From contig CM026574.1 in assembly GCA_015143295.1 (NCBI GenBank), forward strand, positions 15,068,938 to 15,132,937: DNA of 64,000 bases, in the 5' to 3' direction. How positions within the stretch are numbered: position 1 is the stretch's first letter; every line of letters starts with the position of its first letter. The notes under the pieces were generated by a model, which ran no database searches, was not told the DNA's origin, and saw only the letters and a program-made list of their open reading frames with translations. The translations under genes and the position numbers were made by a program. Of this stretch, positions 1 through 64,000 are shown one piece after another. The stretch comes from Tetracentron sinense. Its lineage: Eukaryota > Streptophyta > Magnoliopsida > Trochodendrales > Trochodendraceae.

Positions 1-665
1 TAAGAAGTCACTATATTGCAAGCTTATAGTCATTCGCAATGTTTTAAATATCGATATTGGGGGACATAGCGCAACTTGAAAATGGATATATTGCAAGATC
101 TATCGAAACGGTGGATTTTTTGCCGTTAACAGGAAAAACTTTGGAAAAATAAAGAACAGTTTAGTAGAATATCAAAAAACGTTCTTAAATTTACTAATGC
201 ATGCTTTTCGAATTAAAATATGCAAAAAACAAACAACAATGTATGTAAGAAATGCAATTGGAAAGGGGCAAAGATACGTGTTGGCAACAATGTATGAATG
301 CAACATAAATGTAACATCCATAAAATGTTTTATACATTAGGGACTTCACTCTTAATTAATAGCTACAATACAAAGTTGTGTGTATGCTTGAATCATCATC
401 TTTGTCCCAACCAGTAATAATCCTTCCTAAGATGCACTAGCAATCCTATCGGTGGATACTGTATGTAGGTAATGAATCGCCATCATTGTCACAATCACGT
501 GAGGTTGTACACCTACATAGCCTTATTCGTACAACCATACAAAAAAGCAAATAAAGACTCCACACAGCATACTAATTTCGAACTACATTGGCGTAGTAAT
601 AAGCCTAAAAAATAAATTATATTTTCAGATTGATTTTAATATTGTTTTCTAATACTTCAATTTGA
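1..665. other. Intronic or flanking sequence without recognisable genes
   Basis: AT-rich sequence, presumed to lie in an intron of the minus-strand RBM39-like gene because RRM2 is interrupted at 2546 and its continuation is not found here. No exon with the expected RRM2 residues, no RNA gene and no clear transposon end were seen. Confidence 0.5.
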
Positions 666-689
666 AGTTAACTGGCCTACTATTAAGCT

Positions 690-1092
690 TATTGGAATAC
701 ACAGCATACTTAAATTTAAAGTTGACCGCCCTGGGCGCTTATTCCAGGGGCGGTCACATGATCCATCTGGAAGGAGCGGAACAGACAAATTTTTCAGGGC
801 TCTTCGCTACCGGATGGACGAGTAACTAGGCGAGCATGCCGCCTCTTGGGAGGCTAGGTGTCGGTCAGGGGTCCAATCTTAGGGTGGGGGGAGTATTTCC
901 TCCCCACCTAAGGGGGGTGTATGTTGCTTTTGGGTGCTTTCCTATTTCTTATGGGCCCTACATTGGACCATTCTTTCATGTATTTTTTATTTTCATTGTA
1001 CCCTCTTTCTGTAGCTCGGTTCACTTTTTGTGAATCTTTCTCTTCTGCTCCCTATTATTAATATATCGGCTCTGTTTACCTATCAAAAAAAA
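690..1092 (+). mobile_element. 5'-truncated L1-type LINE, 3' end, with 24-bp target site duplication
   Basis: The segment ends in an L1-like 3' UTR (TGTAGCTCGG ... GTTTACCTATC) followed by an A-run at 1085-1093. It is bracketed by a direct repeat of about 24 bp: 666-689 begins AGTTAACTGGCC and 1093-1116 begins AGTTGATTGGCC, both ending ATTAAGCT, with two visible mismatches. Long imperfect target duplications plus a poly-A tail are the signature of LINE retroposition. The coding part is gone. It lies in the presumed RBM39-like intron, in sense orientation to the plus strand and therefore antisense to the gene. Confidence 0.85.
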
Positions 1093-1155
1093 AGTTGATT
1101 GGCCTACTATTAAGCTAAAAATCTAAAAATATCTTGAAAAAAAAAATATACTTCT

Positions 1156-1822
1156 ATCTAGAGTTGTAAACGAAGCAAATTCGAAGCAGATAGTGATATA
1201 TCCGAATTTGTATCCAATTACATATCCGAATTCGAATAAATAACTGACGGATAATGAAATATGATATTTGTATCCCAATAGGTATCCAGCGGAGCAAATT
1301 CAAATAGTAATTTAATAATTTTAATTGCGAATTCAAATAGTAATTGAACAATCCGTTTATATTCAGATACAAATTCGAATATTGATATATAAAATTCAAA
1401 AATTATCCAACCGATTATATAATATATTACTATATATATAAATAATATATTATAAAATTACATGACTAAAATTACTTTATAAATATGCACTTTTTATAAA
1501 ATTTAAGATATTAAAATATTATTTTTAGTATAGAAGAAGATAAAATATTAATATGCCATTTTGAAAATTAAATTTATATTTTTAGCATTTTTGTCTCTCT
1601 TTCAAAATTTCTAAAAGTAATCAGATGATTCGGATATCATCCAAATTTGAATATTTTAATCGAAGTCGGATACAAATACCATATTTCACTATCCATCAGA
1701 TAATTATTCGAATTCGGATAGTCGGATATTTATTCGAATTTGGATAGTCGGTTATGGAATCGGACACGAATTCAGGTATACCACTATCCGCTCTGAATTC
1801 GCTCCATTTACAACTCTATCCA
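1156..1822. mobile_element. Foldback-type MITE with long terminal inverted repeats
   Basis: The two ends are inverted copies. The left end runs TAGAGTTGTAAACGAAGC, and the reverse complement of the right end runs TAGAGTTGTAAATGGAGC. Similarity continues inward for at least 150 bp through CGAATTC- and GGATA-rich subterminal repeats. The TAGAGTTGTAAA termini resemble hAT-type ends, but no convincing 8-bp target duplication was found. No coding capacity. Confidence 0.7.
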
Positions 1823-2545
1823 CAGGTCCTATCCGACAATTCTCCACAAATTTTGATTGATACAAGGTTCAACAACCCAAATCCGAGCTCACTCAGTGAA
1901 GATTTAATTAAAAATCAAGAAATGATGATAAATCCCCAAATATCTCAAATGTCAGTCAATACTTCCATATGTCAATAGCCAAATTATCATTTTTATGGTA
2001 AAAAAAAGGTCAAATATTGCCATTATTTTGGTATGATAGTGATAAATTGTGAAATAATACACTAAATTGCAATATTTGGGTGATATATGTAAGAACATAA
2101 GTACCATGGATGGTTATGTCCCTACCCTGCGACAGGGATATATCGCATATGTAGCAGACATTTAGAATCTTGATCATTTGTAGGGAAAGGAAAAAGTTAC
2201 TAATCTTATATAATAATCATTAAAAGACCATAGAATAGATTTGGAAGATGGCATTGTTCAGGTTGTTTATTTGAATAATTCGCATCACATGTTTTTAATT
2301 GGATAGGAACAATAAGGTGATTTTGTTTGCATTTTTGGTACCCAGATACCTGTATTAAGTCAGAACATATAGAAGACAGGGATATGAGAAGAATAACCCG
2401 ATAATATATTTCCTGCCACACCCTCAATACCCACCTTTGGATTGGAGGCCTACTAATTTTGCAAATAAAAGAAGGGAAAATGAGAAGCATGCATTCTTTT
2501 TACTGGTCAACAAGAAGCTAGATGCAAATATCCAGTCACATTTAC
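1823..2545. other. Intron of the RBM39-like gene, downstream of its last visible exon
   Basis: Begins (on the minus strand) with the GTAAAT donor at 2545 and continues leftwards. Nothing beyond AT-rich unique sequence is recognisable. The rest of RRM2 is not encoded here. Confidence 0.5.
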
Positions 2546-5500
2546 CTGCCGAAGCTGATCTTCTGTCATGTTGAAGTGCAGGTTCCCAACATAGAGTTTC
2601 CTAGCAACTGCTCCATATGGTCCAGCAATCCCACCTGACCCCCCACCACAAGCAGTTGACTGAACAAGATTCTTTTCAGCCTCAGAAGGTTTAACCATTA
2701 CAGGTTGTCCATGAAGCTGGTGGCCAGAGAGAGCTATTGCCATCGGCACCGATACCGCATCATAAAATTCAACATACCTGCAATACCACCATGTGCTCAG
2801 AATAAAATTCTTTTAATACAACGGGGGAAATGGTAACCAAAACTTAAGAGCAGAAAGCAGAGAACTTTTGGACAATGAAATCCCTAAGCGAATAGATCTG
2901 AAACTGGGCTTCTTTTCAACACATCTTATGTCTTCCATAGAAGAAAGTGTTAGCTCTCTCATAACGAAATACCATAACTGACATTCCAAGTCCAAAAGTA
3001 TTCCCAAGTCCCAACATATACTCGGTTGAGATCTTTCTTTCTGGCTCTGTGTGGCTATCCTATCACTCCTTTTCCATATAGGGACAAAATTCTCACATGT
3101 GATCATTTATGCTATGTTCGGTTGCCAAGAAAATTTTAAAAAAAAATCTGGAAAGAAAAGAAAAGAAAAGAAAAAGAAAGGAAAGGAAAGGAAAAGTATT
3201 TTTTTTTTGCACCTTGTTTGGTTGCTAAGAAAATTTGGTAACAAAATAAATTTAAATTTAAAAATATAATATAAAATATAAAATAAATAGTTTTTTTTTT
3301 TTACAAGACATGAAGTTGATTTCTTTGTTTTCTACCAAAATCCAAGCTTTTTAGAAGGAAACGGATTCCTCACTTTGAAAGAAAATTATGGACTAATTTT
3401 CTCCCCCTTCTCTTTTCCACAAAAATTTTCTTTGTAACCAAACACCAGAAAACTTCATTTTCTTTCACTTTTCTTTTCCACATCCTATTTTCTCGGCAAC
3501 CAAATAGGGCATTAAGGCAAAGAGGGTGGAGTTTGACAAACCGCTACCATGAATAGGAAGAATCGGTAAATCATTTGTTATTGCATTGTTCCTTTGTATT
3601 TGGTAATTGAAATTATTTCCTACCGCAAATAGGGATTGTATGGGTTTTCTCAGGCCCCTTCCAAAGCTTATGATCTTGTTGGCTATCGATCAAGGTGGAG
3701 CTCTTGTCCTTTAGTCTCTCCTACCGGGGGCACTAGTATGGTCTATTTGAAAGGAGACAAACTGTCGAATCTTCGACGACATATCTAGCTCTACTGAACG
3801 GGTTTGCTCGAAGATTTATCAATTGCTTATCACTTAGTGCTCGAAGATTTATCAATTGCTTATCACTTAGTGATCGAAGATTTATTTGTTTATCACTTAA
3901 GATTGTGAAGATTTGGCAATTCATAAGTTCTTTTGAGTCTTTGACTACTGTAGGATCCTCTTATTTCATGCAAAGGGTCCTAGTTTTTTATTCTTGTTTT
4001 TTCCTCTTTCTTTTCACATTGGGTACACTATCTTGTGATCTCTCTTATTGTATTTCTCTTTAATAGATGTGTGTGTGTGTGTGTGTATTAGTCCTACTTT
4101 ACCGATCAAACCAAACAAACATGTACTCGATTGATAAACTCGCAATGCCCTATGCTACCCTACATATAACCATACGAATCACCAACCCATGCTAAGCTCG
4201 ACCTTAGACTTGACGTTACAGAAGGATCTGAGGATCATCCATGGATACTACTAGAAAGTTCCTAGCACACCTTGAAAGTATTTATGGAATTCCACACAAA
4301 GTGAGCACTGGACATAACTGGAATCTGAACAAGATCAACTGAACTAGTTAGATTTCAAAGAATTTTCCTTTGGCAAGAAAGGACTATATTGGTTAACAGT
4401 TTGAAGAAACCAATGAACTAGTTAGATTTCAAAGAGTTTCCCTTTGGCAAGAAAAGACTATGTTGGTCAAGGGTTTGAAGAAACCAAAAAAGAAAATAAA
4501 AATTCTAAATAGAATTTCTAAAATAATGTTGAACATGAAATGAAAGACCATCATGTGCAGGGCACAAAGATCTATCATTTAGCTTCCAAGTGAGTATTAT
4601 AAGAGACCAGAACAAAGAGAATCGGGTCAATGATCAAGAAAATACCCACAATGGCAAGTTCAATCACCAAGAAAAACTGCTTTTGGGATTATACTGCATT
4701 CAGTGTGCCACCCTAATCAAGAATGGAAGCATAATAAAATGAAGACGCTGAATAAGGATGCATATACCTTGTGGGGTGTATTATGATCTTCATGGGAAGA
4801 AAAAGGTAGCCAGAGCAAAAAATAAAAAAAAGGTTTGCATCATCTACCTTGAGAATGCAGCATTAACTGATTAACATGAGTGCAAGGCATTCACATTAGC
4901 CCCATGGTTCAATATATCGGTAAGTTTGGCCGAAAACCGTATTTTGGCCCACCCGGTATATAGATACGCATAGGAATAAAAAAAATTCTCCACATCAGTA
5001 CCGTATAGCCCGTATCAGACCAATACAGCACCGATACGCACAGCACGCACCCATTTCTCCTTCCATTTACATTAGAAGCCACGGAACAGACCCGATACAC
5101 ATAACTTATTTACATAAAATATCATTTAAACAAATGATTTTAAACTTTACTTTCATTTAATTAAGATATTTATAGGTAAATAAGGTTATACCCTTCATTT
5201 GAATCAATAAAAAGTATTCTAAATCCAAATTCCTGAAAACTAAAAAGTCAACTTTCCAGTTCAAGTACAAAATACTCTTCCTAAGGATTAGGTCAAAATT
5301 TCATCTGTCAAATGGTAAGGTATTTCTCAAATCTTGAAATTTCATAAATTCTACAATATCAAAACATTACTAAAACCCAAAAGTCCGACAAAAATAGTCT
5401 CATATTTTGTCATCAAACATATTTTCATCTACGAGGTCAAAAAGTCAACTAACAAAGTAACAGTTCAATATAAAAAAAAAAAAACTTACATTCAAGATTA

Positions 5501-8500
5501 TAATTTATGGTTGTAAGATTTTAATATCTAGATTGTATTACCTACACTTGGTTAAATGACTATTGTCTGTGTTTTCATAGTTGTTTATTCAGCATGATCG
5601 TCTTTTTTAACTAATAAACTCTTAACTTCCATTTATATGGTTATAAATTTAGTTGGGGTCTTCATTTAGTTTGTTTTTAGCTTATATTTGCATTAAAGGA
5701 GATTTTATGTAAGGTATCCAAGTTTTTCCTTACGTATCCAAGCGTTTCTTAGTGTATCATGATTTTTTTTGTTATATCCAAACCGATACGGTCCGATACA
5801 TATCATATATTTGACTTACCAATAAGGCACCCGATACCAATATTTTGAACCATGATCAGCCCACATCATAAATTCTTTATAGCATTGCTATTACAATGTT
5901 AAGAATGCAGTAATTTTTATCTCAAAGAGAATCTACTATCAGCCACTTCTCTAGAATACAAATGTAAGAAGATGTGATAGTTAGTTTAAAAGGAAAGGGT
6001 CATACCCAACTCCTTTTGACCGCCTTGAATTCCTATCCATTATCAGCCGGACATCCCTCACCTGAAAACAAAAATTTAAACTGTCCAAATGATGCTTTTC
6101 GTAGATAAAGAACATGCAGTAAAGCTAAAATTAACAGTGTGATTCTCGGCAAGCTTACAACGCAATATACCCCCCCTACGAAAAAGTTTGTGACTATCAG
6201 TCAACTCATAAGTGCATTTTCACACTCACCCAAAATATATAGTATGTTCAGCCACAAAATAGTCATTATACTACGCCTCGTTGTAGGCAGAGGAGCAAAT
6301 ATTGCAATATGAAGCAGATGTATCTCAATCGCATGCATTCATATTGTTTGGAGCCGTGTCTCATGAATCAAGAGCATCTATTTATCTGAGACACTACAGG
6401 AAGAAATGAACAACTTCAAACAACATATTGGACGATGTAGATACATTGCAAGTTTACAATACGCAAAGTACCATACCTGTGATTACATGAAACATGAAAT
6501 ACCAATAATGCAGTAAAAACCTAATCAAATGGAAAAACAAATCCAATCATTCTGATGTTCTAACAGATAGTATGAACAGAAGAATACTTCCATTACTAAC
6601 CTTTCCCGCTTTTGAGAAAAACTCGTAAACATCTCTCTCGGTCGCCTTCAAAGGCATCTGTAATCACCACATCCATCACAAGCAAATGAAACTTATCAAA
6701 GACAAAAATGACAAAAAAGATTTAAAAAAAAACATTGACGTTCCATGCCTTCTTTAGAGAAATAAACAAAAACTATGGTTGCCATTTACTTGGTAAGCAA
6801 AAACAGTCCTCTGATCCCTTTCTGGATCAGCTTCAGGCTGCACCATTTCTTTCTTTTCTTTATATCTCCTGCTGCAGAAATGATTCAACCAAATAAGCAA
6901 AAATCTTTTTTTTTTTTAAATCTCACAGAATTGATGTATTGACCGAAGATCTAATCATTGGAAAAGAATTCTGGTAAGAAGCAAACACATCAGTGCAAGT
7001 GCAAGATATTTGGACTTACATACATCCATACATACATTAAAACACATAGATAAAATGGAATCATGAAAAATACTACCATAATTCCTCATCAAAGAATGTA
7101 TGCTTGCAATCAGCAAGCTTTTCCTTCATTATATACTTTCTATGAATATTATTGTTGTAGAGGAATGCCAGCCCTACTCTCCAAATTCAAAAAAAAAATC
7201 CATACTCTCCATGAAAAAGTGACATATGTTAGTTGCTTTTACCTGTTGCTTTTGCAACTGGTTAAGAGATGAGGTGAGAACCTGTTGCTTTTGCAACTGG
7301 TTAAGAGATGAGGTGAGATTTAAAAGAAAGGAGAATAAAGTTGTTGAATTTACCGGTTGCAAAAGCAACTGGTAAAATCAACATGTGCCGTTTTTTTATG
7401 GAGTATGGAAATTTTTTGAATTTGGAGACTAGTGCTAGCATTCCTCTATTATTGTATGCAATTATGCACAGGCACACATTAAGATGTATGATATATGCTT
7501 TCTTATATAATGCCAAAACTCTACCAAATGTTCATTAAGTGAGATTAAGTTGAAGAATCAGTTGGTTTCCCAAATGAGTGAACTAAGTTAGTTCCTTAGT
7601 TGCAAAAGAAAAGACTAGGTTTAAAATGTCAGTATCTGGCATAGTATCAATCTTCGAAAGGATACAACATGAAAGTGGAAATACACGAAAATTTTAGCTT
7701 AATATTGAATCATACACCTACAAAAGGGTACAACTCAGAATTTACTGTATAAATGAGAACTTTGAACCATGAAAGAAATAAACAGCTGCAGATAAAGGAG
7801 TTAGTCTATATATATATATATATAGTGGTTCTCCAAAGTTCAAGAACGACTTGACTTATACAGAGTTAGATATAAATTTTTAACTTAAGTCTATTAATTT
7901 GATTCGATACTAAAATTTATTCTTTTGCAGCTTAGATTTTAACTGAACGTGGACTAAAAGGAAGTAGTAACCATAAACGATGATAACTGGTAGTGTCGAA
8001 GGCGGAATTGGTAGTCACAACTCGCAACAGTAATCACCGGTGGTGGGAAGCATGATTCAAAAACCTGAAAAGTCGATTCGACTCAAAAGTTAGCAGAGCC
8101 AAGTAACTCGGAAAAATAAACTCGACTTGGTCCAATATATATATATACCAATTTTTGACATTTTATCTAAGATCAAACCACGAATAATTTGAAAAACCTG
8201 GGTTGAAAAAAACAAAGTTGGCCGGTTTTGCAATCTCAAACAACCTAATCAAGTTTAACAAAACCCATAGTAGGCTAATTTTGCATCCTGAAAAAATTAT
8301 GATGCAAAAATAGTGTGAAGTTAAAATTTAGGTTTTAAAAAATGAAAAGGAAAGAAATACCCTTCCGTGACTCGACCGAGTCTAGCGAGTCGAAAAAATC
8401 AACTCACCCGAGTAACTAGCCAAACAGTGTCCTTCGAGTTCTGAGGCGACTCAACTCGAAACTCAATCGAGTCGAGTAACTCAACCGAGTTTCGAGTCAA

Positions 8501-11500
8501 CTCGCCGAGTTTTCAAACTATGGTGGGAAGCAATGAGGTCTAAAAATGATGGGATGGGCCAGATTTTGAAGTGGGAATGACTCAATGTGTGAAATCTCCT
8601 GGCAATAAAGGAACCAAGTCTTGCCTATTCAATATTGCAAAATACCAAGCAAAAAGAGATGCCTAAGCATACATGCTTTGCTTCAACCTATAGTTGTTAA
8701 ATTCAAATCAAAAAGGGCTCAAGTGGGCGAACTTGACTTAAATCAGGGTTCAGATTGGAAATTGTAAGATCCATTTTATTTTATTTTTATAAAGATACAA
8801 TTAAAAATGCAAAAATCATAAATAACTAAATCATTAATTATGAACCAAGTTTTATATACATAAATATATATATTTAATTTGAAATCAAGAATGAACATTT
8901 CCATTCTATACGCCCTACATATTGCTAAATGAAGTGTGTTCATTCATCACAAGTTCATAAAATCATCAAAAGTCAAAAACTTGTATCAGGTGAATGCTAC
9001 CATAACACAAAAAGCTGATCTCCGCAAGCAAGATAACTACTTGAAAATGATCACATCAGCAATGCTCAGTTTAGGTAGAGCCTCAATGGAAGCAGCAGAG
9101 CTTTTGTGGAGTTCTCCAAAATTATGTCAAGAGAGTGCTTCTGCAAGCTTTGTTGGCGGAAGCCAGTAGCATAATGCTCCCACTGGGGGAAAGGAAAGGG
9201 AAGACAGAAAATCCAGGGAATCGACGTCCACCAACCATTCAATATTGCTAGGTAGATAAAACCGGCCTATGAAGTTATTGTATCACACTTTGTACTTGGT
9301 GCTTGCCTCTCCAATTTCATAACTTCATTTCCGTTAAGTTTTTTTTTTATATAGGCACGACAACCTAGATATCCCAATGTAATTGGTAACATACAATCGA
9401 TAAATCTTCCGAGGAAACCAATAAATTGTCGACCATTTGCATTTGAGAATCGACATCTCCATAGCAATCTAGTGTTTTATTTGTCTTATTCTCTAACAAA
9501 GCTCTAGTTTATGCAATATCAAAAGATAAGTTCCATACTTGGAAGAGTTTCAAAGATTTACTAATCTGCATATGCACGCACGAGAGTGCACCCGCTGCCA
9601 ACCTTTTTTATGCCATTTTTTTTTATCAATAAACAAAGTTTTCACTAAAGCTCAAAGAAATGAACATATACAAAAAGAGTTCACAAGGAATGCGCCTAAC
9701 ACAGGAAAAAAAAATGACCGAGATAGTGAGATCTCGGTAGGATATAACCTCTGAGGCTCTGACTACAAGGGAAGGTCACCTAAAAAGATCAAAGAGCATA
9801 AAAAGAGTTTACAAGCATAAACTCAGCAGATGAAGGGGAAAAAAATAAGCAGGGAAAGATATAAAGATAGCTCTCTAAATTGTAACTAGTAACCCAGGAA
9901 CGCCTTTACAAAATGAGTCTCACCCTTACAAGCAAACCAAATCCTCACCCCCTTCCGTACAGCATTCCAATCCAGGATAACTTAAGAAAATAACCATTAT
10001 TAACCCTAGTTCAAACTCTAGTTTCCCTAATCAGGTTACACAAGGGCAATAACTTAGACAACTCAATAACCTAAGCATATACCCCAGGTCCCCAACTCCC
10101 AGTCATTCAGCCCTCTCCTAATCTTAGGACATCACACTCTCTCCCGCAATCCCGCTACTCTATCAATGTAATCTGCAACCATGGCCGAACAATCCATGGC
10201 TAACAAGAAGAGGTTCCTAACATCATCTTTCAACCGCGATTGACCATGAGGGCCACACCAAAGATCCTCTTAAAACCTAACATCTCTCTTGCTCCCCACT
10301 GAGAATCTAATATTCTCCGCAAACACAAATGACCACCTCAAGATACTTTTCCACAACCCTAAACCATAAGAGTCTTTCACTTCTCTAGACTCCCAACAGG
10401 ATTTCACTCCGTATTTAGCTACTACCACTCTCCTCCAAAGACTCACCCACTTTTATGTTGTATGCAATAAAATAAGCCCAGAGTCCAACAATCCCTCAGA
10501 TAGGACGTAAGCTGCACGATATAGATCTAAGATTTTTTTTAAACATGAAAAATATGAGCCAAATATATTCAGATCATATTGTAAGGGCATGTTTTTTTGA
10601 AAAAAAGCATGCAGACCTCATCAAAATTCAAAACTCAACATGTGGAAAAGCCAATATCTTCAGAAAGCCTCGAGGAAATTTCAGCTTTGTAAGCCCATTA
10701 CCAATGTGGGAACAAACAATCTATGTTTTCAACCCAAGTTAGAGCTTGAATATTTGTGATTCTTTTTTCCCTTTTTTTCATACCATAAAAGTAAGGGTCT
10801 TACTTTTATGGTACAGATGAATTGAATACACTGTTTATGCAAGTAGCCCAAAATCCATTCAAAAAATATGAAACAAATTCTACAATCAATACTGAATTAG
10901 ACAAGTGACAAATAATTCTACACTCAATAATGAATTAAACGAGAGAAAGATTTCATAAGAAGAGAAACAAGACCTGCTGTCTCTGGTATCAGTTTCACGC
11001 TCTCTTTCTCCCATTTCCCTGTCTCTACTCATTCCTCTGGTCATTTCTCTATCAGCCTCCCCATCGCGATCGCTTTGATGCCTTCTTGAGCGGCTACTAC
11101 TTCTCCGAGACCTTTCTCTCTCCCTGTCCCCTTCCCTCTCTTTATCCATCTCCTTTTCCTTCTCCCTCTCTTTCTCTCTTTCCTTCTCCCTTTCTTTTTC
11201 TTTTTCCATCAAAATTTCCTCATCTCCTTCCCTCAATCTCTTACTTTCCTTCTCTCTCTCCCTCTCAATTTCTTTCCCTCTTTCCTTCCCCCTCACTTTC
11301 TCTTTCTCTTTCTCTCTCTCCCGTCCCTTCTCTCTCTCTCTATCGCCTCTCTCTCTATCCCTCTCGCGGCCTCTATCCACATCCCTCTCGCTGTCCCTCT
11401 CCACATCTCTACCACTTCTATGCCGATCCTTATCGCGCCTTTCTGAACGAGAAGACCTCTCTCGATCATCTTTTTCCCTTCTCTCACCATTCTGAACATC

Positions 11501-11671
11501 CCCTCTCGATCTTTTGCTCCTACTCTCCGTAATTTGATCTACATCTTCATCTTCTCCCCTCCGCCGAGAACCTCTTTCAGATTTTTCAACTCCCTCTCTC
11601 TTCCCGGAACCATTGCGACTTTCACGGATTTCCACCGATTTCTCCAGATAATCGTACTCATCGAAATCCAT
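2546..11671 (-). CDS. RBM39: RBM39/CC1-like splicing factor, N-terminal five exons (3' part off window)
   Basis: Plant RBM39 (CC1-like) serine/arginine-rich splicing factor. The family acts in the nucleus with U2AF in 3' splice-site recognition. Minus-strand exons, all with GT..AG junctions, are 10974-11671, 6790-6871, 6601-6657, 6006-6061 and 2546-2777. They join in frame to 1125 nt, residues 1-375. The start is the ATG at 11671, giving MDFDEYDYLEK, typical of plant members. Residues about 15-230 are an RS/RE/KE-rich low-complexity tract. RRM1 starts near residue 250 (RTVFAYQ, RNP2 position), with RNP1 KGVGYVEF at 295-302. RRM2 begins at 357 (RKLYVGNL), and the last exon seen stops inside it at a GTAAAT donor. 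The rest of RRM2 and the C-terminal domain were not found in 1-2545 and should lie left of the window. Introns reach 4.1 kb and carry many transposons. Exon 2 has a NAGNAG acceptor. The reading frame is intact. Confidence in family is high; in exact exon ends, good. Confidence 0.93.
3110..3511. mobile_element. Tourist-like (PIF/Harbinger-type) MITE
   Basis: Ends are TGCTATGTTCGGTTGCC on the left and GGCAACCAAATAGGGCA on the right, imperfect inverted repeats. A TTA duplication flanks it (3107-3109 and 3512-3514), as for Tourist elements. The interior holds an AAAGG-type simple repeat. It lies in intron 4 of the RBM39-like gene. Relatives at 13792-13939 and 51788-51936 share the GTTTGGTTGCC-type terminus. 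Confidence 0.75.
3540..4115 (+). mobile_element. Probable L1-type LINE 3' UTR relic with a 33-bp minisatellite
   Basis: The tail GGGTACACTATCTTGTG followed by CTCTTATTGTATTTCTC and a GT microsatellite (4071-4087) resembles plant L1 3' UTRs. Inside it, 3806-3900 holds a tandem repeat of period 33 bp (CGAAGATTTATCAATTGC unit), two near-identical copies and one degenerate copy. No clean poly-A or target duplication was found, so the LINE assignment is tentative; the tandem repeat is certain. Confidence 0.4.
4903..5854. mobile_element. hAT-like non-autonomous transposon (952 bp)
   Basis: Termini CATGGTTCAATATATCGG and CCAATATTTTGAACCATG are imperfect inverted repeats. They are flanked by an 8-bp near-duplication (ATTAGCCC at 4895-4902, ATCAGCCC at 5855-5862, one mismatch), the hallmark of hAT insertion. 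Subterminal GATACG/GTATCGG-type repeats are present at both ends. No transposase was seen. Located in intron 4 of the RBM39-like gene. Confidence 0.75.
6872..7155. other. Start of the 4.1-kb intron 1 of the RBM39-like gene
   Basis: AT-rich intron sequence between exon 2 (ends 6871) and a MITE at 7156. Nothing else is recognisable. Confidence 0.5.
7156..7446. mobile_element. Mutator-like MITE with 9-bp target duplication
   Basis: Terminal inverted repeats of about 85 bp (left contains GAGGAATGCCAGCCC, right contains GCTAGCATTCCTC) are flanked by an exact 9-bp direct repeat TATTATTGT (7147-7155 and 7447-7455). The centre holds a 39-bp tandem duplication built on TGTTGCTTTTGCAACTGG. An inverted copy near 7352-7372 adds a hairpin. 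Sits in intron 1 of the RBM39-like gene. Confidence 0.8.
8051..8522. mobile_element. hAT-like MITE with exact 8-bp target duplication
   Basis: Termini CATGATTCAAAAAC and GTTTTCAAACTATG are imperfect inverted repeats. The exact 8-bp duplication GTGGGAAG flanks them (8043-8050 and 8523-8530). The right half is rich in ACTCG/CGAGT motifs in both orientations, as in subterminal transposase-binding repeats of plant hAT MITEs. Located in intron 1 of the RBM39-like gene. Confidence 0.85.
8531..9616. other. Intron 1 of the RBM39-like gene, no recognisable element
   Basis: AT-rich intron sequence. Short ORFs show no recognisable family and are judged to be chance. A T-rich run near 9340 could be the tail of another degraded retroposon but has no supporting duplication. 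Confidence 0.45.
9617..10455 (-). pseudogene. L1-type LINE fragment (C-terminal reverse-transcriptase/zf-RVT region)
   Basis: Translated on the minus strand from about 10455, the sequence reads LWRRVVVAKYGV, then LWKSILRWSF, FSVGSKRDVRF and DLWCGPHGQSRLK. This is the pattern of the zinc-finger (zf-RVT) region that follows reverse transcriptase in plant L1 LINEs. In-frame stops (for example after RDVRF) show it is dead. The 3' end is marked on the plus strand by T-runs at about 9617-9627 ahead of ATCAATAAACAAAG, i.e. a poly-A tail on the minus strand. The 5' part is missing. It is co-oriented with the RBM39-like gene and lies in its first intron. Confidence 0.7.
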
Positions 11672-12050
11672 TCAGCTGCTTCAGCTCTCTTCAAACCCTA
11701 GAGTTGCAGAATAGAGAGAACTGCAAAAGGTAAAGAGGAATGCAAATTGCGAAACCCTAGTTCTCTTTTTTAGGGTTTTTTTTCCTGTTTTAGAGAAAGA
11801 GGGAGAGAGAAATGGAGCAGAAAGGAGGGGCTTTTGGTTCTCTCTCTGGAATCTTGACTCAGATGGATTCTTGAACAAAGAAAGTATTCTCACTGGAAGT
11901 GAAGTTCAAAATCTTTCAGGGAAGTGGAAAAAAAAAATGAAAGGGTGAAAGATTTCCGCGCGTAGTCTAAGCCCTTCGCCAGGAATTAGATCCAGAGACT
12001 GTAAAGCCCTCAATTTTCTACAAAATGTCAGATGTGTCACTGAACTCGGG
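11672..12050 (-). promoter_or_regulatory. 5' leader and promoter region of the RBM39-like gene with telo-box motifs
   Basis: Upstream of the RBM39-like start codon there are three copies of the plant telo-box core (AAACCCTA type). Two read AAACCCTAG on the plus strand (11693-11701 and 11752-11760), and one lies on the opposite strand near 11771-11777. Such motifs are common close to transcription starts of plant translation and RNA-processing genes. No clear TATA box is visible. CT/GA-rich tracts at about 11800-11850 are typical of a plant 5' UTR. The motifs are seen directly; the role is inferred. Confidence 0.5.
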
Positions 12051-12119
12051 TCGGTGACTAGGGTTGTCAGCCTGTCAATGGGCTCTGTCGAGGCCAGCCC
12101 TCACTTGTTAGTTGTATGG

Positions 12120-12235
12120 TCCGATCCAAGCCCTTGCCGGACCTAAACTGGCTAGGCCCAACCCTAACCTACCTTCAGGTCGGGGCTGGGCTGGGCTGGG
12201 CTGGGCTGGGCTGGGCTGAGCCAGGCTTGGGCTTG
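12120..12235. repeat. GGGCT pentanucleotide repeat in a G+C-rich patch
   Basis: At about 12183-12221 the sequence is an uninterrupted run of GGGCT units inside a G+C-rich segment, in contrast to AT-rich surroundings. The wider patch (about 12050-12250) resembles the subterminal part of hAT MITEs but no paired end was found. It abuts the left end of the Helitron-like element. Confidence 0.5.
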
Positions 12236-12576
12236 GAAGATGACGAAAAACTATTTTGTATCTATCTATACTACTACTACTATAAAACAGAATTAGTTTT
12301 GTGGATACCACCTAATGCTTTTCTAACTAAGCCTACTCTTCATTTGTAAGGCCAACTAAGCAAAATAGTGGTACCCACCTTTATTTCTCTCTTTCACTTT
12401 CCCTAATTGCCACATTTCTTGGTTTGAGCGGTTACTTTTGTATAAGATAAAATTGATAGGAAACAACTCTTTGAATTTATTGTCTCACAGTTACATGGTG
12501 CTTTTATACTCATGACAAATGGAAGCATTTTGAATCTTCACAAACTTCAAAAGTAAAGTAAAAAACGCCTCCATTT

Positions 12577-13780
12577 AGGGTGTTAAAACTCCTCTCTTAA
12601 ATCCCCTATCTTTTACCCCCTCTCACGCCTCTTTTATCTCTTTTTAAATCTTTTATCTCCTCTCTTCCAAGAGAGAGAGAGAGAGAATTTTCAAATTGTT
12701 GTGACAATGGCAACCTCTTCGATAATTTTAAGATTGTGATCACGAAAACGGTGTCAATTAAAAGATGGTTGTCATCCCTAGTGAAAAATCAATGATATGA
12801 CGAAATGATGGAGTTCCATTATTGATATTATTTTGTCCACATAAGTACTTTTTCTTCTTTTGTGCATGAATTTCTAGAGATGCTGAGTGTACCAGGAAGT
12901 GAAAGAGGAAGTGGTTAGATAGAGATTGGAGAGAAGTATGCGAGTTCTTATCTCTCATCTCTCATTCTAATTTACGCCTCTTTTAATTTTATAAAAACAC
13001 CAAACATTTTCAGAAGATTGGTGTTCACATTGGTGTTCTTTGCATTGCTTGTGTGGTCCCATAATAAACAAAAAATTTTCCTGTAACAACATGCACGTGG
13101 TTCAAATTTTGTTAGTCATCTCAGCCCTTGAGTCAGGGTTCATTGATCTCATCAAGGACCCCAAATAGAATTCATGTCATACAGTATTGCTTGTCATGCC
13201 TTAGCAATGTCAATAATAATAAATATATTCTTCTCTTATTAAAGTTTATAAATCTTGATATAGGTTTAAATTGTGTGGTTATTGTCATGAATGTATGGGG
13301 AATTTTTATCAAAGTGTTATTTTCTGGACATCAGCCTTAGGTATAAAGTAATGGACTATATATTTATTTTTATTCTTCTTGCATAATTGTTTTCAATTTA
13401 TCCTTAACCAATATGTAAATTTTATGCATTTACGTTAAGATATAATTTTTACATAGTATAGATATAAATATAGATTAGCTGTAAGACAAAAGCTCTAGTT
13501 AAAGAGGTAACTAGAGCAAACCAAAAAATGCTTTGGGATAAGGATAGTTTTGTAATATAAATATAAAATAAGGATATTTCATCAACTAAAAATTGTTATG
13601 TGATTCCCAAGATCCCCTTACCAATGCATATTTTGGGATGCTTCCTTTATCTCTTGAACTGAAACTCATCTTCATAGTTAATCTCATAAAAATAGTATAT
13701 TTTAATAAAGTTGTTTAGTTTTGCGAATTTATATTCAATCACTTAACATTTTTTTATCCCATTTATTCTATTGTCTCCCA
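12577..13780 (+). repeat. Direct repeat block, copy 1, inside the Helitron-like element
   Basis: This block is repeated with many substitutions at 13943-14451, 26189-26221 and 37501-37980, i.e. copy 2 was later split by two retrotransposons. Shared landmarks are the GA microsatellite, the segment GGTGTTCTTTGCATTGCTTG, and the tract CCTTAACCAATATGTAAATT. Copy 1 has about 200 bp (about 13040-13250) that copy 2 lacks. No coding potential is seen. Confidence 0.8.
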
Positions 13781-13791
13781 TGCATCATTTA

Positions 13792-13939
13792 CCCTATGTT
13801 TGGTTGCCGAGAAAATAAGTAAAAACATGGAAAAGAAAAAAAAAATTGGACAAAACACAACTAAAAAGTGTATTAGAAATCCAAAATTTTCTTTTCTTTT
13901 CCATGATTTCACATATTTTCTCAACAACCAAACATAGCA
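13792..13939. mobile_element. Tourist-like MITE (148 bp)
   Basis: Termini CCCTATGTTTGGTTGCC and CAACAACCAAACATAGCA are imperfect inverted repeats flanked by TTA (13789-13791 and 13940-13942). Same terminal family as the element at 3110-3511. It lies at the junction between the two direct-repeat blocks. Confidence 0.75.
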
Positions 13940-14451
13940 TTAGGGTGTTTAAAACGCCTCTCTTAAATCCCACATCTTTTACCCCCTCTAATGCATCGTT
14001 TATCCCCCCTTAAATCTTTTATCTCCCCATAAATGTTCTCTCACCTCCTCCCTTCCAAGCGAGAGAGAGAGAGAGAGACACACACACACACGAAGGTACC
14101 CCGTTGAATCAAGAGAATCAAAATTTTTGTAACAATTGCAACCTCTTCGATAATTTTCAAATTGCGATCACGAAAACAGTGCCAATTAAAAGAGGGTTGC
14201 CATCCCTGGTGAAAAATCAAAGATATGACAAAATAATGGAGGTCCATTACTGATATTATTTTGTCCACGTAAGAATTTTTTCTTCTTTTGTGCATGAATT
14301 TCTAGGGGTGGTGAGTGTATCAGGAAGTGAGAGAGGAGGTGGTTAGATAGAGATTCGAGAGAAGTATACGAGTTCTTATCTCTCATTATCATTCACACAT
14401 TTTTTAATTTTATACAACACCAAACATTTTCAAAACATTGGTGTTCTTTGC

Positions 14452-16674
14452 TGTAACGACCCCAAATTTTACCTTGACCAAAATAGGATCTTGGGTCACC
14501 ACATTTCTTTAACTTGCTTAAAATCTCATGACATCCAAGGCATACTACACGAGTCTCTAAAAAAATGAGAGTAATAAAATTCGATTTAAATCAAACCATC
14601 CTGTACAAGTTTAGGGTCAACATAAACATAATCCACTAAGATCAAAGTACTTCAACAACTTATAAAACTCCGATGCAACATCAAAACTATAACTGAAACC
14701 AAGGTATCATAAGTCTATTACATCCCTAAAAAAACTGAAACAAACACCTACTAGTAAGGAAAGCTATCTAGATCTCTAGCTCCCTCAGAGAAAAGGTCGT
14801 CTTCCTCCTCAACGTTGTAGGTCTCCTCAACCCAAGGCTCAACTACCAACTTTGGCTCTACACCTACCAAGACAACAGTTTGCCTGAGTACAAAAGTACT
14901 CGATGTATATAAAATCCAACCAATAACATAGTATATCTACACTTAGTTAGAACCATAACCAATAACATAATCAGAGTGCGGAAGAACATGTGCTCATATA
15001 CATCATATCATCACCTTGACTCGTGTACTTGTGAGAACCTTAAACTTAGAAGACAACATACTTATGAGATGCTTATGCTTATGAGACCACATGCTTGTGA
15101 GATGCTTATGCTTATATACTTATTCAGATCATACACTTATTCAGTTTCCTCATTGGGCTTATTCAAAATATCAAGTGTATGCAATGCTTATACTTGTGGT
15201 TCACATGTGTGACTTGTGAGACTCTTACCTTAACATACACGTGCGTTTGTGCATAAGTGTCGCCATTAACATTCGAGTTGGTGATCATTTAGATTCCGAT
15301 CTCCCACCATAGAAACTCCACTATGCTGTCACATACCATATAGTTAGAGAATTTCCAGTTTAATAGATTTTACTCTAAATTCTCACATTCCCGAATATCA
15401 ATTACCATGTAAATAATTAAGCATAACTTAACAAGCATTCACATAGAAATACCTTATCATGATTCTTAGCATAATTCATAATCAATTTCCAACAATTCTA
15501 TAGAGTCCTATTAATACTTATCAACTCAAGCATTTCAACAAACATCTTGGGTATGTAATTTATGAATACATTGCCCTTTCTCATTTCCAACATTTCACTA
15601 TATCATAATTCATCCATTTAACCTAAACACAATCCACATTCATACATTCATCTCATCCTCTATAGTATTTTTAATCCTCCATACATTTCATCCATATTAT
15701 TAAACCATATTTTCATCTATAATAGCTTAATTCATACAATATTGAAAAAAAATATATTTAATTTCTATTTCTATTATTTTTATCATACTAACATTCACAA
15801 AACATCATAATATGGTTGATTTGGATAGTATATCGACCTTAGGGATCCTTCCCTTGGATTCAAATCAGTCCCGAGAAGCTTTGAGGAAGATCTTCAAGCT
15901 TTCTTTGCAATTTCCAAGCTATCTCCTTCTCCAACAAATTTCTCCCTCAAAACCCTAGGTTTCCTCTTCTCCCTTGCCAAATTGGGTTAGAAATTGTTTA
16001 GAACCCTTAAACCCTTGAAATAGAACCCTTATTTATAGCCCTAAAGGTTAAAAACCCAAAAAAGCAACTTTTTAACAAAATCTGGGCATGAGTACGATCG
16101 ATCGCACCTAAGGTACGATTGATCGCACTTAGACTCGAAAGAAAACTCTAAAAACTCCACTGAATGCGATCGATCGCAGTTCTATTCCTCCATTTTGGTA
16201 TCTTAAGCATAACTTTTGACTCGCTTATCGGATTTTAATGATTCAACTTGCATTGGACTCGTTTTTCAAAGGGGAACAATTTTGTTTCTAATGGATAAAT
16301 CCTAATTCTGAGTTTTTAATGGTTTAAAAGGATTCTAAAGATGACTGGTCTAGAATTTCAACAGACAAAACATCGGAGAATTCATTTTTGACTTAGCTTA
16401 GACTCAAAATCTGGAAAAACATTAAACATGAACCTCGAAGAGGGTTCCAATATATTTCTAACGGTTCAAGAATTACTCAATTCTGATAAGCAGTGGTAAA
16501 ACTAGAGCTTCCTAAAGTTGAAGGTATGTTCAGGCATCCCTCTCTTTACAACTTTGATTAAGTCTTGATCACACTACACCAATTAAATATAAATACATAA
16601 GTATTAAAACATCACAAACACTATATACTCATAATACTTGCATTAAGGGCATGAAAAAAATTCAGGTCTCTACA
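14452..16674 (-). repeat. 3' LTR of the gypsy element
   Basis: 2223 bp. On the minus strand it starts TGTAGAGACCTGAA and ends GGGGTCGTTACA. Minus-strand TATA-like CTATAAATAAGG lies at about 16029-16038. Three CGATCGATCG-type palindromes upstream of it start at 16095, 16116 and 16167. It differs from its partner by scattered substitutions and short indels, including a duplicated segment near 24620-24700 present only in the partner. Confidence 0.9.
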
Positions 16675-17124
16675 TCCTCCTCCTTAAAAGAAATTCATCC
16701 CCGAAATTTACATACCTTAGGTGAACAAGTGCAGGTACTTTTCGCAGACTTCAACTTCTCTCTCCCAAGTGGCCTCTTCTTTAGAGTGATGCTTTCATTG
16801 CAAGAGTACAAGAGGAATGACCTTAGAATACAAGACTTGCTCCTTTCGATCCAAGATTTGAGCTGGTTGCTCCACTAGAGTCAGATCTTTCCAAATTTCT
16901 AACGGTTCCAAAACAATGACGTGTGAAGGATCCGAAATATACTTCCTCAACATAGAGATGTGAAAGACATTATGCACCCCTGCCATGTGAGGTGGCAAGG
17001 TGACCTGGTAAGCAACTTCTCTGACCCGAGTGATGATCTCAAAATGACCCACATATCTCAGACTGAGTTTGCCCCACTTGTCGAATTTCATCACCCCCTT
17101 TGTAGGTGAGATCTTGACAAACAC
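16675..17124 (-). pseudogene. Gypsy integrase C-terminus and chromodomain-like tail
   Basis: Minus-strand reading frame 17124-16795 shows the GPY/F-like module (RYVGHFEIITRV, then VAYQVTLPP and VFHISMLRKY) and ILDRKEQVLYSKVIPLV. A TGA at about 16794 breaks the frame. Beyond it the same frame reads EEATWERE and then EKYLHLF, the end of a Tekay/Del-type chromodomain. In living relatives this tail guides integration into heterochromatin; here it is cut off by the stop. The coding end lies close to the polypurine tract. Confidence 0.8.
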
Positions 17125-18025
17125 AAAATCTCAAACTTGGAACTCAAGATTTCTCTTGCGAGAATCGGCATAGCTCTTCTGCCTACTCTAAGCTGATTTC
17201 AACCTCTCCCTGATCAACTGAACTCTATCCATACTCTGACTAACGAGCTCGGGATCCAGAAGCTTCCTCTCGCCAACTTCATCTCAACACAAAGCTGAAC
17301 GACAACTCCTCTCATAGAGTGCTTCAAACGGAGCCATTTGAATACTCGCTTGATAGCTATTGTTGTAGGCAAATTCAACCAATGATAGATGATCATCCAA
17401 ACTGTCCTGGAAGTCTAACATGCAAGCCCGTAGCATGTCCTCTATGATCTGGTTCACCCTCTCCTTTTGTCCATCTATTTGCGGATGAAATGTCGTACTG
17501 AAATCTAAACGGGAACTCATGGCTTGCTGAAAACTCTTCCAGAATTTGAAAGTAAATCTCGGGTCTCGATCGGAAACAATACTGACCGGCACTCCATGCA
17601 AATGGACTATCTCCTTGATATAAAGATTAGTCAACTGGTTAGAATTGAACGTGCTCCGATATGGAAGAAAATGAGCCGACTTAGTCAATCGGTCGACCAC
17701 AACCCAAATGGCATCAAAGTTCTTCGTTGTCCTTGACAAACCAACAATAAAATCCATGAAGATATTTTACCACTTCCACTCGGGAATAGGAAGTAACTGA
17801 AGGAGTCCTGCCGATCTCCTGTGTTCGGCTTTTTACTTACTGACACACCAAATACTTGGATACATAGGTAGCCACATCCTTTTTCATACCTTTCCACCAG
17901 AAATATTTCTTAAGGTTCTGGTACATCTTGGTACTTTCCGGATGGAAAGTGTACTTAGACTTGTGTGCTTCATCCAAAATCTCCCTTCTTAAATCTTCAT
18001 TATCCGTAACATAAAGTTTATCCAT
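17125..18025 (-). pseudogene. Gypsy integrase (zinc-binding and DDE core), broken
   Basis: The zinc-binding N-terminal part reads [16 protein letters not shown] and later CQ, corresponding to the HHCC module, on the frame 18025-17837. The catalytic core is on 17757-17284: MDFIVGLSRT (first Asp), IVSDRDPRF (second Asp) and QKERVNQIIED (Glu), then AYNNSYQASIQMAPFEALY. The module and core are separated by stops and a frame change at about 17760-17830. The active-site residues themselves are still there. Confidence 0.85.
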
Positions 18026-19731
18026 GAAAGAGATTTCATCATCTTTTCAAGAGAAATCCTCAAATCCACTACTAAGCAACTTGTTCATAGCAACGTGCAG
18101 TTCTCCATTGTTCTACTGCAGATCTTTAATCCTATCCAATAAGGTTGGCCTGATCATAATGTTAGCCAACAAAGCTCCAGACGCTCCAACACTGAAACCC
18201 GCATCAAGGCTAGACACTTCTTCAAGTAGCTTCCATTCTTGGACCATCAAGTGTGCCAAGAATCCAGTAGATCACCTACTTAGCGCATCTGCCATCACAT
18301 TTGCTTTCTCCGGGTGGTACTGGATAGAGTAATCATAATCCTTGAAGAATTTCACCCAACGGCGTTGCCTCAAATTTAGCTCTTTCTGTGAGAACAAATA
18401 CTTTAGACTCTTGTGATCGGTGAATACTTCAAAATGCGCACCGTACAAGTAGTGTCTTCAGATCTTGAGAACAAAGACTAATGCTGCCAACTCCAAATAA
18501 TGGGTAGGATAGTTCTTTTTATGGTCTTTCAACTGTCAAGAAGTATAGGCAATCACATTCCCGTGTTGCTAAGATCACAGCCTAACCCAATGAGTGAGGC
18601 ATCACTATACACCATGAATCCCCCACTACCGGATGGTACAGTGAAGATAAGAGTGGTGGTGAGACGCTTCTTCAACTTAAGGAACTCTTCTCACATTTCT
18701 CATTCCACTCGAACTTGGCGTTCTTTTGAGTTAGATGGGTGAGTGGCGCTGCCAAACTGGAAAATCCTTCCACAAATCTTCGATAATATCCAGCTAGGCC
18801 CAAGAAGCTTCGAACCTCTGTGACGCTCTTTGGCCCTTCCCCATCCTTCCACTGTTTTTATCTTAACAGAATCAACTGAAATTCCTTCTTCAAACACCAC
18901 ATGGCCTAGAAATGTTACATTTCCTAGTCAAAACTCGCACTTGTTGAGCTTAGCATATAGCTTATGCTCACAAAGTGTCTTCAGTATGACCCAGAGATGC
19001 ATCTCATGCTCCTTCTGTGTCTTGGAGTACACCAGAATATTATCCACAAACACAATCACAAATCAACCGAGGGTCGGCTTGAAGATTTTGTTCATGAGAT
19101 CCATAAACACTGCTGGAGCATTTGTCAAACCAAACGGCATGACTAGAAATTCATAATGCCCATAACGGGTTCGAAAAGCAGACTTGGAGACATCTCCTGC
19201 CTTTATCTTCAGCCGATGGTAGCCCAAACTTAAATCGATCTTGAAGATATACTTAGCTCCTTACAACTGATCAAACAAGTCATCGATCCTAGGCAAAGGA
19301 TATTTGTTCTTGATAGTGACCTTGTTTAGTTGCCGATAGTAGATGCACATCCTCATCAAACTATCCTTCTTCTTCACAAATAACACCGAAGCTCCCCAAG
19401 GTGATACACTTGGGCGAATGAATCTAATATTGAGCAACTCTTCAATCTGCTCCTTAAGCTCTTTCAGCTCTACTGGAGCCATCCTATATAGTGCATTGGA
19501 GATAAGTGTCGTACCCAGGGCTAATTCAATCACGAACTCCATTTCTCTATCAGGCGGCAAGCCCGATAAATCCTTTAGAAAGACATCCATGAATTCTTCT
19601 ACAACCGGGATACTTAAAGAATCTGGTACCTCCGAGGTAGTAAGACTTAGTGTCGTGAAATGAGCTAAGTCTTTCTTCTTCAACCCTTGGAAACAAAAAG
19701 GCGGCTCACTGATTGGTCTAAAGTTGACCAC
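18026..19731 (-). pseudogene. Gypsy reverse transcriptase and RNase H, inactivated
   Basis: RT begins about 19731: [18 protein letters not shown], then [19 protein letters not shown] and [10 protein letters not shown] stop follows LFDQL at about 19262 (TAA where CAA is expected). The catalytic box, minus strand near 19030-19060, reads FVDNILVYSK where the family has F/Y-V/I-D-D, so the second catalytic Asp is Asn. RNase H follows ([19 protein letters not shown], then ADALSR near 18270-18285). Several more stops lie between. The region cannot encode an active enzyme. Confidence 0.85.
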
Positions 19732-19739
19732 CTTCCCAA

Positions 19740-20160
19740 AACAGTCGACATGGCCATGGTATTTGGAAAGTCAATCCATGCCTAGTATGACGTCGAAGTC
19801 TTTGAATTCAAGGACAATCAGATCAGTTGACATTTCTCTCAGACCCACTCAAATATCACAAGCTCGATAGACCTTATCGGTGATGACTGAACTACCAACA
19901 GGAGTGACGATCGACAGTTCATGGTCTAATAAACTTGGCTCCTTGGGAAACTCTCATGCAAAACCATGTGTGACGAAGAAGTGAGTAGACCCAGTATCAA
20001 TCAATACATGAGCGAGAAAATCATTTATCAACAATGAGTCTGAATTAATACACAAAGCAAATTTTGTCAAATCATGAATACATACATACATCATACATAA
20101 AGCATATTCATGCATAATATTTAACATCATATACATAGCATTAGAACAATATTTTAATTA
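19740..20160 (-). pseudogene. Gypsy aspartic protease relic
   Basis: Minus-strand frame 20136-19954 contains VLIDTGSTHFFV, the DTGS active-site motif of retroviral-type aspartic proteases, followed by a stop after HGFA. It lies between gag and RT as expected. Sequence immediately upstream (20140-20190) is AT-rich and stop-filled, so continuity with gag is lost. Confidence 0.75.
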
Positions 20161-21291
20161 ACTAAAATCACAAATAGACGTACCCTGCACAACTATGGTA
20201 TCGGGCCCTGGGTTGGCCTCTGCTGTATCGGCTGCCTCATCGGTGGCCTGCCTCCCTGTGGCTGAGTTGGCTGAAGCCCTTGCTGAATGCGGAGTGGGCA
20301 ATCTCGGATCCAATGTGAAACATCTCCACAATGAAAACAACCTCCAGTAATTGCCCTACACTCTCCTACTCTATGTCTCTTTCCACACTGGCTGCATATA
20401 TCATACAATTGAGTCCCAATAGTAGGCGGGCAACCTGAGTAGGCCTCTGATATGGGGTAGGCCTAGAAATCGGCATAGGACATGATGTCCTTGGCCTTTT
20501 GTCCTGCAGTCTTTGTCTATCTGCCTGCATTTCTCTCTTCCTCAACAACTCTGCCGATCTCCTCTCGACAATAAAGCTCTCTCACTAACTTCCCGACAAG
20601 TCTCAAGATGCAGGATCTCAACCCTATCTCTGATGTAGTCTATGAGACCCCTCTCAAATCTCCTAGCTTTCATGCTCTCTATGGTGATCAAATGAGGCAC
20701 GAACCTAGACAGTTCCACGAACTTGGCCTCATACTCGGCCACTGACATGCTCCCCTACTATAGATTGGAGAACTCAATCTCCTTCAGCTCTCTCACTAAA
20801 GTCGGGAAGTACTGCTCATAAAAGACATCGAGGAACTCTCCCCATATCCATGGCTGTCCTGCTCTCTCTTCATTTCTCTTGCTGGTCGTGGACCTCCATC
20901 AATGCTTCGCCTCTCATTCCATGACAAAGGAGGCCCACTTCACTATCTGATCCCGAGAAGGCTCGAGTAGAGAGAATATCTTCTCTAGCTGCATGATCCA
21001 CCACTTTGCTACCATAGGATTAGTACTTCCACAAAAAGCTGGAGGATCCATCCTCCTGAATGCTTCCATTCCGTGATGTCGGGGTGGGTGCACCTCAACT
21101 GGCCCCTCTTGCCTGGCTTGCCCAGCTACTAGCAAGGCAGTCTGCTGCGCCATGATTTCAGCTTGTCGAGTCATGACTGCTGCAATAGCCTCCATAGCCT
21201 GACTCTCATTGGGCTGGCGGACACCCTCTGAGGTATCCCCTTCAATCATACTGCCTCCTCCATTCCTATTATTCCTCGCACCTCTCCTCAT
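20161..21291 (-). pseudogene. Gypsy gag with zinc knuckles, broken
   Basis: Starts MRRGARNNRNGG at 21291. Retrotransposon-gag core residues follow in separate frames (MEAFRRMDPPAFCGSTNP, then SVAEYEAKFVELSRFVPHL). Two zinc knuckles lie near 20260-20400: CSQCGKRHRVGEC (one residue short of CX2CX4HX4C) and CFHCGDVSHWIRDC (canonical). At least two frame breaks and a stop lie between the N-terminus and the knuckles. Confidence 0.8.
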
Positions 21292-21470
21292 GACTTGTAA
21301 ATCCTGAAGTCAATCATAAACTACACATATCTTAGAAATCATTCAAAAGATATTGATAGCTTTCAATTTAAACTTAAAACTAGTCTAAGTCCTAGACTTG
21401 ATGTTGCTTTTATAAGTTAGACAAATTCCATTATCCTATACTTAATACCTTAGCTTTAAAGACTCTAATG

Positions 21471-21488
21471 CCATGGATTCTGATACCA
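21471..21488 (-). other. Primer-binding site of the gypsy element (initiator tRNA-Met)
   Basis: Minus strand TGGTATCAGAATCCATGG, four bases inside the 5' LTR boundary at 21493. The first ten bases match the complement of the initiator tRNA-Met 3' end; the rest is partly diverged. Confidence 0.8.
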
Positions 21489-21507
21489 CCTCTGTAACGA
21501 CCCCAAA

Positions 21508-23883
21508 TGTAGAACCCCGAAACTTTTGCCCATATATTGGAAACTGTGCCAAGGCTTTAGGCCTTTGAAAATCTTCCACTTCTATGAGAGGGAGAAATTT
21601 TAAAGAACTCTAAGTGTTAAGAAGTAGTATTCCTAATTAGGATATGTCGAAAACCCAAGTTATTGAATCTCATATGCGGATCAGTCAACTTTAGGGGTAA
21701 TTTAGTAAATAAATAAAGGAGAATTTGAAAATTTTGAAACATTAGAAATGTTCCCCTTCGGAAGACAAATCCAACGCAAGTTGAATCGTCAAAATCCGAC
21801 GAACAAGTCAAGAGTTATGGCTGAGACAGTAAAATGGACTCAAATCCACAGAGCACCGATCGCTCAGTCACTAGAGGGATCGATCGGTCAACAACCGATC
21901 GATCGGTAGCTATCGACTGGTCAAGAATTTTGTATGGGGAAATTTTCCAGAGAGTGTGTTTTTGATCGATCGCTCGGCCAAGAACACCGATCGCTCGGTT
22001 AGGCACCGATCGCTCGGTCTTAACCACTGATCCCTCGGTCCCCGTGTTTTTCCAGAATTTCAGTAAGGGTGTTTTCATCTTTGGGGCGTTTCACTCTTTC
22101 CTTTTAAGGCTTGCCCGAGCCTTTAGGGCTTCATTCTCAACACTTAGCACATTTGAGAGAATAGGAGAGAAGAGAGAGGGGTTTCCTAACCTAGGGTTTC
22201 CATTTTGAGGAGGAATCAAGGATTTGTGAACCCACAATCACTTCAAGTCCGTTTTTCTTCAAGATCAAGGTTCAAGCTCTCGTGGAGCACATTCTCCAAG
22301 CTAGGGCAGCATATACACGCACGTTTTGCAAGGGGTTTCTTCCCTCATTTATCAAGGTCGGTACCTTTTGCTACCCTCCTAGTTATAGTTTTCTCTTTTC
22401 CTTCCTTGTTCTTTGTTTTGCTTAAACCATACTATGCTATATATTGGATTGGAAGAATGGAGAGGATGGTTGGCGATGGATGCCGTATGGAATGTGATGT
22501 GACGAATGGAATGGGAAGGGCATTGGATTAATAATAAACACACATGTGTGCTATGAGCCTAACCCATCTAGAAAAATAAGATTTAGGTATTAACTATAAT
22601 GTACACACTACATGTTTGATGAAATGCCAAGGTGAAGAAATGAATTATAAGTTAAGAAAAGCATGATTTAATGCATATGGAAATACCTAGGGTTTATGAT
22701 AATTTGTTATTCGCTTTCTAGGATTGCATACTTGTAGATTTAATTGCCTTGATGTTAAATGTTGCTTTGAATGATTTTAGGCCTATTATGTTTTTATCAA
22801 ATTTTCATGAGTTAAGTGTACACGATTTCACTAGCACGACATACATGACATGGTTTATCGGATTTTCAAGTAACAGGGGTAGGACATATCTTAAGACATG
22901 TTTTGCTTAGGGGTAAGGCATATCCTAAGATATGCTTTGCTCCGATATCACAGTTCATGCATATAGGATACTAGTTGCGACGGACTATGAACGGCAACTA
23001 GGCATACTCATCCAACATATAGGATACTAGTTGCGACGGACTATAAACATCAACTAGGCATACCCATCCAGCATATACGATACTAGTTGCGACGGACTAT
23101 GAACGACAACTAGGCATACCCATCCAGCATATAGGATACTAGTTGCGATGGACTATGAATGGCAACTAGGCATATGAACATGTTTAAATTCCGAGCAAGC
23201 ACGCATGACATGCATGATACGACAAGACAAGACCAACATGACAAGTTTTCAAGCACCAAAAGGGTATTTTGAATCAAGTCAAGTGCGCAATGTTTTCAAG
23301 GGTTTTATCGGCTTTTGATGAATGCAAGCATGATTATAAATTGCTTTGTTTCCTTGTATGATATGAATTGCTCCTGCTTTATATGTTCCTATGGCTCTGC
23401 TATGACTGTTGGTTACTATTTGGTACCTGCTGAGTATTCCAGGCTCAGCCGTAGTTCTTATGTCAGCAGGTACTGAGGGAGTTACCGCTCCATTTGATGT
23501 CGGTGCTCTGAGCCCTTGGGTGGAGGAGGAGTACGTCGAGGAACCTTTGGAGGAACCTCCGGTCGAGGGTTACTATTAGGTAGTGGTAGATTCTGAGTGA
23601 ATAGCTGTGGGTGAACTGAGAGTTATATTTGTGTATTTTGGCGGGCCTGTCCGCACTTTCTTTTGGTGATTCTTTTTGTGTTAAACTTGGATTCATGTAT
23701 ATATATATACATAGAGGTTGTTAGTCTTCTGCTGTGTTATGTTAGAGTATGTTCCCGCTATGATGTCCTCTATTGTACATGCTTTGTGGGTTTTGCAGGT
23801 TGGTTGTCAAGCAAGTCATGTAAGGCATGAATTAGTAGTCCAAAGTTCACTCTAACTCCTAGGGTGGGTTTCGGGTCGCGACA
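21508..23883. mobile_element. Solo LTR of a different family, inserted in the gypsy 5' LTR
   Basis: 2376 bp with matching short inverted ends: TGTAGAACCCCGAAAC on the left and GGTTTCGGGTCGCGACA on the right. Exact 5-bp duplication CCAAA at 21503-21507 and 23884-23888. No ORF, primer-binding site or polypurine tract inside, hence a solo LTR. Notable internal features are a cluster of ACCGATCGCTCGGT-type palindromes (about 21855-22045) and a 56-bp tandem repeat (22960-23174). Confidence 0.85.
22960..23174. repeat. 56-bp tandem repeat, four copies, inside the solo LTR
   Basis: Four consecutive copies start at 22960, 23016, 23072 and 23128, each beginning CATATAGGATACTAGTTGCG (one copy has a C for G), the last truncated. 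Each unit carries AGTTGCGACGGACT and CAACTAGGCATA, which pair imperfectly (AGTTGC with GCAACT). Confidence 0.9.
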
Positions 23884-26221
23884 CCAAATCTTACCTTGAC
23901 CAAAATAGGATCTTGGGTCGCCACATTTCTTTAACTTGCTTAAAATCTCATGACATCCAATACATACTACACGAGTCTCTAAAAAAAATGAGAGTAATAA
24001 AATTCGATTTAAACCAAACCATCCTGTATAAGTTTAGGGTCAACATAAACATAACCCACTAAGATCAAAGTACTTCAACAACTTATAAAACTCCGATGCA
24101 ACATCAAAAATATAACTGAAACCAAGGTATCATAAGTCTATTACATCCCTAAAAAAAACTGAAACAAACACCTACTAGTAAGGAAAGCTATCTAGATCTC
24201 TAACTCCCTCAGAGAAAAGGTCGTCTTCCTCCTCAACGCCGTAGGTCTCCTCAACCCATGGCTCAACCACCAACTCTGGCTCCACACTTGAAAAGACAAC
24301 AGTCTGACTGAGTACAAAAGCATTCGGTGTATATAAAATCCAACCAACAACATAGTATACCTGCACTTAGTTAGAACCATAACCAATAGCATAATAACAT
24401 AATCAGAGTGCGGAAGAACATGTGCTCATATACATCATATCATCACCTTGACTTGTGTACTTGTGAGAACCTTAGACTTAGAAGACAACATACTTATGAG
24501 ATGCTTATGCTTATGAGACCACATGCTTGTGAAATGCTTATGCTTATATACTTATTCAGATCATACACTTATTCAGATTCCTCATTGGGCTTATTCAGAA
24601 CATCAGGCATATGCAATGCTTATGTTTATGAGTCTTGAGCAGCTTATTCAGAACATGCACTTATTCAGATCCCTCATTGGGCTTATTCAGAATATCAGGG
24701 GTATGCAATGCTTATGCTAGTGGTCTACATGTGTGACTTGTGAGACTCTTACCTTAACATACACGTGCGTTTGTGCATAAGTGTCGCCATTAATCGTTTA
24801 GATTCTGATCTCCCACCATAGAAACTCCACTATGCTTTCACATACCATATAGTTAGAGAATTTCCGGTTTGAAAGATTTTCCTTTAAATTCTCACATTCC
24901 CGAATATCAATTACCATGCAAATAATTAAGCATAACTTAACAAGCATTCACATAGAAATACTTTATCATGATTCTTAGCATAATTCATAATCAATTTCCA
25001 ACAATTCTATAGAGTCCTATTAATACTTATCAACTCAAGCATTTCAACAAACACCTTGGGTATGTAATTTATGAATACATTGTCCTTTTCCATTTCCAAC
25101 ATTTCACTATACCATAATTCATCCATACAACCCAAACACAATCCACATCCATACATTCATCCCATCCTTCATAGTATTTTCCATCCTCCATACATTTCAT
25201 CCATATTATTAAACTACATTTCCATCTATAATACATTAATTCATATAATATTGGGAAATAACATATTTAATTTATATTTCTATCATTTCTATCATACTAA
25301 CATTCACAAAACATCATAATAGGGTTGATTTGGATAGTATATTGACCTTAGAGATCCTTCTATTTGATCCAAATCGCTCCCGAGAAGCTTTGAGGAAGAT
25401 CTCCAAGCTTTCCTTGCAATTTTCAAGCTATTTTCTTCTTCTCCCAGAAATTTCTCCCTTAAAACCCTAGGTTTCTTTTTCTCCCTTGCCAAATTAGGTT
25501 GGAAATGGTTTAGAACCTTAAAACACTTGAAATAGAACCCCTATTTATAGCCCCAAGGGTTAAAAACCCAAAAAACGCAACTTTTTAACAAAATCTAGGC
25601 GCGAGTGCGATCGATCGCACTTAGCCTCGAAAGAAAACTCCAAAAACTCACCTGAATGCGATCGATTGCACTTGCTTTGCGATAGATCGCAACTCTATTC
25701 CTCCACTTTGGTATTTTGACCATAAATTTTGACTCGATTATCGGATTTTGACTATTGAAATTGCGTTGGACTCGTATTGCAAAGGGGAAAATTTTTGTCT
25801 CTATTGGAAAAATCCTAATTCTGAGTTCTTAATGGTCTAAAAGGGCTCTAAATCTGACTGGTCTGGAATTTCAGTAGACAAAACATTGAAAAACTCACTT
25901 TTGACTTAGTTTAGACTCAAAATTTGGAAAAACATTAAACATGAACCTCGAAGAGGGTTCCAATACCTTTCTAATGGTTTAAAAATCACTCAATTCTGAT
26001 AAATGGTGACAAAACTAGAGCTTCCTAAAGTTGAGGGTATAGTAAGGCATCCCTCTCTTTACAACTTTGATTAAGCATTGATCACACTACACCAATTAGA
26101 TATAATTACATAAATATTAAAACATCACAAAGACTATTGTACTCATAATACTTGCATTAAGGGCATGAAAAAGATTCAGGTCTCTACATTTGCATTGCTT
26201 GGGTGCTTATTGTCATGTATG

Positions 26222-27681
26222 TGTTGGCCAGGTAATGACCCTAAAGGGCGGTGAATAGGGTATATGGCAAATTTAAAATTTATGAACTACAAGTTCAAGA
26301 TGCGGAATAAATCAAATATGCAACAAGAAAAATTAATAGAAATATTGTAAGAGAAAGAGAGAAGAGATAAGGAGAGTGCAAACTCAGAATTTGTTCACGA
26401 GGTTCAGCAAACCAGCCTATTCCCCGCCTCAGCTTCCAGCTAGAGGATTCACCATGATTCCTTAATTGCATAGGCTCCTTCACAGGTGGAGTCCAAACCT
26501 TTATAATCTCTCTCATAGGTCGAGATATTACATTTACAAGCTCTTCTCTAGGCTGAGCTGAAACCTTTCAAGAGCACTACCCTCTCTTGATAAGACTGAA
26601 GCGACAACTTCAGTGCATGAATCCTAGATTCTTGACTGACCTCAATAAATGAGTTTGGATTGAAAAATCCGAATTAAAAGCTCCTTGAATGAGCTGGATA
26701 AGAGTGAAATACAAACTCTAATAAAGTCTCTCGAAAGAAATTGGAGTTGAATGAGCTCAAGAGAGATTTTGAGGATTTTCTAAGAGTGTGAGTGAGTGAG
26801 AATCAAAAGCAATGAATGAGTAATCAATAGAAGTTATTGTTGTGATCAAGAGTTGTTATTAGTTCATAAATGAACTCATTTTATAGCATTTGATCCAATA
26901 ATGCCGTTGGAGAAACATTAAATGCTCTTTGATCAGTTTCAGACAAGATTTCATCGACGAAGTGGGGTTTCCACTAGAATTCGTCGCCGAGTACAAAAGA
27001 CAAAATTAAAATTTGAAAAACCCTGACATGACTTCGTCACCGAATTCAATCTATCCTGAGAATTCGTCGGCAAATTCAAAAGAAAGAATGATATTTCAAA
27101 AACACTGTCATGAGTTCGTCGCCGAATTTAGTCTATCCTGAGAATTCGTCGACGAATTTAGAGCAAAAATCCTAAATTCTGTTTTGGATTAGACCAAAGA
27201 GATGAGATTGATTTCCTAGGTCAATTAGCTTTTTTTTAGCATTATTCTATGATCCTTTAGGGCCTTAGAATGATTTCCAAAAAGTGTCCTATGCTCTTAT
27301 GGTCAATCTATGATTCTTGAGCTTTTCAACTTATGCTATTGAGGACTTCTTACATAAGTCCTATGCACTCTCAATAAAAAAAAAACAATTGAAACTACTT
27401 GAGAGTTGTTCTTGGCTTGTCTTGGGTCTAGTGATTTGTCTTGACTTCAATGGACCCGACTTGGACTATGGTCTTATCTTGGATCTTCAACTTGTATGCA
27501 ATGAGTTGAACTTCCTCTTGGGTATTTTCCATCATTTTTCATGATTGGAGTGCTATCAACTGTATATTCTGAAATGTTCAAGCACTTAAAACAAAATTAT
27601 TAGTACCAAATATTTCATTTCATTATTATGTTATTATCAAAATTATTAGAGGTACCTATGGTTGTAACCCTGAGGCTAACA
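26222..27681 (-). repeat. 3' LTR of the SIRE-type element
   Basis: 1460 bp. Contains six 12-bp palindromes of TTCGTCGNCGAA type starting at 26950, 26980, 27033, 27063, 27115 and 27145, spaced 30/53/30/52/30. TATA-like TATAAAA (minus) lies at about 26879-26885. It lacks a ~31-bp segment present in the partner (about 36720-36750). Confidence 0.92.
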
Positions 27682-28253
27682 ATCTTCTCCTTTTTGATGA
27701 TGACATAACAATGTAATGAAATGAGGTTAAGCTCCCCCTCACAACATGCTTTTTATAAAAAACTTTGAGGTAAGCTCCCCCTAAACATATGCATTTTAAA
27801 ATAATACACACAATTGTTACTTGAATGCATATTTTAGATGGATTAAAAGACATATCACAATGTTTTAATACCAAGAGAAGTTCCACAAAGATAAGTATTA
27901 AACTTTATTTCTATTCACAACAAATTGGATCAAGACATATTAATCAAGGATAAAGGGTTGATCAAATTGAATTGTGAATCAAGAGAAGTTCCATGAATTT
28001 AAATAAGATATTAATTTTGAACAACCAAGAGAAATTCCATAAATTTAGATAAACAAAGAGCATTTTTGAATATACTACCAAAGATGCAAAAAGAAAAGTT
28101 GGATTTCATTCATTCAATCAAAAATGTATACAAGAGTCAAGAATTTCAATTAATCAAAAATGTATACAGGAGCCAAGAATTTCAATTTCATTACATTCTA
28201 TTTTTCTCCCCCTATGGCATTATCAAAAAAAGAGAAAACATCCAAAAAGAAGG

Positions 28254-30618
28254 TTACATGCCATCCTTCTTTTGTTTCTTGATAAGGTCTGCAACTTTGG
28301 TGTAGATGTCCTCAGGAGGGTCTTCATCTTCTTTGTCTTGATCAGCTGCATCTTCATCTGAAGAAGGAAGGGATATGATTGGATAACCATTGGATTTACC
28401 CTTGGAAGGGGTTGCTTTGGGCTTTATGGGCTCCTTGCCCTTGGATTTGGAAGGTGTAGCTTGAGAAGGAGGGGATTGAGAAGAAGAGGCTCTAGTAGCC
28501 AAGCTGACTAGGAAGTGGTTGATCTTCTTTAGCTCATCAGTGGCTCTCAAAATGATGGAGGCTGACACTGAATCATGCTCAGCCATATCCAGTAGGAGCT
28601 TGCCTTGAGTCTTCAATTGAAGAGTAGAGGAATCCACTTGGCCTTGGATCACACTTGTTACTTTCCCCATCTTCATAAATTCTTCCATTTGATCTCCCTC
28701 CAATCTCTGAAGAAGGGATGTGACACTGTCAACTCTATTTTTGGTGACTGAAGAATCCATGTTAATAGTCCCCAAAACAGAATAGGTTGCATCAGCTCTC
28801 TCTTTTAGATCAGCATGGACAACAGCTAGAGATGCTTCAACAGATTCTGTCAAGGTCTGCACTTCCTTGGGGATGATGATCATCCCAATCTCAAGAGCTG
28901 AAAATCTGGTGGAAGTGGCTAACTAGAGGCTCTGGAAGCATTCCCTAGACTCTGACTAAATGGCAGCAATGCTTGCCCTGGTCTCAGCCATGAAGCAGAG
29001 TATGGAGGCTCTCATCTCCTCCTGAAAAGCCTACTGGCTCATCCTCATCTCTAGCTGAAAGTGCTCAAGACTGGAGGACATGGAGGCAATCTGCCCTACC
29101 ATGATGCTCAAATGCTCTTCTGATGCAGTTGGCCTACTGGGCACCTCATAAAACTGACCAGGGTCCTCAAAGTGAGGAGACACCTGTCTATGAGAGCTCT
29201 TTGGAACTTCTACAGCATCCACAAAATCTGACCAGTTAGGCATCTCATCCCTAGGGTGCTGCTCAGGGTCCTAAAAGCGGGAACTGACACCGTGATAGAA
29301 TCATTAAAGGACGGCGGAATAAAACTACGGCGGTTACCAACCGCAGTAATTTATTCATATAAGACAGCGGTTGTTATTAACCGCCGTTCATATCCGCCGC
29401 GATAGGAATCCCCGACAACTTATTCTTCGACGGGTCAACTTACTGTCGTGATACATTATAATGGCGGTAATTTTAGATAATACGGCGGTTTAGAACCTCC
29501 GTAAAAAAGCTCAAGTTTTGTAGTGTCTGCTAGGACTGAATCTGGCAGTTACTCAGCCTAGGGTTCCTCTTCTGGTGCTGAGTTTGGCTGCTGCTTAGGT
29601 TGTTGCTCTCCTGCTGGTGCTGCAGACAAGGAAGGGACAGAAGGAGTAGGAGCAGGAGTAGCGATGGATGGGGTAGATATAGGAGCTGAAGAACTGGAAG
29701 GAATGGTGGAGGACTGAGAGACAGAGGGTTTGGGAGTCCAAACCTTCTAGGTTTCATCCCAAATATAGCCCATTATTTGAATGGTTGCCTTGCTATATAT
29801 GGAGGAGTCATCAGGGGTTACAAAATCGGTTTGGGAAGAGAAATGGACATTGAAATGTCTAAAGATTTTAGTCAGGGCTTGACCGAAAGGAAGACACCCT
29901 GATTTTCTTTTGAAGGCATCCATACAGTGGACAATGATATAAGACAGATCTATGGGTGTGGAGGTCAAAATATACCACATAAGAAAGACATCAAAATATG
30001 TGAGATACTCTCTACCACCAGCTCTTGATACTAAATTATAGGTTATGATATAGTGGATGAGTCTAGATGTGAGGGTAAGGTCTTTAACCTTAGGTTGAAA
30101 GGGAGTGGTGAAATCTTGGCTAATGCACATCATTTTCAGTGCTTCTACCACATCAAATCCTTCATGTTTGGTCCACTGACCATTCACAAAGGTTTGAAGG
30201 GTACACTGAGAAATTTTAAGGATCGTGTGCAAGTTGTTGAGATGAAAAGAGATGTTTTTGCCTAAAACAAAAGATGTAATAAGAGATTCAGATTGATTAG
30301 AGTGAAAGTGAGTGCAGAATAGTCTAACTAACTCAGAGAACATAACTTCGTTGGATTCAAGGAAGGAGTCCCATTTAAAGGCAGAAAAAAAAGGGTTTTT
30401 ATAGGTTCAAGACCAAAGGCAAAGAGATTGAGAAAGTTAACAACTTTACCATATAAAGGGGAACGAGGCAAGAACTAATCTTTGAACAACTTCTCGTATT
30501 TTGGCTCTTTGAACTTCACTGGAACTGGCGCTGAGCCCGTAGCAAGTTCCTTCCCTTTTTCAGTTCTAGGTTTCTTCCTTGGCGGCTCTACTGAGGAATT
30601 CTTCATCCTTGGAGGCAT
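28254..30618 (-). pseudogene. SIRE-type third ORF (env-like / plant transposon protein domain), interrupted
   Basis: Minus strand. Starts with ATG at 30618 (MPPRMKNSSVEPPRKKPR), then FKEPKYEKLFKD, a stop, and in the same frame FLPRSPLYGKVVNFLNLF. The frame 30343-29747 is a helical domain (TLKISQCTL-like start, SRLIHYIITYNLVSRAGG, FGQALTKIFRHFNVHF), which I associate with the plant transposon protein domain found downstream of pol in SIRE elements. The C-terminal frame 28883-28254 is a coiled-coil-like region with a Ser/Lys/Pro-rich acidic tail (KKQKKDGM end). A CACTA fragment splits it at 29273-29525. Function unknown; older literature calls it env-like. Confidence 0.75.
29273..29525 (-). mobile_element. 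CACTA transposon end fragment inside the copia third ORF
   Basis: Read on the minus strand from 29525, it begins CACTACAAAACTTGAGC and continues with alternating ACCGCCGT/ACGGCGGT motifs. It matches the end at 59835 closely except for a deletion of roughly 130 bp. It stops abruptly at 29273 (CAGTTCCCGC), and no second inverted terminus is present. It is therefore a truncated end or a remnant of a deletion derivative. It interrupts a reading frame. Confidence 0.75.
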
Positions 30619-30736
30619 TCTCACACTATTTGGGATTGATTTGGAGTGATTTGAAAGGAAGTTTGCTGTAGGAGCAATGAAATAAGAGCTTGGAGGGAAA
30701 AAATTAGGTTTGAAAAATTTCGGATTTGGGGGTTTC

Positions 30737-30962
30737 TATTTATACCCACGACTCAATTCGTCGCCGAAATGAGTTTTAGCATAGAATTTGTCACCAAATT
30801 GAAGTCAGGAAACCTACTATTTTATTTTCGGATGGACTTCGTCGACGAAATGGATGGATCATCCAGATTCATCGTCGAAATGGGTACAGAAGATATTCTG
30901 TTTTTAAACTTACCCATTGATTTGTCGCCGAAATCAAAGTTCAGATTGAATTCGTCGCCGAT
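30737..30962 (-). promoter_or_regulatory. Putative internal promoter of the SIRE third ORF: palindrome array and TATA box
   Basis: On the minus strand, TATAAATA lies at 30744-30737, about 120 bp before the ATG at 30618. Immediately upstream are six 12-bp palindromes of TTCGTCGNCGAA type starting at 30757, 30787, 30838 (perfect), 30868, 30921 and 30951, spaced 30/51/30/53/30. The same motif and spacing occur in both LTRs upstream of their TATA boxes. The array and TATA are seen; the promoter role is inferred. Confidence 0.55.
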
Positions 30963-31237
30963 TTCAGTTCTGAATTTAAAGAAATGATTTCTTTTAGATT
31001 TTTCGACTATTTTTCCTGAAACCATTGGTTCATTAAAGCATCCAAAAACATCATAAGGCATTCAAATCAATATCAAATCAAGATTAAACAGTTTATAACA
31101 CATTGATTCATAAATTTTCAATTTTTGACCACTTTTGTTCATGATTAAATTAGCTCACTAAGACTAGCCATACCCATTTATCTTCTCAAAGCACTAAACC
31201 TATCAGATTGAAGTGGTTTGCTAAAAATATCAGCAAG

Positions 31238-31804
31238 CTAATTAATTGTATCCGCAAACTCTAATATAACATTTCCATTTTGCACATGATCTCTAATAAA
31301 ATGATATCTTATCTCTATGTGTTTAGTTCTTGAATGTTGAATGAAATTTTTAGTCATACAAATTGCACTTGTATTATCACACTTAATAGGAATTTTAGTA
31401 TAGATAAGTTTAAAGTCTTCTAGTTGTTGCTTCATGTACAAAGTTTGAGCACCGCAAAGTCCAGTTGCCATATACTCAGCTTCAGCTGTGGATAATGCCA
31501 CTGAATTTTGTTTCTTACTAAACCATGAAACAAGAAAATGTTTTAAAAAGTGACAAGTTTCACTAGTGTTTTTTCTATCCACTTTACGTCCAGCAAAGTC
31601 TGTATCTGAATAGCTTATTAAGTTTAGATTTGTGTCTTTAGGATACCATAAGCTTAAATCAATTGTTCCAAACAAGTATCTAAAAATTCTTTTTATAGCA
31701 ATTAAGTGAGATTCTTTTGGACATGATTGAAATCTTGCACAAATACAAACACTGAACATAATGTCAAGTTTACTTGCAATGAGATACAAAAGACTTCCAA
31801 TCAT
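31238..31804 (-). pseudogene. Copia RNase H region
   Basis: Minus-strand frame: MIGSLLYLIASKLDIMFSV, then YSDTDFAGRKVDRKNTS (first Asp), SVALSTAEAEYMA (Glu) and KCDNTSAICMTKN (Asp). These are the conserved copia RNase H blocks with the acidic residues in place. It is separated from RT by a frame break at about 31805-31830, and LYYLTASRPDI-type motif residues have drifted. Confidence 0.88.
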
Positions 31805-31828
31805 ACATCTCTAAAGTTTTTCATCAAT

Positions 31829-32900
31829 TCATTTTTCATCCTTATCAAGTTTGGTTGATGGACTCATAGGTGTATCCATTACTTTGGTATTTTCCATTCC
31901 AAACTTTTTAAGTAATTCTTTAGTATATTTAGCTTGATTAACAAATGTTCCTTGTTTGATTTGCTTAATTTGAAGTCCTAAAAAGAATGTTAGTTCACCC
32001 ATCATGCTCATTTCAAATTTTTTTTTGCATTGTTTTAGCAAACATTTTACAAAGAGATTCATTTGTTGATCCAAATATGATGTCATCTACATAGATTTGA
32101 ATTATTAGCATATCATCATTTTTGGTCATTATGAATAAAGTTGTGTCGATTTTATCTCTTGTGAATCTATTATCAATTAAGAAACTACTTAGTCTATCAT
32201 ACCAAGCTCTTGGAGCTTGCTTTAATCCATATAGGGTTTTGGTTAACTTAAATACATGATTTGAGAATTTATGATTTTCAAAACAAGGTAGTTGATTCAC
32301 ATATACTTCTTTATTAATATATCCATTAAGAAATGCACTATTTACATCCATTTGGAATAATTTAAATTCTTTATGACTAGCAAATGCAAGTAGTATTCTT
32401 ATAACTTTTAGTCTAGCAACCGGGACAAATGTTTCATCATAGTCTATGCATTCTTCTTGGTTGTAACCTTGAGCTACTAGTCTTGCTTTATTTTTAATTA
32501 CATTTCTATTTTCATCATTTTTATTTCTAAAGACCTATTTTGTACAAATTATTGATTTGTCATTTGGTCTAGGCACTAGATCTCAAACTTGGTTTCTATC
32601 AAATTGATTTAATTCTTCTTGCATAGCAATGCCCTAAGATTCATCTTCAATAGCTTCTAAGACATTTTTAGGTTCAATTTGACTTAGGAATGCAATGTTC
32701 ATTAGATTTCTTCTTGTTCTAACAATTTGTTCATATTTCCAAGATTAGATATTTATGATGATCTTTTATTAATTTCTAAGCTTTAGGAAGTTAATAGGAT
32801 TCTTCATCTTCATTTTCTTCCTTATTTTCTATTTCAATGGATTTATCATTTGAATTTTTATTTTCTTAATCATCTTTATTTTCTTTATTAATTTTTAAGT
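31829..32900 (-). pseudogene. Copia reverse transcriptase, broken
   Basis: MDVNSAFLNGYINKEVYV, LYGLKQAPRAWYDRLSSFL and IYVDDIIFGSTN give the classical copia RT blocks with an intact YVDD box (minus strand, about 32070-32085). The frame is then broken at about 32030 and resumes with MMGELTFFLGLQIKQ. The upstream part (32400-32900) is recognisable but stop-filled. Not able to make a single enzyme. Confidence 0.88.
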
Positions 32901-33069
32901 TTGATATTTCTTTTGGAAGATTTTCAATTTCATCAATATCATCACTATTAGAAGTTTTGTTAAATGGATTTGATTCATCAAATACCACATGGATTGATTA
33001 TTTAACAACCAAAGATTTCTTATTAAATACTCTATAAGCTTTGCTATTTGTAGAATATCCTAAGAAGAT

Positions 33070-34217
33070 TCATTCCACAGATTTTGCATCAAATTTCTTA
33101 AGTTGTTGTTTATCATTAAGTATAAAGCACTTACATCCAAATACCTTAAAATAACTTATATTAGGAATTCTTCCATTCCAAAGCTCATAGAGAGTTTTAT
33201 TTAACTTATTTCTTATGACAATTCTGTTAATTACATAACATGAAGTATTAATGGCTTCAGCCAAAAAATAATTAGGTAGTTTATTTTCATTTAGTATAGT
33301 TCTAGCCATTTTTTGAAGAGATCTATTCTTTCTTTCTACTACACCATTTTGTTGTGGAGTTCTAAGAGCTGAAAAATTATGGTTAAAGCCATTTTCATCA
33401 CAAAATGATTCAAGTTCTTTATTTTTGAACTCTCCTCCTCTATCATATCTTATGTTATTAATAGAATAACCTTTTTCATTTTGAACTCTTTTACAAAACT
33501 TTTTAAATAGAGAAGGTACTTAATTTTTATGAGAAAGAAATAGTACTCAAAAGTACCTTGAAAAATCATCAACAATTACAAAAGCATAAGTTTTTCCAGC
33601 TAGGCTAGCTACTTCATTTGGACCAAAAAGATCCATATGCAAAAGTTCTAAAGGCCTAGTGGTAGAAATCATTTTCTTAGATTTGAATGAAGATTTTATT
33701 TGTTTTTCATGTTGGCAAGCAACACAGATTTTGTCTTTAATAAATTTAGTTTTAGGTAATCCTTTAACTAATTCATTTTTAGAAGTTTAGACAAAAGATC
33801 CATACTAACTTGTCCTAGTCTTCTATGCCATAACCAACTAGCTTCATCTATAGTAGAAAAACATATCATATTTTGAGATTTTAGTTCATCAAAATCTAAG
33901 GTGTAAACATTCTCATTTCTATGTACTACAAACAAAGTGTTCAGATTATCTTTGTCCTTAATCATGCAAATATTTGATTTAAATGAAACATTTAATCCCT
34001 TATCACAAAGTTGACTAATACTAATGAGATTATGTTTAAGACCATTAACAAGCAATACATTTTCAATAAAAACAGATTTATTCTTTCCAATATTACCAAT
34101 GCCAATGATCTTCCCTTTAGCATTGTCTCCAAAAGTCACATGACCACCATCCTTTGGAGTGAGTGATGCAAACAACTTCTTGTTCCTAGTCATATGTGTT
34201 GAGCATCCACTGTCCAA
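33070..34217 (-). pseudogene. Copia protease and integrase, broken
   Basis: Protease on frame 34217-33768 starts MDSGCSTHMTRNKKLF (DSG active site), followed by the GNIGKNKSVFIENVLLV and WLWHRRLGQVSMDLLSKL blocks; the latter begins the integrase zinc region. Stops and a frameshift follow at about 33540-33770. The core end reads MARTILNENKLPNYFLAEA and FKVFGCKCFILND. The Asp/Asp/Glu core between them is recognisable only in pieces. Gag and protease are out of frame at about 34220. Confidence 0.85.
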
Positions 34218-35946
34218 GAACCATGTTGTCTTGGAAGTTCTTGACTTGAAGCATACCTACACAACCAATTCAAGTAACTCCAAGATATTTTCCCCCCGAT
34301 ACCCAAACTGTTTTGGATGGAACCCAAATTGATTTGGGTTTTGATTTGTGATATCATTCTTGGTCCTTTATGGTCAGTTTTTGAAAGAGAAGATGTTCCT
34401 TTTGGAACCCAGACTTTTCTAATTATCTTACCATTATAGAATGAAGTAGAAGGTGGAGTTTGGTTACTACTTAATTTTGTAAAGAAGTTTTGATAATCTT
34501 TTTGTTTTGAAAATGTATTATAACCAAGTCCAACTTTGTTAAAAACACATCTCTGTTGTCCTAAGAGTCTTTCTAGGTTCTTTTGACCATTTGTGAATGT
34601 GAGGATGGTATTAGTCAAGTCTTTGACTTTTGCTTTTAACTCATCACATTCACAAGATGAGTCATGAGGAGAATCTTGAATTTCATTTAATTTCTTACTA
34701 AATTCCTCATTCTGAATCATCGACATACTCTTTTCTTTTTGCAGAATTTCACATGAATGTGTGAGAGTGTGAATTTCCTTTTTAAGAGATCTATTTAATT
34801 TAGCTATTCTACCAAATTCAGTATACAGTTCATCAAATACGTCTTTTATTTCATCATATGAAAGGGAATCATTTGGGGAAGAAGTTACCTCATCCTTATT
34901 TGCCATGAGGCACAAGTTTACCACCTCTTCATCACTTGAATCTTCTGACTTGCTTCTCTCTGAGTCATCTGAAGTAGCCATCATAGCCTTTTTCTTGAAT
35001 CTTTGACTCTTCTTGAGTTGAGGGTAATCAATCCTTATGTGGCCTAGCTTCTTGCATTCATAGCAAGTGAGAGGTTCATTCTTGCTTGATTTAGCCTTGT
35101 TTATCTCTTTTGAGAACTCCTTGTATGATCTTTTTTTGAAGTTCTTCTTATGCTTGCGAAACCTCTTGAACCTTCTAGCCATCAAGGCTATGTCTTCATC
35201 ATCACTACTGGATTCCTCATTACTATCTTCAACTTGAGTAGTCTTGAGGGCCAGCCCTTTCTTGGCTCTTGGTTCATTAGGCAGCTGATCCTTCATTATG
35301 ACTTCATGAGTCATGAGAAAAGCCAACAACTCATCCATAGGCAGCTTGGTGAGATCCTTAGCTTCTTGGATTGCTGTAACTTTTGGAGTCCATTCTTTGG
35401 GTAGTGATCTCAGAATATTTCACACATTTTCTGCATTTGAATACACTTTACCCAGAGATTTTAGACAATTTAAAATGTTAGTAAATCTGGTGAATATTTC
35501 ACCATTAGATTCTTCTTTTTCCATTTTAAATAATTCATACTTGTGAACAAGCGTGCTAATCTTCTCTTCTTAACCTGATTAGTCTCTTCATAGGTGACTT
35601 TCAGTTTATCCCAGATTTCTTTAGCAGAGTCATATCCGGAAACTCTATTAAATTCCTGAGGGCTTAAAGCACAGTAGAGGTTGCTAATTGCTTTAGCATT
35701 GATTTGAATGAGTTTAATGTCAACATCATTCCACTCTTTCTCTACCTTAGGGATTCTAATATCATCCACAAGTTTTGTGGGAAGATGGGGGCCATTGACT
35801 ATTACTCTCAAACATTCATAATCTAGAGTTTGGATGTAATACATCATTCTGGTTTTTCAATAGTTATAATTTTCTCCATTAAACAATGGAGGTCTAGTGG
35901 TGGACTGTCCTTCTCCTAGGCTTGTTGCAAAAATGTTGTTTGCCAT
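34190..35946 (-). pseudogene. Copia gag (SIRE type) with damaged zinc knuckle
   Basis: Start MANNIFATSLGEGQSTTRPP at 35946, then NGENYNY followed by a stop where Trp is expected (TGG to TGA). The gag core continues on 35847-35470 (SGYDSAKEIWDKLKVTYE). Frame 35338-34190 carries an acidic Ser-rich linker, the zinc knuckle CYECKKLGHIRIDYP (last Cys replaced by Tyr) and a long coiled-coil tail (LNRSLKKEIHTL). The length and acidic/coiled architecture fit SIRE gag. Breaks occur at about 35870, 35500 and 35370. Confidence 0.87.
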
Positions 35947-35991
35947 ATTAAAATCGATTACTCAGATTTTTTAGATCTATTTAGAGTATTA

Positions 35992-36004
35992 GGCTTTGAT
36001 ACCA
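35992..36004 (-). other. Primer-binding site of the copia element
   Basis: Minus strand TGGTATCAAAGCC, two bases inside the 5' LTR edge, complementary to the initiator tRNA-Met 3' end with one mismatch. Confidence 0.85.
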
Positions 36005-36006
36005 AT

Positions 36007-37500
36007 TATTAGCCATGTAATGACCCTAAAGGGGGGTGAATAGGGTCTATGCCAGATTTAAAATTTTATGAACTACAAGTTCAAGATGCGGAATAAATCA
36101 AATGTCCAGTAAGAAAAATTAATAGAAATATTGTAAGAGAAAGAGAGAAGAGATAAAGAGAGTGCAAACTCATAATTTGTTCACGAGGTTCAGCAAACCA
36201 GCCTACTTCCCACCTCAGCTTCCAGCTAGAGGATTCGCCACGATTCCTTAATCGCACAGGCTCCTTCACAGGTGGAGTCCAAAACTTTACAATCTCTCTT
36301 ACAGGTCAAGATATTACCTTTACAAGCTCTCCTTTAGGTCGAGCTGAAACCTTTCATGAGCACTACCCTCTCTTGATAAGACTGAAGCGACAGCTTCAGT
36401 GCAACAATCCTAGATTCTTGACTGACCTCAATAACTGAGTTTGGATTGGAAAATCTGAATTAAAAGCTCCTTGAATGAGCTGGATAAGAGTGAAATACAA
36501 ACTCTAATAAAGTCTCTCAAAAGAAATTGGAGTTGAATGAGCTCAAGAGAGATTTTGGAGATTTTCTAAGAGTAAGAGTGAGTGAGAATCAAAAGTAATG
36601 AATGAGTGATCAATAGAAGTTATTGCTATGATCAAGAGTTTTATTAGTTCATAAATGAACTCCTTTTATAGCATTTGATCAAATAATGCCGTTGGAGAAG
36701 CATTAAATGCTCTTTGATCCATTGAAAACTAGCCGTTACAACGATTTTTCAGTTTCAGACAAGATTTTGTCGACGAAGTGTGGTTCCCAATAGAATTCGT
36801 CGCCGAATACAGAAGACAGAATTAAAATTTGAAAACCCTGACATAACTTCGTCCCCGAATTTAATCTATCCTGAGAATTCGTCGCTGAATTCAAAAGACA
36901 GAATGATATTTCAAAAACATTGTCATGACTTCATCGCCGAATTCAGGCTATCCTGAGAATTCGTCGACGAATTCAGAGCAAAAATCCTGAATTCTGTTTT
37001 GGATTAGACCATAGAGATGAGATTGATTTCCTTGGTTAATTAGCTATGTTTTAGCATTATTCTATGATCCTTTAGGGCCTTAGAATGATTTCCAAAAAGT
37101 GTCCTAAACTCCTATGGTCAATCTATGATTCTTGAGCTTTTCAACTTACCATTCTATTGAGGACTTCTTACATAAGTCCTATGTACTCTCAATAAAAAAA
37201 AATGCATTTGAAACTACTTGAGAGTTGTTCTTGGCTTGTCTTGGGTCTAGTGATTTGTCTTGACTTCAATGGACCTGACTTGGACTATGGTCTTATCTTG
37301 GATCTTTAACTTGTATGCAATGAGTTGAACTTCCTCTTAGGTAATTTCCATCATTTTTCATGATTGAAGTGCTATCAATTGTATATTCTGAAATGTTCAA
37401 GCACTTAAAACAGAATTATTAGAACCAAATATTTCATTTCATTATTATGTTATTATCAAAATTATTAGGGGTACCTATGGTTGTAACCCTGAGGCTAACA
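36007..37500 (-). repeat. 5' LTR of the SIRE-type element
   Basis: 1494 bp. Palindromes of TTCGTCGNCGAA type start at 36766, 36796, 36848, 36878, 36930 and 36960 (30/52/30/52/30). Minus-strand TATA-like TATAAAAG at 36663-36670 lies about 96 bp downstream of the array in transcription direction. End GGCTAACA at 37493-37500. Confidence 0.92.
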
Positions 37501-38005
37501 GTATGTATAGAGAGTTTTTATCAAAGTGTTATGTTCTGGACGTCAGCCTTAGGTATAAAGTAATGTGTTATATATTTATGTTGATTCTTCTTACATAATT
37601 GTTTTCAATTTATCCTTAACCAATATGTAAATTTTATGCATTTATGCTAGGAGTATAGATATAAATATAGATTAACTATAAACAGGAGCTCCAGTTAAAG
37701 AGGAAACTAGAGCAAACCAAGAAATGCCTTGGGACAGGGATAGTTTTGTAATTATAAATATAAAATAAGGATATTTCTATCAACTAATTTTTTTCCCTGT
37801 AATGTCCAAGATACCCCTGCCAATGCATATTTTGGGATGCTTCGTTTATCTCTTGAACTAGAACTCCTCTTCATAGTTAATCTTACATAAATATTATATT
37901 TTATTTAAGTTGTTTAGTTTTGCAAATTTATATTTAATTACTTGACATTTTTTTTAATCTCATTTAATCTATTGTCTCCCGTGCATCGCACAGAGTGTTT
38001 TCTAG

Positions 38006-40737
38006 TACTACTAATATATGCCGGTTGATGCCATGTGGCTAAGGGTAATACTCGAGCCGAGCTTTTATCGAGTATCATATTTTTTGAGAATATTCAAGCT
38101 CGGTTCGGCTCGACTCGTTTGCAAATGAAAGAATGGAGTTCCAACTCGGCTTGGCCCGAGCGCGAGCCGAGCTCGAGCTTTTAACAAACTTAATTATACA
38201 TGATTAATTTTTTTTTAAAATAATTTTTTAATTAAAAAAAAAACAAGCCGACTCTACTCAGCTCGAGTTGGGATGAACTAAGATTTGGCTCAATTACCAA
38301 CTCAATCAGCTCTTCTCTCTTTTATAGCCAAACTCTATTTAAGAGTTCTCAAAAGTTACCGACGTGGGACTATTTCTAGCAACTTTTGATAATTTTTTTA
38401 AACTCTCTCTTTCTCTCATTATTTCTTCACAAAACAACTGTTCTATCTCCCATTATTGTTGTACAACTTCTCTCTCATAATTTGTTTCACCTTTTTGAAA
38501 CCCTCTCTGTATATAGGCCACTTCTCCCTCTACCTTACGTTTTGCAACCAATGTGTGACTAATTTGTTAGGATAACACATTACATGGGTTGTTGAATCAC
38601 TTCTCTCTCACCCCCTTAATGAACCGAGCTTTTATCAAGCCAAGTAGGGTTGTGTTCAAACTCGGCTCGTTTTCTAAACGAGCTCGAAAATGGTGTTCAA
38701 GCTCAGCTCATGTACTAAATAAACGAACGATACTCGAGCTTTTAACAAGCCGAGCCCGAGTAGTTCATGAACATTTTTGTTTAATAACCACCCCTACACG
38801 TAGCATACCTCAAATCTCTCAATTCTCCCTTCAGGTTGATGACACATGTTGTTTTATCCCCACTCGCTTACCCTCTAATCAACCCTTAACTTTTCATCCC
38901 CTCACTACGAGCGTTATGTCAAAAAAAATTAGACTCATGGTAACCTAGAGTTACTTGAATTAATAAATAAACCTATTAATTGCACTGATTAGTATTTGTC
39001 AAACTCTTCAATTTCTCCTCCCTTCCTTACATTAGAGTAACCTAATGTTACTTGGACTAATAATTAAATCGAGCTATTTTTTTATAAATAAATAAACCTA
39101 TCAATTACACTATTAATATTGGTCCCCCTCCTCTATCATTGCCTTCTTACCCTTCTAATCACCCCTTAACTTCTCATTCACCACTACGAGCATTGGAGAT
39201 AACAAAATGCTAGTCATCTCAATTGTTCAACCCCTTTTTAAGCTTCAATAGTTCTTTTATGAGAAAACCAAAAATCCTCAAGATTAAGGTCTCACAGTTA
39301 TCTATAAGCCCAATGATGCAAATTGACGATTGGAATCTCAGCACCCTAGGTGAGGAAAAATGTTTATTTCTCTGTATTTTATTCTTTAATTTTTTTGCAC
39401 TAGATTTTTGTTTTGATTGGTTGTGTTTGTTAAATTAACAGTAAATTACTTCTTCTTTTTTTGCTACAGTAATTTGTCAATTTTAGAAACCCCAAATATG
39501 TAAAATATATTATTGTCCAATAAGTTTTTATTATTTTCCTTAATAAAGAGTAAAATTATTGACCATTTCTTGACAATAAAGGGAAGTTTCAATATTCACT
39601 ATATTATAATCTCATAAAATTTAAGATGGATTTCTATTAAACATATTATTTCAATTTGGGATTTATCTAAAACTTAGATGTGTAATTGGGAAGTATGATC
39701 AACATTGGGCTGTAGTTATTAATGTTATAAATTTAATTTCACAAATTTTTCTTGGCAATTATTGCAATGTATGTCTGCAGTTAGTTAGATCTATCATGCA
39801 ATATTGGAAGCAATGGTGGAAGCTGTGACTTTGTGGTTTGCATTTAGTTGAAGTCATGGACATCGTGAACAAATGATGAAAGTTAACCTTCTCGTGGTAT
39901 GAATATATGCCCTCTCTTTTTTGCGATCTTTATTTAAGAATGGTGACATGTGCACATTGTCACATAATAGAAGTCTAATTGCATATGTAAGGATTAATAG
40001 GTGCTTCTATGTCTATAAATAAAAAATACATTATGTCAAAAAGGTTTTCTTGCTATCAATATGAATGTGATACAAGTCCAATTGTAAATATATAAAAAAC
40101 AATAGGCACTTCTATGTCTATGAAAATAAATATTGTGAACTTCCTCCGATAAAGATTTCTTGCTATCAATATGAGTGTAGTGTTGCATTACTATGAGGAA
40201 ATAAAAAAACAACTAAATATATGTACATTAATACATGTATTCTGCTTCATATCTAGATAATTACTAGTTTCTATTTATGCTTTGAATCTTATTTTCTAGG
40301 TACACAATGAGATTGAATTCACTTCGGCAAGCTTCACTCAAAACTTTTTGTGCATAAGATATATTATTTAATTGACAATCTTATTTGTGTATGGTTTATA
40401 TGATGTAGAAATAAATAGTTGATCAGTGCCATTATGTAGTCTCTTTGCAATGTTGAAATTGAACCATTAATTTATTTTATGACAATGTATCACTAATTTC
40501 AAGGAGCAATTGATGATAAACTTTATATTCCTCAAATCTTCATGACTTCAAAAATAAAAGAAATACACAATTTCATTTTGAGCTTGATCATGATTGAGTC
40601 TATTATTTTTTTAAAAAAAACTTTTTTTTTTTCATTTTGCTTTTTCTATATTCGGACTTTATATAATATTTATAGTTAATTCATCAACAGTGAAATTAGT
40701 CTTTCGATCTATGTTGTTGTTATAACTAACAGTAGAC
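38006..40737. other. Gene-poor AT-rich stretch with degraded CTCGAGC-rich hAT-like pieces
   Basis: At 38046-38300 and 38645-38795 there are G+C-richer tracts dense in CTCGAGC/GCTCGGCT motifs. The second has ends TAGGGTTGTGTTCAAAC and GTTTAATAACCACCCCTA that resemble paired hAT termini, but no target duplication was found. From 38800 to 40737 nothing beyond AT-rich sequence and chance ORFs is seen. Confidence 0.45.
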
Positions 40738-40745
40738 TTCTAAAC

Positions 40746-41382
40746 CTAAGTAACCAAAGCATAGAGCGGAAGCGGGAGCGCGAGAGCATCAAAGTTCAAT
40801 TTAGGATAGAGTCGAGAGCGCCTCCGGAGCGCTTGTATATATAAATAATATTTTATTTTAAAAATTAATATTATTTTTTTAAACCCTAAAGATTAGTGAG
40901 TCATAATCACACTTCATAAGGATTAAATGGAAAACCGTGTTGACCTTGACTCTCTAGTGCGATTGAACTCACCTTGAGTTCAATCGCAATTGCCTATGAT
41001 CCATCTCTCCCGTAGAATAGAGAAAATTAAAGGAATATTGGAAAAAGTTTAAATATAAATAAAGTGAAAAAAAAGTTTGAAAAGATAAGTTCTGACACAC
41101 TTACTGTCTCCTGACACCCATTGTCTCCTCACACTTAATTGTAAGAAACGAAAAGGGAAAAAAACCTCTTTTATGCGTTAACACCCTTGCATGGTAAAAA
41201 TCGGTATTGTTTGTCTTCCTCCTTACGAATAACAGTGGTGAAAACGACCATTAGAGCTTAGAAGATGCTCATAGTGCTCTCTACAGATGGAAACCGCGCT
41301 CCCGACGCAAATACGCTCCCAAACCGTGAGAGAGGTTTGAGAGCGGGAGTGGATAGCCTGGTTCACGGTTTGGGTTACTAAG
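40746..41382. mobile_element. hAT-like MITE with exact 8-bp target duplication
   Basis: Short imperfect inverted termini CTAAGTAACC and GGGTTACTAAG are flanked by the exact 8-bp repeat TTCTAAAC (40738-40745 and 41383-41390). Near each end lie GAGCG/CGCTC-rich subterminal segments. No transposase. Confidence 0.75.
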
Positions 41383-41789
41383 TTCTAAACTCTCACTTTG
41401 GTAGTGACGTGTCACTAATTTTTCCTATTACCTCTATAACTTATTAAACTTATAACTTCCTCATTTGAAAATTGTGATTCTATAACAGTTGAAGGGGTAA
41501 CAATGACTCACTGAGTCATTGTTGCTCCCACAATAAGGCCAGACATTTGTTGGTATTTGTGTTTGAGGCTAGCACTCATCTACCTCTAATGACTATAAAT
41601 GAATAAAATTACCATATATATGTATGGGCTAGCACTCATCTACATTTAATGAATATGAATGAAATTACCGTTGTGACCAAACACTCTTCAAAATGTAACC
41701 TCTTCACCGCCAAATTAAAAACATTAGATGTATTAACAACAATGATTAATTAGCGGACCACACAGTCTGCTATATATCTAACTGTCGTG

Positions 41790-41950
41790 TCCTTGTGTCC
41801 CCTTTAATACGCCTTTAACCCTGGTTAAGCTTAACTAAATTAAAGTTAAAGATTTTTTTTTCCTAAAAACCAATGTTAGTTTGCTTAACCCTAGGGGTGA
41901 GTGAATCTTAACCACAATTGTTGACTGTTAAAAAATGGGGCGTGAACCAA
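41790..41950. repeat. Small MITE-like inverted repeat family, copy 1
   Basis: Ends resemble CTTTAACCCTGGTTAAG on the left and CTTAACCACAATTG ... CTGTTAAAA on the right, loosely inverted. Related sequences occur at 47694-47831 and in the ends of the interior of 57289-57780. Boundaries are approximate. Confidence 0.45.
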
Positions 41951-42044
41951 TAGGACTGGCATTCTGTTACATATATTAATATCTTGTTCCATCTCCAAGT
42001 TTGTTCTTGCACCCGTGCATCACACGCATGGAGTTTTCTCCACT

Positions 42045-42105
42045 GTGTGTGTGTGTATATATATATATATATACTAGTAAAATTGCACGTGCATGCACAT
42101 AGATT
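42045..42105. repeat. GT/TA microsatellite next to a possible minus-strand Helitron 3' end
   Basis: A run of GT then TA repeats (about 42044-42072) abuts ACTAGTAAAATTGCACGTGC. Read on the minus strand this gives a small hairpin-prone GTGCATGCACGTGCA followed by ATTTTACTAG/T, which satisfies the Helitron 3' rule. The matching 5' end was not found. Confidence 0.3.
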
Positions 42106-43800
42106 TGTTGTAGTTAATTTTTAAAAAAGTTTCCATGTAGAAGAAGAAAGTATACTCATAATTAGTAATTTAACAATGAAAATTTATAGATTTTAAATGT
42201 TTTGTGCCTTTTAAGCAACAAAAAATTGTACGCAAGACTTTGGCTCACTTGCCATAATTGGTTCTTAGTTGTTTGCATGTGTTTTGCACGTATTCATTTT
42301 TATTAATAAAAAATATAATATAACTAAATTTAAAAATATTAATATTGCTATTTATAATTTTATGACCTCAGTTAGTTGCAATAAAAAAATAATATCAATT
42401 AATATTTAATCATGTGTGGGTCCCGTGAATAGCTAGAAAGTTTAATCTACTCGCACTCATATTGATAAACAAATTATAAGTTAATAAATCTCTAAATCTA
42501 AGAAAATCAATGATATGTTTTTTAAAAACTTTTAATAGAAGACCTAAACAAAAAAGCACAAGAAAAATTTACTTAAACCCCAAATTGATGGGTTTAAGAT
42601 ATAATCTCAAGTCAAAAAAGAAAGATCATGATTTTTGCAATGAAATTGTGTGGTTGCAAAAAGTTCTTTTTGATATATAATGTCACATCATGTACATATT
42701 ATAGCTTAGTGTGATTAGGTCTTCCAATTTTTTTGGTGAAATTTAAAACTTCTAAGCACCACCCATGATTTGAAGGATAATGCTAGCATCACTCTCTGAT
42801 GCAAGGCAAAGGAGAAAAACTGCAACAATCAATTAAACATCCACAAAGATTGAAGGAAAATTCCAGACTCAAGGTCTTCTATATTGATGGTGCTTAAAAA
42901 CTGATTCTTCAAGGACAACTCCCTTGGTCTAAATAGGCAACAAGAGACTTACATTCAAGAAGCCTAGGTAATGACTACTATTAGTTACTAGGAAAGAAAT
43001 AAAAGCTTCAACAAGTAACTAGGTGTTGACCTATACAAGTTTCTAGACAATCATTAAATGCAACTACAAGTAACTAGGATGGTGGAACTTCCTAAGATCA
43101 ACTTCCAAGATAGGTCATTACTCCAAAATGGTCAGGTGGACTTGGGCTCTTCTAGAAGAAAAACTCTCTTTTATGGGGTTGGGTCCCCTTTATGAACTTG
43201 GGCCAAATTTTGGTCTTACCCATCAATAGAAAATTGGATGCTCTTGCATCACTCTCTTTTAAGACTTACTCTCATTTTGAGTAAAGAAATTGTTGGTTCA
43301 AAAGTACATGTCTTTCTCTTAATTGAAGACAGTAGAAAGTTTTTCCATTGAAGGAAATAAATTTAAAAGAAAGTGTAGCGAGCATTACCCTAATTTGAAT
43401 TATTGTCTCTGATGAAAAATCCATGTATATGGAGATTCTTATTGAAATCATAGTGAAAATGTTCGTGTGTTGCAATTAATAATTTCCAATATTAACATTT
43501 TAGAATTTTTGTCATTGGGTTATGTGCAAAGAAACCTCCAATAAAAAGTGAGAAAAATAAAAGAAAATGTGAAAAAAGCAAAGAAAAACAATCATAATTT
43601 CATTTTGAAAGTGTTATAAATCAGACCTACTAAGAGTTTAAGGCTTTATGAGTTACAACAATATTAAACTTTTAGCATTTTGTATGGACTTATTTCTTTA
43701 TTTTCGTTTCCAGATTATCCAACCCATAGTTTTCCTCCAAAATCATTAAAGCAAAGAACCATATGACCATTATAAGCTCTAGTAACCTACTTCTCTAGGG
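42106..43800. other. AT-rich intergenic sequence
   Basis: No gene, RNA or complete element is recognisable. Repeated AGCATCACTCTC phrases near 42783-42800 and 43245-43260 hint at a degraded element. Confidence 0.4.
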
Positions 43801-44935
43801 TATCAAAACAGGCCCACTGACCCTATATTTTTTATATACCTAAGAAATCTCCCGAGTGAATATCATCAACACTAATTTTTGTAACCCATGGCTGAGGACG
43901 TTATTCAAAGGAGGCCCCATATGCTTTTCGAGAAAGGCAAGGTTTGAACTCTCACTCCACCCCGTATTTGAAAATAATGTGAAAACACCTAATAAAGTCT
44001 TTATCTCCCATTCTTCCTTCCAAAGAGGTTACAACGAATTGAGATGCTACATATGAGGATGAGACTCTTTACAAATAAAAGTAGGCCTCTTTACAAGATA
44101 ACTACATAAAACATGAGGAGAAAACTCTTTACAAGTAAGAGTAGGTCTCTTTACAAGGTGATTACATAATGCTGGACTTTGTATATAGATAGGGTTTTGA
44201 GAATTCACTATTGTGGTTTATTATAATAAAATTCATTATAATGAGAGGGTTGTTCATCAACCAACTATTCGAGTTTATACTTAGTTTCAATATAGTTTTA
44301 TCCTTGTCTTAGGTTCTATTGTGTTGAAATTGAATTAATTCATATCTTCTTTCTGTGATTGAGAATATGAATTTTATGCAATGGTATTTATTGTCAATGA
44401 ATCGAAATATAGGATATTATATACCTAGGGAAGACGAGTGATGTCACAACCCTAGCTTAGTGTGTATCACTCGTGCTGACCAAAGATAGGATATACCTAG
44501 GATTTGATTCTTTTGAATCATTCTAGTTTTTGATGAATTGAGACTTGCAGTCGATCTCATCCCCATTGTTTATGCTTAAGGAACATTAATGAATATTTGT
44601 GGATGTGATTATGAGGCTAGTGGTGGATTCAAACACCCTTGAAGTTTTTTCACCAATATATAACCAAAAGCTCTTATTTTAATTAGGATTAATAAAATCT
44701 GGCAGTTAATTAGGTTAAAAGCAAGTCAATCAAATCAATCAATCTGGATAGCTAGTGACTTAGAATTAATCTTGAGAGAAAGGCAACAAAACCAGCGCAG
44801 TCCTCTGTGATTTGACACCTCATACTAGTCACTATTCTACGAAATTATTACTACTACGAGGTTTATTTAATTGACGATCAGTCACATCTGCAAGAAGCCA
44901 AAACATGATTTGTGCAAACCTTGATAATGTCTTTT
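43801..44935 (+). other. Possible LTR-retroelement leader relic
   Basis: The phrase AGTCCTCTGTGATTTGACACC followed by ACTAGTCACTATTCTAC (about 44797-44840) resembles the untranslated leader typical of Athila/Tat-type gypsy elements in plants. No LTR pair, primer-binding site or coding domain was found, so this is a weak call. Two diverged copies of an ~90-bp segment (44926-45019 and 45110-45207, beginning near AATGTCTTTTTGCAGGTAC) follow. Confidence 0.3.
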
Positions 44936-45480
44936 TGCAGGTACTTTAGAAACTTTCACAAGACCTACGCCAACCCATATTTTTTGTAAGTACTTTTGAT
45001 GGAAACAAGATTACCTCAGGTAACTACCCAAATAAATAGGTAACTTTATTTAATGTACTAACGTAAATTTTTAGAACAAATCTATTTCCATTATCTGATA
45101 TATTCCTTGATAATGTCTTTTTGCAGGTACTTTAGAAACTTTCATAATACCTACACCAACCTATATTTATTGCAAGTACTTTTGATGGTAACAAGATTAC
45201 CTCAGGGTGTGAGAAATTATGACAATAATATTTTTGTTTGTGCCATGTATATGTGTTTCTCTTTGTCACTTTTGTATATCCAATTATCATTGTTACAATT
45301 TTTGGGTTTTCTTGATGTACTTCTATATGGATATTCTTTTTTTATTGGTTGAAAGATTAAGAAGATTATACTTCTCAGTAGTAGCTTACAAAATTTTATA
45401 ATTTCAATTTGTTTGTTTTAGTTGTTATCTGGCAAATGATTAAGGGTCTGTAATGAGGGAAATTATTTGAAACCTCAAAC

Positions 45481-45760
45481 AAGGTGTACCTGGCTGCTAT
45501 ACCTATGTTCCATATTTATGGTATTTCTCTAATTACAACAAGATTATTGCTATTAGGATCTACAATTGTAGTGATGAGGCAGTTCGATCCAAATGAAATG
45601 GTGAGAGTTATAGATAGGTATAAAGTCACCCACATATCGATCGTTCCACCAATATCGATGGCCATGATGAGAGTGAAGACTGCATGTAGCAGTAACTTGG
45701 GTAATTTGAAACAGGTTTCTTGTGGAGCAACTCTATTCTTTTCCTTGAATGTGCTTGTTA
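45481..45760 (+). pseudogene. 4CL-like acyl-CoA ligase fragment
   Basis: The frame reads VYLAAIPMFHIYGISL, GSTIVVMRQFDPNEMVRVI, YKVTHISIVPPISMAMM and LKQVSCGA. This is the middle of the adenylate-forming domain of plant 4-coumarate:CoA ligase-like enzymes (PMFHIYG and VPP..A blocks, then SCGA before the next conserved motif). The P-loop (TSGTTG) upstream and everything after SCGA are missing, and flanks are non-coding. It is taken as a gene relic or captured exon, not a working gene. Confidence 0.7.
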
Positions 45761-45953
45761 AACCAAACAAAATATTATTTAAATGTATGAAATATCATTT
45801 TTAATTGCCAAGTGTGAAGTTAGCAATGTGCCCAACCTCAGTGGGCTAAAGATTTCCCTCCTATACTATTTCGTTAAAGTTTCAAGAGGTGACATTTTAA
45901 ACTAATAAATAATGAAGTTGTAAAGGATAAAATTCATAAATTTGTCTAGGTGT

Positions 45954-46680
45954 TGCGACTACGAGCATGTTTTTGGTGTTAAACGGTGGATACGAACTCA
46001 TATGTGTTTTCGAGTACGTATTCGTTGTGTGTATGACAATGGATCCGTTGTGCTCCCCACAACGGAAACGTTGTCTTCTAGACAACAGACTCGTAGTCAT
46101 CAAGACAGCGGTATCGTCCTCGTTGTGAACAACGAACCCGTGCTCTAGTCGACAGCGAGACCGACTTTTAGAACTCGATCCTCAAGAGGTGATCATTTGT
46201 CTCTGACGTTAGGTGGAAAACACTGTCCTAGCATTTATTGCTAGTCACCTCATCTGGGTTTTCGACCCAAAACCAACTTAGAAATTGTAGGTTTCCGCGT
46301 GTGACACGTTAGGCTCCAAATATGTCTGACATATTTGGTAATAAGTGTATAGTTCATGGCATGGTTCTCCATGGTCATCTATGGTCATGCAGAACTTAAC
46401 CTATAAATACCCCTAGTGACTCAGTGTATCAGGATCTGAATATATTGAATCTAATTGTATATTCTAAACTCTTGTTCTCAGTGTTTTTAGTATTCCAGTG
46501 TTTTACTATTTATCATCTCTTTCGTGTACTAACTTTGTCATCGGAGCTTCTTTCAGGGTGCACACTCGACTCCTTTTTACTCTTTGCAAGTGGTGAATTG
46601 TTCTTATTCTCTACCTTCTCACAGCTACTGATGCGTGGCTAATCCGGAAATTGCCCTCACAGAAGTCAAGTACTCAAAGC
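45954..46680 (+). repeat. LTR-like segment with TATA box and hairpin cluster
   Basis: Starts TGTTGCGACTACGAGC. TATAAATACCCC lies at about 46402-46413. Downstream CTAACTTTGTCATCGGAG resembles the R/U5 phrase of Tat/Retand-type gypsy LTRs. Upstream of TATA are three short hairpins: CCGTTGT..ACAACGG (46045-46065), CGTTGTC..GACAAC (about 46069-46086) and TCGTTGTGAACAACGA (46120-46135). No partner LTR or target duplication was found; the right edge is uncertain. Confidence 0.45.
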
Positions 46681-47693
46681 CCTTGTTCTAAACAGAGCAC
46701 AATACAACTTATTGTATCTTAAATGAATTGTAAAATAATAAATTATAAAGCTACATTTTGATTATGATAAAAGGATAATTCTCGCACTGCTTCTCCTAAT
46801 ATAAAACAATAGCCTCAACCCCATGCCACGTCTTTGAAAGAATGTGTTTGAAAGAATATCACAGACTAAGAAAAGCATCTCCTCTAATTCCATGGATCTT
46901 GGATAAAAGAACCGTGTAACATTCAATGGATCTAAGATGAGTTAAAGAACCACGCCATAGTAAACAAACTCATCCATCTCATCCCAATCACCAAAACCCA
47001 CATCCTTGATTATCAAGTATGGACTCACTGCACAAATACTATCTGCAAACACACCACAAACCTCTTCTGGAAAAACTAAGACTAGTATTTGAGTTTTTTA
47101 AATATTTTTATCATTTTTTTCTTAGTGAGTTTCTTGGCAGCATCCATGGCTTATGTAGGAGATGATTGCATATTCATGTATATGGACTTCAAATGTATAA
47201 TTATATATGTATTGTGTGGGCCTTGGGGTCCATTTGCTCATGTTGGGTTGTAGAATAAGGGTCATTCTCATTCAAAATATAGTGTTGGACATGCAATATA
47301 TTGTTTTGTAGTAAGTATAAGAATTTAACAAGTTTTTGTTTATCTGCAAGTCTAACCACGTGAGTTTAAAGGAATTTATTTCTTAACCTTCGAGCTTTAT
47401 TTATGCATACTTGAAGCAATGTGGTAGCAGAGCAATTGTACCACCTCTCAAAGCTCTTTATTGTATAATTTATTTGTGTGTTCATTTTAATGTTATTTTT
47501 GTGATTTTGTTGTGTTTTATACGAAGAATATTTTCCTAAAGCAATGGTGATAATAGAGATTTTTTCCCAACAACGTGTACTAAGAAAAATCGTTAATATT
47601 CAATTTATACTAAAATAAATAAATATATATAACGAGGGGCAGGGTGCGCTTTAGGAATGGGGTAGGTGCGGATTGTACATTCGATGTATTTTG
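46681..47693. other. Intergenic, nothing recognised
   Basis: AT-rich sequence with chance ORFs only. Confidence 0.45.
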
Positions 47694-47831
47694 TTTAACA
47701 CCCTATTAACTGCGGTTAAATTTAACTAAATAAAGGTTAATATTTGTTTTTTTGTTTTTAAAAAAACTAAGGTTAGATGAATGAACCCTATGAGTGAATG
47801 AATCTCAACCACATTTAGTAGGTGTTAAAAG
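47694..47831. repeat. Small MITE-like inverted repeat family, copy 2
   Basis: Left TTAACACCCTATTAACTG and right TAGTAGGTGTTAAAA-type ends are inverted, with AACTGCGGTTAAAT and CTCAACCACATTTAG as inner arms. Related to 41790-41950. Flanking duplication not clear. Confidence 0.5.
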
Positions 47832-49530
47832 GGGGGATGTGGACCAATGAAGACCGAAATTTGGCTAGGTAGCTGAATGCGTGGTATGCTATCAACTTTT
47901 CTTTTTTGTTCTACAAAAATGCTAGCCCCAATCTCAGTATTTCAAAGACGCAAGGTGGTGGCAATAAGTGTCAAATCATTTCCTTGTTATAGGGTAACAA
48001 TAGTACCATGTGATTCACCCACTCTGCATATATATTTGGAAAAAATTTGATAGTGCGTTTAGGGCTAACACTCATCTTTATACTAAGTTGTTTAAGTATT
48101 TAATGAGCATAATAATGGGACAATGTGGCAGTTATCTCCTTAAAAAATTATACTATATTTTTTAATTTTTTTAATTATTTAAAATGGCATAACCATGAGG
48201 CAAGGGGACATTTGTCTCCTAAACTTTTGAAAGTAAAATATATCTTTTATATAATTTCATTTAAACATTTAACTAGGCATAACCATGAGACAAGGGGACA
48301 GTTGGCCCGTAAACAAGGAGAAACAATACTCCCAAGATATGTTATCTTACAAAATGGCCTAAGAACTTAATTGTCAAAAAAAAATAAAAATGGGGCTACA
48401 CCCCAAACCCCCATCTCCCTAGACTCAAAATATTGTACCTGTCTAATATTTCTCCACAAACGTAAACAATTACCACCATTTTCAATCAACCATTGTGAGC
48501 CCCTTATTAGAAAATCCTGGCTCTGCCCCTAGTTACTACCCTTTTAATAAATTAAATTTTTTTCAAAGAGAAAGTTATGGCCTCAACCGGTTCTAAAGAT
48601 AACAAGGAAAAGTAGCGATGCATGCCGCAACCACAATGAGAGTTTGCGATTGGGGCTAGCATTTCTCAACGGGAAAATGGTTAGGACTATGATGATAAAT
48701 TAAAAAAAAGTTGACAAATTAAACTCACAATAGGATGTTGGGCACAAAACCAAATAGTTGGCAATTGGAATAAGGCATGACAATGAAAAGGAAAGCAATA
48801 TAGATCAATGATCTACATCATCCATTTCAAGAACATGTACAAATTGAATAGAAGAATCCTAACAGATCAATGATCTACATCATCCATTTCAAGAACATGT
48901 ACAAATTGAATAGAAGAATCCTAACAGTCAAAATAGCACATACAAGGGTCCATTGATCGAATTGTCATGATAAGTTCTTAACTCAAACTTAACCCTTCCA
49001 AATTTCAAATCCAATAATAAAAGTAAATTTCTCAAAGAATCTACACCTCCCTTAAACCTTTACAAACTTAATTTCAAAACTCCTCTACCTGTTGCCAAGT
49101 TTTTCTCTCTTTTTTCAACCTTATTTCACACCGTCTTCCCTTAAAAAAGAAAAAAAAACCTTATAGACACTTGTTGTTCAAAACCCTCTTTTTTTATATT
49201 TTTTCCTTTTGTGTTGGTTTTTCAAGTGAGAGTTAGCTACTTGTGGACAACAATTGTCGGAAAAAGGCTCATTCTAAACCTTTACAAACTTATTTCAAAA
49301 TTACCCAATTGTTGCCGTGTTTCTATTTTTTATCAACCTTACTCCACTCACCTTCTTTTATTTACAACTCTCATGGATGTTTTTTTGGTAACACACTATA
49401 ATACACCCATCCACACACCCATGACATAAGGCCATTGCACCCACATGACCCTCTCAAAAAACGAGGAGGTGGGGTTATAAGGGCCTGCACTAATAATTGA
49501 ACCCCACCAATGTGGGAAAAGATTGGTTCG
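47832..49530. other. Intergenic with short direct repeats
   Basis: Two ~91-bp-spaced copies of GGCATAACCATGAG(G/A)CAAGG lie at about 48186 and 48276. A 62-bp tandem duplication (AGATCAATGATCTACATC start) lies at about 48803-48926. No gene recognised. Confidence 0.5.
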
Positions 49531-49539
49531 GGTGGATGC

Positions 49540-49676
49540 CCAAGTTGGGCATCCACAGATCATGTGGCACTTGGCGATAATTTGGGGGAGAAGTCATTTC
49601 ATTTTCTCCCCAATTGATATCTCCTCCCTTTTAAACGCCACATGCCCCATGATTTGTGGATGCCCGAGCGTGAGCC
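49540..49676. mobile_element. Short MITE-like inverted repeat upstream of RNR1
   Basis: GGGCATCCACAGATCATG on the left pairs with CATGATTTGTGGATGCCC on the right, with GTGGC and GCCAC just inside. Target duplication not established. Confidence 0.55.
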
Positions 49677-49759
49677 TAAAAGTAGGGGAGATTGGATGGC
49701 CGGAAAGTGGACGTTGCATTGCTTTTGTATTATTTTTTTTTGGTACATACACCCATTAG

Positions 49760-49978
49760 GGGATGGGGTTTCATTCTGGCGATAGCCAGATGAAAACCAT
49801 TTGGTGATGGTTGATATCCGACATGTGGCAAAATATAAAGGAGAACTCATTTCATTTTTCCGCCCTTTTTTTATTTCTCTCCATTTGATATCTTCCCCCT
49901 TTTATTTTGCCACATGTTTGGACATCAACCCATCACCGGATGGTTTTCATCCAGCGATAGCCAGATGATATCCCATCC
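49760..49978. mobile_element. Mutator-like MITE in the RNR1 upstream region
   Basis: 219 bp with terminal inverted repeats of about 65 bp (left GGGATGGGGTTTCATTCTGG, right GATGATATCCCATCC) flanked by the exact 9-bp duplication ACCCATTAG (49751-49759 and 49979-49987). A 9-bp duplication plus long inverted repeats is the Mutator signature. It ends about 160 bp before the E2F-type site of RNR1. Confidence 0.85.
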
Positions 49979-50140
49979 ACCCATTAGACACAACACACAC
50001 AGCTCCAGCGTGTGTTGGCCAAGAAATCCATCAATAAAGGCACAAAGGGGTCCCACACCATCAAAACCCGCGCCAACCCATCCCCACTGGCCACTACCCA
50101 TCACCAACACAAAAAAAAAAAAAAGCACCGTTAATGAATT

Positions 50141-50149
50141 GGCGGGAAA
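50141..50149 (-). promoter_or_regulatory. E2F-type site upstream of RNR1
   Basis: GGCGGGAAA (TTTCCCGCC on the minus strand) fits the plant E2F/DP consensus WTTSSCSS. It lies about 250 bp before the RNR1 start codon and about 120 bp before its TATA box. E2F control of ribonucleotide reductase in S phase is established for plants and animals; use of this site is inferred. Confidence 0.65.
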
Positions 50150-50255
50150 CTTCAAAAACCAAACCAGAGAGGGAAAACCCTCAAAAGAGGGAAAAAAAAT
50201 TCAAACTATTCAGCCTAAACGCCAAAACGGACTTCCTTCTCTTGCACACTTTCCT

Positions 50256-50274
50256 CCAATCTCTCTCTATATAA
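50256..50274 (+). promoter_or_regulatory. CCAAT and TATA box of RNR1
   Basis: CCAAT at 50256-50260 and TATATAA at 50268-50274, about 125 bp upstream of the ATG at 50399, which would leave a leader of roughly 95 nt. Confidence 0.6.
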
Positions 50275-50398
50275 TCACTTCTTCTCCCTCATCATTGGCT
50301 GCAACTCTGCTAGATTTCTACACCTGTTCGACGAAATTCCTCACTCAGTACTCCCTAATAATCTGCTTTGATTTCAAAGCTTCTCGGCGAGGGACGAG

Positions 50399-53300
50399 AT
50401 GTATGTGGTGAAGAGAGATGGTCGTCAAGAATCGGTGCATTTTGATAAGATCACGGCCCGTCTGAAGAAGTTAAGCTATGGGCTCAGTATTGACCACTGT
50501 GATCCGGTGCTTGTCGCTCAGAAGGTTTGTACTGGGGTCTACAAGGGCGTCACTACAAGCCAACTTGACGAACTGGCCGCTGAAACTGCCGCTGCCATGA
50601 CCACAAACCACCCCGATTACGCCTCGGTTAGTATACTTGTTTTTCGCTTTCTGGGTATGGTGGATTTGAGCCCTTTTGCTTGAATTGATTCTTGTGATTA
50701 CCGTTTGTACGATTTAAACTCCTCAATGTTATTGGGTTTTAACTTGTTTTGATGAGATTGAAGTTTGGAGAAAAGGGGTTGGCTTGATTTACTTGCTTAG
50801 ATGTTTGGTTGATGCAGCTGGCTGCAAGGATTGTTGTTTCAAATCTGCACAAGAATACAAAGAAATCATTTTCAGAGACGTAAGTGTTTTTTCTCGGTGT
50901 CATTTACTAGAAAAAAGTTAATTTTAATTTGGAAAACTTAGTTTGGGCGATTGATGCAGGATCAAAGACATGTATAGCCATTTTGATGGTAGATCTGGGC
51001 TGAAGGCTCCTCTTGTTGCAGATGATGTTTATGAAATAATCATCAAGGTACTCTCTCACTTACCATTCTTTAGAAGTTCCAGTATTCATATTAGTTTATC
51101 TGGGGCTAAATGCTGATTAGAACTCGTAGTGTGAACAGGTAAAAAAAAAGGAGTCCCTAGTGTGAATTGTTCTGTCTTATTTGATATGATCAATTGGTAA
51201 ATAGATCTATTGATAAAGATCTAGAACCCTGTTAATTTTTTTCTTTTTGCAGAAGTTCTGTAAGTACCTAAATGCAATTTTGACAAGGAATCATTAATTA
51301 GATATTTTATAATATAATGGGTATCTTCTGCCTTTGTTTAGGACCCTCTTGTCCTTGTTTTAGTGTATGCATTTTTTTTCTTATCCCTGATGGATATTTG
51401 GATTTGCTCTTTTGGGACATTAGGTTAATCTGACAAACACTTGTTAAAATCACAGAAACCCAAGAGATCTTATACATTTTCAGAATAGGAAAAGAAATGA
51501 GAGTTATATCAACACCTTTGTAAGAGATAGGATCATAGCCAATTGCAATTGAATTCAAGGGAATTCAATTGCATATCTGGCACACATGGATTCAATGAGG
51601 GAACAAAGGTGGAAAATTCAAAAATTGATTTTTTTTCTCTCTTCCAATCAACATGTGCCACATATGCAATTGAATTCCCTTGAATTCAATTGCAATTGGC
51701 TGTGACCATGTCTCCCTTTGTAATCCATGCCTTGGAAGTGTCATTTGGTGATTATAGTATCAGTTGGTACCATGTTGGCATCCCTTAGGGTGTGTTTGGT
51801 TGGTGAGAAAGTGGGTGAAAGAAAAGAAAGTAAAGTAAAAGAAAAGTGTGTTTCTTGCAAATCAAATGCAAAAAAAGTGCGAGAAAACACACTTTTCTTT
51901 TCCTTTCCCTCACTTTCTCGCCAAACGAATGCACCCTTAGAGTTAACTGTCACTGGGGAATGTATGGCTTGTTTATGGTGTCAAATTTTGGACTTTCACT
52001 TTCCAATGTTTTATCTTTAAACATGGCTAGATATAGTGAATGCAGAGTATCATTTATTATTTATTATCATTTTTTACTGTTTTTCATTTGGTACAGAATG
52101 CTGCACGGCTGGACAGTGAGATAATTTATGACAGAGACTTTGAATATGATTATTTTGGTTTTAAAACCCTTGAGAGGTCCTACCTCTTAAAGGTCCAAGG
52201 CAAAGTTGTAGAAAGGCCACAGCACATGTTGATGAGGGTTGCTGTTGGAATCCACAAGGATGACATTGAATCTGTGCTTAAAACATACCATTTGATGTCT
52301 CAACGATGGTTCACCCATGCATCTCCCACTCTTTTCAATGCAGGGACACCAAGACCTCAAGTATGCTGTGCATATTTTAGTGTTTACCCCATTTATTTGT
52401 TTATTTATTTTTGTAGTCTAATTTGATTTGGTTTGGCAGTTGAGTAGCTGCTTCCTTATTTGCATGAAAGATGACAGCATTGAGGGCATATATGATACTT
52501 TGAAGGAATGTGCTGTTATTAGCAAATCAGCTGGAGGAATTGGTGTTTCTATCCATAATATTCGTGCCACAAGCAGTTACATTCGTGGAACAAATGGGAC
52601 TTCCAATGGCATTGTTCCAATGTTACGGGTGTTCAACGACACTGCCCGTTATGTCGATCAAGGGGGAGGCAAGAGGAAGGGTATTTTTGTCTTGTCTCAG
52701 ACTCATTCTGTGTTAACATGCTTCTGTTATATAAATCCACAAATTGGCATTAATACATGCTTGTATTTATTGTATGTTTGCCGTGTTTTGTTTTGTTCTA
52801 ATTGTGTAATTTATTGGAAGACATGTTTTAACATTAGTATTTATGATGCATGTAGGTGCTTTTGCTGTGTATTTGGAGCCATGGCACGCTGATGTGTTTG
52901 AGTTTCTAGATCTCAGAAAAAACCATGGAAAGGTATGGCTCAGTGGGCTCATGTGCTCAAATGCAATTACATTATGCATGTGATGCATAAATTATCCATC
53001 TGTTCTGTTAAAAGTAGTCAGTTTCACTTTGCTTTTATCTCTATATCATAAGCAATAATAGTTTCTGATTTTCACACTATGGTCAGGCTACTAATTAGCA
53101 TCAATAATGTTTAATTTGTTACTCTCTTACAGGAAGAAAACCGGGCTCGAGATCTATTTTATGCTCTCTGGGTTCCTGACCTCTTTATGGAAAGAGTTCA
53201 AGGTGATGGGCAATGGTCTTTGTTTTGTCCCAATGAATCTCCAGGCTTGGCTGATTGTTGGGGTGAAGAATTTGACAAACTATACACCCAATATGAAAGA

Positions 53301-53755
53301 GAGGTAAACTTAATCACTCACTTCCACAGCTGAATGTTTGTTTCAATTGAAATTTGATAATTGGTTCTGTTTAAATTGGAATTTTTATAATCACTTTCTG
53401 TGTTTGTGGACATAGGGCAAGGCGAAGAAGGTTGTCTCAGCACAAAGTCTATGGTTTGAGATTCTGAAGTCCCAGATAGAAACTGGAACACCTTATATGC
53501 TGTTCAAGGTATTCATTAACAATACAAATTCTCCTCAACTTTTTTTACATTCTCAATTTGTTTACATTCCTTGGTTTGTGTTCTGGTTCATTTTTTCAGG
53601 ATTCTTGCAATAGAAAAAGCAATCAGCAAAACCTGGGTACAATTAAGTCTTCAAACTTGTGTACTGAGGTTATTGAGTACACAAGTCCCACAGAAACTGC
53701 TGTTTGCAATCTGGCATCCATTGCTCTACCACGATATGTCAGGGAGAAGGTGGGT

Positions 53756-53809
<54 letters not shown>

Positions 53810-56546
53810 TGGGTTTTCTTTTTATTACTTCCTGCTTGACATGCTCACTATTTTTTTTTATTGCAGGGGGTTCCTCTTGAGTCACACCCTTCTAAGCTGG
53901 TAGGAAGTAGAGGGTCTAAGAATCGATATTTTGACTTTGATAAACTAGCAGAGGTTTGTTTTTTTAAGTCTTCCTAGGGCATTTCTGTAATAAAATTTAG
54001 TTTGAAACACAAGACAGCTCTATATAGGTCACATGTGCTTATGATTATACAAATATTTGTTGGTGCTATAGACAAATTCATATTTACCAAGTTGGGGTTT
54101 GGGAATTATTCATCAAGGGAAAAGTTTGGAAAAAATCAACAAGATTCTGAAATATATCAGGAAAATGTAATACCAAATATAAAAAATTACATAATAAAAT
54201 TACTAATTATGAAAATTATAAAGAAATATATTTCATATATTAAATATTTATTCAGGATTTTTTAAAAAAAATTCATGAATAATTTTCATTTAATTTGCAA
54301 AATTTATGACTTTTGAAAAATCAGAAAACTTTGTAACAAGGCACAGATGCATGCATATCATTTCAAAAGTTTGAATTTGTAAATTTTGTTTGTCTGATGT
54401 GCAGGTTTCTGCATTAGTTACTACAAATCTGAACAAAATAATTGATGTTAATTACTACCCGGTTGAAACTGCAAAGAGGTCAAATTTACGACATAGGCCA
54501 ATTGGTATTGGAGTTCAAGGTCTTGCTGATACCTTTATCTTGCTTGGCATGCCATTTGATTCACCGGAGGTATAGCTAGATTTCAGGAGATTTTATTTGT
54601 TATTGCTTCAAACTGGTTCACATGGATTTAATAACTGTTTGTCTGTGGATTGCAGGCTCAGCAACTTAACAAAGACATATTTGAGACCATTTACTACCAT
54701 GCTCTGAGAGCTTCTTCTGAATTGGCTGCAAAAGAAGGTCCTTATGAGACATATCACGGGAGTCCTGTGAGCAAGGTCTGTGTCTTGTTGAGCTTTCCAT
54801 GTTGGTGATGGGATGGGTGCACCTTAAGTGCTTGCACATGAATGCTTTAATACTTGTTCATCTGTGTAGGGTTTCACAATGATCATATAATGTCCAAGTG
54901 TCAGCCTGTCTTTGTAGGAGGATAATAAAAAGCTGGTTTTTGCCTTTGCAGTTCTTGTGCTGCAATCTTGGTGGACTTGGGCTGACCATTAGATGGGTCC
55001 TACTTAGGGAATCTCTTTGGCTAAACTGGAACCATTGAAATGATTCCAAGTGTCTGCTTTGATGCATCCTTCTAAAACCTCCTAAGCAATATGAAAAATG
55101 AAGATCTCCTTAATTGGACTTCATGGTGGCCATTTGTGCTACAGGCCAAAAAAGGCTAGATGGATGTCTTCTTTAGTTCCTCCATCTCCTTGCAATCTCT
55201 ATGTTGTTAATGTTTGCCTGGTTCATGTTGCACTCACAGAAAGACAAATATACATGCAAATGAGTCGCAAATAGATACATGCTTATAATGTTGTGCTTGC
55301 ATGGCCATTTTGATGTGCAGGGAATTCTTCAACCAGACATGTGGGGTGTTACACCATCCGATCGGTGGGATTGGGTTGCTCTTAAGGAAATGATCTTGAA
55401 TAATGGAGTAAGAAATTCCCTTCTTGTAGCACCTATGCCTACTGCTTCAACCAGTCAGATTCTTGGCAACAATGAGTGCTTTGAGCCATACACCTCCAAC
55501 ATCTATAGTCGCCGAGTTCTGAGGTATGTTTTACTGTCTTTTTACACAGCTCCTTTTAATAGCTACAATTCATTACTAACTAAATCTTTTTTATATTCCA
55601 GTGGTGAATTTGTTGTAGTGAACAAACACCTTCTTCATGATTTAACTGAGATGGGTCTCTGGTCTCCTGCTCTTAAGAACAAGATAATTTATGAGAATGG
55701 ATCAGTCCTGAAAATCCCTGAGATTCCTGAAGATCTGAAAGTGATATACAAGTATGTACATTCCATTTCCTTGCTGTATTGGTTATACATTTTTAAACAT
55801 CTTGTTTCCATGCTAAGACAACATTGTTGCTACATTTTAGGACTGTGTGGGAGATTAAGCAAAAGACATTGGTTGACATGGCTGCTGATCGTGGATGCTA
55901 TATAGACCAGAGTCAGAGTCTGAATATCCACATGGACCAACCCAATTTTGGGAAGCTCACTTCTTTGCACTTCTATGCTTGGTCCAAGGTACGAACTTCG
56001 ACATAAAACCTGTTGGTCTGAGATTTGATATTCATCTTAGAGCAAGTCTACATTACCTTGTGTATCTTACCACATTATGGGTCCCTCCTTGCAATATCTC
56101 TGATACCAAATGTTTAGCTGATTGGTTGATTTTAACCGCTAAGTAGTTCCTGCATAATCCTCCCTCCCCCCTAAAAAATTATGGATAATTTTTATATTCT
56201 TTATTGAACCTTTATTTTCCCTGGATATTCAAGGGTCTGAAAACTGGGATGTATTATCTGCGATCACGTGCTGCTGCTGATGCCATCAAGTTCACTGTTG
56301 ATACCTCAATTCTCAAGGTAATAATTATTCCTGTTAATCATTATCATCATCATTGTAATCTCATCTGTTTTTTTTTTCTTTGTTTGTAAATAAAATATAT
56401 TTGTATTTTGATTATTGACATAAGTTGGTCATTTGCTTGCAACACAGGAAAAGTCTAAGAAAATGGATGATGATGTTGGAACCCAGATGGCACAGGTGGT
56501 GTGTTCACTGGAGAATCGTGAAGAGTGCATGGCGTGTGGAAGTTGA
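50399..56546 (+). CDS. RNR1: Ribonucleoside-diphosphate reductase large subunit (17 exons, complete)
   Basis: Reduces ribonucleoside diphosphates to deoxy forms for DNA synthesis, as the catalytic partner of the small (R2) subunit. Exons: 50399-50626, 50818-50879, 50960-51047, 52097-52360, 52440-52680, 52856-52932, 53133-53303, 53416-53508, 53600-53749, 53867-53953, 54405-54569, 54656-54775, 55321-55523, 55602-55751, 55841-55988, 56234-56317, 56448-56546. All introns are GT..AG and the frame is intact: 809 residues, close to the usual ~810. An ATP-cone regulatory domain covers about 1-90. Redox Cys218 and Cys444, thiyl Cys429 with Asn427 and Glu431 (SNLCTE), specificity loop 2 at 287-293 (DQGGGKR), Tyr756/757 (GMYYLRS) for radical transfer, and C-terminal Cys804/Cys807 (ECMACGS) are all present. 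The first ATG after the TATA box is used. The function is firm. Confidence 0.97.
51524..51714. mobile_element. Mutator-like MITE in RNR1 intron 3
   Basis: 191 bp, starting GAGATAGGATCATAGCC and ending GGCTGTGACCATGTCTC, with inverted repeats of about 75 bp that include CAATTGCAATTGAATTC. An exact 9-bp duplication CCTTTGTAA flanks it (51515-51523 and 51715-51723). Confidence 0.88.
51788..51936. mobile_element. Tourist-like MITE in RNR1 intron 3
   Basis: 149 bp with inverted ends GGGTGTGTTTGGTTGG and CGCCAAACGAATGCACCC and TTA duplications at 51785-51787 and 51937-51939. Interior inverted copies of GAAAAGTGTGTTT / AAACACACTTTTC extend the foldback. Confidence 0.82.
53760..53805. repeat. TA microsatellite just after the RNR1 intron 9 donor
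   Basis: About 22 TA units start roughly 10 nt after the GTGGGT donor at 53750. Likely length-polymorphic and close to the splice site. Confidence 0.95.
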
Positions 56547-56940
56547 AGTTCATTTATATAGAACATCTGAAAAATTGTTGCTTTTGGTTGGGAATTCTTT
56601 TCTGCTTGCAGGAGTGAGAATGAAGAGATTTTGAAGGGTTGAGAAGTGATGGGGTATGATTTGAATTTTCATCAAATGTGAAGTCTAGGTTACTCTGGTT
56701 AACTGTCTTTGTATAGCTGCTCTATATAAGAGCTTTAGAATTGGTATTGCTCATCAATGTATTTTTTTACTTGAAATTGCATGTGCAACAGTGCAAGTAT
56801 AAATCTTCAATGCCATGATCTCCTTACTTTGCCTGTATTTATTTTTGTGATGGTTCAGGAACAGGATTTTTGCATTTCTCATTTACCCCACCCCCCACAT
56901 ACTTGTGCTTTATAAATGGTGCAGGGAGGCTTGTGAAAAT
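56547..56940. other. RNR1 3' UTR and downstream sequence
   Basis: AT-rich 3' flank after the TGA. No canonical AATAAA was found; TATAAAT- and TGTAT-type elements near 56755-56805 could serve as a plant polyadenylation region. Confidence 0.4.
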
Positions 56941-57038
56941 GAGTGGCAATTGGGCCAAGTTTGGGCTTCAAAGTTTTTGTAAATGTGCCCATTAAAAAAT
57001 TACCAAAATTCAAGCCCAAATCTGGTCCATTGCCACTC
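56941..57038. repeat. Small inverted repeat (98 bp)
   Basis: GAGTGGCAATTGGGCC ... TTTGGGCTT pairs with AAGCCCAAA ... GGTCCATTGCCACTC. The GAGTGGCAATGG end resembles plant hAT MITE termini; no flanking duplication is evident. Confidence 0.55.
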
Positions 57039-57288
57039 CTATTTGTGAACATTGATTTGATTTGGGCCTTGGTGTAGACTACCCTAGCCTGATTTATTAA
57101 GTTAATGGGCCTTGCAATCATGCCCATATGCACCCTATCCATTAACGAGACTTGTTTTAATCATATGCTTTTGTGATAAATTTATCATTGGCGAAGAGTT
57201 GGAGTTGAACTATGCATTTCAGTTGGTTTGTTGGCATTGATTTCGAAAAGTTGCAGAGTCCAACTAACAACTTGGAGCTCTGGTTTAA

Positions 57289-57780
57289 GGAATGAAATCC
57301 TCTACGGTTGTAACCGGACTCGGGGGAGTCTGGTTAAGCCTTGGTCGCTATGTGTCCCTTTTGAAATCCCTTAATCGTAGTTTAAGATTTTTTTTGTTTT
57401 GTTTGGTTTAATAGGTAAGGTAATACTTTAGACATAAGGTAACTGCCAATGTGCTATATAAGAGTAAACTCATGCATTCATTCTAAAAGGGCCTTACTAG
57501 TTTAGGAGTTGTGGATCTTTATATACCTCTGCCAAGTTTAGTACTCAGTCGATGTGAGACTATAAGGGGATAGTAACACTCAGCTGCAAGAAAATTTGTT
57601 TTCTTTGGTAACACAGATTCACCATGTTAAAAATAAATTTAATTTTTTCTTGTTCTAAAAACCAAGGATAGGTGGGTGAATCTTAACCATAGTTAAAGGG
57701 TGTCAAAAGGGACATGTGGCAATCTCAGGGGCTTAACTAGACTCCCCCAGTCCGGTTACAACCGTAGAGGATTTCATTCC
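57289..57780. mobile_element. Mutator-like MITE (492 bp)
   Basis: Terminal inverted repeats of about 50 bp: GGAATGAAATCCTCTACGGT at the left and its inverse ACCGTAGAGGATTTCATTCC at the right. A degenerate 9-bp duplication flanks it (CTGGTTTAA and TTGATTTAA). Inside it lie arms related to the small repeat family at 41790 and 47694 (CCTTAATCGTAGTTTAAG and CTTAACCATAGTTAAAGG). Confidence 0.8.
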
Positions 57781-58557
57781 TTGATTTAATTCAAACTGTA
57801 ACAAGTTTCATCTGGTTTTGCTCTCTTCATGACCGTGAATAGTACGCTGATAGAAGCTGCCCGAATTCCATAAGATAAATGGACCACTGAGATAATATCT
57901 CAAGAAACATGTATGGCTGGTTCTTGTATCTTTCTAACTGTTAATTAGAATATGACTAGCAAACACCCAATACAATGCATGAGACGAAAAATAAAATAAA
58001 TAAAATTACATGAGAATAATTTTGAAATAAATTATTAAAAATAGATAAATCTAGAAAGTGAATTTACATCGATAGAAACTCAAGGACACTACTGAGAATA
58101 AGAAAATAAAAAATAAAAAATAAAAAATCCAAAAGTAGATATTTTCCTTACAATGTCTAAATTGAACTATAATTCCAAACAAAACCAAGAAATATCTACA
58201 AAAAAGTATATCAACTTATAAGATTTCTGAGAAAATTAACATAATATAAAATTAATAATTCTTAAAAGAATTAAGAGATAAAGCCAAAAAAAAAAAAGTA
58301 TGAAAAAATCATTTGAAAAGGCATTAAACGAACCTTTCAAAAAGAAAAAGAATCAATGACCAAAGTTAAAGAAAATTATAATCATGTAACAATGTACAAT
58401 TATGATTAAGAAACAGAGATAGCCTATGTCATTTAATAAAATGGTTTACTTCACTACTGACTTCCTTATAGTTACAGAAGATGTATGCACAACCTATGTG
58501 AAGTCCAGATTGTCCACATATTGGACCACATCTTGGATAAGCCCGTTAGAAGGCTAA
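57781..58557. other. Intergenic, AT-rich
   Basis: Nothing recognised apart from short A-rich runs. Confidence 0.45.
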
Positions 58558-58740
58558 TGAGGGTGTAGCCCATTGGTCACTTGGACGAACCGTAAACCTG
58601 GAGGTCTCGAGTTCGATTCACCGGCTCTCCTCAATAACGGCTGCATGGAGTGGGGGTATTCCCTATGTTAGCCCGTGGGGCTAGTCTAAGCTTTCAAGGC
58701 TCAGGACATCCACGGTATCAAAAAAAAGGAAAAAAAAAAG
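58558..58740 (+). mobile_element. tRNA-derived SINE
   Basis: Contains an A-box-like TAGCCCATTGGT and a B-box-like GAGTTCGATTCA about 35 nt apart, the internal RNA polymerase III promoter. A unique body and an A-rich tail (AAAAAAAGGAAAAAAAAAAGG) follow. It does not fold as a functional tRNA (the 3' half after the B box is unrelated). The tail and part of the body are repeated in the adjacent tandem duplication. Confidence 0.75.
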
Positions 58741-59016
58741 GCCAATGAGGTGCATGGTGAATGTCTGGTGACCCTAGTGACTGGACAAACAAAGATGTTA
58801 CTCGCATGGGTAGGATTCACCGGCTCTCCTCAATAACGGCTGCATGGAGTGGGGGTATTCCCTATGTTAGCCCGTGGGGCTAGTCTAAGCTTTCAAGGCT
58901 CAGGACATCCACGGTATCAGAAAAAAGGAAAAAAAAAAAGGCCAATGAGGCGCATGGTGAATGTCTGGTGACCCTAGTGACTGGACAAACAAAGATGTTA
59001 CTCGCATGGGTAGGAC
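58619..59016 (+). repeat. 199-bp tandem duplication covering the SINE body and its downstream flank
   Basis: Two near-identical copies, 58619-58817 and 58818-59016, each starting CACCGGCTCTCCTCAATAAC and ending near GCATGGGTAGG. The second copy lacks the SINE promoter boxes. Very few differences, so the event looks recent. Confidence 0.92.
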
Positions 59017-59743
59017 CACGACCGGAATAACTTTTGTGCAATGGTCAATTAAAGAGAATGGTATAAGAGCAAATGTGTACTGGATGGAATCAACTATATC
59101 ATCTGCTAAATGGTAAAATACTCAATTTGTAGATTGTTCCAGTAATCATATACACTGCAGTAAATAGTAAAAATTCAACTCAAACATAGAAGTAAAATTC
59201 TGTTAGGATCCCGGGAAAAAAGGAACAAATAATACCCAAATGCATGAAATGTAAGAATTTGAAACATGTTATATGTGGCACAATTAGAAACATGTTATAT
59301 GTGGATAGATCACTAATTTAGAAAAATGGTTTGGATGTGACCACAAACACAAAAGTAATTGTTTTTATCAAGAAGCTGCATGACATTTTAAAAGGGAGGC
59401 ATGGACCAATGTGGCCCTTTAATTGCCATAAACTCGGGTTAAATTGTTGTAGCCCATAAATGGTTTGCTCTACATCATGCAAGTAGATAACTATGGAAAT
59501 GCATCTCTTTAGGACATATGCTCTACATGCAAGGATGCCATTTGCTCAATCTTTCCATTAATTTTTTTTTATTTAATAAAAATAGAGAGGGGATGAATAA
59601 ACGAAATATCTTGGAGTTCATCACCTTAAATTGCTCCTAATTCACCATGGGTCCTCCTAAAGCTCAGCCTTCATCAGTGGTAGTAATACGAGAGAGAAAA
59701 AAAGAGATAAAGCAATACAAAATCATGGAGAAGAAAGAGGAAG
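59017..59743. other. Intergenic, nothing recognised
   Basis: AT-rich unique sequence between the duplication and the LTR fragment. Confidence 0.45.
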
Positions 59744-59834
59744 TGTAACGACCCCAAAACGCCACCTTAGTCATAATGGGACTTTGGGCCTGCTACATTA
59801 CTTATCCTTACTTGACTTCAATACCAATAAGACA
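59744..59834. mobile_element. Start of a gypsy-type LTR, cut by the CACTA element
   Basis: TGTAACGACCCCAAAACGCC begins an LTR related to the Tekay/Del-type LTR at 14452 (shared TGTAACGACCCC and, further in, a weaker GGGACTTTGGGC-like match). Only 91 bp remain before the CACTA terminus; the rest should lie right of the CACTA element, outside the window. Confidence 0.6.
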
Positions 59835-60334
59835 CACTACAAAATTTGAGCTTTTTTACTACGGTTCTAAACCGCTGTACTATCTAAAATTACCGTCGTC
59901 ATAATATATCACGGTGGTAAGTTGACCCGTCAAAGAATATGTTATCGGGGATTCCTATCGCGGCGGATATGAACGACGGTTAATAACAACCGCCGTCTTA
60001 TATGAATAAATTACTGCGGTTGGTAACCACCATAGTTTTATTTTTAATCTCATCATTAAAATCACTTGTTACGTCATAAAGTAACCGCCGTTATATATAA
60101 TTCATATCACGGCGGTTCAAACCGCCGTTCTTTAGATTTCATTTTACGGCATTTTATCCCACCGTCCTTTATTGATTCTATCACGACGTCAGTTCCCGCC
60201 GTTATATATCAAAAATCTATGGCGGTTGCAACCGCCGTAAGACCTTAAAGCGGATCAGAACCGCCGTAATATTATTTTAATAAATTAAATTATTATTAAT
60301 ATCATGGTTGTTTAAAACCGCCGCCATATTAAAA

Positions 60335-60782
60335 ATATTTAAAAAAAAAGAATTTATTTTTGCAAAAATTTTGTTTTTTTTCCTTGTATTATCTGTACCT
60401 GTGAGCAATATAAATCTAAATAAACATGTATTGTACCTGTAACAATATCTAATTCCAACTAAGAATAAACAATTCATGTAATTAAAAAAATGCCTCAAAC
60501 AAGCAATATCAAAATTATATATACATGCCCATAAAAGTGTTGTCATAAAAAGTATACATAATGAAAAAGAAAAGAAAAGAAACAAAAAGTAGCCATCTAA
60601 CTCTCGCCTGGTGATGGTTGAAAACCCGATATGTGCGTGCTACCGGCTCCCTCCTACAAAAAAAAAAAAAAACACAATTTATTAATCTTTTTTCTAAATG
60701 AGAAAATTTGAGAATGTAATAATTAATAAATATACAAAGATCTAAACTCATCTCAAAATATTAATAGTTTGCAGTATTATAT
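60335..60782. other. CACTA interior between subterminal repeats and the 179-bp array
   Basis: AT-rich sequence with a short G+C-richer stretch (60598-60655). No transposase motif recognised. Confidence 0.45.
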
Positions 60783-61856
60783 CGGTCTAAACCTACATCG
60801 TCCCACCATTTTTAAACCGGGGGTTGGATTTCGATTCCGTTTATTCTAACGCGTGTATTTCAATACATCCTAAGTGTTGGAGTTGGTTTCGAACGAATCC
60901 GAGGCTGTATGCCTGATATGGGCGCTGAGACGGCCGAAATCCATACTTGGATACTGTACTTCGGCCTAAACCTACATCGTCCCACTAATTCCAAACTGGG
61001 GGTCGGATTTTGATCATGTTTCTTCTAACGCGTGTATTTCAATACATCATAAGTGTTAGAGTTGGTTTCGAGCGAATCCGAGGCCGTATGCCTGATATGG
61101 GCGCCGAGACGGCCGAAATCCATACTTGGATACTATACTTCGGCCTAAACCTACATCGTCCCACCATTTTCAAACCGGGGGTCGGATTTTGATCTCATTT
61201 TTTCTAACGCGTGTATTTCAGTACATTTTAAGTGTTGGAGTTGGTTTCGAGAGAATCCAAGGCCGTATTCCCGATATGGGCGCCAAGACGGTCGAAATCC
61301 ATACTTGGATACTATACTTCGGCCTAAACCTACATCGTCCCACCATTTCTAAACCGGGGGTTAGATTTTGATCCCGTTTCTTCTAACGTGTGTATTTCAG
61401 TACATCCTATGTGTTGGAGTTAGTTTCAAGCGAATCCGTTGCCGTATGCCCGATATGGGCGCCGAGACGTCCGAAATCCATACTTGGATACTATACTTTG
61501 GCCTAAACCTACATCGTCCCACTAATTCCAAACCGGGGGTCGGATTTCGATCCCGTTTCTTCTAACACGTGTATTTCAATACATCCTAAGTGTTGGAGTT
61601 GGTTTCGAGCGAATTTGAGGCTGTATGCCCGATATGGGCGCCGAGATGGCCGAAATCTATACTTTGATACTATACTTCGGCCTAAACCTATATCGTCCCA
61701 CCAATTCCAAACCGGGAGTCGGATTTTAATCACATTTCTTCTAACGCGTGTATTTCAATACATCCTAAGTGTTGGAGTTGGTTTCGAGCGAATCCGAGGC
61801 CGTATGTCTGATATGGGCACCAAGACGGCCGAAATCCATAATTGGATACTATACTT
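60783..61856. repeat. Satellite-like array: six 179-bp monomers
   Basis: Monomers start (CGGCCTAAACCTACATCG-type anchor) at 60783, 60962, 61141, 61320, 61499 and 61678, with a seventh fragment at 61857. The spacing is exactly 179 bp each time, and monomers differ by scattered substitutions. Each contains GATATGGGCGCCGAGACGG and TAACGCGTGTATTTCA. Short ORFs across the array are by-products of the repetition. Confidence 0.95.
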
Positions 61857-61879
61857 CAGCCTAATCCATACTTGGATAC

Positions 61880-62215
61880 TACACACCACTACCCATCCAC
61901 CACCACTAGAACCATCACTACCACCACCCATCCACCACTAATACAAACCATCCTTCCACCACCACTTTCACCACCCAACCACCACTAACATACCACCACC
62001 CATCCACCACCACTAGTACCACCCAACCACCACTAACACACCACCACCCATCCACCGCCACTAGCACTACCACTACCACCACTCATCCACCATCACTAGC
62101 ACCACCCAACCACCACTAACACACTTCATCCACCACCACTTGCACCACCACTACCACCACTCATCCACCACCACTAGCACCACCCAACCACCACTAACGC
62201 ACCACCACCCAGCAA
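61880..62215. repeat. CCA-rich minisatellite, left array
   Basis: Irregular repeats of CACCACCCATCCACCACCA and CACTAACACACCACC units. A similar array starts at 63935, so the two bracket the SUVR inverted repeat and the 82-bp repeats. Confidence 0.9.
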
Positions 62216-62640
62216 ATCTTGCACTGCTTATTACAACCGCATTTATGAAAGAATATACTTCATAAATTTTCTTACTAAATGACCATTGCAAGAGTCAGGA
62301 ATATCCTCATTCTTGGGCTGCTCATACGGGCACTCTTTACAATAAAAGGTCCGATGATATTGAGGCTCGTGATTCCTAGATATACATTCTTTCAGAACAT
62401 TTTCCTGGACCAGGCCTTCATGTCAGTATGTACACGTAATTGATGATGATAACATACGGTGACCAGAACAATACTTATACAATATTATTCACCTTTGAAT
62501 TTTGTCATTAACATCGTGGAGGAATCCGTGCTACGTACTGAAGGACCACAAAAATACCTGAATTTGAATAGGTGAAAATTTGGATTCATTTCTCGACTTA
62601 TCCCTTTCACTAGTACCGTTTGCGACAACTTCATTTGGCT
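62216..62640 (-). pseudogene. Captured SUVR histone-methyltransferase fragment, left arm (inverted copy)
   Basis: This arm is the inverted, diverged copy of 62805-63213. Read on the minus strand it shows the same DNA landmarks (AAAGAGTGCCCGTATGAGCA, GAATGAGGATATTCCTGAC) and the same SUVR-like coding pattern, with more damage. It lies next to the CCA-rich array. It cannot make protein; its interest lies in pairing with the other arm. Confidence 0.8.
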
Positions 62641-62804
62641 ATCCATTCGAAGAACTGTCTGGAATTTAAAAATTACCGATTTGAGCGACTATATCTTCAA
62701 CTAATTTTATACCTGGATTTAGACTAGGTTCTTGGAAGTCAGCCCGATTTGGGCACCAAGATGTCATTTCTTCTATCTTTGAATGGTTTAGATGACCTTC
62801 ATCC

Positions 62805-63213
62805 CAAAAAGGAAGTTGTCGGGAACGGTAATGGAGATAAGGATAAGAAGAGAACGAAATGAAAAAGTTCAGGTTATTCAAATTCATGTAGTTTGGTGGT
62901 TGTTCAGTAACACGGAACCCTCTACGATGTTAACGACATAACCAAAGATGAATATTGTTGTTCACGTTGTTTTGATCATTGTATGTCATCATCATTCATT
63001 CCGTGTGCATGCGCACGTGAAGGTCTGGTCAAGGAAGAGGTTCTAAAAGAATGTATATCTATGAATCACGAATCTCAACATCACCAGACTTTTTATTGTA
63101 AAGAGTGTCCGCATGAGCAGTCCAAGAATGAGGACATTCCTGACGGTCATTTGGTAAGAAAATTTATCAAATATCTTCTTCCATAAATGTGGTTGTAATA
63201 AGCAGTACAAGAA
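62805..63213 (+). pseudogene. Captured SUVR histone-methyltransferase fragment, right arm (pre-SET region)
   Basis: Conceptual translation gives DVNDITKDE, a Cys-rich CCSRCFDHC, SSSFIPCACAR, then KEECISM-like and QTFYCKECPHEQSKNEDIP, GHLVRKFIK, and, after a frame slip, KCGCNKQ and NRVVYRGI. This ordered Cys pattern and the GHLVRKFIKEC..KCGC motif are those of the pre-SET zinc cluster of plant SUVR1/2/4-type SET-domain proteins. Introns typical of the host gene are not evident. A stop near 63184 and missing blocks mark it as a dead fragment. The SET domain is absent. Confidence 0.8.
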
Positions 63214-63404
63214 CCGGGTGGTATATCGAGGCATAACATGCAATCTGCAAGTCAAAGTTTATCTTTGTTCTGAATTTAGTGTTAGCTAGTGTTGGAGTTA
63301 CATCTGCACTTTTTGATACCCGATTTGGGCACCGAAAAGCCGAATTCCCGATCTGGAAGCTAACCCTTAAGTTTTAACGTTAGGAAATCTCTAATTAATC
63401 TAAC

Positions 63405-63830
63405 TAAATCTCGGATTTGTAGAGTATAGTGTTCCAACTCACGAAAGTGAGGTATCTTTATCACTAACACATGCTAATTAAGCAATCACATATATTACAG
63501 ATTTTGCAAGGTATAGAGTTCAACTCACAAAACTAAGGTTCATCCTTCACTAACATACTAACTAAATAGGTATAAGATTCAGATTTTGCAAGGTAAAGTG
63601 TTCCAACTTATGAAAATGAGGTATTTCCATTACTAACATACTAACTAAATAGGTCCAAGATTCAAATTTTGCAAGGTAAAGTATTCCAACTTATGAAAAT
63701 GAGGTATTTTCATTACTAACATACTAACTAAATAGGTCTAAGATTCAGATTTGCAGAGTAAAGTGTTCGAACTTATGAAAATAAGGTATGTCCATTACTA
63801 ACATATTTAACTAAATAGGTCTAAATTTTG
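63405..63830. repeat. ~82-bp tandem repeat, five copies
   Basis: Anchors TTTTGCAAGGTAAAGTG or close variants occur near 63416, 63502, 63584, 63667 and 63750. Each unit ends CATACTAACTAAATAGGT; the first unit is the most diverged. Non-coding. Confidence 0.92.
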
Positions 63831-63934
63831 GTGAGGCTGCTGGCTAAGAATGCTCTTAGTACTAAAGAATGACAGATTTTTTTTTTTGGCAATTACATTC
63901 AAGGTTACATTTGACATATTACACAATAATAACA

Positions 63935-64000
63935 CAACCACTACCACCACCCATTACCACCACCACCACTACCACCCATCCACCACCACTACCAGCATTA
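63935..64000. repeat. CCA-rich minisatellite, right array (continues past the window)
   Basis: CACTACCACCACCCATTACC followed by further ACC triplets, the same type as 61880-62215. Confidence 0.9.

Follow-up and report, generated by a model that had tools for sequence, protein, structure and literature searches.

The question raised by this locus is why a transposon of Tetracentron sinense carries two facing copies of a piece of a plant SUVR histone-methyltransferase gene, and whether a hairpin RNA read from them would act on the silencing machinery of the host or mainly on the element itself. The window, i.e., the whole stretch of DNA that was analyzed, comprises 64,000 nucleotides of contig CM026574.1, and all positions are counted from its first letter. 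The cassette and its surroundings consist of the following features:

59835..64000, no strand assigned: CACTA transposon, left part, with the right end taken to lie beyond the window
59835..60335, no strand assigned: element end and adjoining subterminal part, carrying ACCGCCGT-type repeats
60782..61864, plus strand: tandem array of a 179-bp unit, 6.1 copies
61884..62209, plus strand: CCA-rich array adjoining arm A, with the junction ACCACCC common to the SUVR sequence of arm B
62204..62695, minus strand: arm A, SUVR fragment in minus-strand reading, with stops and a frame break
62693..62749, minus strand: loop with the inner edge, probably additional coding sequence of SUVR contiguous with arm A (RADFQEPSLNPGIKLVED), judged by its score against shuffles
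62746..63222, plus strand: arm B, SUVR fragment in plus-strand reading
63223..63256, plus strand: continuation of arm B with no partner in arm A (profile match 63179-63256, E 1e-08), after which, following NLQV, the SUVR homology stops
63416..63824, plus strand: tandem array of an 83-bp unit, between arm B and the second CCA-rich array
63930..64000, plus strand: second CCA-rich array near the window end, start approximate

In a strict alignment, 62204-62636 matched 63222-62808 with 340 of 414 ungapped columns identical (82.1%) and 20 gap columns. The alignment scored 397, whereas 200 mononucleotide shuffles of one side reached 30 at most. The two inverted arms claimed by the first-pass annotation were thus borne out at 62204-62636 and 62808-63222, and they are alignable over far more than about 100 bp. 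Under a looser alignment, the arms reached out to 62695 and 62746, respectively (377 of 460 positions identical, 49 gap columns, K2P distance of 0.208). This leaves a loop of approximately 50 nt, and the 164-bp spacer given earlier had to be shortened accordingly. The structure of the cassette is secure. When the whole window was scanned for inverted pairs (seed 14, length of at least 60, distance of up to 5 kb), three were found, two of which were the SUVR cassette. The third pair, at 51524-51714, has 84-nt arms that are 85% complementary and a 23-nt loop; it is a small foldback transposon by appearance and sits between what we take to be exons of a ribonucleotide reductase large-subunit gene.

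The origin of the arms was traced with the translation of arm B as protein query (62875-63174, stops written as X), for which 10 of 17 candidate proteins passed E <= 0.01 and the lowest E-value was 1.6e-16. With tblastn, both arms were matched by all 10 SUVR proteins when these were run against the window, and a profile of the 10 sequences gave E-values of 2.6e-30 for the plus-arm frame and 2.7e-25 for the minus-arm frame. The arm B match covers approximately residues 475-694 of the Davidia protein with internal gaps, which corresponds to the pre-SET region together with the sequence preceding it. Over 51-54 residues, arm A was 52-65% and arm B 59-75% identical to seven SUVRs, three SUVRs of other length being left out of this comparison; the same seven share a mean identity of 76% among themselves. 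Judged by these similarities, both arms stem from the pre-SET part of a SUVR gene, probably one of the SUVR1/2 type, and the pre-SET origin proposed at first sight was confirmed. Pfam returned nothing above the cut-off for the arm translations and no pre-SET domain, the only weak matches being DUF629 (E 0.062) and Zn_ribbon_RPB9 (E 0.12), and a PDB sequence search with the same translations returned nothing at E 1; the family was therefore identified through its full-length relatives. Three of the 10 matched proteins are named SUVR1 or SUVR2 (Davidia and two Olea) and none SUVR4, while the remaining matches are SET-domain or hypothetical plant proteins, with three unnamed. By the names of these three matches, the source looks to be of the SUVR1/2 type.

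A search for short relatives gave one match among 3 candidates, a protein of 137 aa from a 2.1-kb contig (P0011), which was considered as another captured copy and rejected. It retains a 10-residue block that is missing from the arms and is therefore read as an ordinary gene exon. Among the literature matches listed for SUVR, CACTA, and inverted repeats, no title pointed to a captured SUVR gene, and a captured SUVR in a CACTA element appears to be unreported within these matches.

The short sequence between the arms probably belongs to the same gene. Its minus-strand reading, RADFQEPSLNPGIKLVED, resembles a part of the SUVR protein located upstream of the region covered by the arms, and the mean best minus-frame score against the upstream parts of the 10 SUVRs was 38.2, compared with a maximum of 27.6 in 300 shuffles. 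This reading also fits an extension of arm A in both orientation and position. However, the spacer was unmatched in three of the 10 SUVRs (P0003, P0008, P0010), was weak in tblastn (P0002 E 0.93, P0004 E 0.39, P0009 E 0.31), and reached a profile score against the SUVRs of 0.1 bits, so its SUVR derivation is graded as probable only. A remnant of the 179-bp unit competes with this reading, at a score of 37 that was reached by none of 300 shuffles (maximum 35). The SUVR reading is preferred because it stands further above its own shuffles. As a continuation of arm A, the spacer would carry this arm further to the 5' side of the gene, whereas arm B extends to the 3' side (NLQV, 63256).

The damage within the two arms bears on the order of events. 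Arm B is without approximately 43 residues and without a block of approximately 10 residues of the SUVRs, and arm A aligns across both places with no such gap. A regular expression located both motifs of the longer stretch in 7 of 10 SUVRs, with 42-46 residues between them, and the 10-residue block in 8 of 10. In addition, the frame is disrupted after RKFIK in both arms, where all 10 SUVRs read RKFI.ECW..CGC. Since both arms share the deletions and the frame break, the decay of the fragment preceded its inversion. Arm B and P0011 both depart from the SUVR family at NLQV, which fits the end of an exon, and from this we infer a capture from genomic DNA. Arm A, on its outer side, ends at ACCACCC, a motif common to the CCA array and the SUVR sequence. 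At substitution rates of 6.5e-9 to 1.3e-8 per site and year, as used for plant genomes, the K2P distance of the arms would amount to about 8 to 16 million years, and the duplication would be older in a slow woody plant. Together with the identity of approximately 82%, this distance supports the age that had been ascribed to the arms.

The left terminus of the host element, CACTACAAAATTTGAG, lies at 59835. The sequence from 59835 to 60042 is 90% identical to 29525-29318, the flanks are different, and both matches begin at the same CACTACAAAA. As the 8-mer CACTACAA by itself occurs at five sites in the window on both strands, it is the second copy at 29525 that carries weight for the terminus at 59835. 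This copy belongs to a piece of approximately 250 bp of the same CACTA family (29275-29525), which ends in TTGTAGTG, lies in unrelated surroundings without the cassette, and supports the terminus. Within 59835-60335 fall 6 of the 7 occurrences of AACCGCCG in the window and 5 of the 6 occurrences of ACCGCCGT, whereas the reverse-strand forms are not concentrated there (1 of 3 each for CGGCGGTT and ACGGCGGT). When the whole window was scanned for pairs of termini with a 3-bp duplication, 59835 remained without a partner and the only pair lay elsewhere (18603-19493); the right end is accordingly assumed to be past 64000. The six frames of 59835-64000 gave no Pfam domain at E 0.1, and the remainder of the element is outside the window. 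On the end motif at 59835, the second copy, and the subterminal repeats, the host element is read as a CACTA transposon, in agreement with the context first assigned to the cassette. The position between CCA-rich arrays was likewise found as described, with arrays at 61884-62209 and from approximately 63930 onward; the 83-bp array also intervenes. Beside arm B, a degenerate remnant of the 179-bp unit may occupy 63288-63404, with a score of 46 that none of 300 shuffles attained (their maximum being 44).

A transcript of the cassette is predicted to fold with an energy of -514.2 kcal/mol on the plus strand and -509.3 kcal/mol on the minus strand, compared with -239.5 +/- 8.5 kcal/mol when the plus strand was dinucleotide-shuffled 20 times. 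The predicted fold contains 369 arm-to-arm pairs, and the longest perfect run between the arms is 17 nt. When 489 windows of 21 columns were inspected, none was perfect, 25 contained no more than one mismatch or gap, and 138 no more than three. The 49 substitutions between the arms in 62884-63171 are distributed over the SUVR-frame codon positions as 16/16/17 (p=0.98), and of 46 transitions, 24 produce a G:U pair if the plus strand is transcribed and 22 if the minus strand is (p=0.88). These two tests show no sign of selection for coding or for pairing since the duplication, at a low power of 49 and 46 sites with which weak selection would escape. The outcome of both tests favors a decaying by-product. 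The arms diverge unevenly, with values between 8.6% and 28.4% in six bins (p=0.017), and least in the outer, conserved cysteine-rich part. Gene conversion or a retained function may lie behind this pattern, the one result that is compatible with a retained region and that speaks against the decay reading.

We consider it reasonably probable that the cassette is an ageing hairpin, any small RNAs of which act mainly on the element itself. A CACTA transposon captured a piece of a SUVR1/2-type host gene, probably from genomic DNA, and this piece lost its coding capacity through deletions and a change of frame. Inverted copying came next, probably by a fold-back event, which would give a palindrome with the unshared 5' end of arm A as its loop. 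The 3' end of arm A may then have been lost at the short motif shared with the array. If transcribed, the locus would form an imperfect hairpin of approximately 1 kb that Dicer-like enzymes could cut, and the resulting small RNAs would chiefly add to the silencing of the element in cis, while the arms would now be drifting neutrally. Against this reading, it leaves the origin of the captured piece from a silencing gene as an unexplained coincidence.

To our knowledge, few transposons are known to turn small RNAs on the silencing machinery of their host, among them miR820 and TART-A, the latter a retrotransposon. Mu killer of maize resembles the cassette as a long inverted repeat and is said to be a source of hairpin RNA, but it reportedly targets the transposon's own gene, whereas the arms of the cassette match a host gene. 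The rice miR820 family resides inside CACTA transposons. Its precursors show a likeness to portions of OsDRM2, a gene that miR820 negatively regulates; the small RNAs are 22 and 24 nt long, and five CACTA copies are given for Nipponbare (Nosaka et al. 2012, PMC3459959). The likeness is that here, too, a fold-back resembling part of a host silencing gene was found inside a CACTA element, the function of the gene being assigned by homology to Arabidopsis SUVR2, which has a part in the silencing of some RdDM targets and of many loci that are independent of RdDM (PMC4260354). In contrast, miR820 is a small RNA with demonstrated repression of OsDRM2, whereas the cassette concerns a SUVR1/2-type gene, has arms of more than 400 nt, and was seen in one copy. 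The cassette thus looks closest to miR820 in architecture and kind of source gene, a precedent that the first-pass annotation did not name and that makes the hairpin idea more credible in kind. Ellison and colleagues described that Drosophila TART-A captured part of nxf2 and proposed a piRNA repression of nxf2 (Ellison et al. 2020, PMC7785250). The cassette shares with it the transposon carrying a silencing-gene piece and the proposed repression via small RNAs; however, TART-A is a telomeric element of Drosophila that would act through the piRNA pathway, and no inverted repeat is mentioned in the abstract of that article. The CACTA elements of PMC8978399 carry captured host gene pieces and tandem arrays as well, but an inverted duplication of the captured piece is not described in the excerpt of that work. 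In maize transposons, miRNA-like structures correlate with small RNAs and methylation, according to the abstract of PMC10760457.

If the miR820 precedent is taken literally, small RNAs from the hairpin would lower the expression of the host SUVR1/2-type gene and thereby weaken the silencing of the element. The layout shared with miR820, in which a CACTA element carries a fold-back similar to a silencing gene of the host (PMC3459959), the very stable predicted hairpin, and the low divergence of the outer arm region are consistent with such a counter-defence. We nevertheless regard it as unlikely, as a bias that would preserve pairing is absent (24 vs. 22), no perfect 21-mer exists between the arms, and a single cassette copy was seen within the window. 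The cassette, with its unevenly diverged arms, could also be a young or failed microRNA locus, in which an inverted duplication of the target gene was becoming a MIRNA gene and a small stretch was retained, as in the inverted duplication model of plant miRNA genes (outlined in PMC3237417). With no short stretch clearly distinct from the rest and no Rfam family at gathering score anywhere in the window, this origin is improbable.

Two further readings make less of the hairpin. The gene piece may serve as camouflage that shields the element, since its silencing would harm the host gene, and the inversion would then be incidental. This model is described in PMC8978399 and PMC13317346, the former of which reports that some CACTA elements carry captured pieces of genes and that others contain satellite arrays; however, an inverted repeat is expected to raise the output of small RNAs and not to conceal the element, which makes camouflage very improbable here. 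Arm B could instead give rise to a short pre-SET peptide interfering with SUVR proteins; a stop-free frame of 91 codons is present at 62911-63183. Both arms are frame-broken before the last cysteines, though, a codon-position bias between them is absent, and the peptide yields no Pfam match above the cut-off, so that this idea is scarcely credible.

Compared with these alternatives, the ageing hairpin acting mainly in cis remains our preferred reading, and that a CACTA lineage independently evolved a long-hairpin RNA weapon against a second silencing component, of the SUVR1/2 type, seems quite unlikely. If it were true, the attack on the silencing machinery would be a recurrent strategy of CACTA elements and not a single case from rice. 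Another fold-back of this kind in a CACTA element, built from a different silencing gene, would make it possible to ask whether the strategy recurs.

Two smaller observations concern the left part of the element and the DNA outside of it. On the minus strand, 60604-60654 follows a poly-pyrimidine tract and resembles, by eye, the terminal exon of an element gene. Further to the left, 45457-45801 is a 4-coumarate-CoA-ligase-like exon, matched by 33 proteins at E <= 1e-20 with a best identity of 66% (Papaver nudicaule).
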